Origin: Wolfiporia cocos
Taxonomy: Eukaryota > Basidiomycota > Agaricomycetes > Polyporales > Phaeolaceae
Reading direction: 5' to 3'
Assembly (NCBI GenBank): GCA_029448655.1
Contig: JACCLO010000005.1
Coordinates: 1,054,001-1,118,000 of the forward strand
DNA length: 64,000 bases
In this document: piece after piece, positions 1-64,000 of the stretch
Layout: each line of letters begins with the position of its first letter
Numbering within the stretch: position 1 is the stretch's first letter
Translations under genes and position numbers: made by a program
Notes under the pieces: model-generated
Databases searched by the model: none
Told to the model about the DNA's origin: nothing
The model's input: the letters and a program-made list of their open reading frames with translations, nothing else

Positions 1-513
1 CTTCCACTGCTCCATCGTGGGAGCATAGATGGGGCAATCGGTGAGGCCAAATGGGCGATCAGTGGCTTTGCGTACGATTACACGTGGGTTGGGGGTTTTC
101 ACGGACAACGGGTCGAGAGTGCGGGATACAGGGATCGGGGGTCCATCACGCAATTGAATTCGAACACCACCGTCCTCGTTGATGGCGTCGTTGAGGTCCC
201 CTTGCTCAAGAGAGGACTGGGCGTGGTTGTGGAGAGCCACAATAGCGTCTGTCTTGGACTTGCGTGGCGCCCTCCTGGAGTCGGGCCCGGAGCTGGGCAC
301 GGGCGCATCAGCGGGGGCGGTGGCAGAAGTAGAATCTGTGCGGTCGATCGGGACTGCGCCCTCGACGGCGATAGACAGGCACGAGGTGAAGGTTGTGGTG
401 GGCTTGCCTGAAATTTCGACGGGCATCTGGGGTGCGCCGGGGCTGCCTGTGGCTGCTCGAGGAGAGCGACCGCGGCGGGCGGGGGTGCCGCGAGGAGTGG
501 GACTCCCATGCAT
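1..513 (-). CDS. JmjN-domain protein, N-terminal part (JmjC histone demethylase family, probably KDM5/JARID1-like)
   Basis: The gene runs leftward out of the window, so only about 171 N-terminal residues are visible, without an obvious intron. The start is the ATG at 513, giving MHGSPTPRGTP. A basic, Ser/Pro/Ala-rich disordered stretch follows, and at the window edge there is a JmjN-like motif, RPFGLTDCPIYAPTMEQWK. In known proteins JmjN packs against a JmjC oxygenase domain that demethylates histone lysines using Fe(II) and 2-oxoglutarate. FGL..CP...PT...(W/F)K resembles the KDM5/JARID1 branch more than the Rph1/KDM4 branch, but the deciding ARID, PHD and JmjC domains lie outside the window. 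The JmjN reading is good; the subfamily is inference. Confidence 0.6.
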   Translation of the reverse strand, partial: MHGSPTPRGTPARRGRSPRAATGSPGAPQMPVEISGKPTTTFTSCLSIAVEGAVPIDRTDSTSATAPADAPVPSSGPDSRRAPRKSKTDAIVALHNHAQSSLEQGDLNDAINEDGGVRIQLRDGPPIPVSRTLDPLSVKTPNPRVIVRKATDRPFGLTDCPIYAPTMEQWK

Positions 514-3018
514 GGTGGTCGTGGTAACGAATCCGAAGAAGGGGCCCAGCGCTGTGAGTTAGAGCCCGAAGTGCGGTGCTTCAATATAGCCACCACCTCG
601 AGCCCTTCGTCGTGGGAAAATGAAATCGTCGCTGAGTTGCCGTGCCAGAGGGTGGCACGCCGATCGTGCCGCCCCCTGCTCGCGGCCTTGTCCCCCACCA
701 CCACCTCTGCACACGCCCACCAGCTCCCCGAGTGCGCGTGCACCGCCCCGCCCGCTGCCAGCACAGCGCACCGGCCATGCGCAGCGACACGCTCTGCCCA
801 CGCCCCGCCCCTTTCCGGCCTCATCATTGTCCGCGATCTGGGCGGATCTCGCTATGCGGGAGCATCACGATGAAACAAACAATGGGCCACACGTGCCCGA
901 ACTTTGTGGGTGCACCCCCAACAAGGTTACTTCTGTCACTAAAACTGGCCAACTCGCCCGCAGAAGCGACGCCCAGTTCCGCCGATACCTCGCACCAAAG
1001 GCTCCGTGCTCGCTCTGCCCGCATGTGCCCGCCGCGACCGTCATCGGCCCCGCGGCGCAGTGTGCTCCGGCTGCGTGCGAACCCGAGTCCGCGTGCGCCT
1101 ATCGGTGTGACAAATATCCATGCCGATGTGTCGACTGATCGAGCGGCGGTGCGCACGCTGGCATGCACCACAGGCAACACCCAGTGCGCTGCGTGCGCTG
1201 CCACGGCGGTCAGGGCGTCTGATCGCGTGCGTACGGTATATCAACCCTGATGTAACCCTGTCGCAAAACTTGATCCTCCTGAGCGGCTTTCATACAGATT
1301 CCGTCTAGAGGCAGGCGACGGACTCCGCGTGCGTCAGCTCATCTCGATCTTTGTCATCTCGGTATCGTGGCCGCAGCGCAGCTGCAAGTGCAATGTGCAT
1401 ACACAGGTATGCCCATTGTCCACCGTATATATGCGCGCGCCATTGTTCTCGTGAGGTATCGATGCCTCCCTGGAGTGTCCTTTGCAGAGACACGTACCTG
1501 GTAGCCTTAAATTTAGACGCCGAGAGCGCGATATCAAATTTCAAAACGAGACCCATGGCGCAATCTGATATTGCTGTAGGCAGGTATCATCATCAGCATC
1601 AGCTACACAGCATCACTCCCCGAAAGTAGATTGTGTGCGCGTTGCGATATCTCGGTGCCGCCGTTCCTGTGCAACGGTGTGACCAACACTCATCGTATCT
1701 GCCTGGTAGGTCTTGATTCATTTCAATGAGAGAACGGATATGTTTCGCGCATACATACAGACGTTGATCCTACCGCAGGCTGCTGCGAGTCTCCCACAAA
1801 TCATTCACAAAGGAAGATGAAGTCTCTGCTGCTCTGCGGGTCATTCTTGCTGTACACTCACTCACGATCGCTTCCTGACGCCTTCTGCGACAACTAGTGT
1901 GCACATTCTATGTTTTGCCTACAGCTCGGTAAGTTGCATACAACCGGAATCGACAGCATATAGCAACCTTTCTGTGCCCACGCCAACGGAACTGGTCAGT
2001 ATACCACCCTGTCATCTCGGAAGGAATCCTGATGGGGGTATCTGCAATCAGAGTCGGCATGGACTCTTCCTCAATTTGTACTCTAATGTATATGACCGCC
2101 AATATTCACTCCGGATAGACACCACTGCGTAGAGCTCTCAGCCTGTGGACAACCGCAGTATAAGCGATGTACACCGGCCTTTGTCAGGCCAAGGTGCATA
2201 TACTGATCTACAATGCCAATATATACATTCGCCGGTGTACTTGGACTGTGCACTGCCCGCTGCCGCCCAGATAATAGTATCCACAAGAGGATTAAACATT
2301 GCATCAAAACCGCCCTATTCCCCATTAAGCGTATGTTATGGATGAATGCAAGCCCGCCAGATCATCAAGAAAATTTACCTATACTCAACCTAATGCAACC
2401 GGTGCTGCCATCAGGCCCCTGCTCGCCTCCAGTACGTGAGTTCCTATATCTAGTGCGCAAGCAGGTCGTAGAACTTGCCGTTCATCTCATCATGCATCGT
2501 TGCTAGTGTACACGCGCGAGGCGATACTATGCCTCGGATAGCTCCACTTCTCATGATCAATCAGATCCATCTTTCAATTGCAAAATTCGCTTCACTTAGC
2601 CTCATGCAGGGGATCTATCGGTCGGATGTTGGCCGAACTATAACCAATATGTATTTGTTGATAACGTAAGTGTCATGTCCTGTGAGCGAACCCTATCAGC
2701 TGTTTGTCATGTCATTTCACATAGGCGGAGATGGGAACAACACCATCTCTGAGGTGTCAGTGAGGCGACTCCAGCACTCTGCCTCCTGGGATTACCATGA
2801 CAATCGGTTGCGTTACATGGTTATATGCAGCTTGCTAGTTTACTCGTTGAGCGCATAGTCAGGAGGCACCGGGAGCTCTTCAGAGATGCAGCCACGTGTC
2901 TCGCAACACCCAAGCATAATTTTACAGCAGGGCTGATACGCTGAAAGACGTGTACAGCGTAAAACCAGATTTTGGGTCAAAAACTTCAGGATGCACATGA
3001 ACCGCCGTAGCCAAAACA
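514..3018. other. Long intergenic region, no gene recognised
   Basis: About 2.5 kb. The first 700 bases are GC-rich and contain the presumed promoter of the JmjN gene. They hold several overlapping open frames on both strands of low-complexity Pro/Arg/Ala composition that look like by-products of base composition. From about 1.3 kb the sequence is more AT-rich with only short frames. I see no conserved domain or clear repeat. Confidence 0.5.
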
Positions 3019-3106
3019 TACCCCCAGCGGGACTCGAACCCGCAACCTCCAGATTACCATGAACGCGCATAGAAGTCTGACGTCATAGCCATTAGACAAT
3101 GGGGGC
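3019..3106 (-). tRNA. tRNA-Arg(UCU): tRNA-Arg(UCU) with intron
   Basis: On the minus strand the sequence folds as a tRNA. The acceptor stem GCCCCCA pairs with TGGGGGT. There is a D arm, an anticodon stem TCAGA/TCTGG and a T arm GCGGG-TTCGAGT-CCCGC. The anticodon loop starts CT-TCT-A, giving anticodon UCU (Arg, AGA codons). About 15 extra bases after position 37 are the usual place for a nuclear tRNA intron. The B box GGTTCGAGTCC is intact. It should be a working Pol III gene. Confidence 0.93.
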
Positions 3107-5482
3107 AGTTAGAAAAGTGTGGATTCATAAGTATAAGAGTACGTATGACATAGTTTACTTATATTGTGATTTGATCTCTCCTGTGCCGATCACTGCCGGC
3201 GGCATCTAGTTCTCGGCATGTCCCAGCATGAAAGGGAAGTAGATCCAGATCCTCGCTCAAATTGCGCGCCACCCAGGCCACAGCGCTTAGGCTTGGGTTC
3301 GACCCCCAGTTGGCTGTCAAGCATTGACCCACCCAACCCTGGCAGCGATAGTCCCCGAGCATACCGGAATGTGAGACATCAAATCGGTGCTGGAGAAGCT
3401 TTTTGATTTGGAAAGCTTCCAAGAACTATCTTCTGTCTGTTTCTCAACCGTCGTCGTTTGGCAATCCATATCATCTGTCACGCCACAGAGATCAAACAGA
3501 GTTCTAAGCACCGTTCTCTCGAAATTACATGATACACCATGGAAGAACTTGATTCCGGTCGGTTAAGTTGAGTTCCGCTCTGATACAGTTTACGCTAATG
3601 TACATTGTTCCAGTAGCCACCAGTTTCCGTTGAATCAAGTCGGAACACCTGCTTTACTCCACATACGCTGCTCACATGTAAAAATACAAACAGAGAAATG
3701 ATCGCGCAAGGAGGGAGAACACAAAGGGATGATGGGCTCCTATCTCCATGACCTGGCGGCTACAGATGCTGCTAGTGTGACATGGCGTGAGTGTGTATTC
3801 CGAAGAACAATAACGCTGACACAGCAAGGTCTTGCTTAGTCGTTATGCTGCCCGAGCCCCAGTTCGAATGCCAGCAGAAAACCTCGTGCTGTAGCATACA
3901 TTGTTATAAACTTTGCTATTATTGCGAAGAGCATCTCCGTCCATACGTAATTAGCATGACAGAACATACCAACCGTTGGTCCGCTGATCCTGCAAACCAT
4001 ATGGGTACAGATGCAACAAAATATTAGGTCCTGCAGAACTATCTCGCCGTGCCTCGAATTTAATTTTAAGAGCACTCTCTATCAGTATATTCCTGGGATA
4101 TGCATTCACAGTCTGAAAGAATGTTCGTCTCAGTCCACGTCAGTTGAGTGCATACTGCTAATTGCTGCGTATGGCAGTTTCTAATGCGACTCGTTGGTTA
4201 CCCGGAACGGATTTGGAGACTCGATGCTATCACTACGCTCCTCATGAACTGACAGTGCTTGATTTGATGTCCCCTAAATTTGATTTGACGGCGTGCGGAA
4301 GGCAGCCAGGAGACATTCAAAGCTTGGCAGTATTCTGTTCATAGGAAGCCTCATTCGCCCACATATATTCACTGCTCGGAGTAATTTTAGTTACGATATG
4401 GCGATCCCTGGAAAATCGCTCATTGGTAGACGTTGGCTCGCCTGTCGGTCATCTTGAGAGCTACTCTCGGAGATTGACTGTCGGATTGTACACGGCAAAG
4501 GGCAGCATTCTCACGCAGGGCACCAGTGTAACATAGGCCCCCAAAGAGCTGTGTGGCTATTAGTGCTATTCTGCATAACAAAATCGGGTTCCGCTTACAC
4601 ATTCCGGAACCCAATATGCACATAGAAAGGCGGTCACCGGAGACCGGGCACGACCTAGCAATGTCTCTTCCCGAATTGCTCCACGATGAGTATTGCGGTC
4701 CGTTCGTATTTGCGACGAGACTTTAGGTACAGGTGGAAGCCGACTCACGTCGCTCCCGGTCGATCGATTGGTGAGACTGCCTGGTCGAGATTGCCGATTG
4801 GGTGCCAGAACACGAGCGAATTGCGGCAGCTCTGAATTGGGCGCATACACAATAAGTGCTATCTCAGTATATAGGAACGACAGTCTTCCTATACTCAGGC
4901 TAATCTATGAGCCTAGGTGCTATTCATCGTATTGTCGGCTATTCCAGCTGCTACTCTTTGTGCACCGTGACGATCCGATGAAAGCGCCATCGCCTTCTTT
5001 TGACACCGAGACGCAAACCTGACCTCATCGGATCGCCAATTGGCTGTGGGAGAATTAGCCCACGGAGTGACGACCGCGCACTGATACGAGCCAGCTACAC
5101 CTGTGGTAGTCGCTTGAACAGTTGCGTTCCAGGATTTGAGTAGAGTTCTCCTTGGGATAACCAAGTGGGTCCATCTGTCACGTCACTACATTTTACATGT
5201 GCTGCACCCACTCTCAGAATCATTCATGACGGATCAGTGAGCTTTCATTTCCATTGTACTTCTCGCGATATACCCCCACGACGCCGGCGGATCTGGTCAC
5301 AGCCGGCAGTGTCACGAATCTCGGGACAAGAACGATACTAGACAGTAATAACAAATATGCGGGACGATGTATGATGCAGTATGCTAAGTAGAGGAATGCG
5401 CGGAGTGAGAATGCAGAACAAAGCACGACAGCGACAGACGGCCGCACTTCTACAAGAACAACATCTTTGAGAAGGAAGCCGT
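3107..5482. other. Intergenic region, no gene recognised
   Basis: Only short, unconserved open frames are seen. A T-arm-like GGGTTCGACCCCC at about 3297 lacks the rest of a tRNA. The last 250 bases are downstream of the 14-3-3 gene and probably include its 3' UTR. Confidence 0.45.
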
Positions 5483-6398
5483 TTACTCGGCCTCGTCCTC
5501 CTTGTTTTCTATTAAGCAGATGGAGAAGTCAGCAACGGACCAGACAACGGCGCCACAGATCACGTACCGGACTCCTGCATGTCCGAAGTCCAGAGGGTGA
5601 GGTTGTCACGGAGAAGCTGCATGATGAGCGTCGAGTCCTTGTAGCTCTCCTCCGAGAGGGTGTCGAGCTCAGCGATAGCATCGTCGAATGCCTGCTTCGC
5701 AAGGTGGCATGCACGGTCAGGGCTGTTGAGGATCTCGTAGTAGAAGACGGAGAAGTTAAGCGCGAGACCGAGGCGGATGGGGTGTGTTGGTGGCAGCTCA
5801 ATAATCGCAACATCTGATGCAGCCTTGTACGCGTCGAGCGACTTGTCTGCACTCTCTTTCCGCTTGGTCCCGGTCGCGAACTCGGCAAGGTAACGGTGGT
5901 AGTCGCCCATCCTAACAAGGACGCATGACCATTAATCAAGCGCCGCGGATGATGTAACCCTAGTGGCACTCACATCTTGTGGTAGAAGACCTTCGACTCG
6001 CCCGAGGCAGCCGAAGGGATGAGGTGCTTCTCAAGGACCTCGAGGATGTCCTCGCAGATCTTCGCAAGCTCACTCTCGATCTTCTCCCGGTAGCCCTTGA
6101 TCATTGAGACCTGGACTTCGTTCCCCTTCGACTCCTCCTTCTGCTCGATGGAGGAGACGATCCGCCACGATGCACGACGCGCACCAATGACGTTCTTGTA
6201 GGCGACAGAGAGCAGGTTGCGCTCCTCAACAGTGAGCTCCTGGTCTGAAGAAGCGACGCGCTTCATGTTCTCAACCATCTCTGTCTCGTCACGTTACATA
6301 GTTGTCACGGGAACGCGTTGCTGGCACTCACCCTCGTAGCGCTCAGCCTGCTCGGCGAGCTTGGCGAGGTAGACGCAGTCCTCACGGGATTCCGACAT
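5483..6398 (-). CDS. BMH1: 14-3-3 protein
   Basis: 14-3-3 proteins are dimeric adaptors that bind phospho-Ser/Thr motifs and steer signalling, cell cycle and metabolism. Four exons join cleanly: 6398-6332, 6280-5974, 5911-5568 and 5508-5483, giving 247 residues, the usual length. The start is [21 protein letters not shown]. Conserved helices follow: the [19 protein letters not shown] signature near residue 45, [16 protein letters not shown] near residue 120, and the ligand-groove stretch [12 protein letters not shown]. The C-terminal tail is short and acidic (ENKEDEAE) and is coded by a 26-nt last exon. All splice sites are GT-AG and short. The gene looks complete and functional. Confidence 0.97.
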
Positions 6399-6459
6399 CT
6401 ATGAGCGTAGGAAGGTCAGCCAGTGCATCTCACACGCGTTTGACGCGTCGTTCACGTAC
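6399..6459 (-). other. Possible 5' UTR intron ending at the 14-3-3 start codon
   Basis: Directly upstream of the ATG the minus strand reads CGCTCATAG/ATG, a good 3' splice site. About 60 bases further up lies the donor CC/GTACGTGA, and a branch-like GCTGACC sits between them. This fits a leader intron spliced exactly at the start codon. It is inferred from sequence only. Confidence 0.4.
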
Positions 6460-7176
6460 GGTGTAGTGGGTGAAGTGGGATGGAGAAGGCTGGAGGAGCG
6501 CGCAACGAAGTGTCAGCTCAACGCGGCGGACGACGAGGATGCGGAAAAAACGAACGTGTAGGGGAGAGTGACGGTTAGTGGATGAAAGGGGTGGTGGTAG
6601 TGGAAACGCAAGAGAGTTGGGGGCAAATAAATGAGAAAAGAAATTGGCGAGAGTTGGGCAAAGGGTTTCGCGTGGCCCTGGGCAAAGGGTTCGTTCGCAC
6701 GTGACCCGCTTCGCACGCTGTGCCGGACCCTGCCGGACCTTCCCAACAATGTACATAGCCGCTCTTGTCACCGTTTGTGGCCTGCTTCCACAACCGGAAC
6801 ATTCGCTATCTTCATCTCCGCTCAGCTCAGCCAGCACCGCCTGGATATTCAGCGGGCTACCTGCGACGATACGCAGTGACACCGCATTGTAAAAAGTTGT
6901 AACCTGCCGCCATCATGCTTCAGGGTGGTAAAGCCGATACTTGACACATCTCGGTATCTTCGCGCGCGTTAACGTTGCAGTGTCCTCATCAGAAATCAGA
7001 CTGTCAGCACGAGCGGGCACGGGTTATCTCGGCTCAGATGCGCAGTCTATAGTATATTTCGCTGATACGACCCGTAAAGGAGGCTTCTCCCCAAGTACTT
7101 TGAAAGCCGAATACAATCAGATAGCGTAGCTTCTCTTCTCGCAGGCTTTATGTAACCACCACAGTGTTTTCTCCGC
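6460..7176. other. Promoter region of the 14-3-3 gene and 3' side of the S28 peptidase
   Basis: Read on the minus strand, the segment upstream of the 14-3-3 gene is rich in C/T runs, as is common in strongly expressed fungal promoters. A 150-residue open frame here is of low complexity with no family resemblance, so I do not call it. The part next to 7176 should hold the peptidase 3' UTR. Confidence 0.4.
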
Positions 7177-9327
7177 TCAGCTCGAAGGCTCCCAACCCTC
7201 CAACCAGGTCTTCATGTACGAGAGCCCCGCGGCCTGAACAGCGGCGACAGTCTCGTCCACCTCAGCATTCTCCGTCAGAAGGTCCGAACAATGGTACCCA
7301 TTGCCTTCCTCGATCGGCTGCCATGATGTGCTCTTGAAGTCGGTGCCATCCGCGGACACAGTCGCTTCGCGCCACGGATCGCCTATGTATGCGGGCAGAA
7401 TCACGTCCAAGCCCGATCCCGCTTGTTAGCTATCACGCGAATCCATAAGACGAAGAGACACTCACGCTGTCCGTTGGCGAAGAAGAGCCTGGAGACGTTC
7501 ACGTACCACCCATCATAGTCCGCATTGATGACGCTAACCTGGGGCGTGGGTGGGGCGCTGAATTGCTCTGGGAAGAAGTACGTGCACTGGCGCTGAGGAG
7601 CCACATCACGTTGGATTACTGGATATCGGAAATGGAGATTCAGGGATACGAACCTCGTCGTAGATTGGCTGCACGAGCCTGGTGACGATGGTGGGCTGAT
7701 CTTCGGGCGCTCCATCCTGGAAGAAGCCCATGTAATTGCAACTGAAACAAAGTTAGGGTATAGGTCACAAGGCTGAAAATAAGCATACACAATCCATTCC
7801 CAGGAACGCGAGGCGTCATTGATAGAGATGTCGGTGTAATACGATTGCGTGGGGTCGTACGTTCCCAAGCAATCCCTAATCGGATTCGCTCAGTGCATAA
7901 CAACATCTGTGATCCATCATAGCCTACTCTGCATCATAGTCACCGCAAACTGTGGTAGGTTATCTATCAGCTTTCACCCTTACATGACAGTTGTGAGACT
8001 TACTGAGCGCGTAGTAGGTGTTCGCCCAATATGTTCCCCATGCATTGAGCGCGTGATCAAGGCCCCAACCCTCCGCTGGCGCGCTGACATCGTCCTTGAC
8101 TTCCAGCGCGTCGCAGAACTGGAAGAACTGCTGATCTGGTCCACTATCGGGCTGGAGTGATTGCCAGTCCCACAAGTTGTTCCTCACTGCCACATTGCCA
8201 TCAATCCCACCTGGCCTGATTATCAGAAAGCGATATATTCTCACAGGCCCCAGCAAAATCGTCAAGATGGGTGAGGTTCATGTTGAAGAGCGTCTTAATG
8301 TAATCAATCTCCTCTGTGGTACCGCTTGTGAAGGTCGTGTCAATGTACGCGATGACCTTCTCAACGTCCGCAGAGCAGTTCGCTGGCATGTACTGCCTGA
8401 TAGGCTCGAAATAGCCCCAATAATCACTGCATCGTAGATGGTAGTCAGTAGATTATCGGCCAATGATGATATACGCATACATGATGCTTTCTACCACGGC
8501 AGACGAGGCATATGCAGCCCGGAACACATCAGGCTGGCTATGACAACATCAGGGACGGCGAAACGACTCCTGTTCCACCGATACTGACTTTACCACCGTG
8601 AAACTGGTCAAGGCGCCGGAGTAGCTGCCCCCGATCAGAATCCACGGCGCCTCGGTGGTGTTGACATGGTCCCCTCCAGGCATCGGCAGGTCTACATTGT
8701 TTGCAAAGTACACCAAGTCATCGATAGCCTGTTGAATTGTGTGCACCTGCAGGCTTGCAACAGACAGGTTGTTGTAGGGGTTTGAGTAGCCATAGAACCG
8801 GTGCTCCAGCACGATCGTGGCACCATTCTGTTGCTGTGCAATCTGCCCGTTGATGGTTGCGTTCGTCAGATAACCGTAGTAGTCTGTCCAAAGAAGGGAT
8901 GTAAGCCCAATCAATACATCGCCTCGTTCATGTTAGTCTCGCCGACCTTCAGCATTGACCTCTCCTGGGGTCATCAGGATGATGGGTCCACCTACGTGTC
9001 ATACGAGATAGATCGCTTGTGTCAGTAGTCGCTGTGCGGAACACCGTGCGACCCACCATCCTCGTAGAACTCCCACGTATGCCAGTAGCGCTGCGAGAAC
9101 GTCCCTAGGCTGGGGTTGTTATGGTCGATCAACTGCTCAAAGTAGTACGTTGTATTGTATGGCGGGATCGTGCTCCCATTGCGGCTCGTCACCGGGCCCT
9201 CCAGGACAGATACCTCGGGAAGCGTAGGGCGAGGGGCCATATTCGCGTGAAGTCTGCCATCAGGCAAGCGCGCCGTCGCGACGAGCCCTAGCGATAGCAG
9301 CAGAGAACCGGCAGCCCAACGCGCCAT
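7177..9327 (-). CDS. Secreted serine peptidase, family S28 (Pro-X carboxypeptidase-like)
   Basis: S28 peptidases cleave after proline from peptide ends; fungal members are secreted or vacuolar. The start at 9327 gives a signal-like N-terminus, MARWAAGSLLLSLGLVATA. Conserved blocks in order are FEQLIDHNNPSLGTFSQRYW (about residue 65), PIILMTPGE, VLEHRFYGYSNP (about 130) and the nucleophile motif GGSYSGAL (Ser near 192). Further on come NNLWDWQSLQP, CLGTYDPTQ, QCTYFFPEQF, the Asp motif NGQRDPWREAT and a late His in NGYHCSDL, so the Ser-Asp-His triad is present. About ten exons are needed. One is a 22-nt microexon at 7949-7928, which is required to keep frame before the CLGTYD block. The gene looks intact. 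Confidence 0.92.
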
Positions 9328-9993
9328 GGTGCGGAAGCAGAACGCGACCTAGAACCCGAGGGAGAAGAATCGAGGGGACTGCGGCCACGGGACTGTTATA
9401 TGCTGCAAGAATGGCACTAGGATAGAACATCACACACGGGCCCACATGCAGCAATATCTTCCGTTTATCGCATTCGTACCCACCGCAATCTCGGGGCCAT
9501 ATGGTTCGCCGTCAAACTGAGCGGCCCGCAAGCGTCGATCGAGGCGTATTTTAAACGGGTGTGTTCCCCATCTTCCCTGGTAGGGTCCATGTGACATTCC
9601 GTGCTCATGCTGAGCTTTGGCTCACTCAGCGGTCAGGGCACATCAGTCAGCGTCACCAGGGTCTGTTCTCAATTCGACCCAACAGAAAGACTCTGGAAGG
9701 CCGTTATGGTGGGCGCAGACAAGAGGTAGCGGTAGGTACGGAGCAGAGACTGAAGAGTCTCAGATCCAGGAACAGGAAGTACTGAGTTGGATCGCAATAT
9801 CCGTGATACGATCACGTGATCGCGTAAGCGCGACGCGTCGGAACGAGTTTTGAATAAGACTGAGACGTAGTCTTTATGGAAACCTTCGGGATCACATTCC
9901 ATGCATACCGAACACTCGAGATAACCTGAACATATATCCACGTTGCTGACATTCTCCACACTGCACATCACACCCCCCTCTTCCGCTCACACT
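9328..9993. other. Divergent intergenic region
   Basis: It lies between the start of the S28 peptidase (minus) and the small plus-strand ORF, so it probably carries both promoters. A TATA-like CATATATCC lies near 9930, about 60 bases before the plus-strand ATG. Nothing else is recognised. Confidence 0.35.
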
Positions 9994-10527
9994 ATGCCCG
10001 GCATCATCCAGCGGCATACCGCAGCAGCGCAATACGCCTCCGAGCTCTCCACCACGCCCCGCCCGCCTCCTCTCGCAGCCTACACTGCAGACGCATCCCT
10101 CGCCCTCCGGCGGGCACGCGCATATCCCGAGCTCACGCAGCCCCGCACATTCGCTTACCTCGCACCGCCCACCGCGTTCGCCGCGCTCATCGCATGTGCC
10201 GCGCGCGCACTCCCCATGGCTCGGGACGGAAACCAGCACGGTCAGTGGCAGGCGGAGGAGGGGCACACAACACTGGTGCGCGTCTTGGGCATGGTTCTCG
10301 GCGCCCTGGTCGCGCTCCGCGTGATCATCTGGTGCGCCGCGAGGGTGGCGGCGCTAGTCGCAGGCGAGGAGCGGGCTATAGAGGGCCATGTTCTGTTGGA
10401 TGTCTGCAGCACGCAGGAAAAACCACAAGATACCCTGCCCTTCACCACTCGACTAGAGGGCAGAGACGTTGCGAGAGTTCATGAACTTGCATCAAGGAAC
10501 GTCTGGGCGGACGTTTTGCTTGGCTAG
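9994..10527 (+). CDS. Hypothetical small membrane protein
   Basis: A single open frame of 177 residues starts at MPGIIQRHTAAAQ. I do not recognise a family. Composition is Ala/Arg-rich with a Pro-rich segment near residue 25. A hydrophobic run at about residues 90-125 (VRVLGMVLGALVALRVIIW) could span a membrane once. The C-terminal 50 residues are charged. A TATA-like element lies about 60 bases upstream. The GC-rich stretch also has long frames on the other strand, so base composition alone could explain part of the length. The frame is plausible but unproven. Confidence 0.45.
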   Translation: MPGIIQRHTAAAQYASELSTTPRPPPLAAYTADASLALRRARAYPELTQPRTFAYLAPPTAFAALIACAARALPMARDGNQHGQWQAEEGHTTLVRVLGMVLGALVALRVIIWCAARVAALVAGEERAIEGHVLLDVCSTQEKPQDTLPFTTRLEGRDVARVHELASRNVWADVLLG

Positions 10528-10906
10528 ACGAACTTGGCTCGCTCGTAGTCCTGTGTATTCAACCATGATGGAAGAGGACGTGTCACCTGCAATACAAAAT
10601 GCAAGAATCATGGGCCATCGCCCTGGCATATCAGCAAGGAACCGAGCGTTTAAGTTGAATGGCGAACACGAGGGCTCAATCCCTCGAGAACCCGTGTGAT
10701 CAAAGAAATGGCATCGACAATCCTAAGATACGATATATGGTTCAGTACAGCTACATATAAACCTCAGTCGAGGCTAAGACCCCGAATGAACTCATGTAAT
10801 ACAATTTATCTCTATCTTCGCTTGAACACGAGGGGCGCCTTCACCGGGCTATACAAAATGACATTATCAGACCGTTAACACCACATTTGCAACAAACCAC
10901 TGTCAC
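10528..10906. other. Intergenic, no gene recognised
   Basis: This lies between the 3' end of the hypothetical membrane-protein ORF and the 3' end of the P450 gene, which converge. It has short frames only and probably carries both 3' UTRs. Confidence 0.35.
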
Positions 10907-12994
10907 TCACAAGAGCGTTAATGCCGCCCGGCTCTTCAGCAAGCGCTCCTTGCGCTGGTCGAACGTCTCTCCTGCGAATTGCGGCTCTTCCTTCACCACG
11001 ATCTGGAAGTGCGCGATGATATACGTCAGGATCGCCACACCCTCAGTCTCAGAGAATCGGCGGCCGAGGCAAGCGCGTGCGCCGCCACTGAACGGCAGAA
11101 ACGCGTCACGCGGCCAGTCGCCCAGGAACCGCGCGGGCTTGAATGCGTACGGATCCTCCCAGTAGCGCGCTATGACGAAACGACATCTTCAATGCATGTC
11201 ATCATCTGATAGAAAGGGACCGCGCACGGTTGTAGTGCAGACCAGGGGTGTGAATGAGAAGAGCAGTCCCCTTCGGGCACGGCAGCGTGCGGGGCTCCCC
11301 GGTCATGCTGCGCGTCATGAGCGTCGTGTCCTCTTCAGAGTACTTTGGAATGCCGTTAACTGGTGGGAACATGCGGAGAGCCTCTTGGAAGACGCTGTTC
11401 GTCAGAAGATGAGTATTTCGTAACAAGAGCAGCAATATGGACATCATACGCCATGCTGTAGTAGAGTTTGCCCATTTCCTCATATGACTGGCAAGGTGAG
11501 TCTATTGAGGATGAGCTTGGGAAGAGATGTGAACACGCACTGGTATACGGCCGTCCGGCAGTACGCTCTTGATGTGCTGGTACAGAATATCCTGCTCATT
11601 TTGGTACAATGCGAGCATGATGAACGTGTATGCAAGTGTATGGGCCGTCGTCTGTGAGAGCCAGCTGTGAGCTTTTTTGAAGGCACCGATGATATAGCGC
11701 GAATGTAAACACGTACCTCGTGCCCAGCGATAAGGAACACGAAGATATTGCCCATGAGTTCACTGTCAGTCAACGCGCCCTCGGACTCGGACGAATTCGC
11801 GTCGAGTAAGCTGCTGAACAGGTCGTATCGCTCTTCACGTTTCTCCGCATTCCTGCGAGCTTCAATCATCTCGAGCATATATCTCTGAGACACAGAAGCG
11901 CAGAAGGGTTGGTGCCAACATTGGTATAGTGTGACAGGGTGTGCTCACCTCGAGCTCGTTGTATGCTGTGTAGAACTTGCGCACGCGCGGGATTGGCGCA
12001 TACCTGAGAATTAACGATGGAATTATAACTTTAATCCAAAGGTCATTGGATACAGTGTGCAGTGCATCCTACAAGCTGTCAGCAAGCTGGAATATGGGGA
12101 ATAAATTAACATACCCGGAAGAACATGCTGTGTCCTGCCGGAATAGACATGTCCTCCACCCAGGACATCCGCCTTCCGAAGCCTGCAACACCAATCACGT
12201 ACAGGGCCATCTACACCCGTCTGCATGAGATACGGTGCAAGCACATTCGTTTTGAAACCGCACCGGTACAGTGAGATCAACAATGTTGTCGATGGCAATC
12301 TCGTTCTGTCCCTTCCAGACAACTTGACAAAGTTCCTGTACGATGCTGATCGTCTCGTCCCATACGAGGCGGTTGTTCCGCTTCGAATCACATCAGTCGC
12401 TGTGGCATCGGAGATGTCAAGATCATTTTGCACACCTCCGAGAACGATGGGGCTGTGATTTTGCGGTGTCGCTTCCACTCATCTGCCTCCGTGACAACGA
12501 TGTTGCTGCCGTAGAATGTGAGAACCTTGTATTGGTGCAGGGGCTTTGGGAAGCGGTGGCGCGCGTTTGTAATTTCCTGCAGGACAATCAAACCTGTGGC
12601 GGGCCTAGAAAGGAGTGATCCACCCCACCTTAAGCGCCTCTGCGTCTGCAATCAGGTATGTAACAGCAGGTCTTCGCCATACACGGACAGATGAAATAAT
12701 GTCTGAATCGTGGTCAACAAAGTCCTGGTGCTTGTAGGTCCACGCGCCGAAATTCCCGGCTGATATGAAGGGAATACGGGAACGAATCAAGAACGATTCG
12801 GGCCCGAATACATAGCGCAGGCCAGGATAATCCCTACAACAGTCGTGATGAGAAGATATGCACAAATTGGCAACCGCGAGTTCGGGATAAGCGACGTACT
12901 GAATGGACTGTACTACCCGGCGCCACTCGATGACAATTTTGACCACCCAAATCCCGACGAGGGCGCCAACGAGGATGAGTGTAGTCTGCAGCAT
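10907..12994 (-). CDS. Cytochrome P450 monooxygenase (intact, copy 1)
   Basis: Fungal microsomal P450s oxidise lipids, xenobiotics or secondary metabolites using electrons from P450 reductase. The start at 12994 gives a membrane anchor, MLQTTLILVGALVGIWVVKI. Conserved pieces follow across many short exons: DYPGLRYVFGPE, then the C-helix WKRHRKITAPSFSE, the I-helix FLIAGHE/TTAH, the K-helix EALR, the PERF-region FKPARFL, and the heme loop FSGGARACLGRRF carrying the cysteine ligand. It ends RAALTLL with the stop at 10907. No premature stop is needed with sensible introns. It is closely related to the P450 at 38.4-40.7 kb and to the two P450 wrecks in this window, so they form one tandem family now separated by a transposon island. 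The substrate is unknown. Confidence 0.92.
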
Positions 12995-13839
12995 TTGCAG
13001 TCAGCTAGAGCAGGGAGATGAGATGGTGTGGGAAGAGTGTGAAGGCATGTGCGAGTCCGTTCTTATGGCGGCGACTTTGTCATTGCAGCACACGCGGTCG
13101 CGATCACCGGGGAATTCGCATGCGAACCGTCGATCTCTCAATCTAGATTCTATCCTGCCTCTACTATCACTGGCCCACATATGCAATCGCAACAGCAATG
13201 CAATTTTGCCTCTAGCTCCCCTCCCTCGAATTCAAAAATTATGAAGATTTGTACACTATGACTTTATTACAATCCGCATGATATTGTCAGATCATGTTAT
13301 ACAAAACTCTAGTGGATGAGGAGGAAAAAATGAACAACGTCAAAAACGGACAATCAGAGCTATTGATGGGCTTCGGCTCAGTCTCCACCTTGATAAAATC
13401 CTTCCAAAATGACAACACGTCTTCTAACTATACCTGAGGCTTCACGTATAATTCCGAGGGGAAATGTGCATTGTATCAATATAAAGAGGCAGATTGCAGT
13501 CGAAGCGTGACATCAGCCACATCTTCAAGTCGGCAAATCTGAACTCAGCCTCTGGCTCAGTGGTTGCAACGCACCAACGGTGTCATGCCGTTTGATGCCG
13601 CGCGTTCTGCAATATACAGCGGTTTGTTGTCTTCGGTTTTTCGATCTCCGCCCGGCTATGTCCGTGGCGCAGCCACACCGCTGTAGAGCGTCTGATCGGG
13701 ACTACAATATAATGTGCGGGCATGTCGGCCTCGACGGCCTCGCAGATCTCGATCGTCTTCGGGATTCGGCGCATGCCGCGCGGACCTCCAGAGCCAACGG
13801 CGAGATTGGTCGGACACGGTGGGATGCTCTGCCTTTTAC
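12995..13839. other. Upstream region of P450 copy 1, no gene recognised
   Basis: Presumed promoter of the P450, followed by sequence with short frames only. An open frame of about 115-150 codons exists on both strands around 13.58-14.04 kb, but it overlaps an inverted repeat and matches nothing I know. Confidence 0.35.
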
Positions 13840-14231
13840 GGTCGGCCAGACGTATCAGGCCAACTATTCGCATTTTGCAATTCTGCATTTGACAGTTTGC
13901 CTTCGACACGGTCCCTTCTCGCACCTCGGCCATATCGACGGATGCATTGATGATCGTTACGCTATAAGTCGGTGCCTCACAGCTGCTGGTTCAGGAAGTC
14001 CTAGATGTGCCTCGCAGGATCTCATACCTTGTTCCTGAGACTCGGTACCCGCGCCACACGGCTACAGGTGGCCAAATTGCTCAAAGCAGCTGCTGCGCGG
14101 CGCCGATTAGTGGCGCGGCGAGTGTCAATTCACATGGGCCGGTTCGACCGGCAAGTGAGAAGGGGCTACGAGGAGCACAAAAATGCAAAAGTGCAAATTT
14201 GTAAACATTGATCTGATACGTCTGGCCAACG
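13840..14231. repeat. Short element with imperfect terminal inverted repeats (MITE candidate)
   Basis: The left end reads GTCGGCCAGACGTATCAG and the right end, on the other strand, GTTGGCCAGACGTATCAG. The similarity continues in degraded form for about 50 bp on each side (GCATTTTGCAATTCTGCATT against TTTGCACTTTTGCATT). A clean target duplication is not visible. It is probably an old non-autonomous DNA element. Confidence 0.4.
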
Positions 14232-14324
14232 GTAGTTAGCGCGGCGCTGACACGTCATTGCGTCGGTGTTCTGGTGGCGCCGAGGACCACGGTGCTCAAT
14301 CTGGGCAACGCCATTATCTAAGTA

Positions 14325-15025
14325 CTAAAGGGCCGTGGATTGCGTGGGAACTGCCATGTGCTTTTCCACGTGTGCCACGTGCTGTCCGTCGTCCCATAGC
14401 GCTCGCGCCACCGACCCGGGAAGTTGGCCAGTGGATTCCCACGCCCAGCGCCTGCAAGGCGCGCATGCCGGTTGCAAAGGTATTACAAGCGAAGCGACGA
14501 CGAGGCCGAGCGTCAGCGAGGTGGAGGAGTGGCTGAGCGGGCAGAGATAAACAACTCCTAAAGTACAAAATTGTGGCGAAGCCACAGGTAATTAAGCTAG
14601 TCTAAATACTAAAGGGCCGTGGATTGCGTGGGAACGGCCATGTGCTTTTCCACGTGTGCCACGTGCTGTCCGACGTCCCATAGGGCTCGCGCCACCGACC
14701 CAGGAAGTTGGCCAGTGGATTCCCACGCCCGGCGCCTGCAAGGCGCGCGCGTTCAGCCGCGTCCTCCCTGCGCTGTGCCACGGGCTTTTGTAACGTAAAT
14801 AGCCTGTAATGTAGATACATGCCAGAAATTTCAGGAGATTTTGAGGGACCACATTTGTGGACACAAGATTACAAGCTCAGCGACAACGACACCGAGCATC
14901 AGCGAGGTGTCGGAAGTGGCTGAGCGGGCAGAGACGGGTTGGGCGGACATGTTCTTATTCTATTAATTATCATACTTAAGTGACAATTGACATCCGTGGC
15001 GAAGCCGCGGGTAATTAAACTCGTT
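14325..15025. repeat. Diverged tandem direct repeats
   Basis: A block of about 145 bp starting ACTAAAGGGCCGTGGATTGC at 14325 recurs at 14608 with few differences. A second block, GTGGCTGAGCGGGCAGAGA, occurs near 14530 and 14917. A third, GGTAATTAA after GTGGCGAAGCC, occurs near 14575 and 14997. Order and orientation are kept, so this is a tandem duplication of a unit of roughly 280-420 bp with later indels. No protein-coding sense is recognised. Confidence 0.7.
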
Positions 15026-15357
15026 ACCATTATTTCGCGTGACCCGCTTCCACAGAGAGCTGCTGGATCTGGTATCCGAATATCATCTATCACATGCATA
15101 TCATGCATCATCGATTCATCACCGGTGCACCACACGGGATGCGCATTCGCGACATCGAAGCGGCGCCACAGCGCCCGATGCACTGACCGCAATGACGCAG
15201 GCTTTGCTCTACCTTCGCAATTTCATTTGCATTTGCATCAGCAATTGACTTTGCGAGCACCTTCCATCTGCCACCTGCCATGTCTGCCACTCATATCCGC
15301 ATCAACGACATCTGATCGGAGAATTGGCGGTGCACCGACGACGCGGCGCCGCGGGGT
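15026..15357. other. Short intergenic stretch, nothing recognised
   Basis: It has short frames only. ATGTCTGCCACTCATATCCG at about 15280 could be a start codon for the gene-like segments downstream, but it meets a stop after 11 codons. Confidence 0.3.
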
Positions 15358-16149
15358 CAACCCTAGAAGATAACGACAAGCACTGAAAATGCGGTAGTAT
15401 CTCACACAGCCATTCCCGCAACGACGGCTGTACCCACCGTCTCAAATCCCTCTACAACAGTCGATGGCAGCCTTGCAGTTGCAGGAGCGACGGCATCAAC
15501 ATCTACATCGACAGGCACTGGCGCTCCTGAGCCAGCCGCACCAGCCGGTGATTCTGTGTTGCAATCCATTGGCGGTCAATAGGTTTCAGCTATCGCCAGT
15601 CCACTGAGCTCCAGGTAACGTGAAATCTGTTTTCCGAACCTATTCTCATGCAGTTGTAATGGTAGCGATGTTCCACTGGTTCCAGAACACGTCGACACGG
15701 AGAACGAGATGCATGATTCTCACCCACAGCCAAGTGTTTCCAATGCCGATACATCCTCCCTGCAGGCAACTTGTACACGCAAAGTACATGAGCCTGGCAA
15801 GCGTGCTACTGCAAGGTGAGTGTCCCGGTCTTGTTGTGACGGTCATAATCTCATACACCATGTCGGCAGAAACCTTTGCGGTCGTGTTTGGCTCATCAAG
15901 AACCCAGGTGGCTTCAGTAGTGCATTCCAGCAGTATTGGAAGGGCCTAGGAGACGAAGTTAAGGGGGTGCGTCCTCGCCTTATGATCACCTCATTACAAG
16001 CACTGACGTATATCATTAGAACTGGAAGACGAAAGCCAAGGGGCTTCCTGTATCGGTATGTGACCATCAACAGCTTCACGATTGGGTATCTCCACCAATT
16101 TCATTGTAGTGGCATTTGCAGGAAGACGCTGCTATCTTGGTACGTCCCT
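15358..16149 (+). pseudogene. Gene-like exon chain of unknown function, one in-frame stop
   Basis: Four or five plus-strand segments read as protein and are joined by GT-AG introns that keep frame. The first is a Thr/Ser/Ala-rich stretch around 15370-15600. The second starts near 15652 and includes CNGSDVPLVPEHVDTENEM. The third (15870-15966) reads NLCGRVWLIKNPGGFSSAF and then QQYWKGLGDEVKG. The fourth (16020-16056) reads NWKTKAKGLPVS. A TAG at about 15579 breaks the first exon; it could be a mutated CAG. No start is convincing and I recognise no domain. It is either a decaying gene or a live gene whose first exon I mis-split. Confidence 0.35.
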
Positions 16150-16380
16150 GGTCACACCACATCTGCTACTGACAGTATACGTGCATCAGGAATTCGCGCG
16201 CTGAAAATCGTGCTGCCCCCCGCCTCGCAGACGGAGCCCATCGATAGCATGTACCGACATGGATTTGCCTGGTTCGAGTGCCCGCGCTGCGCGCGGGTGC
16301 ATATTGTTGCTCGACGTGACTGTCTGATCCTGCATGTGTATACCTAGATTTGTCGCTCGCTTTTCCTGTCTGTGTATGTT

Positions 16381-17249
16381 GTAGAGTTTCAGTCAACTAT
16401 CTTAATCTGCCAACTGCCCTTCGCTTAAGAAATCGCAGTTGCGAGCTAGGTTTGCACGCAGATTAATCTGCTAGCTGCGGCAGATTAATCTACTGTGACA
16501 ATAAAATGGTACATCTCGGATTCGAACCAAGGACCTTAGCACGGATGAGAATAAAAGCATCGCAGCATCTTCTATAGAAAAGCATCTTGATTAGGCAACT
16601 CCCTAATACGGTAGCCACTGCCCATGGAACCCGCCGACCGAAGCTTGAGGCCCCCGACCCAAGCCTGGAGTTTGTGACTTGTCGCACCTCGGCTACGTCA
16701 CGGTAACTCTACATTTCGTGCGAGAGCACGGGTTATCCAGCTAGTAATTAGCCAACTGAGCCATAGTGATAACAGTTAGCAATGACCAATCAAAATATAT
16801 ATAACGCAAATTCTACACACAATTTCCACAAATCATCAAGGCAACTAACTGCTACAACAAGCATTAAAAAAATCAATGATAGTGGTAGCTTGTTTTACCA
16901 TGCCTGACCTGGAGCAATTCACAATGGGAAAGTTACAGTGGAATCACAGGTCTTTAGAGGCATATTCATTTGTATTTGTGTTATGGAAGATGTTAAACTG
17001 CAAAAATGAAGTTTACAAAATACTCTATATATCGCTTAAAATGGGGCAGACAATAGTTGCACTGTAGCTCAGTTGGCTAATGTATGCTGCGATGCTCTTA
17101 TTCTCATCCGTGCTAAGGTCCTTGGTTTGAATCCGAGATGTACCATTTTATTGTCACAGTAGATTAATCTGCGTGCAAACCTAGCTCACAACTGCGATTT
17201 CTTAAGCGAAGGGCAGTTGGCAGATTAAGATAATTGACTGAAGTCCCTC
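16381..17249. mobile_element. tRNA-arm inverted-repeat element, copy T1
   Basis: The copy is flanked by a perfect 7-bp duplication GTATGTT (16374-16380 and 17250-17256). Ends are GTAGAGTTTCAGTC and GACTGAAGTCCCTC, so it is inverted relative to T2 and T3. Two inverted arms of about 200 bp carry tRNA-like modules. The left arm is split by about 150-170 bp of extra sequence between 16574 and 16745. The right arm lacks a block of about 20 bp present in T2 and T3. No protein is coded, so it must be mobilised by another element or the host. Confidence 0.8.
17057..17143 (+). promoter_or_regulatory. tRNA-like Pol III promoter module, right arm of T1
   Basis: A box TAGCTCAGTTGG at 17065 and B box GGTTTGAATCC at 17124 lie 59 bases apart, followed by TTTT at about 17147. 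This is the layout of a Pol III internal promoter. The cloverleaf is degenerate, so a true tRNA is unlikely. Confidence 0.6.
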
Positions 17250-17421
17250 GTATGTTTTAGTGTGATTCTGCCTCTTTTGTATGTACAAATACATGTCTGT
17301 GTATGATTCAACATGTTCTATATCTCAAGTTGGGGTGGTCCTGATAGTGATGTGCCAGCCCGGCCCGGCCTGAAAGCCCTCGGCTTTGTGTCACAGATTC
17401 TGTGATATATAGGTTATCCCC

Positions 17422-17697
17422 TTTAAAATCTAGATAGCCGTGAGCTTATCTCAGTCGAGGTGATGGTACAACGACTCTATTACAGTACCTAGATAGCCGT
17501 GAGCTTATCTACGTAGTACTGTGTGTAAGTATACGAGGCGATTGTGTATTATAGAGTAAGAAACATACCTCAGTCGAGGTGATGGTACAACGACTGAGGA
17601 AAGAGAGAAACGAAGTGAGCGAGGCTATATGAACCAATCTACACGTGATATTGACAGGTTGGCATTCGATGACGATGGGACATATCTAGTGACGACA
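17422..17697 (-). repeat. 3' LTR of the copia element
   Basis: 276 bp. In element sense it runs from TGTCGTCACTAG to GATTTTAAA, so it lacks the usual terminal CA. It contains two internal direct repeats: CTAGATAGCCGTGAGCTTAT twice and CAGTCGAGGTGATGGTACAA twice. Confidence 0.93.
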
Positions 17698-17707
17698 CTC
17701 CCCCTCA
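17698..17707 (-). other. Polypurine tract of the copia element
   Basis: In element sense TGAGGGGGAG directly abuts the 3' LTR start TGTCGTC. This is the expected plus-strand priming site. Confidence 0.75.
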
Positions 17708-17768
17708 GCGCGAACAAGGGAAAGCGGTGAATGAAGGTGAGGTGAATGAAGGTGAAAGGAGGAGAGTA

Positions 17769-20432
17769 CTAACACTCCCCCTGGGATGGAAGACAGAGAC
17801 CCATGCGGTGTCGCAGCGTGAGGAAAGTTTTACGTGGCAGAGGTTTGGTGAACGCATCGGCGAGATTGAAATGGGAGGGAACGTAGCGGACAACGAGAGA
17901 GCGAGAATCGACGAACTCGCGAAGTTGATGCCACTTGATATCAATGTGTTTGACACGCGAGTGTAGTGCAGAGTCCTGAGAGAGCCGAATGCCACCAGTG
18001 CTATCACAGAGGAGAGGGGTAGCCTCCGAGGGAGTGAAAAACAGTTCCGTGAGCAGATGGCGGAGCCATATCGCCTCATGGGAAGCTGCAGACGCGGCAA
18101 CGTACTCAGCTTCAGTAGTGGACGAAGAGACGGTGGCTTGTTTTCGAGCAGACCAGGACACCAGACCAGAGCCGAGGGAGAAGCAGTAGCCGGAGATGGA
18201 GCGACGAGTGTCCAGACACAAGGCATGGCTGGCATCCGAAAAGCCGGAGAGAGCTGCAGCAGGGGTCCCACCAAGAACGAGACGGAGATCGCGAGTACCC
18301 TTAAGATAACGGATGACACGTTTGGCAGCATCCCAGTGCGCACGTCCGTAGCAGTCGAGGAATTGGCTAAGCTGTTGGACGGCGAGTGCAATGTCCGGCC
18401 GAGTACCAATGGCAAGATACATGAGGCAGCCGACCAAAGTGCGGTAAGGGAGGCGGGCAACGCTATCGCGTTCGACATCGGACTTAGGGGAGTGCTCGCG
18501 ACGAGAGAGTCGGAGGCCAGCATCCATGGGGGTACTGACAGGATTAGCATCCTGCATGCAAAATTGGGAGACAAGTCGGTCAATGAGAGCACACTGAGAG
18601 AGAGAAACCTCGCGCGTAGCGCGATTTCGTTCAATGGCGATCCCAATGCAGAACCTGGCCTCACCGAGGTCGGAGATCTGCCACTCCTCCCGAAGCTCGG
18701 CTTTGAATCGGTTAGCGGCTTCCTGGGTAGACGCTCCAAGGAGAAAGTCGTCGACGTGGACACCAGCGATAACAATGCCTTCGTCAGTTCTCCGATAATA
18801 GATGCAGAACTCACAAGACAGGCGCGTGAAACCAAGGCTAGTGAGGCGGGCATGCATTGTCTTATTCCACACTCGGCCACCCTGCTTCATGCCATAGAGC
18901 CCCTTGTGCAACTCCCAGACCCAGTCCTCCTTTCCAGGCTCCGCAAAACCAGGAGGCTGCTCCATATAACAGACTTCATCATCAGGCAAGAGGCCATAAA
19001 GGAAAGCGGTCTTGACATCTAGCTGGTGAATCTCCCAGTCGTTTGCAGCAGCAAGGTGAAGCAAGGCACGGAATGACTCCATACGCATGGTGGGGGAGGA
19101 CGTGTGGTGGTAGTCCTGACCGAAGACTGCCTCATAACCCTTGCAGACCCATCGTGCCTTGAAGCGGACGGGGTTGCCAAGTTCGTCACGCTTAAGACGG
19201 AAGACGGGCCGACCCTTCAGAATACGACGACCAGAGGGGACTTGAGAGCGAGGGACAAGTTTGTAAACATTGAGGTCCCGAATGGATTGAAACTCGTCAA
19301 GGAGGGCACGTCGCCACTGATCAGCGTAGGGGCTCGCAAAGGCTTCACGGAGGGTTGCTGGATCACCAGGGTACGCGGCATCGATAGTCAGCTGCCCGTC
19401 AGCAGAGAGAGCGGCGAGGAGCTCGTCGACTTCCGGAATAGGCGCGAGGGACTGGTTAGGAGGAACTGGAGAGGCAGGACATGAAGCAGGGCATGAGACT
19501 GGGGAAGGAGAAGTGACAGACGAGCGACGGGAGGAGCGGCCAGAGGTAGGTGGAGAGACAGGCGGAGCATCATGCACAGACGCACCAGAGAGGGCACGCA
19601 GACGGGCAGAGCGGCGCAACGGAGGTGGATCGATTGGAGCGGGAGAAGGAATTTGACCTGGAGAGGCAACAGGAGGGTCATCATCAGGGACAGGAGTGGG
19701 AGGTGACGCAGGTTCCAAATTGGCAGCCGGCACTGCAACTGGAACTGGGGCCTCATGGGACTCGATGAATGCAACATGGTACGAGGAGATAACTTTGTGT
19801 GTCGCACAATGATAACAGCGATACGCCTTTGAATGTTGGTCATAGCCAACAAGCACGCATTCAATAGAGCGAGCGTAAATTTTAGGGTTATGATTGTTTT
19901 GAATGAGGACAAAGGCACGCGAGCCAATTTCACGAAGGTGGGACAAGTCCGGGGCGCAGCCATGCCAGAGGTGGTAGGGTGTCTTGCCAACAGGAAGTGA
20001 ACGAGATAAAGTACGGACTGTGAGGTAGTTTGCAGTGAGAAGACACTCGTCCCACCGATTGGGAGGTAGGCAACAGTCAATGCGCATGGCGCGTGCACGG
20101 TTCATGAGGGTGAGGTGGAGACGTTCAACACGTCCATTTTGCGCAGATGTGTATGGGCTGGTCAGTCGCCAGGAGGTTCCGCGTGACGACAGGAAGGATT
20201 TGAAGTCAGCGGAGAGGAGTTCACCATTGTCAATCTGTACTGTACGGACACGCTCCCCTGTCTCCACTTCTCGAGCAGCCACCCATGCCTTGAAGTAGGC
20301 AAGTGCGACAGACTTCGAAGGGATAGGGATGGACCAGGAGTAGGAGGAAAAGTCATCGATTATGTTCAACGCATACATATTGCCAGTAGCGGAACGAACA
20401 TCCTCTGGACCGCACACATCCGCATAGACCAA
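17769..20432 (-). CDS. Copia pol ORF: integrase core, reverse transcriptase, RNase H
   Basis: The 887-codon frame starts inside the integrase domain (ADVCGPEDVRS, then a DDE core with VQIDNGE and SPYTSAQNGRVERLH). A Pro/Ser-rich linker and the RT palm follow (HQLDVKTAFLYGLL, and VHVDDFL where YVDD-like catalytic aspartates sit). RNase H follows (SGFSDASHA and SSTTEAEYVAAS), ending ADAFTKPLP as in most copia elements. It overlaps the gag frame by 67 bases and is one frame away. It has no ATG context of its own, so it is expressed by frameshift or the break is a mutation. Confidence 0.95.
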   Translation of the reverse strand: MVYADVCGPEDVRSATGNMYALNIIDDFSSYSWSIPIPSKSVALAYFKAWVAAREVETGERVRTVQIDNGELLSADFKSFLSSRGTSWRLTSPYTSAQNGRVERLHLTLMNRARAMRIDCCLPPNRWDECLLTANYLTVRTLSRSLPVGKTPYHLWHGCAPDLSHLREIGSRAFVLIQNNHNPKIYARSIECVLVGYDQHSKAYRCYHCATHKVISSYHVAFIESHEAPVPVAVPAANLEPASPPTPVPDDDPPVASPGQIPSPAPIDPPPLRRSARLRALSGASVHDAPPVSPPTSGRSSRRSSVTSPSPVSCPASCPASPVPPNQSLAPIPEVDELLAALSADGQLTIDAAYPGDPATLREAFASPYADQWRRALLDEFQSIRDLNVYKLVPRSQVPSGRRILKGRPVFRLKRDELGNPVRFKARWVCKGYEAVFGQDYHHTSSPTMRMESFRALLHLAAANDWEIHQLDVKTAFLYGLLPDDEVCYMEQPPGFAEPGKEDWVWELHKGLYGMKQGGRVWNKTMHARLTSLGFTRLSCEFCIYYRRTDEGIVIAGVHVDDFLLGASTQEAANRFKAELREEWQISDLGEARFCIGIAIERNRATREVSLSQCALIDRLVSQFCMQDANPVSTPMDAGLRLSRREHSPKSDVERDSVARLPYRTLVGCLMYLAIGTRPDIALAVQQLSQFLDCYGRAHWDAAKRVIRYLKGTRDLRLVLGGTPAAALSGFSDASHALCLDTRRSISGYCFSLGSGLVSWSARKQATVSSSTTEAEYVAASAASHEAIWLRHLLTELFFTPSEATPLLCDSTGGIRLSQDSALHSRVKHIDIKWHQLREFVDSRSLVVRYVPSHFNLADAFTKPLPRKTFLTLRHRMGLCLPSQGEC

Positions 20433-22288
20433 CTCCAGACGTCGAGAAGAGCGAGGGCCAGCACCTTTTTAGGAACTGATGAACGTGTCTGTTTCCCCAG
20501 AATGCAGCAGTCACATTTTGGTGGGGCGACAGAAAAGTCGGAGGGCTTACCCGGGATAACACCTGCACGGACCATGTCGTGGACGGTGCGATAGTTGACA
20601 TGGCCGAGACGACGATGCCAGGTCGAGAGAGAGACCTGGCGGGCGGAGAACAAAGCGTGTTCAGCAGGCGGCGAGGCTCCATTTAGAGAATAAAGATGCC
20701 GGGCAGATAGCGAGCCAGAGGCAATGAGCGAGCCACTACGACGCAAGAGACGGACCGAAGAGTCATCAAAGACAATCTGGGGGCGAAGCGATGAACGACA
20801 CAGAGCAGAGATGGAGATGAGCCGAACAGTGGCTTGTGGGACAAAGAGAACATCATCCAGGGTGAGGTGGTTTCCCTTTCCTAGGGCGAGTCGGATGCGA
20901 CCGATGCCATGAGCATGTATGACGGACCCATTTATACCACGTATACCACGAGGGGCAATGGGGCGTAGCTCAAAGAAGTCCGATCTAGATGGGCTAATGT
21001 GGGCCGATGCACCGGAGTCGAAGTAGAAGGGCGCAGACCCAGTGGTAGGAACGCGTCGAAGGCCAGAGGGAAGAGGTGTTGCAGCATAGGCGGAAGGATC
21101 GGTGAGTGCTTGTGAGTGTGCAGCCCAGTCAAGGGAGACAGAAACATCCTCGAGCAACATGGTGTCATACTCGAAGTTGTCGGCTGCAGAGCAAACGGAG
21201 TCGAGCCATGCGGGTTCAACATCGGCAGCTACGCCTGCAAGCTCTGAGGTACCTGAGCAGGGAGGCTCAGCAGCGAGATATACTACCGCGCCAGAGGAGT
21301 CAACAATGAAGGCACGGCCTTGGTTGTCTGTGTACTTCTTGGGCTCGGTCCCCGTGCGGGGGCGATTCCGTTCACGCTTAGCACGTTTAGCAGCCAGTAC
21401 TTCATCACGGCGGCCCTCCATCACGCCGCCTGGTTGAAAACAGTCTGAAGCAGAGTGCCCAGAGCGTTTGCAGTTGGCGCACACCATTTTGGCAGTGCCA
21501 GACGAGGGAGCCTTAGCGATAAGGACATCAGACGTAGCAACCTTTGCACCGTCAATGAGTTGTTGCTCAAGGTCCAGGCGCCGAATGATATCATTTGGCT
21601 TCAAGTCCTGGGGATTTGCTGCGAAGGCCGAGCCAATCTGAGACTGAAGGTGCTCGAACTCGCCGGACATTGCATGTAGGAGACTGATAGTGACAAACGT
21701 CTCGTGTGTCGGAATTCCTATCCGGAACACCTTGTCGACAAGGTCCTGAATTTTTGTAGTCACCTCCGCAAGCCGCTCCGAACGCGAGTATCGAACCGAG
21801 AATAGTTCCATGATATATCGGACCTGGGCATATGGGCCCTCCTTCTCGTGACGTGTGCAGAGGGCAGTCCATGCCTTTGCAGCAGTTGCTGAGGTCGATG
21901 TCGAGGTACCGTCAACGTACGGTTCAAGGAACTTTGCCTCTTCGGGGCTACATTTCATAGCCAAGAAGCTGCATGTGACGCGATTGTTGTCCACCCAGTT
22001 CTGGAAAGCAATGGGTTCCGTCGTAGCATTTGGAGCGAAGACGGTGCCGAGGAGATACTTGTCTAGACGACTCATGCTCAGCGACTGCAGAATGTACCGG
22101 CGCCACTCAGACCAGTTCCCTTTGCCACGATCGAGAGTGATACCACCAGTCAAGAAGGCGTTTGCTGGGGTGAGCGGCTGGACTGATGGTGCAGATGATG
22201 AGGATATGCTAGGAGCAACCACAGAAGGGCCTGAAGCCTTTGAGGAGGCCTTCGAGCCAGATGGAGAAGGGGGTGTCGACTTCGTCAT
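20366..22288 (-). CDS. Copia gag-protease-integrase zinc region ORF
   Basis: The frame of 640 codons starts at MTKSTPPSPSGSK. It has a gag domain of the UBN2/copia kind (about residues 50-250), a CCHC zinc knuckle CANCKRSGHSASDC near residue 270 that binds RNA, a retroviral-type protease motif YFDSGASAHIS near residue 430, and the GAG-pre-integrase HHCC finger (WHRRLGHVN, then CDCCILGK). The frame is then lost at a run of five A residues (20466-20470), where the pol frame takes over. Confidence 0.95.
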   Translation of the reverse strand: MTKSTPPSPSGSKASSKASGPSVVAPSISSSSAPSVQPLTPANAFLTGGITLDRGKGNWSEWRRYILQSLSMSRLDKYLLGTVFAPNATTEPIAFQNWVDNNRVTCSFLAMKCSPEEAKFLEPYVDGTSTSTSATAAKAWTALCTRHEKEGPYAQVRYIMELFSVRYSRSERLAEVTTKIQDLVDKVFRIGIPTHETFVTISLLHAMSGEFEHLQSQIGSAFAANPQDLKPNDIIRRLDLEQQLIDGAKVATSDVLIAKAPSSGTAKMVCANCKRSGHSASDCFQPGGVMEGRRDEVLAAKRAKRERNRPRTGTEPKKYTDNQGRAFIVDSSGAVVYLAAEPPCSGTSELAGVAADVEPAWLDSVCSAADNFEYDTMLLEDVSVSLDWAAHSQALTDPSAYAATPLPSGLRRVPTTGSAPFYFDSGASAHISPSRSDFFELRPIAPRGIRGINGSVIHAHGIGRIRLALGKGNHLTLDDVLFVPQATVRLISISALCRSSLRPQIVFDDSSVRLLRRSGSLIASGSLSARHLYSLNGASPPAEHALFSARQVSLSTWHRRLGHVNYRTVHDMVRAGVIPGKPSDFSVAPPKCDCCILGKQTRSSVPKKVLALALLDVWSWSMRMCAVQRMFVPLLAICMR

Positions 22289-22444
22289 ATTGATACGGTC
22301 GAACTGAGTGCACGTGACTACGTGCAGAAGGAGAAGACACGACTATATGCGCGGTGGACGCACTTCTATGGGCGTTTTGCACCACCTAAAAGCTTGGCTC
22401 TAGATTCAGTGTTTCGTGGGCTCAGTCTGCCGGGACTGGAACCC

Positions 22445-22457
22445 AGGGCTCATAACC
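22445..22457 (-). other. Primer binding site, initiator-Met half-tRNA type
   Basis: Just inside the 5' LTR the element sense reads GGTTATGAGCCCT. That is complementary to the anticodon arm of initiator tRNA-Met (GGGCTCATAACC), not to a tRNA 3' end. Copia-type elements such as Drosophila copia and yeast Ty5 prime from a cleaved iMet half-tRNA in this way. Confidence 0.75.
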
Positions 22458-22733
22458 TTTAAAATCTAGATAGCCGTGAGCTTATCTCAGTCGAGGTGAT
22501 GGTACAACGACTCTATTACAGTACCTAGATAGCCGTGAGCTTATCTACGTAGTACTGTGTGTAAGTATACGAGGCGATTGTGTATTATAGAGTAAGAAAC
22601 ATACCTCAGTCGAGGTGATGGTACAACGACTGAGGAAAGAGAGAAACGAAGTGAGCGAGGCTATATGAACCAATCTACACGTGATATTGACAGGTTGGCA
22701 TTCGATGACGATGGGACATATCTAGTGACGACA
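22458..22733 (-). repeat. 5' LTR of the copia element
   Basis: 276 bp; I see no difference from the copy at 17422-17697. The outer flank TCCCC matches that of the other LTR. Confidence 0.93.
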
Positions 22734-23247
22734 TCCCCCACCAGGGATCAAACTAACGTACCTACGTCTCATATTGTCACATGACCCAGTCCGCCAGTTA
22801 CACAGTGGACTAGTAGTTACGCGTCGCCCCCCCTCTTGGTCGCCTAACACCTAGCTTACATAATACATACATGTGACTTCCCAATCATTAGTGCACACGG
22901 CCCTTGCCTTTAGGGCGGGCCCAACTCAGTAGCGTACTGGATCCTCATGTATATAAGCTAGTCGTCTGAGGTCTTACAACCTCAGACTTGTTATTGTACT
23001 TCTGGGGTGTGTCCCTCACTACTCATCTCGTCTGCCTTGTCTGAGGTCTGCTGCGTGCCAACACAGTCTTGAAACGTAGCTTCTCGTGGATTCTTTAGAC
23101 CAACATTAGGTGGTACGACAACAGATAAGTTTTGTGTCACTTTGGCCCGGCTTTGGACGGCCTTGGCTTTTCAAAACCTCAAGCCGGGCCCCCATTGACA
23201 GCCCACAGCTTGGCCCAGCCCAGCCTGGGGCTTGCCCGGGGCCTGGC

Positions 23248-23789
23248 TGTTACGGATCGAATATCCGTTCAACGCAAAATAACCAAGTCGAGTTACTCAG
23301 CGTATCGAGTAGCGCACTACTCGTCGGACTCCTCAGAGTCAGAGCATCGATATACAAGCTGCAGGCTTAATTGCTCAAGCCTTTGAGAACGAGTATAAGA
23401 TCCTTGTAATTCAACAAGGTTGAGCTGAGGAACTCGACCGGTATTTACATCAGGTTATATACTACGGTCTGTTAATCGGGGTCATAGTGTCCTTGGTACT
23501 GCTACTATTAAGTCCGTCAGGCTAACGGCATAAGTAATAAAGGAGAAGTGTTGTGGTTGAGTGCAACAAGGGATGAAACTGAGAACTACTGTGGTTAGAC
23601 ACAGAATATCAGCTAGAACGCGATGTGAACGTGGAGAGTGGGCATAGGGTTGTTATACATGAAACAGGGCCTACGGTTGAACGGAGGCCCCTAGAAATAG
23701 AGCGCTGGGTACGGCGGTTGAACGCTAAGTCCTAATACACAGTGCGACGTCAAAGAGAATATTCGAGTGTACCTGGTAAGATCGTAACA
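23248..23789 (-). mobile_element. Solo LTR, family A, copy A1
   Basis: Ends are TGTTACGG and CGTAACA with a perfect 5-bp duplication CTGGC (23243-23247 and 23790-23794). It is inverted relative to A2 and A3, judged from the position of the TATA-like GTATATAAC. It lies inside the split hAT element. No internal retrotransposon sequence remains. Confidence 0.88.
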
Positions 23790-24418
23790 CTGGCACTGTG
23801 AGGATAATCATCACTGTAGCCACACAGACTTATAACATACCTTCTCCAACTATCATCTTCTGACAAAGCCAAGCTCCAGTATCTTCAATAATTAGTAAAT
23901 TATAGTGTGAAATCATCATTTCACTGGCACGGTGCTCTGTGGTGTGCCTTCCAAATGGGGTATCATATAGGTGCCCAAAAGTGAGCGACAGGCTTCAGCA
24001 CCAAGAATTCAATTCATGGGACTATCCTCTAGCTTGAATTTAAAAAAAATAGAGATACTACATTGGAATATAGCATACTGCTACTATATAAATCATAGTT
24101 ACTAGACATTTTATCTGTTAGAGCTTTCAGGCCCAGGGCTCATGGCTTGGCCTGGCCTGGCCTATGGCCCAAAGCCGGGCCTGGCACATCACTAGTGGTC
24201 CAGCTTGTTTTATAATGGACCGAGTCAGATGTACGGTGTCTACGGTGGTGCAGTATGGATGAGCGAGGCTATCACTGGATTAGGAAACATCAGCGGGTCA
24301 CAATGAGCCATGCAGAAACATTACATGGAATGCTGTGACTTGGTCTGATTTAGTCTCGGTTCCAGCCACTCTACAGTGCATGGCAGTCACCAAGTGGACA
24401 TCGAAAAAAAATGCTCGG

Positions 24419-25127
24419 TGTTACGGTTATTTCGAATTTTTCGAACGCTGGCAGAACTCACCATAGGGTGAATACAATACAGGGACTTGTTGCGCAACCA
24501 ACCCCCTGGCTATTCGTGACTCATACTGGGCGCACCCCCGGTTGTATTAGTAAATAGGGCGAGTTTCGTCTTTGGCAGATTCCACTCTGCCCCGTTTCAT
24601 GTTTATCATTTACTAGCTGATAGATGGCGTTCAACCGCCATCATCATTCCTATCTATCGTCTCGGATATATCATTACATACTCATCAAACGTTTGGTACT
24701 ATAGCGTAGATAGTAGCGGTGACATCTGGGATGGACTTGACCCCTAAAACCTAATGTAGTATATAAACTCATGTACTTACTGTCGAAGCTCTTCAGCTCG
24801 ACCTTGTTGTACAAACAAGAAGTCTTATACCCGTTCTCAAACGTAGGAAACTATGCTCAGTATTCCCTCGAGCAACCGAATGACTAAGTCCTCGAAGTGC
24901 ACACTGACTTCTCGGACTTAGGCGAGTCTTCTGTTTCACCAGACTCGCACTTGAACAGATTATATCCTCTAATGCGTATTGGATATCAAACGATCTCCTA
25001 GGAACTTCACCTAGGACTTGAAGGCATCTAACGGATATTTGCCTTGCACACAGCAAACGCGCCTACGTGCAGAAGAACGATTTATATTCGTAACTCGAAT
25101 ATACGAACGGGTATTCGACCCGTAACA
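24419..25127 (+). mobile_element. Solo LTR, family B, copy B1
   Basis: 709 bp from TGTTACGGTTATTTCG to GACCCGTAACA, with a perfect duplication CTCGG at 24414-24418 and 25128-25132. It has a TATA-like AGTATATAAAC near 24757. Family B shares the ends and the motif CAGCTCGACCTTGTTG with family A, so the two are related gypsy-type LTRs. Confidence 0.9.
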
Positions 25128-26239
25128 CTCGGGTCGTGCTGTAGAGTGGTGGCACACATTTTTTTTCGATGTCCGCTTGGCCTCATCTGTGTGGCACCGC
25201 TCCGAACGTCTGGGACCGAGATTTGCGGACAAGCAAACTCGACGAATTTCATAGTGCATGCACATGAGCGTTTTGTGCAAATCTAAGACCGGGAGCATAC
25301 TCAGATGGCTTGAAAACCCCTAAAAAACTGGTTCCGAAATTTTTCCCACGAGTATTTAGGTGTGCCAAATTTTTTCGAGTAATTTTGACCGGCACTTACA
25401 TGGCGCTTACACAATCAGAGATGTAGAAAATGCTATACGAGTGACTGAAAATCCAATGAATACAGACAAATTAATCCAGTGTGCCCTCTAAGGCTTTCAT
25501 TGCACCTTCTGAAATCTTTCGGTGCCGTTTCTGCTTCCGCACAGCCCATGCAGCTGCCTTACCTGTGAGTCCATGGCGATAGGCATCCATAAACCACCAA
25601 GACCTGTTAATAAATCGGTGGATGGTCTCCACTGGGCACAAGTCGAGTGCTTTGAAAGCTTTCTTTTTGCATCATCAAAATTCTTCATTGGGACTTCACG
25701 GTACCTGTATTTGCACCATCCCCAGTACTGAATAAATCAATTTTTTCAGTTAAAATAAGCATAATACAACCAATTTCCACTCACCATCTCAATGGGATTG
25801 AGCTCACAATGGAACCTTGGGAGGAAAATGCATTGATGGCCAGCCTCCTTGATAACAGCCTCTAGCATCGATGGCTGATTTACAAAGTCATCCTGCTGAC
25901 TCAGCAGATGGGCCATACAGCAATTTGTGCTCTCGAACGGGCATACAGGTGCACATTAGCCCTCAAGTGGCTAACTGTAAAACCGCGCTCTTCCAGGACT
26001 TGTTGCAGACCCTTCGGCTTGCCATTACCTAATGTCATTTTCTGTGGCTTGCCACGAAGCTTGACAACTGGATTATTCTCAGGAATTATGGTGTCCTGCT
26101 GTCAGTGTTGCTTACCCCCATTGCTCTTGTTCATATCAAAAGCTCATAGTGCATCTGGTGTAAGCAATGCATGTGCAGATGACTAATCAAAGATGAACAG
26201 TGCCATGCACTCAGGGTGAGCTTTCTCAAATATTGAGAT

Positions 26240-26950
26240 TGTTACGGTTATTTTGAATTTTTCGAACGCTGGCAGAACTCACCATAGGGCGAATACGATA
26301 CAGGGACTTGTTGCGCAACCAACCCCCTGGCTACTCGTGACTCTACTGGGCATATCCCCAGTTGTACTAGCAGATAGGGTGTGTTTCGACTCTGACAGAT
26401 CCAACTCTGTCCTCGTTTCATGTTTATCATTTATTAGCTGACAGATGGCGTTCAACCGCCATCATCATTCCTATCTATCATTTCGGATATATCACTACAT
26501 ACTTATCAAACGTTTGGTACTATAGCGTAGATAGTAGTGGTGACATCTGGGACGAACTTGACCCCTAAAACCTAGCGTAGTATAAAAGCTCGTGTACTTA
26601 TTGTCGAGGCTCTTCAGCTCGACCTTGTTGTACAAACAAGAAGTCTTATACTCGTTCTCAAACGTAGGAAACTACACTCAGTATTTCTCACTCGAGCAAC
26701 CGAACGACTAAGTCCTCGAAGTGCACACTGACTTCTCGGACTTAGGCGAGTCTTATATTCTATCAGACTCGCACTTGAACAGATTATATCCTCTAACGCG
26801 TATTGGATATTAACCGATCTCCTAAGGACTTCACTTAGGACTTGAAGGCATCTAACAAATATTTGCCTTGCATACGGCTATACGCCTACGTGCAGAAGAA
26901 CGAACTATATTCGCGATTCGAATATACGAATGGGTATTCGACCCGTAACA
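26240..26950 (+). mobile_element. Solo LTR, family B, copy B2
   Basis: 711 bp, TGTTACGG to CCCGTAACA, with a perfect duplication GAGAT (26235-26239 and 26951-26955). It is inserted in the transposase gene between codons for QAIS and IFEKAHPE. Confidence 0.92.
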
Positions 26951-27108
26951 GAGATTGCCTGTTTGATTTGTGCAATGAGTTGTGCTGTGTCCCACCATGT
27001 GTCTGCATTCGACCCGGGATAAATAATTTTGCGTGCATCCTCAACGATAACCCCAGATTGTGGGTCAACATGAATGAGGCGACTGGTTGCTTCAAGGATG
27101 AAGTCTGA

Positions 27109-27651
27109 TGTTACGATCGTACCAGGTACACTCGGATATTCGTATTTGACGTCTCATTGTGTATGAGGACTTAGCGTTCAACCGCTGTGCCCAGCGCTCT
27201 ATTTCTAAGGGCCTCCGCTCAACCATAGGCCCTGTTTCATGTATAACAACCCTATGCCCATTCTCCGTGTTCGCATCGCGTTCTAGCTGATATTCTGTGT
27301 CTAACCACAGCATCTCCATGTTTCATCCCTTGTTGCGCTCAACCACAACACTTCTCCTTTATCACTTATATCGTTAGCTTGATGGACTTAATAGTAGCAG
27401 TACCAAGGACACTATGACCCCGATTAACAGATCGTAGTATATAACCTGATGTAAATACCGGTCGAGTTCCTCAGCTCGACCTTGTTGAATTACAAGGATC
27501 TTATACTCATTCTCAAGGGCTTAAGCAATTAAGCCTGTCACTTGTATATCGACGCTCTGACTCTAAGGAGTCCGACGAGTAGTGCGCTACTCGATACGCT
27601 GAGTAACTCGACTTGGTTATTTTGCGTTGAACGGATATTCGATCCGTAACA
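27109..27651 (+). mobile_element. Solo LTR, family A, copy A2
   Basis: 543 bp, TGTTACGATCG to GATCCGTAACA, with a perfect duplication TCTGA (27104-27108 and 27652-27656). It is inserted in the transposase gene between IIHVSD and FILEATSR. A TATA-like GTATATAAC lies near 27434. Confidence 0.92.
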
Positions 27652-29534
27652 TCTGAGACATGGATTATCCACCCTTGGCCCTTTTTCTGGAGAATTATCT
27701 CGTCTTTACGAAGCCTGCCAAGGTGGATATTTAGCTGAAGCTCTTCTCGCACCCTTTGATGAATGCTTACCACGCAGATCACTTGTAATCATTTACATGA
27801 AAACAACACTCATCATGGAAGAGTGCCACCATCTCCTGTTCACCTTGTTTGAGGTTTGGCTTGATAGGGGTGAGTTCTGCTCCTTCATAGTGGGTCATCT
27901 GTGACTCAAACTGAGCCATTGCTGGCAGGAACACTTCCTGTCGATATTTCACAACATCAAGCCACTCATGGCCATCCATGTAAACCCCTTTCTTGATCAC
28001 TGTGCGGCGCCATCCCAGTCTGATAAGCCAACAGTGAGCAGTACGTTCTGATATGGGTGCCTTCAAAGCGATGTTAAGTCCTGAAAGGATGATGTCGTTG
28101 AGCGCAGCTTGGAAAGATCGAGGGGTGACTTCGCCGGATTTCTGTGTGGTGAGCCAATTACGAGCTGCTGATTGGACTGACTCATCATTGAGATGAGAAT
28201 GCACATTCTTGCAACCACCACACTTCTCGATTGGCAGCTGTTTGAAGACCTGATAATGCCAGGTGAGTGCTCGCACGTGGCATGCAAAGTATGTTTCATC
28301 TCCTTCATGCCACTGCCTCACAATCTCCAAGCTCACAGGAGTGTGACGATAGCCCTTGAGGTGCAATGTTGCAAAATCACGAATTATGATAAGCTGGTTG
28401 ATCTGTGACATGGTGAGTTGACCATGCTTCTTGAGATTTTCCCTGATTTGATCCCGGAGCTCCGTCCAACCACGAACGCTGGCCCCTGCAGCCATCTCTT
28501 CCATGATCTCGTCCTCCCAGCCCTCATTGTCACGATCCTCTGTAGCTGTCGGCTCTTCTGTCACTGGAGACTCAGAACCAGTGGGAACATCTGCCTCTGG
28601 GTCTGGCAGCAACATCAGCTCAGATTGGATACCCATCTCGGGAGCCTCTGCAGTCTGGGAACCTTGCATATCTGATGCCATAGGTTGAGTAGGAGAGCTG
28701 TCAGCATGGGATGCAGTGAGCAGAAAACTGAAATTTGTGAGTGTTGATTGATCCTTGAGCAGGCTCCGATAGCACTTCTGAGTGCGCTTTGACTTGCTGC
28801 CAATGTCAGGGCCTTTTGCATATGCCTTTGGATGTCCTGGTGAGTGGTTCTCTACGTCAGTCTATTGCTGCTACTGACTTAGGTAAACATACCCTTCGGC
28901 GGCTGCTTTGCATGCTTCTTGCCCCGCCGCTGTGCATCTGGGACCCAATTCTCATCCTGGGGGTCATCTCCTGCCTCCTCTGCCATTTCCACCATGCACT
29001 GTAAGAAATCCTCACTTTCAAGATCCTCCCAGTCCGACTCTTCTTCCACATCAGACTTGGAGTCTTGACCCTCCATCAAGAAAGCAGGTTTCAAGCTGTC
29101 ATGATGCAGCTGTGGCTCCCACTCATCTGCAGAGTCATCTTCTACTGAGGCCTCTGTTGAAGGCACAGGAGCAGCTGGAGACTTGATACATTGATTCTTG
29201 AGCCCAGTGATGTTTCTCTTGTGCTTTGAAGGATGCATGCTTAACAGAGACAGGCATACAATGCAAGACTTAATGATTTTCTATAGAGCACATCGCTTGA
29301 TGGAATTTCGTCATGATGGCACCATCAGACACAGAATAATGAGTAGAATAGTTTGCGCATTTTATCGGACTTTTAGCGATTTTTGGGCGCTATGCCAAAT
29401 TTTTGGGGTAAAGATTTCCAAATTGAATTTCAGAGAAATCGGCTCATACAAATCACTTTGTCCTACACACAGATTACCTTGTGATATCGAACAATGCTAT
29501 CGTGCATCAGAAACGGCAAGCAAAACTCGGTCAA

Positions 29535-29841
29535 AAAATTTGTCAAGTTTGCTTGTCCACAACTGTACAGATGAAGGCAGCGGAGAGTATTGATCTCGCC
29601 AAGGCTGCCATGAATAAATATGCCGACTGTCGACGACAACCCTCAAGAAAGTACAAGGTCAGAGACAAGGTCTGGCTCAACAGCACCAACCTTCACATTG
29701 GCACCCCATCACGGAAACTGTCCCCAAAGTGATATGGACCCTACACAGTAGCCACAAAAGTCGGCATGGGTGCATACCGGCTAACATTGATGCCTGATAT
29801 GTGACACAGTATGCCTGTGGGACTCACCAAGCCTAAGTCTT
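29535..29841 (+). pseudogene. Ty3/gypsy polyprotein fragment, integrase C-terminal region
   Basis: It reads MNKYADCRRQPSRKYKVRDK, VWLNSTNLHIGTPSRKLSPK and YGPYTVATKVGMGAYRL, the classical end of a gypsy integrase (GPY/F module). At least two in-frame TGA codons break it, one between SPK and YGPY, the other after LMPDM. Upstream domains are missing. The LTR starting at 30086 is downstream in the right orientation to be its 3' LTR. Confidence 0.8.
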
Positions 29842-30085
29842 GAGGTACTAGGCGACTCAGTGAGGGGCAATACTAGCGCAGCAGGGGTGAGAGGTGCTTC
29901 TACGGTGCAAGCCAAGAAGAATAGAACTAAAGATTGTAGGCATGTAGCCTCAAGCTTAAATACATGTGTGTGTGTTGGTTATGTGCTACTGTACAGTTAC
30001 ATACCAATGTGTTTAGGTGGCTTATGCCAAGGGGCAAGCCGTTATCTTATCTACTTTGTTTGGACTCTATCTACAATGGCCGTGT

Positions 30086-30538
30086 TGTCACAGATTATTC
30101 TGTGACGTATAGGTACGGCCCCCCTCGGGCTCAAACATACATACTGAAGTCCTCGATATCACATGACCTGACCCTGTAGTGTAGCGGTTGCGCGTTGCCC
30201 CCCACACGTCTAGATAGATCACATGTAGGTAGACAATATCATTACATAAGCAGTGATCACATGTACAGTGCACGGCCCCTGCCTTTAGGGCAAGCCAGGA
30301 TTTCTAGCGTAGTACGTCTGCATGTATATATACCTACGTCTGAGGCCTTACAGCCTCAGACTCGTTAATGTCACTCTGGGGTGTGTTCCTCTATACTCTA
30401 TCCCACTTGCTTGACTGAGTGCCCGGTGCTGCCATAACATAGGGACGTGATGAACCCCTTGGCAGATATACACTACACCTTACCAATATCAACAAGGCCT
30501 CTAGCTAGTGCCCCAGGCCCCCTCTTGCTTGTGTGACA
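30086..30538 (+). repeat. LTR of family C, probably a 3' LTR
   Basis: About 453 bp from TGTCACAGATTATTCTG to TTGTGTGACA, collinear with the solo LTR that starts at 17389, including CTGAGGCCTTACAGCCTCAG and TGTATATATACC. No matching 5-bp duplication is seen. That fits an LTR still joined to the gypsy fragment on its left. Confidence 0.6.
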
Positions 30539-30543
30539 ACAAC

Positions 30544-31250
30544 TGTTACGGTTATTTCGATTTTTCGAATATCGACAGAACTCACCACCGGGCGAATACG
30601 ATACAGGGACTTGTTGCACAACCAACTCCCCTGGCTACTCGTGACTCTACTGGGCGCATACCCAGTTGTACTAGTCTATAGGGCGCGTTTCATCTTTGGC
30701 AGATCCAACCCTGCCACCGTTTCATGTTCATCGTTTATTAGCTGATAGATGGCGTTCAACCGCCATCATTCCTATCTATCGTCTCAGGGATATCACTACA
30801 TACCTATCAAACGTTTGGTACTATAGCGTAGATAGTATCGGTGACATCTGGGACGGGCTTGACCCCTAAAACCCAACGTAGTATATAAACTCATGTACTT
30901 ACTGTCGAAGCTCTTCAGCTCGACCTTGTTGTATAAACAAGAAGTCTTATACTCATTCTCAAACATAGGAAACTACGCTCAGTATTTCTCGCTCGAGCAA
31001 CCGAACGACTAAGTCCTCGAAGTGCACAGTGACTTCTCGGACTTAGGCGAGTCTTATATTCTACTAGACTCACACTTGAACAGATTATATCCTCTAACGC
31101 GTATTGGATATTATACGATCTCCTAGGAATTCCACCTAGGACTTGAAGGCATCTAACGAGCATTTGCCTTGCACACAGCTACGCGCTCACGTGCAGAAGA
31201 ACGATCTATTTCGCGATTCGAATATACGAACGGGTATTCAACCCGTAACA
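30544..31250 (+). mobile_element. Solo LTR, family B, copy B3
   Basis: 707 bp, TGTTACGG to CCCGTAACA, with a perfect duplication ACAAC (30539-30543 and 31251-31255). It has the same orientation as B1 and B2. Confidence 0.9.
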
Positions 31251-31265
31251 ACAACTAGGTATAGT

Positions 31266-31796
31266 TGTTATGGTCCGTATGAAATTATCTGAATATCTTT
31301 GACACCTCACTGGAGAAGAGGACTTAGCGTTCAACCGTAGTATTGTGCGTTTACTTCTAGGGTTCCCTGTTCAACCAGCGACCCTCGTTTCATGTACAAC
31401 AGCCCTATGCCCATGATCTCGTGGCATATTAGGTTCCAGTTGATATACTGTGTCTAACCACAGGGCTTCTGTGTTTCAGCCACTGTTGCGCGCAACCACA
31501 ACGTTTCAGCTTAGTTATCTTAATGTACTAGCCTTATGGACTTAGTGGTAGCAGTACCAAGGACACTATGACCCCGATTACAGAATTGTAGTATAAAACC
31601 CTGTTGTAAATACCGGTCAAGTTCCTCAGCTCGACCTTGTTGAATTACAAGGATCTTATACTCGTTCTCAAAGGCTTGAGCAATTAAGCCTGCAGCTAGT
31701 ATATCGACACTCGACTCCAACGAGTAGTGCACTACTCGACATGCTGAGTAACTCGACTTAGTTATTTTCAGCTGAACGAATATACAATCCGTAACA
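31266..31796 (+). mobile_element. Solo LTR, family A, copy A3
   Basis: 531 bp, TGTTATGG to CCGTAACA, with a perfect duplication ATAGT (31261-31265 and 31797-31801). It is more diverged than A1 and A2, so probably older. Confidence 0.9.
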
Positions 31797-31801
31797 ATAG
31801 T

Positions 31802-32605
31802 TGTGTCACATGTGGGCCGGTAATGGCCGCACCAATAGTAGGAAGAGGGTTTGTCATGTTTTCTGTTAGAACGCGGGCACAGCCCGGGTATAGGGAAAGG
31901 CCGAATGCTGGTACCGTGAGGTGTAATGGCGATTGGTCGGACCTTGCACGCTTACCAAGGCGAGACACTGAGGTAGTTGTGCCATTGGATGGACCTGTAT
32001 GGTGACTAAGGTGTTCCGTGGTTGGCATGTGTTATGCACTGGACCAAGTGGTTACTGATGACAACGGGTTGGCCTAGGGCCGGGGTTTGGTATTTGCTGG
32101 AAGGCTAGAAGACCGGGGCTTTGGGGAGTGCCGAAGCCCAGAGGTGGTCCACGAGTGCTGGACCAATAGCAATATAGCCACAAGGCTATTATTGTGCTAT
32201 GATGCCATGGTTGTGTGAGAATGGCGTGCTTGTGATGTCATTGTGGTCTAGGACCTTATGACATGCGTGGTCTGGCCTGTAAGGGCTGGACCGGTGACGT
32301 AGCGATGACGTTGCTATGTGTCTGGACTGTATGACGTATACCTGAGATACCCGGAGGTGATTACTAAGGGTGACGTTGAGGACATATTGCAAGTCTAGAG
32401 GCTTATGGGCGAGGCCCAAGCTCTATTGATGTGCGATGATGTCATTAGTCTTTACTAGTGTGTTATGCTGTGTCGAGGCAGCTTAGTAGTGTGACTAGCA
32501 CTTTATGTAAGCTGTAAGCCCAGTTAAGGACTTGTGTTATGGCAATGGGAGTTAACCCATAGATAACTTGTAGTTAGATGTATAAATCCTGGATAGATTG
32601 CTATA
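31802..32605. other. Unassigned G-rich sequence inside the transposon island
   Basis: No coding frame of note. Repeated word fragments such as TGATGTCAT, GTGTGAC and ACCGG occur, but I could not define a unit. It is possibly more retrotransposon sequence belonging to the gypsy remnant downstream. Confidence 0.3.
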
Positions 32606-33418
32606 ATGTGTGGAAAATTGCTAGTGTCCCAGATAAATATGTGGGGTATACACCCGGTGTTTAATGGGTTATTACTCACCCCCTACCACGAACCTGAATT
32701 CGAACAGCAAAGGATTCAACCTGTCCCCAAAACACAGTTAACGGCGACAAAGATACTCCAATCACGTGAGGAGCATGGGCGAGTAGAATACGAAGTGCAG
32801 TGGTCGGATGGATTGAAAACCTGGGAGCATAAGCGAGACATGGACCACTCCCAGGCTGATGATTTCCATGAACAGAACCCACACACCCCAGGGGCACAAT
32901 GGAAAAACAGAACCATTACTGATGGTGACACCAAAGTCATTGACCCCACCGAAGAGGACATACCTCACTACTCCATCATGATGCATTGCAGCTTGGATGT
33001 ACTCATGGAGCGGGAGCGTCCAAAGATACGCTGGTGGCACGATAAGCTGGTGCAGTTCTTCATCCCCGTAAACCCAGACACTTACAAGGGACTGTATTTG
33101 ATCAAGGTACATCACCCCATTGAATGCAAGAAGCCTGAAGGGATCACATACTACAACTACCCAGTGGTATACATACACAAGATGTTGCATGAGTACGATT
33201 TCTCTGATCACAAAGGAGCAGGGGACTTTGTCATTCCTAGGCCACCCTGCAACTACAGCACCATGTATACAATGACTCCTCAAGATGAGGAGCTTAAAGG
33301 GGGGGTGATGTCATGGGCAAAAGCTTTCCCTAATGACAACAAGCTTGATTCAGTGCCTAGAGTCCCAAAGCCTAGCCAGGCTCGGATCGTACCCTGGAAG
33401 GAACCAGGCAACGCATAG
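32606..33418 (+). pseudogene. Gypsy polyprotein C-terminus with chromodomain-like segment
   Basis: The 270-codon frame is open and includes WGIHPVFNGLLLTPYHEPEF, which is the linker after the gypsy integrase GPY/F module. The stretch EYEVQWSDGLKTWEHKRDM follows, resembling the end of a retroelement chromodomain (usual form YLVKWKGY...TWEP). Chromodomains guide integration to marked chromatin. About 170 further residues of no recognised domain end at NA before the stop. RT, RNase H and the catalytic integrase core are absent, so this is a truncated copy, although the surviving frame has no internal stop. Confidence 0.7.
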
Positions 33419-33802
33419 ATAACAACACGAGTCCCTGTTCACACACGGTCACGATGACCGCTACATATTTCATATCATACTATGCTTCTATGTTTCAGGG
33501 TCTGGCTTAGACCCCTACGCTAGTCATGCCCCAGACCCCCTAATTACCAGATACAGCCATTATTGTACAAACATGTATAAACAGCCTAGCAGTATAATAG
33601 CAGGCCTCGTTCAGCTGGTAACCCCAGTCTGAACTTGGCATTCATCCACTTTGCTCCCCTCAGTTTGGAGGGACTTCAGTGCCAGAGATGCATCTTTAGA
33701 GACACCGCAGATGCATCTGAGGCTCTCTAAGCAATCTTAATGCCCAAGCACGCTGCATAGATGCATCTGAATAAAATAAGATGCATCTGCGCAAGAAATA
33801 CC

Positions 33803-33875
33803 TGTGCAGGGTTCAAACACTTGACCTAGGATCAGCGAAGTCGCAACCTGTACCACTTCACCAAATGGTCTTGGT
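33803..33875 (-). promoter_or_regulatory. tRNA-like module, left arm of T4
   Basis: On the minus strand an A-box-like TGGTGAAGTGG (33853-33863) and a B-box-like GTGTTTGAACCC (33808-33819) are seen. The B box departs from the GGTTCGANNCC consensus, so activity is doubtful. Confidence 0.4.
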
Positions 33876-34164
33876 ATCTGGTCACATACTTGTCAATATG
33901 ATCCATTTAATGTCCTTTCATCGCTGTAGCTGTTAATTGTCAAGTCACACCGCAATGTTCCCATATTGCCCTGTAGGTAATTTATGACAGTATCCTTACC
34001 TCATTGCAGATACATATGGGTTGTGGGATACATTAATAAAGAGATGCATTCTGAGTTCAAGGAACACTTGAGCTTACTGACATATGAGCAGAATGTTAAA
34101 TTTTTTACAACCGTTATTATATCAACTACTGACTATATATTTGCACAAGACCTTCCTTCCACTA

Positions 34165-34240
34165 ACCACTTTTGCTGAGTGGTTTCAGCTGCTGTTTCAC
34201 CGAGGTCTCATGGTTCCTGGTTCGATTCCCGGCTTGTGAT
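34165..34240 (+). promoter_or_regulatory. tRNA-like Pol III promoter module, right arm of T4
   Basis: TGCTGAGTGGT (34173) serves as A box and a perfect B box GGTTCGATTCC begins at 34219. A TTTT run follows near 34247. It reads outward from the element. Confidence 0.55.
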
Positions 34241-34606
34241 GCTTTATTTTGGTACTAACGGGCGCCTAATTTCGATGACTTAGAGTGCCCCAGATGCATC
34301 TGCGGTGTCTCTAAAGATGCATCTGTGGCACTGAAACTCTACCAGTTCACTCTAAGGTTTGAGTGGCCTTGTCAGTAATTCTTCAAGATCACCCACATAC
34401 TTTACGTTAATTGTGCACTCAAGGTCCCGGATTGCCTCAAGAACTACCAAATTCCACCTTGTGACATCTCCAGAACTAGAGAGCGCATACCCACCGCTGC
34501 TGGAAACCCTGGTGGAGCTCCTATATGGATTGTGTAGAACCTCAGCCCTGATTGATGATCGATGATCGGGGAGCCGCGCAGCTTCTGGATCAGGCCAACA
34601 TCGCGC

Positions 34607-35222
34607 TAGTGATGTGCAAAGCACGGCTCGGCTCAAAGCCCGGGGCTTGGGCCCGGCTTTGAAGGGCTCGGGCTCAGCGGAATGTCAAGCTGGGCCCTCC
34701 TTGACGGCTCAGGCCGGCTTGGGCCCGGCTCAGGCTCAGGCCGGGGCTTATGGGTAATCATGTAGGACCTCGAAATTATTGGCTTGTGCAGTTCAAATGA
34801 CAGCACAACATATCCAGAATGCTTATATGTCTACTATTTGTTATTATTCTGATCTACAAGTGTTTTTTACAGCTGCTTATGATGTTGACCGAAAATCCAG
34901 ATCTCGATCACAACCCCGATCGCAACAGTAGTCACAACGTTCCGCACCGTGTTAGCAGACCACAAGTCATTGTAATGGTCGTTGAGATCATATAAGGTGA
35001 ATTGATGCAAAATCTTAACCAAAGGGCCCATTTTCGCTAATTCTAACAACACCACAGCTGCACGCCTAAAGCCGCCGGCTCAGGGCTCGGCTACGGCCGG
35101 CTCACAATCCAAGCCGGGCCCTGAGCCGTCTTAAGCCGCCCCCCCAGGCTCGGCTCGGCCCGGCTTAAGTCGGCTCGGCCAGGCCCGGCTCACGGCTTTG
35201 AGCCGTGCTTTGCACATCACTA
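34607..35222. mobile_element. hAT-type MITE, intact, 616 bp
   Basis: Ends are TAGTGATGTGCAAAGCACGG and, inverted, CCGTGCTTTGCACATCACTA, with a perfect 8-bp duplication CATCGCGC (34599-34606 and 35223-35230). The 8-bp duplication and TAGTG-type terminus are typical of hAT elements. The inner part has GC-rich CCGGGCC repeats and an AT-rich core without a coding frame. Confidence 0.92.
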
Positions 35223-35719
35223 CATCGCGCTGTGAGCTGCAACAGGGGTTGCACTTATTGGGTCCGCAGGAAGGTCATGTTGTCTTACTCATGATTATTG
35301 TGTAGGCCAGGTGCGTGGATGAAGATCATTGAACCTGCAAGGCAGGGGATAGGGATAGCGAGTGGCTCTCCATTGCTCGAAGGTGTTGTGTGCACCGTAT
35401 CCGTCTCAGTATGCTTCTCCAGTACACTGATACGTGAATTAAATGCCTGGGCGAAGGAGACCAGAACGTACCGTAAGATGCATACGCAGTGTCTCCAGGA
35501 GATGCTGTGGCATAAGCACAATCAGTATGAGCAAGGTAACATGGGGCCCGACAATCTTACGCTGAGGTTAAATGACCCATGTCATTGTGAGGGACTTCAG
35601 TCAATTATTCTAATCTGCCAACTGCCCTTCGCTTAAGAAATAGCAGTTGCGAGCTAGGTTTGCACGCAGATTAATCTGCTAGCTGCGGCAGATTAATCTA
35701 CTGTGACAATAAAATGGTA

Positions 35720-35802
35720 CATTCAGGATTCGAACCAAGGACCTTAGCACAGATGAGAATAAGAGCATCGCAGCATACATTAGCCAACTGAGCTACAGTG
35801 CA
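35720..35802 (-). promoter_or_regulatory. tRNA-like Pol III promoter module, left arm of T2
   Basis: On the minus strand the A box is TAGCTCAGTTGG (35784-35795) and the B box GGTTCGAATCC (35726-35736), both at consensus, followed by TTTT near 35711-35714. It reads leftward, out of the element. Confidence 0.65.
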
Positions 35803-36091
35803 ACTAGTGTCTGCACCATTTTAAGCAATATATAGAGTATTTTGTAAACTTCATTTTCACAGTTTAACATCTTCCATAACACAAATACAAATGAATCTGC
35901 CTCTAAAGACCTGTGATTCCAGTGTATTCAGCTTTCTCATGGTGAGTTGCTCCAGGTCAAGCATGGTAAATCAAGCCACCACTATCATTGATTTCTTTAT
36001 GCTTGTTGTAGCAGTTAGTTGCCTTGATGATTTGCGGAAATTGTGTGTAAAATTTGCGTTATATATATTTTGATTGTTCAAGGGTAACTGT

Positions 36092-36178
36092 TGCTACTAT
36101 GGCTCAGTTGGCTAATTACGCTGCGATGCTGTTATTCTCATCTGTGCTAAGGTCCTTGGTTCGAATCCTGAATGTACC
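36092..36178 (+). promoter_or_regulatory. tRNA-like Pol III promoter module, right arm of T2
   Basis: A box TGGCTCAGTTGG (36100-36111) and B box GGTTCGAATCC (36158-36168) match the eukaryotic consensus. It reads rightward, out of the element, so the two modules of T2 diverge. Confidence 0.65.
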
Positions 36179-36794
36179 ATTTCATTGTCACAGTAGATTA
36201 ATCTGCCGCAGCTAGCAGATTAATCTGCGTGCAAACCTAGCTCGCAACTGCTATTTCTTAAGCGAAGGGCAGTTGGCAGATTAAGATAATTGACTGAAAC
36301 TCTATTCGTTGTATGACCATCCAGCAAAGTACGCAGTGAGTACATACGCCACTCAAAAGGTCTGTTCAAGCTGCAGATGCATCGGCAGTCTCCCAGGAGT
36401 ATGCTCTCGATACGTTGGAACACTGCTTGTCCTGCAGCATCGATAAGAGAGGCGAACATGTGAGTGAACTTGACGTTGTCTGAAGCAAGGATTGTGCCTC
36501 AATACGGACGAGGAATATTCGGTGCGTATCATCAAAAAGTATTGACATCTGAATGCTCAAGACGTACAGATAGATAGACTCCTACCTGCTAGCAGAAAGG
36601 CGAATTTGTTTCTCATCAGTTCACCGTCGCTGATGCCGAGCCTCCTGAGTGGTCTTCATCATTCGCGAGGGACTTCAGTCAATTATCTTAATCTGCCAAC
36701 TGCCCTTCGCTTAAGAAATCGCAGTTGCGAGCTAGGTTTGCACGCAGATTAATCTGCTAACTGCGGCAGATTAATCTACTGTGACAATAAAATG

Positions 36795-36878
36795 GCACAT
36801 CCCGGATTCGAACCAAGGACCTTAGCACAGATGAGAATAACAGCATCGCAGCATAATTAGCCAACTGAGCTACAGTGC
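36795..36878 (-). promoter_or_regulatory. tRNA-like Pol III promoter module, left arm of T3
   Basis: On the minus strand it has TAGCTCAGTTGG and GGTTCGAATCC with a T-stem-like pairing CTTGG/CCGGG. The acceptor pairing is only about four base pairs, so this is tRNA-derived rather than a tRNA. Confidence 0.65.
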
Positions 36879-37168
36879 AACTGGTCTTGCCCCCATTTTA
36901 AGCAATATATAGAGTATTTTGTAAACTTCATTTTCGCAGTTTAACATCTTCCATAACACAAATACAAATGAATCTGCCTCTAAAGACCTGTGATTCCAGT
37001 GTATTCAGCTTTCCCATGGTGAGTTGCTCCAGGTCAAGCATGGTAAATCAAGCTACCACTATCATTGATTTCTGTATGCTTGTTGGAGCAGTTAGTTGCC
37101 TTGATGATTTGCGAAAATTGTGTGTAAAATTTGCGTTATATATATTTTAATTGGTCAATGGTACCTGT

Positions 37169-37256
37169 TGCTGCAATGGCTCAGTTGGCTAATTATGCTG
37201 CAATGCTGTTATTCTCATCTGTGCTAAGGTCCTTGGTTCGAATCCGGGATGTGCCA
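37169..37256 (+). promoter_or_regulatory. tRNA-like Pol III promoter module, right arm of T3
   Basis: A box TGGCTCAGTTGG (37177-37188), B box GGTTCGAATCC (37235-37245), then TTTT at 37257-37260 as a possible Pol III terminator. Confidence 0.65.
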
Positions 37257-37600
37257 TTTTATTGTCACAGTAGATTAATCTGCCGCAGTTAGCAGATTAA
37301 TCTGCGTGCAAACCTAGCTCGCAACTGCGATTTCTTAAGCGAAGGGCAGTTGGCAGATTAAGATAATTGACTGAAACTCTACCATTCGCCCTCCCTAAGC
37401 AGTGTCATGCTGCGGCGCAGATCTCGGCTAATCAGTACATTTCAGGACGTTGAAATGCGGCTATCTGCCAAGGGCACCTTCGTCTTGAGGATAATGAAGC
37501 GGATCAGGAGACTTCTGAGGGTGGTAGAATCTACAAGTATGCACTCCAAAGCATTCAGTGAGATGGTATAGAATATAGCAATTAGTACATTACAGCACTA

Positions 37601-38351
37601 TCAGCCGTCTTGAAACATCTGACAAGATTGAAGCGCAGCTTTAGTCCGGTATCCCAGCGAGTCTTGCGCATCTATCCAGGGCAGAGTCTATGGCGCCTAT
37701 CACCGGAGTTGTCAACCTTACCCGGTCAGATCGTGTCTCATTTCAAAGGGGAACCCCTGGAGATCTCAAATAATCTCGCAAGGGATTCTGAAGGTCATCT
37801 CATATTCAAATTGCGATCTGTTCTGTTAGCCTCGTGGTGTACTTCTGTTCTGCGAGATCGGCGTGCCGACTGCTCCATCCTGAAATGAATTCTCTTATAC
37901 GTACGCCTTCGGCAGCCGACTGAGCTTCACCACATGTATGAAGGGAAGGAAAACGGCAGCTATCGAACTTAATCTTCATGGAGTCGAGTTTAGCAGATGA
38001 CGCATTTTCTCGCAGTATCAGGTCAAAGCAGCGGTGATAAAGCGACCGATCGCGAGTCAGTGACTGCCGAATGGAGCACGCGCCAAAATGGTCAGCCTAG
38101 ACAAGCGCTTGGGCTCGCCCCGAAGCCGGAAGCCACGTTCGGTGCACGAATACAAACTGTAGAACGACACAATGGACCGACATATACATTATTAAGGATG
38201 GCCTGCGCGGTGAGATCTTGGTGACCAGACCGGTGTTTGCTCGGCATCCTCACCGCCGCTTGAACACTAACGGTGCGCGTGCAGGGCTGATTCACATGGC
38301 CATCGTTATGTGAGTCTATGGTATTGGAAGCACGATACAACATAGTGACAC
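37601..38351. other. Stretch between the P450 pseudogene and the intact P450
   Basis: A plus-strand frame of 92 codons at 37610-37888 has no known relatives that I can see. It may instead be reversed, decayed P450 sequence. The part next to 38351 should hold the 3' UTR of the intact P450. Confidence 0.3.
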
Positions 38352-40650
38352 TCACCAAAGCGTCAGTGCTATCTTGCCTTCCAGTAAGCGCTCCCGTCTC
38401 TCCGCCATTGATTCGCCCCTATACCGCGGCTCATCCTTTACGTCGATGCGGAAGCGAGATACGAGGTACGTGAGGGCAGCGACGGCTTCAGTCTCCCCAA
38501 AGCGTCGTCCGATACACCCGCGCGGACCAGTGCTGAACGCAAGCAGTGCATCTCGCGGCCAGTCTTTATCGAGGAAGCGCGCGGGATTGAATGTATACGG
38601 ATCGGGCCAGTAGCGCGCTATGTGGAGGATCATGATAAGCAGCTGATACGAGAAATCAAGAGAGTAAATCGGCTGCATTTAATGAGGACTTACGATTATA
38701 GTGTATTCCTGATGCATGGATCATGATTGAGGAACCCGCGGGGCAGGGCACGGTACGCAGCTCTCCACTGGACGTCCGTGTCGTAAGCACCGTATCCTCT
38801 TCGGCTTTCTTGGGGATCATATTTACCTAGCGGTAAAGTCCAGACATCGTGATTCAATTAAAAAAGCCGTGTAGACTCACGGGCGGGAACATACGGAGTG
38901 TTTCGAGGAAGACACTATATCAAAGCATTAAACATATTAGCAACATACATATTCCAGCAGCTTACGCAAGACTGTAAGTTAACTGGTTCATGTCGTCATA
39001 TGACTATGTTTCGAGGCATGGTTAGTCCTGATGTTACCAGACATTACAATGGGAACGCACAGACACCCTTCCATCAGGAAGCACGCTTTTGATATGTTGA
39101 TACAGTACCTCCTGCTCATCTTGGTGCAAAGCCAGCAGAATCAGCGCGTATGCGAGTGAATGAGCAGTTGTCTGAAGAGGTCTTCATGAGAACCCCTACT
39201 GATTAGCGGAAGCTGCATACCTCATAGCCTGATGGCAACAAGATACATCAGCACTATGCATGCCACAAGCATAGTGACCGCACCTGCTATGAGGAAGGCA
39301 AAAATATTCCCCATCATCTCGCTGTCGCTCAGATGCGCTTCACCTTCGATGCCGCTATCATCATTTGCCTCGAGTAGGCAGGTGAATAAATCATCACCGC
39401 CCAGCGACTGTTTCTCTCCACTCCTTCGGCTCTGAATCATCTCTTCCATATACCGCTAGTCGTCTCGCTCAGTGACACGGACGGGCACTCTCAATCACCC
39501 GAGACTCACTCGAAGCTCATGAGAGGCTTCATAAAGTCTGCGCACGCGCGAGATGGGTGCGTTCGCAAGCACCCACTCAGGGAATATGGCCTTGAGGATA
39601 ATATCTTCTGACGCTACACGCATCGCATCCTATGTTCAGACGATAGATGATCAGACATTCAAGCAAGTCCTCCATACTCTCAGGACATACCTTGAATTTC
39701 ATAGCATGTCCAGCAGGCAGGATATTGTCATCTATCCATGATATCTGCTGACCAAATCCAGCTGTGCCGATCACGAACAGCGTAATCTAGATTGAGGAAT
39801 TTGGGCCGACGTATCCAAGTGAGCAATCGCTCCGGTGCACGGACGGTGGGCAAAACGCACAGGCACAGTAACATCTGTGATGCTGTCAACCGCGATTTCG
39901 TCTCGTCCTTTCCACACAACTTCGCATAACTCCTCGGTTACATCCGTGGTCACATCCCATACTAGACGAATGTTCCGCTGATTGCATTCCATCTAAAAAG
40001 TCCAGGAGCAAGTACTTGAACAATGAGAACACAAACCTCTGTGAAAGCCGGTGCCGTGATTTTGCGATGACGCTTCCACTCATCACGTTCAGTCACGAGT
40101 ACGTTGTCTCCGTAGTAAGACAGCACTTCCATATGGTCTACAGGTTTTGGGAAGCGATGTCGAGCATTCGTTACATCCTACACATACCATTTATGAATAT
40201 ACTGATGAGCTTTCTTCTGGTGTACACACCTTGATAGCTTGAGCATCGGCAAGGAAGAACATGATACGAGGGCGAGGCAATACCGACACCTGTTCGATTC
40301 TGCTGAGGACTCCAAGCAGAGTCAATGTGCCACGCAGACTCACCGAGGATACAATATCGGAACCGTACTGAGCAAAATCCTGGTGCTTGGTCTTCCAACC
40401 GCTGAAGATACCCACGGAGATGTAAGGGATGCGGGACCCCATGATTGCTGTCTCGGCACCGAATAAGTAGCGCAGCCCCGGATAGTCCCTGCACATCGAC
40501 ATTGTTGAATATGACTACCAGGTATGTGGCATCAGCGCATTGACATAGAATAACTTACTGAATGGAACGGATAGCATCGCGCCACTGAAGAAATATGCGT
40601 AGAGAGAAGAAAATGAGGAAAGATACGGAAATTACATGCAGAGTCTCCAT
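38352..40650 (-). CDS. Cytochrome P450 monooxygenase (intact, copy 3)
   Basis: A paralogue of the P450 at 10907-12994. The start at 40650 gives an anchor METLHVISVSFLIFFSLRIF, then DYPGLRYLFGAE, WKRHRKITAPAFTE and VIGTAGFGQQISW-like sequence. A JK region follows with FLETLRMFPP (ExxR), then FNPARFL, and the heme loop FSTGPRGCIGRRF with the Cys ligand; the stop is at 38352. All exons join in frame with GT-AG introns. The I-helix motif AGYETT, written AGHETT in copy 1, is built from three exons here, the middle one only 8 nt long (39221-39228). Without that microexon the frame meets a stop. It is probably a working microsomal monooxygenase; the substrate is unknown. Confidence 0.92.
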
Positions 40651-41639
40651 CTTGTTAAGCGAGCGGCTTATCACATTGGCAAACACACCTTTTTATAAGA
40701 CCTTGCAGGAAAAGGGACGCTCAGGTTAAGACGGTACGGTCATTCGCAGGCTGTACAAGCTCCATACTCCAGACGCTAGAATGACAGAGGCGCATTGCAT
40801 AGCCGGCGTTTCTCTATAACTAGTGAAACGGCTCAGGCGGCGCCGAGCATGATCTGATAGCGCCATATGCTGTTGTGAAATATATATGGTATCTTGTCGA
40901 CGACATTTGTCTCCGTGAACGAGCTTGATCTCGCGCGCAGGACCGTGGCCGCGAGATACCCTTGGTGAACGGCTAGTAGTTCTCCCCAGATGATCGCACA
41001 GTGGTTGTGTTAAGCCGGCTCGAAGAGTGGTAGCCGAGCGAAAAGTGTTGATACCTGATGTATGAGTATAACGCTCAAAACTTCAGAAGCCTCGCTGAGG
41101 AGATGCTCCCGGGACCGTGGATCGATGACAAAATCCGTATCAATCAGCTATGTTAGCTCACAGTTATCAATGAGGTAGTGCGCTGGAGTCCCGTGGTCAG
41201 TTAGAGCATCGGCAGTATTCAGAATGCACACTATGGGCAGTAAGCTCAGATGCCTGAGCGCGCAGTGACTTCGACGAGATGAGAATAGCTCCGACTTTCA
41301 ATGAAGATAACGCAGCACTCGCAAAATAGCTAACTCCCGTGACGATCGATGATCCGATCATCTCCACCATGATGATACTTGACAGGCCGGGCGGACGCGG
41401 CTGACAATATACGTCTTGCAAGCGTCCTTTGCAGACTAAGCTCGGAGAGATCTGGCTCGATACCAGGAGCTGTCAGCGAGTTAATGAAGGACAAATTACA
41501 CCGAGAGCCATGCATGCGAATAGCCCTGTCGTTCATCTGACGACGCTACGGGACTAGTGGGGCTTTGCTAGAACTGAGCGCGATTCGCGAATAATTTGAA
41601 GTGGAGAATCCCTGACAATTCAACGAAAGCACTCACTAT
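40651..41639. other. Upstream region of P450 copy 3, no gene recognised
   Basis: Promoter-side sequence, then short frames on the minus strand around 41.2-41.5 kb with a hydrophobic stretch. No family is recognised; it may be decayed gene sequence. Confidence 0.3.
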
Positions 41640-43010
41640 AGCGTGATCACAGCGTCACTTCTCAGCAGACGCCCTCCGCGCAGCACAAACGTCTCCGCGG
41701 AGAGGGGGGTGTTCTTTGACATGAATTTTGAAATGTCAAAAATGTGACACTTTCGGTCTCGGAGAACCTGTTGACAGAAGTTAAATTATTGGGCCGAAGC
41801 TTGTGTCATAGGACCCTATGTTGCCCCGAGCATGAGTGTGCGCCTCCGCTGACCAGAAGGAACGCATCGCGTGGAAGCTCGCAGGCTTGAATGCTGTCGA
41901 ATTCTCCCATCAGCAAATTGCATAAGGTACGCACAAAAGGTTTAATGAAAACAGTCTCGCTAGATGCAGGTCAACCGCTTACGTTTGCAGTCAAGACTGG
42001 CGACGTCAATAATAGCACTTGAGGTTAATTACCCAGCGGGTTTGCGTAGCACCAAGCGCCGTAGATCACGTGTGTTTCCCAGCGGTGGGCGCTCTGACGC
42101 TGTACGAACGTTGAAGACCCCAAAGCTGCGGTAGCTTATAAAGAATACATTCATTGTAAGTTGGTCGCCACCCATGTGTACATGGACGCTGGCTGCTTAG
42201 GATCAAAAAGAAGGAAGCTCACGGCGCGATTATTTACTATAGTACTTGTAATAGAAGACATTAGTCGAATTTGTTATAGACAATGTACGACGCTATTCAT
42301 GACTTTGTCAGTGGATGAGTGGATTCGTTTATACGTTGCTGCACTCTTGAGCCAGCGTGACTCCACGTAGTCTTGTTGGTCCTCAAGGATATGCGATGAT
42401 TGTCGCAGCGCTGTGTCCAAGTCATCGACACGTCGAATTCATCTTCGTTGTCAAGCTGTAGATCGGGTGTGGACTTAGTGTAATAGTGTTTAGTACTTAG
42501 GCACCAGCACCCTCCTACATACATACAATGATCTAAGTAGTAATTATTTTATTGTAATCCTATAATGCATATAATGCGTATATCATCAGTTCAGTCGATG
42601 GGGTCGGCCGAAACATTCAACGTCTGTCAAACATTGCGCAGAGACGCCCGCCGCGGCCCAATGTGGCAGTATGCACGTGATCGTAAGCGCTTGGTGCTAC
42701 GCAAACCCGCTGGGTAATTAACCTCAAGTAATAATAATAGCTATGTACCCTTCGGGCAAGGCGCCAATTGTCGCGCCCTCCGCGTTCCGCGTCGTTCCGT
42801 GTGGTAAGCACCGTGACTTTGGCTGCACGTTTCGGAATATCGAACAGTAGGCAACTGTGAATGCATGGATTTTGCTGTGCGGCATGTGCAGACTTTACGG
42901 GAGGGAAGTGTGTACGGTATTCTGGTGCAAAATAACATTGACTCTATAGCTATGAGGTATTGTAAACCAGAGAAATCTTTGCTCACCGTAAGCATGGGGC
43001 AAGGAGAATC
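41640..43010 (-). pseudogene. Cytochrome P450 pseudogene, rearranged, with MITE insertion
   Basis: An N-terminal P450 piece (DFSGLQYLIAIESMLFCTRI, near 42990-42900) is followed directly by a piece from beyond the K-helix (KVTVLTTRND-like, then LAPCPKGTYIAI). A 716-bp MITE comes next. The P450 sequence then resumes (AIIDVASLDCKR), followed by a decayed heme loop AFLLVSGGAHSCSGQHR near 41850. About half the protein is missing between the first two pieces, and the loop is mutated (CSGQHR where CLGRRF is usual, with the conserved Arg two residues before the Cys also lost). It is clearly not functional. Confidence 0.75.
42017..42732. mobile_element. MITE with long terminal inverted repeats, about 716 bp
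   Basis: The left end, ACTTGAGGTTAATTACCCAG, is repeated inverted at 42710-42729. The arms match for about 43 bp almost without change (continuing GCGGGTTTGCGTAGCACC) and more loosely after that. AATAATAGC flanks both sides (42008-42016 and 42733-42741), a 9-bp duplication of Mutator-like length. The ends are not fully certain because the right side has three extra bases. The interior is AT-rich and non-coding. Confidence 0.72.
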
Positions 43011-43678
43011 TCAACAATCCGAAGCGTGCCTTGTATTGTTTCTCGCCTCTCGTCAACCTATGTTCATTTTGGATACATAGATCGTGAGCATAGATATACG
43101 TATCCCCAAGCTATAATATATAACGGTGAATTGACAGACGACGAGGACTAGATCTGAATGATGGTCTACTCTTATCACAGATCGCAGCGTGCGTCTCAGT
43201 AAGACAACATATGCAGAAATGTCATTATTAAAGCTCAAAAGCTTGGATAGCAAGTAATTTGGCAAGATCGAGTTGCAATTGCTAAGTACTAGTAGTCGAT
43301 GAGATAGCCCAACGCGTGACTTCGCACCAAAACGCTGCCACATGCCATACTGATGACCAGTACTATCCGCAAGTGACTGAACTGCGAGTGAGTAAAGCAA
43401 GCTCTGTTATCAAAGAAGGTCATCTCAAGCGCGTGATGGTCGAGAGTATTGCCTACTCCCCGTTTTGGAGATCGGCTCTGCCACAGAGTATTCGAGCCTG
43501 TCTGTTTGCGTAGTACCGGCAGTGTATCGGCCGCAACTTTCAATCTGACTGCAGTGACTGCAGTGACCGTCATCACATGTCACGCAGTGAGTAACGCCTC
43601 ACTGATGAGCGGCGCTCGCGCCTTTCCAAACAACCATAGGAGCGCCATTCACCTTTGCGCACAGTATTACGAGCAACC
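43011..43678. other. Intergenic, right border of the transposon island
   Basis: No convincing gene is seen. It likely includes the promoter of the plus-strand gene that starts at 43679. A CTGCAGTGACTGCAGTGACC direct repeat lies near 43550. Confidence 0.35.
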
Positions 43679-44414
43679 ATGGCCACCAGGCTCTCGGGAA
43701 AAGTCAAAAGCTTCAGGATTCCTGCTAGCTTCATGAAGTCGCAGGTGACCGATGTCACTCCCAAAGCCAAAGAACTAGTTCGCCAAATCTTTGCTGCCAA
43801 ACCAAATGTCATCGGACTCAGCTCTCAGTCGATCTATCAAGCCTCCAGACAGATCTTGGAGGGTGATACTAGAGGCGCGACGCCTTTCGATCAGATTACT
43901 GAGCACACCCATTCCATTCATTCAATGAGGTGCGTAGAAACGTTACCGTTCACTACTTTGGCGCTCTTCACTTTTGTTGGGCAGGTACCTGAAGAAGTTT
44001 GTGTTGGAGCAAATGGCAGACGAGCACTTGGTCAAGAAAATTCACCTCTCAATCAAGGAAAGAAACGTAGATAAGGACGAGAACGGCGAGCCAATGGACT
44101 TGGTGATATGGGAGGGCAAGGACTACAAGGTCTCGAGTGTAGTAAACACGGCCGAGGTCCACAACGGTCACGTTTGGATATGGCGATGGATGACTGACGA
44201 AGAGCGAGCTGCGGCTCAGGCGAAGAGAAAAACACACGAAGCGCGTACGCGACCAGAGGCGGAAGAGGAAGAAGAGGATCTTACTGCGACCTGGCGTAAC
44301 AGCTTTCTCGGAAGGGGCCAAAAAGAGCGGCGTCCAAAGGTGCTTCCGCGCGATACATTTTCCAGGGGCTTCCCACCGCACGAGCCCCAGTCCCACTATG
44401 GCCTTCGCGAGTAG
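43679..44414 (+). CDS. Conserved-looking hypothetical protein, two exons
   Basis: The start AACCATGG at 43679 is in good context. Exon 1 is 43679-43929 and exon 2 is 43985-44414, with a 55-bp intron. The protein has 226 residues, begins MATRLSGKVKSFRIP and contains VTPKAKELVRQIFAAKPN. Exon 2 gives a well-formed charged domain (YLKKFVLEQMADEHLVKKIH, then VIWEGKDYKVSSVV and HVWIWRWMTDEERAAAQAK). An acidic run EEEEEDLT and a basic tail follow. I do not recognise the family; the basic N-terminus could suit a mitochondrial or ribosomal role, but that is a guess. Codon sense and splice signals are strong. Confidence 0.75.
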
Positions 44415-44876
44415 GTTGCTTCATGGCTCCACTCCGTTCATGTCCCCCGTGGACCAGAGATGAGGTGTGTATACCGTGGGGCGAGCATCAGCAGGATATG
44501 CTGAACATGACATCACAGATCTTTCGACCCCCTTCCCATAACAACTTTATTGCACGCTGCGCACTGCTTCCTAGTCTACCAGAGGGATTAGGCTATCGAC
44601 AGCTATCAGGAGCTCGTTATTGTCCATCTCTTGCGTAGACGGGCTCTGCTTGAATTTATATGCGTGTATTAATTGGATGTACCAATACCTGTGCTATCGA
44701 TATTTACGTTCCCCTTCCGGGTCTTACATAAAAGGTACATGCATTTAGCAGACATGGTAGACACAAGATAAATTCACAAGCGCATGCATATTGAACATCA
44801 TCTCCAAATTCGATGTTCAGTCGTGCAGCATCCCTAGGATGAGCAACAGCGCACCCGACAGTGAACCTTACAGTCT
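44415..44876. other. Convergent intergenic region
   Basis: It lies between the stops of the plus-strand gene ending at 44414 and the minus-strand gene ending at 44877. It should carry both 3' UTRs. Nothing else is seen. Confidence 0.4.
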
Positions 44877-47826
44877 CTAAGACCCGGGTAACCTCAGGTC
44901 CTCCGAGCTCGCCAAGTACGCCGCGTCGAGATACGTACTCGGGTCGTATCGCCCATAGCCTGACTTCCTCGATGTGGTGCTTGCGAACGAGCTCGTCGAA
45001 GCCATGTGGCGCAGCCCGCCACCAGACAGCGGGCGACTCGAGAACGCGGCGGGGGTCGCTCCCGCGTTCATGTTCACCGGCAGCCGCGACGTCGACGAGC
45101 GCGGGCTCACTGTGTTCAGCGTGGAGGCGGGCCGCGGGACACCCGAGGGGCCTGGACTGGCGGACCCGGCTGGCGGCTGCCTGGACGAACGCTGGCCCCT
45201 CCGGGACGCGTCGGGCGGGATAATGTACTTCGGTTGATCGGATGTGTATGGACGCTCGGGTTCGCGGATGTACCTTGGCTGATTAGGGGTTTGCGGGCGG
45301 TTGGACTCGGGCATGTATCTAGGTTGACTGGACGGCCGAGACCCATCTGGGGCTGGAATAGGCAGTGGCTGATTAGGAGGGACAGGAAGTGACTGATAGG
45401 ACGGAGCAGTCATAGGCTGACCGCTGGGAGCATACGAAAGTTGACTCGGCGAGCGCGGCCTGCTAGATTGTGAAGGTGTGGCAGATGGAGGGCGGTAGCT
45501 TGGCGTCGTTGGGCGCAGCCTGTCCTCGCGGTGGGCGGCCAAGCTATTCGTTCGACTAGCAGGACGGATAGGGACGACAGATGGATCGGTAGTCAACTGC
45601 AAACTGCCTTCAATTTGCGAGGTCGGCATTTGTGGAGGTGGCTGATATGGCGCTGGCATAGGGTGTTCCATTGTGACGAAGCCCGGCGGCGGAAAGCCAG
45701 ATCCCAGTGGGCCCATCGAAGGCATGCTTCTAAGATTTGACGTGGTCGGCTCGGCCGGGATGTATGGCTGTGACGGAGAAACGGTTCGCATTGATGAGCT
45801 GGGTGTTAACCGACCAGACTCAGCGCCCAAAGGCGAACAGCTTTGTTCAGAGCCGGACTACACAGATTCGTTAAGCCACGACACCGCATGATCGTGAGTG
45901 TTACCTACCGGAGGTTGAACAGAAATCGTTACAGAGCCTGATGCCCTTCGTTGTCCGGATGAACCTGTATCTGAGACTGAATTGACGCTCTGTGATTGAT
46001 GAAAGCGGACATTGTCGTCATTGTAGGAGGCAGATGAATATGGCCGGTCAAAAGGAGAGGAAAGCCTGATGTTTTGCGCGGGGTCGGCTGCATGAGCAGA
46101 TTGTCGTATAGACTGCTCTGCCAAAGATGAGACATCGCCTAAACTTTCTTCAGATCGATAACGGCTCTTCGCTCTCCGTGAGGTGCTTCGAACCGACTTA
46201 TAATCCGATCTTTCCGGTCGGGACGGCCGTCGATCTGAGTGGCTGGTCGTATCGGTCCCCGTGGATGCAGCGGGGAATACGAGGGGTTCGGGCATCATTG
46301 CATTTCCAAGTCGCCCTTCCGTGCTGGTACTCAACTCAGCCTCTGGTATCGCGCTGAGACGCTCCCGTGTAGCACTGTTACGAGGGGGCGCAAGGATCGA
46401 TAGGTGAGACATCGACGTCGACGCCACAGAGTCGGCCATTGACACAGGCGAGGAGCGCTGATTGGGATACGCATAATCGCGCGCAACGACCTGAGAGGGC
46501 GTCGGGAAGCCTGTTTCGTCGACAGTGATGGTCGGTAATGGCGATTGCGGGGTGCGCGGACTCGGCGGAGGGCGCTCATTGAGCTCATGAGGGGGAGGGA
46601 GAGATATACGGTTGTCATCACCGATTGAAGGAATCCACCCATCAGGAGGTACGGTGTAGTCCGGATGACTTGGGGTGGGCGACGCAGTGCGTACCACACG
46701 CGGATGTATGTTACCATCACCCTGAAGTTGTGGCGCATTGGATAATGGGCCGACTCGTAATGATGGAGGGACAGACCGAAGCGTAGATGCTCCAGGACTT
46801 GCAATATTCTCACGGAAGCGAGACCCTTGTGTGTCTCTGAAGAACGCATTCTGCGGTGGAATGGTGGCTCTGATCTGTTCTTCGAAGATGCTACCAGGGG
46901 GAGGATCCCTATAACCTCGCGGAGGGGGTTCCTTCATCCTTGCTGAAGGAAGGAAATTATTCAATTCTGGCGATATTTCGTCCAGGGGTGGTGGACGTCC
47001 CGCGTCAGCGTATGTGGGCTCGTCCTCGTGAATTGAATCCCCTTCATCCGAACGACGACGACTGTATCCGCTCATCCTTGCCTCTGCAAATCTCATACCT
47101 TCCGCAAAGCCCTCTCGTCTTCCCTCCTCTCGCGCATTAAAGATCTGCTGCTGCTCTCTTAGCCTCCGCGCAGTAGAGCGAGCCCTCGCGGCAGCAGCCT
47201 CTGCGTCGTCTCGTTGTAGCTCGAGGTCCCTCAGGGTATCTTGTCCTCTCTCCAATTCGCTCTGTGCATTAGCGAGCTGCATCTTGTACAGATTGAGCTC
47301 TGCACTGAGTCGGTTGACCTCATTCTGGGCAGTTATCCGGGCATCGTTCACGGTCTTGAAGTCTCGAGCAAGCTCTAGAGCACGGCGCTCTGCTTCGTGC
47401 GCCCGCCTTCTTTCGGTTTCAAGATTGTTCGTGGCAAGATACAAGGTACTTCGCATCCGCCTGAATTCCACCTCCTCACTTAGCAAGAGTTTGATAAGCT
47501 CTCTTTCAGTACCACTACGGCGGCTCCCTCGGCTCGAACGTCCGATTCTTTCCGCAATCTCGAGGATTTCGCGACTGTTTCCAAATGACGCAAGAGAACG
47601 TCTGGCATCTATTGGAGATCCTCTACGGGAGGGGGAGAATGGCCGGTCCTCACGGTCTCCATAGTCCTCATGGTCTTCGTAATCCTCACGATGTACTACA
47701 AACTGGTATTCTTCCTCTTCTTGCCTATCTCTAGAGCTATATTAGCGTGTGAGCTCTATGAACGACACCTACTGCGCCGGCCTACCCTGACGGCCCTGCT
47801 TCTTCATATCGTGGGGGACTAGACAT
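44877..47826 (-). CDS. Large coiled-coil and disordered protein, function unknown
   Basis: Exons 47826-47786, 47736-45909 and 45857-44877 join in frame to 949 residues. The start MSSPPRYEEAGPSG followed by an in-frame splice was chosen because the next ATG upstream or downstream does not reach the conserved frame. After an acidic N-terminus comes a long coiled coil at roughly residues 100-230, rich in Glu/Arg/Ala heptads (FRRMRSTLYLATNNLETERR and ERGQDTLRDLELQRDDAEAA). The rest is Ser/Pro/Arg-rich and disordered, with repeated RPQTPNQPRYI and RPYTSDQPKYI units near residue 810. No enzyme domain is seen. Such proteins are often cytoskeletal or scaffold components, but that is inference. Confidence 0.8.
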
Positions 47827-48158
47827 TGGCCACAGTTAAGAAGTACAGCAGACGAGAGCAGCAATGGGGGCGAAGACAGACAGCTAGAAATACAATAGAT
47901 ATACAACCCCAGGTCCACAGAACTGTACAGATTGGGGAAGCGATGACCACAGCAATTACGACAGGCGGCTAAGCCATGGTACGACTGATGGGCTATCTCC
48001 TTCCAGCCGACAAGCAGCGGGAGGGTATAAAAGTCAGAGCAAGCCAAAGTGCATCGCCAGGTCCAAGTCGCGGCTTGAGATAGATCTCGCAGGAGTCGAT
48101 CAATCGTGATAAACGACCTACCTGCTGCCCACAAAAGGCAATTTCTAGTGCTCGTGAA
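47827..48158. other. Divergent promoter region
   Basis: It lies between the starts of the coiled-coil gene (minus) and COQ10 (plus), 332 bases apart, so the two probably share a bidirectional promoter. No specific site is identified. Confidence 0.4.
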
Positions 48159-48951
48159 ATGCCACCGCTCGCCCATTTCGCCTCACGCTGTTGCAGATCT
48201 CCCATCAAGCGGTCCCTCTTCACTCTTCCGGACCTCTCATCGCTTTCTCCATTCTCAGAGTCGAAAGGGAACAACCAGCAGCCACAAACATATCATGAGC
48301 GGAAGATCCTTCCGTGAGCACGCTGCAAGTGGATGTATGGAAACATGTAACAATTGCCCTCCACAGCTATAAACCAAGCGAGCTGTACACTCTTGTCGCA
48401 GATGTCGACTCATATCCACAGTTCATCCCATTCTGCCTGTCTGCCCGAGTCCTCAGCCGAACGCCTACGTCAGCCGAATCGCCCGGCGCCATGCAGGCGG
48501 AGATGACCGTTGGTTTCTATTCATTCAAGGAATCCTATGTCAGCGACATCAAATGCCGGCCCAACGAGTCAGTCGAGGTGTGTGAAATGTCGCCAACACC
48601 GCATATTACTATAATACCTGACCGAATTTGTAGGTCGTAGCAGCATCATCTACACCGTTATTCCGGAGCCTCAGCACAGTGTGGCGCTTCCAACCAGCGT
48701 CTCCGCAATCACCGCATCTGAGCAGTAAACTGCCATTGTCGACCGCCCCTTCTACTACAGAAGCGCCGGCGCGTACAGGCGCACAATCACCCGATAGTGG
48801 GCCAACCCTTGTCACCCTGGATCTCGCATTTTCGTTCGCCAACCCTGTGCATGCCGCCGTATCCGCCACGTTCTTTGGACAGGTGTCTAAGATGACGGTA
48901 AAGGCATTTGAAGAAAGATGCATGGAAATATACGGCCCCGGAAGAAGATAG
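48159..48951 (+). CDS. COQ10: Coenzyme Q-binding protein COQ10 (START-like, mitochondrial)
   Basis: COQ10 binds ubiquinone in the mitochondrial inner membrane and helps respiration and CoQ synthesis. Exons 48159-48313, 48367-48577 and 48634-48951 join to 227 residues. The N-terminus MPPLAHFASRCCRSPIKR is Arg-rich and suits a mitochondrial targeting signal. The conserved entry YHERKILP, then YKPSELYTLVADVDSYPQF, is the hallmark of the polyketide-cyclase/START fold of COQ10. The C-terminus has LAFSFANPVHAAVSATFFGQ and ends in a family-type helix (MTVKAFEERCMEIYG). An insert of about 40 residues rich in Ser/Pro/Thr (from about residue 135) loops out between strands. The gene looks intact. Confidence 0.93.
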
Positions 48952-51385
48952 GTGCAGGAGCTATTAGCAACGGCCGGGATGTAGATATTGTGAGCACTTC
49001 TCGTGTTGACACCGTCGAGCGAAACTTGACATGATCTAGATCTATCAATGAAACAGATTCCGTGTAGTCCGGAGACAGCAGGCTACAAATTTCTGCATAA
49101 ATCAAAAATATCTTATGCATTGAGTGGAACCGCTCAAATCTATGTTTCACTGCCGCGAGGCTCTCATTGTCGGACATCGGACATCACACGTTGAAACTCA
49201 TGAGGACTCAGTCCCCTGATTGTAAGTGTCCCATCAGCAAGCCATCCTCATGGCGGCGAGGCAAACTCAGTTCCGACAGCCGCACTGTTGTTCAGATGTA
49301 CTTGCTGGCCTTTTTGCGGCGGCACTGATATTGTTGTCAGCCAATGCAACTTGCGATCGAAGGCATCGGTCATTCATTGTCAGATTTTTAATACAAGGTA
49401 TAAATAGAAAAAAGTCCGGCCGTTCTTTCCATCGATGACCCCGCAATCAGACCCCCCCATAACGGTGTGATATACTAGTACGCACACCGTGCATCGGGGA
49501 AAATTGCTAGGCACTATACTGTAATCCCTTAGTATGATCTACTGGTTCCTTCGAAGTATTACGTACCTCCAAGCCATGGAGATCACCGACGCGCATGCGC
49601 GCTTCCGCTTCTTGCTAGGCTGAGCAATGAGCTCGAGTACAGGTTGCTCCCTGTGGTGTCCAATAGGCAACTCGGCACAGAAAACAGGTGTAAATGTAAA
49701 TGTACGCACCCAGGCGAGACCGTCGTGCAGCCTTACAAGAAGCTGATGGAACTCGCATATTCGTGGGTGACCTTGGACGGCTGGAGAGCGACAAGCGCTG
49801 CGTAAGAGCGTCTGCCGTTCAGCATGATGCAAGAAAGCTCACAGGCCGTACGCACAGATGTGAGATGGTGAGATTTTGTGTCGAACGGGGCTCCGCTAGC
49901 TGGCTTTTAAACTGAGAGCACTAGCGGAGATCGGGTGACATTGTCCTCTGCGGAAACTGTATGCATTGACTGACGTTGGGAGTGCACTTAGCCCTTCATC
50001 CGATCGCGCGAGTCGTCGCGACCCTGCATTCGAAGTTCATCGTGGCATTGACGGCTGTACGGAATTTTCCAGCCAGTCTCGGTATCAAAAAGGAGTGCTG
50101 AGGCGGCAAATGAACACCTTCAGTCCTTCCCGCGAAACCTGCCTTGATCTACTGATCTCCGGCGATTGAGGGGGTGGAGCAATTTAGTTATAGTGTAGCC
50201 TAGTCAAGTTGACCTTCCGTCACCGCATGGGAGCGTTGGCTCTGCAGAGCTAATCGTTATCGATGGGTAGATAGCGATGAGCTCGAAATGTGGAACGTTG
50301 CGGAGAAAACACACCAAAGTGCCATATGAGTGGTGCACGATGAATAGCCATCAGTATCAAGCGTTCCGGGATCATATACGAAGGGCATAGTAGACATGCC
50401 ATGAATAATCATGCATACCCCATGACGCAAGGAGATAGGAGCAACCACATAAGAAGCCATCTTACGCAGTTCTCCCGAATGTGGCATGCATTGCTTACCG
50501 GCGCAGAGATGTCTAGAATGTGGGTGATGAGCCCCTTTCTATGCGCTAGACCGGGTGAAACTAATCCGAGTCAGAAGTAGTTGTCCCCGACGAAGCCATT
50601 GAGACTGCTTCAGAAGTCGGCAGGTGATACACGTGTATCTCAAATTATATTTGCTGGGACCTATAGTGAACGGATGCTATCAGCTGTCTTTGGAAGATTA
50701 TTAGACGGGTGGTATAGAGATGTATGATCCATCCAGACTGTATCCGAATCTCACTTCATTCTGTACGCGCAACTCGCCCTTGAACGGAATTGCGGCGTCC
50801 CGCAGATACTGACAAAAAGTCGGATATGGAGCGCACGATAGTTTCTATGATCTCGCACGTCTTAGGAGCGGAGGGAATGTTTCTGAGCGTCGCCAACGGA
50901 GAACATTGGGATTAGCAAGCAACGTCCCTCGTGGACAATGCCGGAATGCGCATAGGGCCCGAACAATTCGGTAGCGGTAACGCCTGCCGAGTATCGGTGA
51001 GAGGGCCCGCGAACCTCAACGTAGGATTAAGAATCTATCTCGGTACGCGGCGATTTCGTATACGACATTCGCGCAGTATAGTGGGTGCCACCTACCGGGA
51101 GGGACCCATCATTTTGAACTCAAGGGATATCTACCTAGTGTGCCATCCGTTTGCTTCCAGTATAGTCCATGATTAGGCCTCGGATTTATCCATGAGCGCG
51201 AATGTCATTAAACATATTGACGAAGTAATGCGGCCGTGATCGAGTCGTACAGGACAACGGTCAATAGCGAATAAATAAACGCGACATGAGTGAGATCATG
51301 GGGCCAGAGGTTAGTACGCAAGCTCGGAAGCTGCAGTCGAAGAAGAGACTTGGAGAGGCTGTTCAGAACACAGGCCTCTTGCAGC
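48952..51385. other. Intergenic region of 2.4 kb, no gene recognised
   Basis: It has only short frames on either strand, none with a known motif or a splice-linked neighbour. It holds the 3' UTRs of COQ10 and of the zinc-knuckle gene. No repeat was spotted. Confidence 0.4.
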
Positions 51386-52147
51386 TCAGGCAACATAGTC
51401 GGCATTCTCGGGGCAGTCACGAGCAATCTGCAGAAGGTGAGGGTTCGCCATGTTAAATCTCCCAACGCATGGGGGAACAACGCATTCTTACGTGACCTTC
51501 CTGCTGGCACTTGTAGCAGGTCTTATTCTTGTTTGGGTTGCCCACGAGAGTAGCAGACGTGTCAGCCACGGTGGTGCCTGGAGCGGCCAGGCAATCCCTG
51601 TTATCAAAGCGGTTTAAGTAATTCTTGCATACACGTTCCTCACGCGCTGACCTTGCCATATGGTTGGGGCCTCCACAGCGGTAACACTTCACGGGAGGGA
51701 GTGTGGATGTGTTGAGAGCACGACCAGGAGGAGGCGCGCGAGAAGCAAATCCGGCGCTGCTGGGATTAGGGCAAGATCTCGCGATGTGCCCAAAACGTCC
51801 ACAGTTCTGCGTCATACAGATGAGTAGACAGAAGCTGCATTGTAAGACGGCGCATACATAGCACTTCTGACCGCTCTGCAGCCTCAGGCTGGGACATTCT
51901 GCCTGAATATGTCCAACCCCGCCACAAGAGTAACACTGCTTGGAAGCAACCGTCCGAGGCTGAGGGCAGGCAGACGACTCATGCCCGGGTTGACGGCAAT
52001 TGTAGCAGAGGCGTTGCTCCGAGGTACAATTTTCCGCAATGTGCCCGACTGAAAGGAATTTGAGATTCGGGTAGATGTACGATATCTATCACATCACGCA
52101 CGGTTACCACACTTGAAGCAGCCCTTCCTACTGAACTGGTACGCCAT
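51386..52147 (-). CDS. GIS2: CCHC zinc-knuckle nucleic-acid-binding protein (GIS2/Byr3/CNBP-like)
   Basis: Five exons (52147-52102, 52048-51858, 51806-51652, 51597-51492 and 51427-51386) give 179 residues. Six CCHC knuckles of the form C-x2-C-x4-H-x4-C are present: CFKCGNLGHIAENC, CYNCRQPGHESSAC, CYSCGGVGHIQAEC, CYNCGRFGHIARSC, CYRCGGPNHMARDC and CYKCQQEGHIARDC. An Ala/Pro/Ser linker separates knuckles 4 and 5, and a variable one 5 and 6. Three of the six knuckles have an intron running through them, and one more is split at its second residue. Family members bind single-stranded G-rich RNA or DNA and act in translation and stress granules. Seven knuckles is the usual count in yeast Gis2 and human CNBP, so one fewer here is a minor oddity. 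Confidence 0.92.
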
Positions 52148-53780
52148 CCTAACTGCTCGGGGAACCTAAGCCTGGAGCGGGGATAGCACCGGTCATGGAT
52201 GATGCGCATGGTCATATCCGACACTGATGCGCACCTCGCTGCTTCCCTCTTCCTACAACTAACCTCACTTTCCTTCCCTCCTCCTGCGTAGGATGAGATT
52301 GTCGGGGGGCAAGATGGGTAATCGTAATCAAGGAATCCCGGCGGACCGCAGGTAGTCAGCATCTTTGACCGGCCCTAAATTACAAATGATTCGAAATTGT
52401 AGCAGAGCTCTCATAATCCGCAGTGCAACACTCTGATTCTCCCAGAACACATACACATACACATGCAACCTCTGGGCTGGTGTTGTATCATTGCAGGCAT
52501 GTGCCAGATCGTGCTGGGACGAAGCCAAAAACGGACTTCTCGGTAGACCCTTATTTTTTCCGCCATGGTCTTGGTGTCTCGCTTCGAAATCAAAGCCGGC
52601 ATCTCGTATCTGTACATGTGCCGTTCCTCTCACAATCATGCAAGTGGCATTCGGGGTGTGACTCTCCGGGTCCGGCGGTCAAGGAAGTTTTCGACTGTAT
52701 ACGGGCAGTGCAGCGTCTTGGATGAACATTTTCAGCTGGCACGGGTCTAGCGTCCGAACTGAATGATATCGTGATCGTTCAAATTTCCCCGCAACACGGC
52801 AGAGGCTTATAAGGAACCCAATGCGCGGCTCAGTTAGCCGGGAGCGTCTCACTTCCCCCAATCCAGCAAACATCCGAGGTACGCCCTGGGGTTGTCTCTC
52901 CTGCACCCAAAGTCTCAACAAGAATCCTTCGTCAAGTGGGTTAGGGGATATACATACCCGCGAATCTTCCAGCGCGTAGCCGACCTTCGCCCACCCGCGT
53001 CCATCGCGCTTCTTGTCTGGGTGCAGATTAATTTCGCTTAAGGTTGGCTCGCAACAATATGTTGCAGATTGGGTTTTGAGATTGAGAGATTGATGCCAGA
53101 TGCTTTAAACGGCCTGCAGCGAAGTTTTTGAGCAGCCTGGCAAGACGCGTAGTAACGAGCGCGCGCAGTACGGCTCCTTGTATGGAAGAAGGATGGGTTT
53201 GTGAAGACCTATCCCTTTCTATTGTCAGTCACAGTATTTTCTTGGATGGGCCACTGATTTCTCGCTAATGTGCTTTGCATCCTCTAGATGCTTTACTATG
53301 TCTCGATTATGTATGGCTATGCCTCGTAGGCCATTGAACTATGTTTGTGCATGACCTCAGTAGATTCCGAATGACCGCAGCAAATGTGCTTCCTTGCGTG
53401 ACAAGTCATGACCATCAAGTACAGCAGGTGATATAAGTTGAACTCGGTTGCATCTGGCATGTTCGCTACACTAGACATTAACCATGAGTCCCAGTCAAGG
53501 TCTCTTCTATTTCTATGCCCAAGCTCAAAAGCTCAAAAGCTCCTGGATTTGTGGGAAAGTATGTCCGTCACACAGCTGACCTTAGCGGCAAACCTGTTGT
53601 GCCACAACAACGGCAGGATCGCATTTAGATACCCAGAGCGACAAACTACGACGCACGGCCGGTTCTACAATGAGAAAAGCCACTGACTCTACGTACAAGT
53701 CAATGTACCCATCGGAAGGGGGACTGCTCTACAATAGTCAGAAAAAGTAGTCAGACAACTTTTTGCGTCAAGGCAACTGA
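52148..53780. other. Intergenic region, no gene recognised
   Basis: It includes the C/T-rich promoter side of the zinc-knuckle gene. An 82-codon frame at 53438-53686 (MNSVASGMFATLDINHES) has no recognisable relatives. I see no repeats. Confidence 0.35.
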
Positions 53781-56036
53781 TCACTGCTTGAAGAAATCCT
53801 TAGTCGTTTTCGCGAAGATTTGTACCGCCTTCTTGAGAGTCTCGAGCTGCAAGGCTTCATTGACTGCAAGTTTCAACGGTGAGGCATTATTACGTACATC
53901 GGAGTTACTAAAGCTGATTCGGAAGTGGCCTTCCGTCTCCGGGGTCGGAGGGTGCTGGGTGTCCGCCGCGAAAAACCACCCCGGCGAAATGAGAACTCCA
54001 CCTTCTGCGATCTTCGTCCATAATTGAATTTCGAGACTCTCCTCGTCCTCGTCATGTGACCTGTATGCAGGATGATTCTCAAAGTGCAGCCTCATCTGCA
54101 TTTCAATGAATATCTGACCATCGGAGCCAATTCCCTAATGACGCACCCAAATAAACATCCCAGACGACGGAGGCACGAAACTGAACATCTTCGCGCCAAG
54201 GGCACTCTTCTCCGACATGAATCGTTTGCTAGGCTTTGCATAGGCGTCATAAACATCAAGGCCCTTCCAGAAGCTGACATAGGTGGCGGAACGCTCAAGA
54301 TGGAATTCCTCGGCTAAGCAGTCAATGAAGAAGTCTCGTCTGGTCTTATACTGAACAGCAAGGCCTTGAACGATGTAAGCACACGGGCATGAAGTTGCAA
54401 GGTGGAGAAGGTTTTGGACCGACCGTGCAGCCAACGGAGGTATCCGTCGTACTTCCAAGTGAGCAGCGTCTGAGTAATCAATGACTGAAGCAAATATCGT
54501 CAATCGCGCGGAAGCTAAAGCCGTCAATTGGCGTTACCTGGCCAAACCCGCACGGTGCTTGCGCCGAGGTCTCGCCTTGCCTCTCGAGACGTTCGGCGAA
54601 CATGGGGTTGCAGGTGTGCCATCCTAAGCGCGAGCCGGGCGCGATGTACTGAGGCGAAAAGAGAATCGGCATATGCACTATGTATGGACAAACTGCGCAC
54701 CTTCGAGAACGTGTCGAGGCGAATAACACGACCCTGATAATCAAACCTGCGGGTCGGTTCACGGTCAATGGCTATCCGTCAACATTCAGATGACAACGGA
54801 CTTCAGAAAACTCGGCGCTAGAGTGGAAAGCCAGTCCGCATCATTCATATTGTTCATTTGTTCGGATCGGCGATTTTCTTTGGGAATGTACTCTCCCTGT
54901 TGCAAGAAGAAGTAGGGATCGTCCTCGACGATGATGATGTCTGAATCCCGCTATCGTAAGCTCCCCGACAAGGTAATGAAATGGCCGTGCCGGCCACTAA
55001 GCATACCGTATTCGGCACAGATGTCGTAGATCTCCTTCTTGCGGGCTGCGCCCATTGTCTACGTGTCCAGATCAGCAAGAATTTAATCACGCTTGACATA
55101 ACTGACTGATCCGCACGGATTCTGGCCGATAGGTACCGTGTACATTACGTGGGGGCTGCAGCGTGCAAAATGAGTGACAGCGGAATACAAACAGAAGGTC
55201 GTACCGCTTGCATCCGCGGACGTTCTCATTCCATTCCGACAAAACCTTGCGAAGGTCAGCGCTGCTCATGCCGTCTTTATCCATCGCGATTGGATAGGGG
55301 TGCATTCCGTGGGGCTTAGCCGATGCTAATGCAGAGGGGTACGTCCATTCTTCTGTTAGGAACATTTCCCCCGGGTTCATGATGGTCTGCATAACTCGGG
55401 ACCATCTTATTATGCTCATTAGCGTTTATTGAGCTAATATTCACATTCCTCGAGCCTCACCCGTCGGTATTACCAATATGAACCATGATTGTGCAATCAC
55501 TGTAGGCAGGTTGGTACACCTTGTCCACGAACTCCTGTACGAACTTCTGGAGTTGTGGAAGGCCAGTAGCCGTGCCATACTGCAGCGCAGTCGCCAAGTT
55601 CACCTGGTCAGGACTGTCTGTGAATCTGGGGATAGTTATCGTGCTGGTCTTCTCCTTGCTTGACCGACCGAATAGCTTCCAGAGCCATGAAAGGGAAGAA
55701 CCCTGTTCACTTGGATTCAATGTGAACGAATCCGAAGCGAGAACTAATAACCCAATGAGCGGTTAAAAGATCATGGTAAGGTGGGCATCAATTGCGTCGC
55801 ATACTTTCTCCCCCAACCGAACTGAACGGAAAGTAGTTCTCGCTCGGTAAACCTAAATGGACGTCAGTCCTGTTTGACTGTCGACCACAACAGCGCTGAC
55901 CTCCTGCGAGATTTATAATGCCAGGCCTCCCATAGTATTTCACCAGACCCTTGAGAGGTGACGTGATTCGTGCCCGTGATAGGTCTGACAGGTGATGCGA
56001 AAGGTCAATCGCTTTCTGCTGCTTCTCAGACGCCAT
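53781..56036 (-). CDS. ARO8: PLP-dependent aromatic aminotransferase (ARO8/kynurenine aminotransferase-like)
   Basis: Class I/II aminotransferases of this group move amino groups between aromatic amino acids or 2-aminoadipate and 2-oxo acids. The start at 56036 gives MASEKQQKAIDLSHHLSDLS, followed by RARITSPLKGLVKYYGRPG and IINLAGG/LPSENYFPF. Further landmarks are LQYGTATGLPQLQKFV, PIGQNPCG, IIIVEDDPYFFLQ (the Asp and Tyr that hold the cofactor) and RLDTFSK/TIAPGSRLGW with the Schiff-base Lys. The last exon has HFRISFSN with the substrate-binding Arg, and ends FFKQ. Many short introns, including one next to the catalytic Lys, restore frame by GT-AG splicing. No defect is seen. ARO8 or ARO9 specificity cannot be decided. 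Confidence 0.9.
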
Positions 56037-56525
56037 TATCACTAAAGTTGAGACTTATGGCGGTAAGGGAGGGAGGGCTGTACTGCAGTTTGCTGCGCTG
56101 GCAGGAAGCAGCAGGGGGCTGGCAGTGTGCAGCTCTCGCCGAGCGGAATAGCATGACTAAGATTCGCGGCCGGCCAAGATACGGAATACGGAGTCCCTGT
56201 GCTTCAATATAATTAGGATTGATAAGGGCGACCACGCTTTCATATTCAATAGCTACAGCAACACCACATCTAGGCAGAGAAACAGCACTAGAGTTGTGTG
56301 TTGCTGATGCCAGCATATTTTGTCGGATCGCACTCGTTGCTGCAGAATTGCCCTGGACGCTCGCCCGCGCTAATCGGCGTATCTTACTTTCAACTTTGTG
56401 TACTAAGCGTGAGAGCGTCTCTGAAGTTTCAACGACTAATACTTTCTAGTCATGGGCGCTCGGCCCCTGACGCCAAACTGCTTGCCCTCATCCATCTCGA
56501 CCCACCCTAAACACTCCAACTCCCC
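56037..56525. other. Divergent promoter region
   Basis: It lies between the aminotransferase start (minus) and the Myb-like gene start (plus), 489 bases. It likely carries both promoters. Nothing specific is identified. Confidence 0.35.
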
Positions 56526-58919
56526 ATGCCGGAGGACGCGTTCTCGTCATTGTCTTCAGGTGTGCAGGACGCATTTCAACAAGCTGTTAACGATGTTCCC
56601 GATGCCGCCAACCTCCATCCGACTACAACGTCCAAGCGCGCGCGCGATGAGCGCGATGCCACGCGCGATGAGGACGGAGCGGCAGCGAAGAAGAAAAAGT
56701 CCAGCGCGCAGCATGACGCGCTTGTGGGCGAGATTGCCACTGTTACGCCGTCAGAGATCGTGATGCAAGCCTCTGCTTCTGCTGCAGACGCGCCTGTGGC
56801 GATGCAACAGAAGCAGCAGAAAAAGACGCAACACAGCCAGGAAAAGGAGAATGGAGGAGGACAGATGGCGCAGGCAGCGATTACACAAGAAACGGAGAAT
56901 GTGGCTCAATCGACACAAGAACATGCCCAGTCTAATGGTCCGCCGATCACAGATCTCCCTGCGTCTTCAGAGGAATTCCTCTCCGCGGTTGTGGCTGCAG
57001 CTTCAGCAACTGCAAATCAGCCGCTACAGCAGCAACCGCCTGCGCCTGAACCACAGTATGATCCCAATATATCTCCTGCTCCTTACATGCCTTATACGCA
57101 AGGATATGCGCCATTACCCTATCCTCCGCCTCTTGGCCATCCTCCGCCGGGACCGCTACCTTCAGGCTACGGGCATCCATCACAACCGCCACCCCTGTTC
57201 CCAGATCCCGCTGGACTGATTGAGAGCTTGAACTTCGCCTCGAGCGAAGACTTCTTGCGCGCATTGCAGGAGTTTGACCTGTCGAAAGTCATGAACGTGC
57301 TTAGGTCGCTCGGTGAGGCAGCCAGTGTCGCGAATGCTTCAGCTACTGGACAACCTGCGTACATGGCACCACCACCCTCGGACCCTCCGCCCATTAACCA
57401 GCAGCCTGCACGATCTGAAGCTATCCTGAGTCGACCGCCAGGACAGAATCAGACTGACCAGGCACCTGCTCAGTCCACCGCTACAAGCAGCGCTGCGACG
57501 GATCGTGCTCCTAATCGTGACAATCCAGGCCATGCATATATGCTCGCAAATGCCTGGATGAGCGCCGCAAAACTGGCTGATTTGGTACAGAAGGAAGGTA
57601 CATCGGATCGTGTTTTGGAAGTGAATACGGCCTCATGGTCTCTCGTACAGGCCTGGTGTATAAGAAGGGCAAGTTTTCTGCTATCGAGGAGGCCCAGCTC
57701 AATGCAGCCATTGAGAAATACCGCGTGGTTAGTTTCCCATACACTTGGAGATTGACCTGGTTGATGGATTAGATCGTCAGACGAGAGGACTTACGCCAGA
57801 GCAGATCAATGAGATCATTTTTGCAAAGGAGAGGGGCCGTGACACATTTTGGCCAGAAATTAGTGAGTTGTTCTCCCCTTGTAAATGTCGCAGCTCAACC
57901 CTTCCCAGCTGCTGCTCTGCATCTACGTCCCATCACTGCCGTATATCACCACGTCCGCCGTACACGACATCCTCTAGGCAACCAGGGTAAGTGGATGCCC
58001 TCGGAAGATGAGCTATTGATACAGTAAGTCTTGCGCCTATCCGCCCTCACGCTTATGCTGATATATGAACCAGAGCTGTTACTCAATTTGGCCAGCAGTG
58101 GGAAAAGGTCTCTCAGAAGGTCGGCCGGATGTCATCAGACTGTCGTGATAGATGGCGGAATCATCTTCAAGATCGCGGGACGCGCCAGACAGGCATGATG
58201 ATATCTTATTCGAGGATTTGTGTTCTCATCAAGCGACGTCATAGGTGCTTGGACGAAGGAGGAAGAAGAAGAATTGACACGGATCGTGACCGAGATGATT
58301 ATCGAGAAAGGCAAAGACACAGACAACGATATTTTCTGGGGTGTTGTCAGCCAGCGGATGGGAGGCCGGCGCGGTCGACAACAGTGTAGGATTAAGTGGT
58401 ATGTCCGAGGAGGATTTGTTCTTTATAACAGCTCATATTGTGCTAGGACGGATACCCTCAGCACCCAAATCAAGAATCAAGGCGAAAGACCCCGTTGGAG
58501 CCAAATGGACGCCTACATTCTTGTGCACAAGTATGTAGATTCTCCGCCGGCATGACCGTTGTATTCATGCGATCTCTCAGAGTCGACTCCTTGAACGCGC
58601 GCGACGACAGCGAGATCGACTGGAAATTGCTCCCGGACCAAAATTGGAACTTTTGGAGTGCCCACGCGTTGCAACGCCGGTGGGTTACGATGAAGAAAAG
58701 TATAAAGGGATACGAGGAGATGTCTCATGCCGGTGCGTTTCTTGTACTCGCCTTGTCCTAGCGTTGATCAAATCGCGCGCAGAGATCGTAGAGATTTTGA
58801 AGTCGAAGAAGTCGGTGCCGCCGCCGCCGACGGGTCGCAAGAGGAAGAAGGTGACGAGTGCGGAAGAAGTCGATGATGTGGAAGCTGCAGACGAGCTTCC
58901 TGATGAGATTGCTGTATGA
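56526..58919 (+). CDS. Myb-domain DNA-binding protein (Reb1/TTF-I-like)
   Basis: The start MPEDAFSSLSSGVQ at 56526 is in frame with a long disordered N-terminal half of Gln/Pro/Ala repeats (PYPPPLGHPPPGPLPSGYG) and a lysine cluster KKKKSS near residue 58 that could be a nuclear signal. After several introns come GLVYKKGKFSAIEEAQLNAA, GLTPEQINEIIFAKERGRDT and at least two Myb repeats: GKWMPSEDELLIQAV with WEKVSQKVGRMSSDCRDRWR, and GAWTKEEEEELTRIV with QRMGGRRGRQQCRIKW. The spaced tryptophans and RxxWxxHL pattern match the Reb1/Rtf1/TTF-I group, which bind rDNA terminators or promoters and pause forks. It ends in a basic PTGRKRKK and an acidic tail. Exact exon ends between 57.6 and 58.8 kb are approximate. 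Confidence 0.85.
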
Positions 58920-59313
58920 TCTTGTGCATGAAGAAGGCCTGACGATGCAGAGGATACGTGTGCGTGCTGGAGCTGCGCGACATTACACCGTCGTTACGCC
59001 ACACCTGCAAGGCACACGCTGTCAGCGATATGATTGAATTTGGTGCCGCCCATGCCAAGGCGGAAGCAAAACTGAACTCGCTCGAGGGATCAAACACGTC
59101 CTCGTGACGCGGTTTCAGACGCGACCGGGCAAATAAGCGCAAACACACGCATAGGTTGAGTTTGTGGCCGCGGCGCGCTGTCCGTCGCGAGCATACGCGA
59201 ACGCGTCGACCAGGGTCACTGCGCTGCTTCATGCTCTTTCTCGCTCGCCACCCGGCTTTGACCTCCTGGCTTTGTTCTCACGAATCATATCCAAGGTCAC
59301 AGATCTACGCGAA
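58920..59313. other. Promoter region of the RhoGEF gene
   Basis: It follows the Myb gene stop and precedes the RhoGEF start; both genes are on the plus strand. A GC-rich open frame on the minus strand has no family resemblance. Confidence 0.35.
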
Positions 59314-62300
59314 ATGGCCCTGAGCCACTCGCCACGCAGAGTCATTCCTCTATCTTCCGGTGAGGATTATGTACCCCGGCCCAGAACCAGGACGTCTACG
59401 ACCAGCATTACGAAGCGCGTGTTCTTTTGCGGAGTGGTCGTAGAGGGATCGGAAGGTGGCCGCGAGATTCCTCAAGGTATGTGTTAAAAGGGTTAGATTG
59501 AAGTGAGGTGGCCGGCGGCACAGCTTTGGATTATTCTGTGAAACTCACGGCGGAATAGATGTCCAAGACCTCCTTACTTCACTTGGGGACCCTCTGGAGT
59601 TTGAGACGGACACTGCATCCATGCGGTCTGCTTCCGACGCAGATGCTGATTTTTCCATAACAGTGAGTACTCGCCCCTTCCCTTAATTTATATGATCGAG
59701 ATGCGATCATCTATAGGACTCGCAGCGACGCACAATGACCAACTCTTCTGCGCTTGCAGACATCATCAAAGAATTAGTCGTTACTGAACGTTCGTACGTA
59801 AATCGGCTCAAGACATTGAAGAATGATTACGCCGATCCTCTACGACAATTCGCTCGGAGCAAAGACACGGCGATCCTTCCGCCATATGAGGCCAAAACCT
59901 TGTTTGGGAACATAGATAGTCTTGTGCCAGTGAATGAAGCCTTCCTGCAGGATCTGGAGCGAATGGGGACCCCCGACGGTCTCGGGGTGGGGGAGGTTGC
60001 GCTGAAGCACTTCAAGATGATGAAAGGTTTTGAACACTACAAACAATATTATGCCAAACGTGAAGAAGCACAGACAATCTTTAAACAGGAAGTCAAGAAG
60101 TCATCTGGTTTTGCAGCTTTCATTGACGTAGGTGATCGCTCGTAATACCGGGCTCCCCCCTTAACTCACGACTAGAATAGCGGGTCAAATACTCTTCAGC
60201 AGACACTAGGAATCGCGTAGGATTGCGAGAGCTTCTAATGGAGCCTGTGCAGCGCATCCCGCGATATACGCTCATGTTCCGTACGATGATGAAACACATG
60301 GCCCCCGATGACCCACAGAGCCTCGCATTGCAGGAGGCCGACGAGATCGCGTCTCGTATAGCGCTTGCTGAGACGGACGAGCAGACGAAACGAGCCTCTA
60401 TTTTGTACTGCCTTAGCGCCAGCATCGAGGATTTTCCTCCTGCACTGTTCTCACATGGCCGACGGTTCATCGATTGCATCGACGTCGAAGATGTGATGAC
60501 TGACGTGCAACCGTCGACGGCGGGCCCATCGAGTGCGAGCAAATCTGGAGATGCTGGCGGCAATTTGCATTGTACCCTTTTCTTGTTCGACGACAAACTC
60601 ATGATTGTGAAGAGACCTGGTAACGGTGAGAAAAGCGGGCGGGCTCTCGCTGGACTTGACGATTTCGAGAAGATGGCCAAGGGAGGTGGCCGTCCGACTG
60701 GAAGAAAGAGGACCGGCATGAGCTGCAAGGGCTTAGTGGACGTTACGGACGTTGCAGCTACTGATATTGGTGGAGTTGGTATGTCATTGACTCGGCTATG
60801 TGTAACACATTATCATTTACCTGTATGCAGACATGCATTTGTATCTCGAAGCACCTCCGCTCGACATGGGCGATCGTTGGTCCGGACGACCATTCCGCGC
60901 CTTATCAGTCGTCCAGCCTGGATCTACTCTTGATTTCCCTGCCATTATCGGCGATAAGCAGCGGTTCCTGGAGAATCTCTGGGACGTCCAGGGCAAATTT
61001 AGGACAAAGAAGGGCCAATCGGTTGTATTGTGTCAGGACGACACAGAAGTAGAGAACAAGGGCGGAAAGGTAACATTCGCCAGGACCTATTTCAATGTGT
61101 ACACGAGGTCAGCCTTCCTTCTGGAGGCAAAGAAGGTGAGATTCATTTCTGACGTGTTCTTTCATCTCCGGCTACAAAAGTGTTCCAGACCAAGGTGGTG
61201 CTGCAGATCGATCCTCTGGGTACTGCGGATCCAATCCCGTTTGGGATGCGTGGTCCACCTCTTGTTATTGTCAAAGTTCAGCCGCTGGACGGCGAATTAT
61301 GCCGCTATAAAGTCATGTCCAATGATCCAACTGTTGAAGACGAGGAGGAGGATATCGTGCAAAGTATTCGCGTCCCAGAACGCATCGTCTATACTAGTGC
61401 GTCGACGTGTGCGACCAATGACCGTACATGCTGACCTGTTGTAGTCCATCAGTATGGACTGTTCAAATTCCGCACAGGACGCACGTCTATGCCTTCTACG
61501 CCTACAGCAACTGCCCGGTCTCGTGCGGCCATTTTCGGCCTCGACGCCATCTCTCGTAACATTTTCACCACCAGACCAGGTTCTGCCATGGGTGATATTT
61601 TCGGCGGGACAAGCCATAGCATGAGAGTGTCTGGTCACAGGCGGGCAAGAACACACGGCAGTCGGTCCTCCATGTTTACGGACAGTACCTTGACCGGAGA
61701 AAGTGCTTTCTCGCGCTTTTCGCGAACAGGCTCATCCCTTACCAACGCAACATCTATCATGGACGACGAGTCAATTGCAACATCTTCGAGCAAACAATCA
61801 AGATCACGTTCTTTATCGAGAGCAATGACCCTTGTCAGGCGGCATAAATCTAGCAAGGGCGAATTCGCGAGCGACGCTGACGAGGAGCCTGAGCGGTATC
61901 TGCCGTCTGCTTCACCTTCACAATCGCGGTCAACGTCGGAAGAACCAGAGGACTACAGCGAATACGAAGAGGAGGTGGACGTGGAGCTACCCTCTGAGCG
62001 AGACTTGCGGTTGCGTCTGGAATTGGCGCGACGAAACAGTCAGAACCAGAGCGATCAACAGTATATGTATCCGTCACCGATGGATGAGCCGATAGAGGAT
62101 ACGATATATGAAGGTATTTGCCGTTCAGTCTTGAATTTTGTTTTCTCGCTGACCGTTCTTTCAGAGGATCCCAGCACTTCAAGACCTTTCTCCAGGGCAG
62201 GTACCTCTGCACGAGGAACCTCTCCTGCTCCTTCATCCCCTGATTCTCGGTCACGATCCCGAAACTCGGAACGTAGCAGACCGGCAGGCCCTCGGTCCCC

Positions 62301-63800
62301 ATCGCCGCTACCACCATCCCGAAGTCCATCGATATTCTCAATGGACCATCCATTAGGTCAGAATGAGCTAGGTCTCGACACGAACTTGGTAAACCTCCCT
62401 CAGACCCCAGCGGTACCTCGCGCGCAGATACCACGCAGTAAACGCCAGCCCTTCGTGGATGCTACACCAAGGCCTTCGCGCACAGACTCGCAGTCCTCAG
62501 GTAGCGTCAAGCCATTATCCATCAAGAAGTCCTCAGGACGGGCGAGGGCAGACACGTCGCCGTCGCGGAGAAGTGCTCGTACTGTGCGCAGCTCATCAAG
62601 GAAGAGCAAGGCGGCATCTGCAGACTCTGGACGGCCGTCTAAGCAGGGATCGAGCTCGCGAATAGCAATGTATCAGGGGCCGGCATTACAGCTTGTAAGT
62701 CAGGACGATGTCCTGCGCCTCGTAAGACATGTCGAGGCGACCAAGGAAGACGTAAGTGCACCCAGAGCTTCTCCTTGTCTTGAGATCGACTTGACCATGC
62801 ACAGATTGAGTCTTCTCGTCGCGCGGTGAAGCGCATCCGCTTGGAAGGCGATAAGCTCCGCACGTTGGTAGCAAGTATGCCTTTCTCGGATGAATCTGAG
62901 CGCCCTGGAACGCCATTCAACAGAGGCCTGCGCCCAACACAACTGACTGCTGCACCTTTGGTATCTTTTTTCAGGCTAGTCTTCATGAATGATTCGCTCA
63001 TTACAATCTAGCAGACCAGGGAGGCACAGGCGCGCTTCGAGGAGATGCGGCAGCTCATAGAGAAACGCTCGTCACGGAATGTTAGCCCATTGAGCCCAGT
63101 TGGACGTTCCTCACCTCTGCCTCGGATTCCTGAGGCACCTCCGCGAGTCAAACAGGTCTCGAGCTCCATCGAGGAGCTTGTTGATGAAGCCGACCGTGAT
63201 CTGTCCAGGGCTGTAGAGAGCCAGGATACTTTGCAGTCCGATCTCCACTCATTAGCCGAACAGCTGAAAGAGGTATTCTTATGTAGTCTTGCTGACGATG
63301 GGGGGACTGACACCGGTTGACAGAGCACAAGGCAAATTGACAGGACATTTTTGGATCTCCAAAGCTATAGGCGCCAATGTGATCTTGTCAAGGATCTGCT
63401 TCACGACTGTATGGCGGAGAGAGATGTCTTGTATGAGGTATGAAATATGAGAACAGGCCTGCCACGGTATTCTGAATGAGAAACAGGCCTTCAACGAGGA
63501 GTTGGACGGCATGTTCAACGACGCTAGCCTCCCTCAAGATGAGGCTTGGGTGGCAATGACTCAGGACTTGCGCAGGACCAAAGAGGCTCGCAATCAACTA
63601 ACGCATGAGAATTCGTACGTCATCAATCTCGAATTTCATCTGTGTCTTACTGACGTCGTTCGGAAGAGACCTCAAGCGACGCTTGGCAGAGGTTGAGATG
63701 CAGAATGAAGAGTACGTCTTACTTCCTGGTTTGCGTGCAGTGCTGACTGGATTCCGTTAGATGGGGCGCTCTGCTGAGGCAACATGGACTAATACCCTGA
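59314..63800 (+). CDS. RhoGEF: DH domain protein with PH-like region and coiled-coil tail
   Basis: It activates Rho-family GTPases by GDP release, acting at the cell cortex in polarity or cytokinesis. The start MALSHSPRRVIPLSSGEDYV is followed by small exons and the DH domain: IIKELVVTERSYVNRLKTL, then FAAFIDV and LRELLMEPVQRIPRYTLMFR, the diagnostic DH helix. A region with LHCTLFLFDDKLMIVKRP looks like the start of a PH domain. A long Ser/Arg-rich linker holds an acidic patch (EEPEDYSEYEEEVDVELPSE). The tail (DDVLRLVRHVEATKED, then QARFEEMRQLIEKRSS and LVDEADRDLSRAVESQD) is coiled coil. The last exon ends WGALLRQHGLIP with the stop at 63798-63800, so the gene is complete at roughly 1,200 residues. 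The GTPase target cannot be read from sequence. Confidence 0.88.
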
Positions 63801-64000
63801 TTTTGTCTATTGTCAAGTTCTGCTTCATTTCATCATTCAGGCACATGCTGGGACTACTGCTACTTTAGAGATTCCTAATCCACACACACTCCTGACCAGA
63901 ACCTTGTCAATATATATCGCAGTGTATCTAGACATTTACGTATAATTATGCACTCGTAGTACTCCAGAACATATCGTTTGTGTGTGCCTATGGGTCCATC

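Follow-up and report, generated by a model that had tools for sequence, protein, structure and literature searches.

A Non-Autonomous Inverted-Repeat Transposon Family of Wolfiporia cocos Whose Two Arms Carry Pol III-Type Promoter Motifs

Known elements of comparable build

Internal promoters for RNA polymerase III (Pol III) are usually regarded as a trait of retroposons, with RNA being the intermediate, and Pol III boxes are a trait of SINEs. Mutator elements (MULEs), in turn, leave target duplications of 9–11 bp. The family described here is represented by three copies, T1, T2 and T3, in a 64,000-nucleotide stretch of the Wolfiporia cocos genome, the whole of which is termed "the window". 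It resembles SINEs in its internal Pol III promoter, which is recognised by motif only, but has a fixed 7-bp duplication and terminal inverted repeats (TIRs) where SINEs have variable-length duplications, a 3' tail and no TIRs; the 7-bp length also sets it apart from Mutator. With MITEs and other non-autonomous TIR DNA transposons it shares TIRs, a duplication of fixed length and hundreds of similar copies in which no coding capacity was seen; unlike in MITEs, its arms of about 215–245 bp each hold Pol III promoter motifs.

Several described elements come close in one respect or another. Dada transposons, as characterised in the accessible part of PMC3706591, have no TIRs, insert into small RNA genes and produce 6–7 bp duplications. 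The duplication length, which had led the first-pass annotation to mention Dada, and the tie to tRNA-type sequence are points of likeness, but the 19-bp TIRs and dispersed insertion sites of the present family speak against that assignment. Galileo, a member of the P superfamily in Drosophila, shares the 7-bp duplication, the long inverted arms and a middle part found in both orientations, while the duplication consensus GTAGTAC given in the available portion of its description (PMC2775673) is not seen here. Two further systems appear in the sections of PMC12730594 at hand. hAT7 of rust fungi represents fungal DNA transposons with 7-bp duplications, and hAT domains occur in the W. cocos genome, but no hAT gene was found joined to the family ends among those listed. 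Kyakuja (KDZ) likewise has a 7-bp duplication and is known in Polyporales, and KDZ matches are present in the genome, but its termini are CA..TG without TIRs, as opposed to GAGGG/GTAGAG termini with TIRs. Finally, Cassandra, Helenus and Ajax, as far as they are covered by the accessible part of PMC10886601, are non-autonomous and carry small-RNA-gene sequence in their terminal repeats; these are LTR retrotransposons with direct repeats, whereas the present family is a TIR DNA transposon. Judged by predicted function, they are the nearest analogy.

The first-pass annotation had called the family undescribed-looking and its mix of features one that fits no class it knew; the former agrees with our searches of the open-licence literature, which returned no DNA transposon with a Pol III promoter in each long arm, and "undescribed" is to be read within the scope of these searches. 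For the assembly of Wolfiporia hoelen SS20, the table in the part of PMC9503964 at hand contains 8,620 MITE copies, all of them entered as "Unknown".

Copies, ends and insertion mode

T1, T2 and T3 do belong to a single, genuine family and lie where the first-pass annotation had placed them:

16381..17249, minus strand: T2, 869-bp copy whose right module carries an insertion between its boxes A and B; perfect duplication GTATGTT
35589..36305, plus strand: T1, complete copy, 717 bp
36667..37382, plus strand: T3, complete copy, 716 bp

Each of the two end words is present exactly three times in the window, against 0.01 and 0.03 occurrences expected. The termini are shared, as had been stated, but the right end had been quoted one base too short; followed from the outside inwards, its sequence is GTAGAGTTTCAGTCAATTA (ATAGAG in T1), and the TIR is therefore 19 bp long, with two unequal ends beginning GAGGGAC and GTAGAG. 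In the 64.4-Mb genome, an 18-base end word has 225 forward and 234 reverse occurrences (at most two mismatches), while the reversed control gave one occurrence. As written, this word fits the GAGGGAC end, so about 459 GAGGGAC-type ends exist genome-wide, from which we infer some 450 copies, or roughly 0.5% of the genome (459 × 717 bases). Among the first 30 of these ends in contig order (L009–L038), 27 lie in copies of about 700–720 bp; L011 is shortened, L015 is interrupted and L037 is a solo end. Out of 49 end pairs, 42 copies of 690–730 bp entered a consensus of 717 bp, to which they are on average 96.1% identical; left out were one chance pairing (L010_312), those that were too long (L015, L041, L042 and T2) and the subfamily B members L083 and L084.

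The target duplications of T1, T2 and T3 proved to be as claimed, namely TCATTGT/TCGTTGT (6/7), GTATGTT and CATTCGC; those of T1 and T3 are located as follows:

35582..35588, plus strand: T1 left target duplication, TCATTGT
36306..36312, plus strand: T1 right target duplication, TCGTTGT (6/7)
36660..36666, plus strand: T3 left target duplication, CATTCGC
37383..37389, plus strand: T3 right target duplication, CATTCGC

The 7-bp duplication is consistent across copies, being perfect in 33/49 end pairs and correct at six or more of the seven bases in 38/49, compared with 3/2352 perfect 7-mers when flanks were paired across copies; three other end pairs (L008, L015 and L041) show a perfect 8-mer. 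The duplications (n = 38) are diverse and the insertion sites dispersed, with G scarce at the third position and A at the last (2/38 each) and nothing else notable in their composition. Empty sites were also recovered: once the flanks are joined and one 7-mer is removed, they align with uninterrupted relatives along the full 300 bases. The alignments of L009/L068, L014/window 30597 and L042/L046 are free of gaps, and that of L005/L015 contains one.

These data bear on two alternative origins. Fold-back rearrangement without transposition, which the first-pass annotation had itself raised, is favoured by one locus, L083, an inverted duplication that includes the flanks, but given dispersed copies with duplications and empty sites of their own, the probability that the family as a whole arose in this way is negligible. 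The same empty sites, gap-free as they are, together with fixed 7-bp duplications and 19-bp inverted ends, make two head-to-head SINEs or another retroposed (class I) pair very improbable, even though Pol III boxes are what such a pair would bring along; no A-rich tail was seen in the copies. The family behaves as a non-autonomous long-TIR DNA transposon, a MITE in the broad sense.

A long coding relative with the same termini, the expected source of a transposase, was not found in the genome among the ends listed. A pattern designed to find end motifs not followed by the arm, which by design catches about half of such ends, gave 10 places, against 9 in the control. P-type transposase had no match in the genome, its profile being without a match in any control genome as well. 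By eye, none of the 62 MULE matches of the genome lies between family ends among those listed, and the 129 KDZ matches yielded no partner there either. For hAT (48 matches), two apparently joined places were rejected, and comparing the rest by eye with the ends listed gave no partner.

Several candidate loci were dismissed individually. The solo end L037 (C2:852506) adjoins a hAT gene, but relatives match in separate blocks only (15–158, 153 or 195–396, and 395 onward), so the gene is a neighbour and not a partner. At C3:1661235-1665792, the ends stand 4.6 kb apart around a hAT domain; as read from the two outer 470-base pieces, this copy belongs to subfamily A, and nested in its left arm is another element, which starts CAGGGTTG. 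L082, where 9.2 kb separate two family ends, is a B copy split by solo LTRs and other inserts, and three frames in it are without a Pfam family above the cut-off. L085 and L086 have similar end words and nothing in common by blastn.

The searches also brought up repeats of other kinds. MULE matches cluster at one score (44/62 at 40.1 bits), nearly all on small contigs (C21–C74), as if one element were present in many copies of the same repeat block. Eight KDZ matches are near-equal at 251.5–254.3 bits (C1:4630026, C2:2133193, C23:1456533, C23:4165637, C76:2908966, C6:191420, C12:1986554 and C23:1506067), perhaps reflecting a recent burst. A frequent repeat, about 710 bp long and probably a solo LTR, is found in the window at about 24473, 26294 and 30597, in L082 (6797–7504 and 8008–8720) and in L047 (6182–6889), where a gag-like frame follows; one copy is that which served as the empty site for L014. 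Beside T2, long frames resembling a Copia-type polyprotein were seen by eye (window 17705–22342, minus strand).

Arm architecture and Pol III-type modules

Long inverted arms around a core had been proposed and are indeed present. From the outer to the inner side, each arm consists of the 19-bp TIR, about 100 bp with repeated AGATTAATCT motifs, TTTT (T4), box B and box A; a TATATA element stands at the edge of the core, and both predicted type-2 Pol III units face outward. The boxes and the T4 were chosen by the Pol III consensus. In T1 and T3, they are placed as follows:

35711..35714, minus strand: T1 left arm T4 terminator
35726..35736, minus strand: T1 left arm box B
35784..35795, minus strand: T1 left arm box A
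35829..35834, minus strand: T1 left TATATA, 39 nt before box A
36060..36065, plus strand: T1 right TATATA, 40 nt before box A
36100..36111, plus strand: T1 right arm box A
36158..36168, plus strand: T1 right arm box B, without TTTT at +11
36789..36792, minus strand: T3 left arm T4 terminator
36804..36814, minus strand: T3 left arm box B
36861..36872, minus strand: T3 left arm box A
36906..36911, minus strand: T3 left TATATA, 39 nt before box A
37137..37142, plus strand: T3 right TATATA, 40 nt before box A
37177..37188, plus strand: T3 right arm box A
37235..37245, plus strand: T3 right arm box B
37257..37260, plus strand: T3 right arm T4 terminator

This order and spacing recur throughout the family. 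With at most one mismatch, box A is found in 82/84 modules and box B in 70/84; the two are 58–60 nt apart in 83/84, T4 follows box B by 11 nt in 81/84, and TATATA precedes box A by 39–40 nt in 78/84 and by 38 or 41 nt in four more. A strict A-box/B-box pattern occurs four times in the window, always in T1 or T3, and 99/100 Markov-1 shuffles of the window lack it. Over the window and the fetched loci, it has 75 occurrences inside the family, with overlapping loci counted repeatedly, and a single one in the 311,794 bases outside it (tRNA loci left out). We are close to certain that the family consists of non-autonomous TIR elements and that both of their arms carry Pol III-type promoter motifs.

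The first-pass description of each arm as holding a "tRNA-like module" holds for the promoter, boxes A and B being present, but the module does not score as a tRNA. ARAGORN called no tRNA in the T1 and T3 modules or elsewhere in the window, and Rfam gave none in the T1–T3 region at E up to 1 nor in L083 and L084 at E up to 10; "tRNA-like" therefore applies to the promoter alone and not to a tRNA fold. When aligned with 41 real tRNAs of the genome (40 of its 49 genome matches and one in the window), the subfamily A modules reach 61.25 and 61.75, the respective maxima among shuffles being 53.5 and 53.0, with the best matches to intron-containing tRNA-Tyr and tRNA-Ile; of the subfamily B modules, L082 (59.0) is above and L083 (50.0) below the respective shuffle maxima of 52.2 and 53.8. 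No single tRNA ancestor stands out among the 41 aligned. In the predicted transcripts of 12 modules, no conserved or unusual fold was found (z from −1.5 to 0.5).

Arms of the same copy agree at 0.949, compared with 0.930 between copies, a value not reached in any of 20,000 permutations, and the column pairs 94/624, 130/588 and 137/581 agree in 97–98% of copies, where 50–62% is expected. Judged by these alignments, each copy has its two arms homogenised. In 10/42 copies, the core is found in the opposite orientation; the inverted cores are scattered on the core tree (8 changes; shuffled mean 9.2, with 82/500 shuffles as low), strongly supported branches of which force at least two orientation changes. 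Such a pattern is what one would expect from repeated inversion between the arms. The core of the five B copies has the minority orientation of A. Despite the homogenised arms, 46/49 end pairs combine one GAGGGAC-type and one GTAGAG-type end. All 38 pairs with a duplication of at least 6/7 have unequal ends, and the three equal-end pairs are without a good duplication, which suggests that the transposase needs unequal ends, the numbers being small and the comparison made after looking.

Promoter conservation between subfamilies and its possible meaning

With L084 as query, 19 places at least 78% identical over the main match were recognised as subfamily B (by eye, among 40 candidates scored). 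The comparison rests on five copies, which share 69–71% identity with the A consensus; among these copies, L084, L127 and L128 are 92–96% alike. Perfect 7-bp duplications were seen by eye in L084, L127 and L130. As a separate observation, L083 1–1299 (C9:267464-268762) is a palindrome in which a B copy and its flanks are repeated in inverted orientation on the opposite side, and C16:114737-115995 has the same spacing and scores.

Agreement of B with the A consensus (left/right arm) is high for box B (0.92/0.89), box A (0.83/0.86), T4 (0.85/0.88) and TATA (0.78/0.70), and low for the inter-box stretch (0.57/0.57), the acceptor part (0.44/0.50) and the TATA-to-box A interval (0.29/0.47), with 0.63 for the core. 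Taken together, promoter columns agree at 0.865 (n = 74) and other module columns at 0.538 (n = 157), the TATA having been added to the mask after looking and the left and right arms not being independent. The observed value was reached by no slid mask (0/353 right, 0/352 left; without TATA 0/394 and 0/392) and by none of 20,000 random placements (maximum 0.818). From this difference, it is more likely than not that the lineages which spread maintained their promoters, and the conserved part resembles a promoter and not an RNA. T4 is kept no better than the adjoining outer arm (0.85/0.83), and a core segment that starts at 391 and has no known role reaches 0.98, above every box.

Starting from the insertion mode, the architecture, the conservation of promoter columns relative to their surroundings, the homogenised arms and the inverted cores, all of which are read directly from the sequence, we lean slightly towards a non-autonomous DNA transposon that is mobilised in trans and whose promoters were kept, by way of Pol III factors or transcription, through selection among spreading copies. 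A transposase supplied by another element would move the family, making 7-bp duplications and seemingly requiring two unequal 19-bp ends. Each arm would be a short Pol III unit pointing outward and transcribed by Pol III, and the binding of Pol III factors or transcription itself may keep the element open to the transposase or shield it from silencing and thus help it to spread, which would be why the promoters were kept; the RNA product seems not to matter. More tentatively, one may think of a class II transposon that spread through its own pair of outward Pol III promoters, with TFIIIC/TFIIIB occupancy or transcription, and not the RNA, making a copy a better substrate or protecting it from silencing.

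It is possible, if rather unlikely, that the boxes are passengers: one arm of an ancestor would have captured a piece of a tRNA or SINE, which would then have been copied into the other arm, and the boxes would have had no role in the spread. Arm-to-arm homogenisation does exist, subfamily A taken alone shows no visibly stronger preservation of the boxes than of the remaining element, and by a simple intactness rule both modules pass in 30/42 copies, the other 12 failing it; against this stand the far better preservation of the boxes than of the surrounding module between subfamilies and their fixed spacing from TATA and T4. The equally well-kept outer arm indicates that arm sequence is under some kind of constraint and would agree with the A-box/B-box stretches being binding sites of the transposase or of another DNA-binding protein that merely resemble Pol III boxes. 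We consider this improbable, as TATA, A, B and T4 stand in Pol III-like order and spacing in both arms and the strict A–B motif is nearly absent outside the family.

If the favoured reading of trans-mobilised copies with selected promoters is true, promoter use by a cut-and-paste element would be a surprising trait, in which the promoter's own effect (factor binding, open chromatin or a barrier) could be separated from a requirement for RNA. On the more tentative reading, the family would be a DNA-transposon counterpart of Cassandra-like elements, with unequal ends persisting despite repeated arm homogenisation. Its hundreds of similar copies with graded box damage allow Pol III occupancy, methylation and copy age to be compared. 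For annotation, motif-based procedures can misfile such a family as SINEs or tRNA pseudogenes. The window also contains a real tRNA gene at 3019–3106 (minus strand), which ARAGORN, run on the excised piece, reads as tRNA-Thr (GGT) with a 15-nt intron and to which Rfam assigns 53.6 bits.
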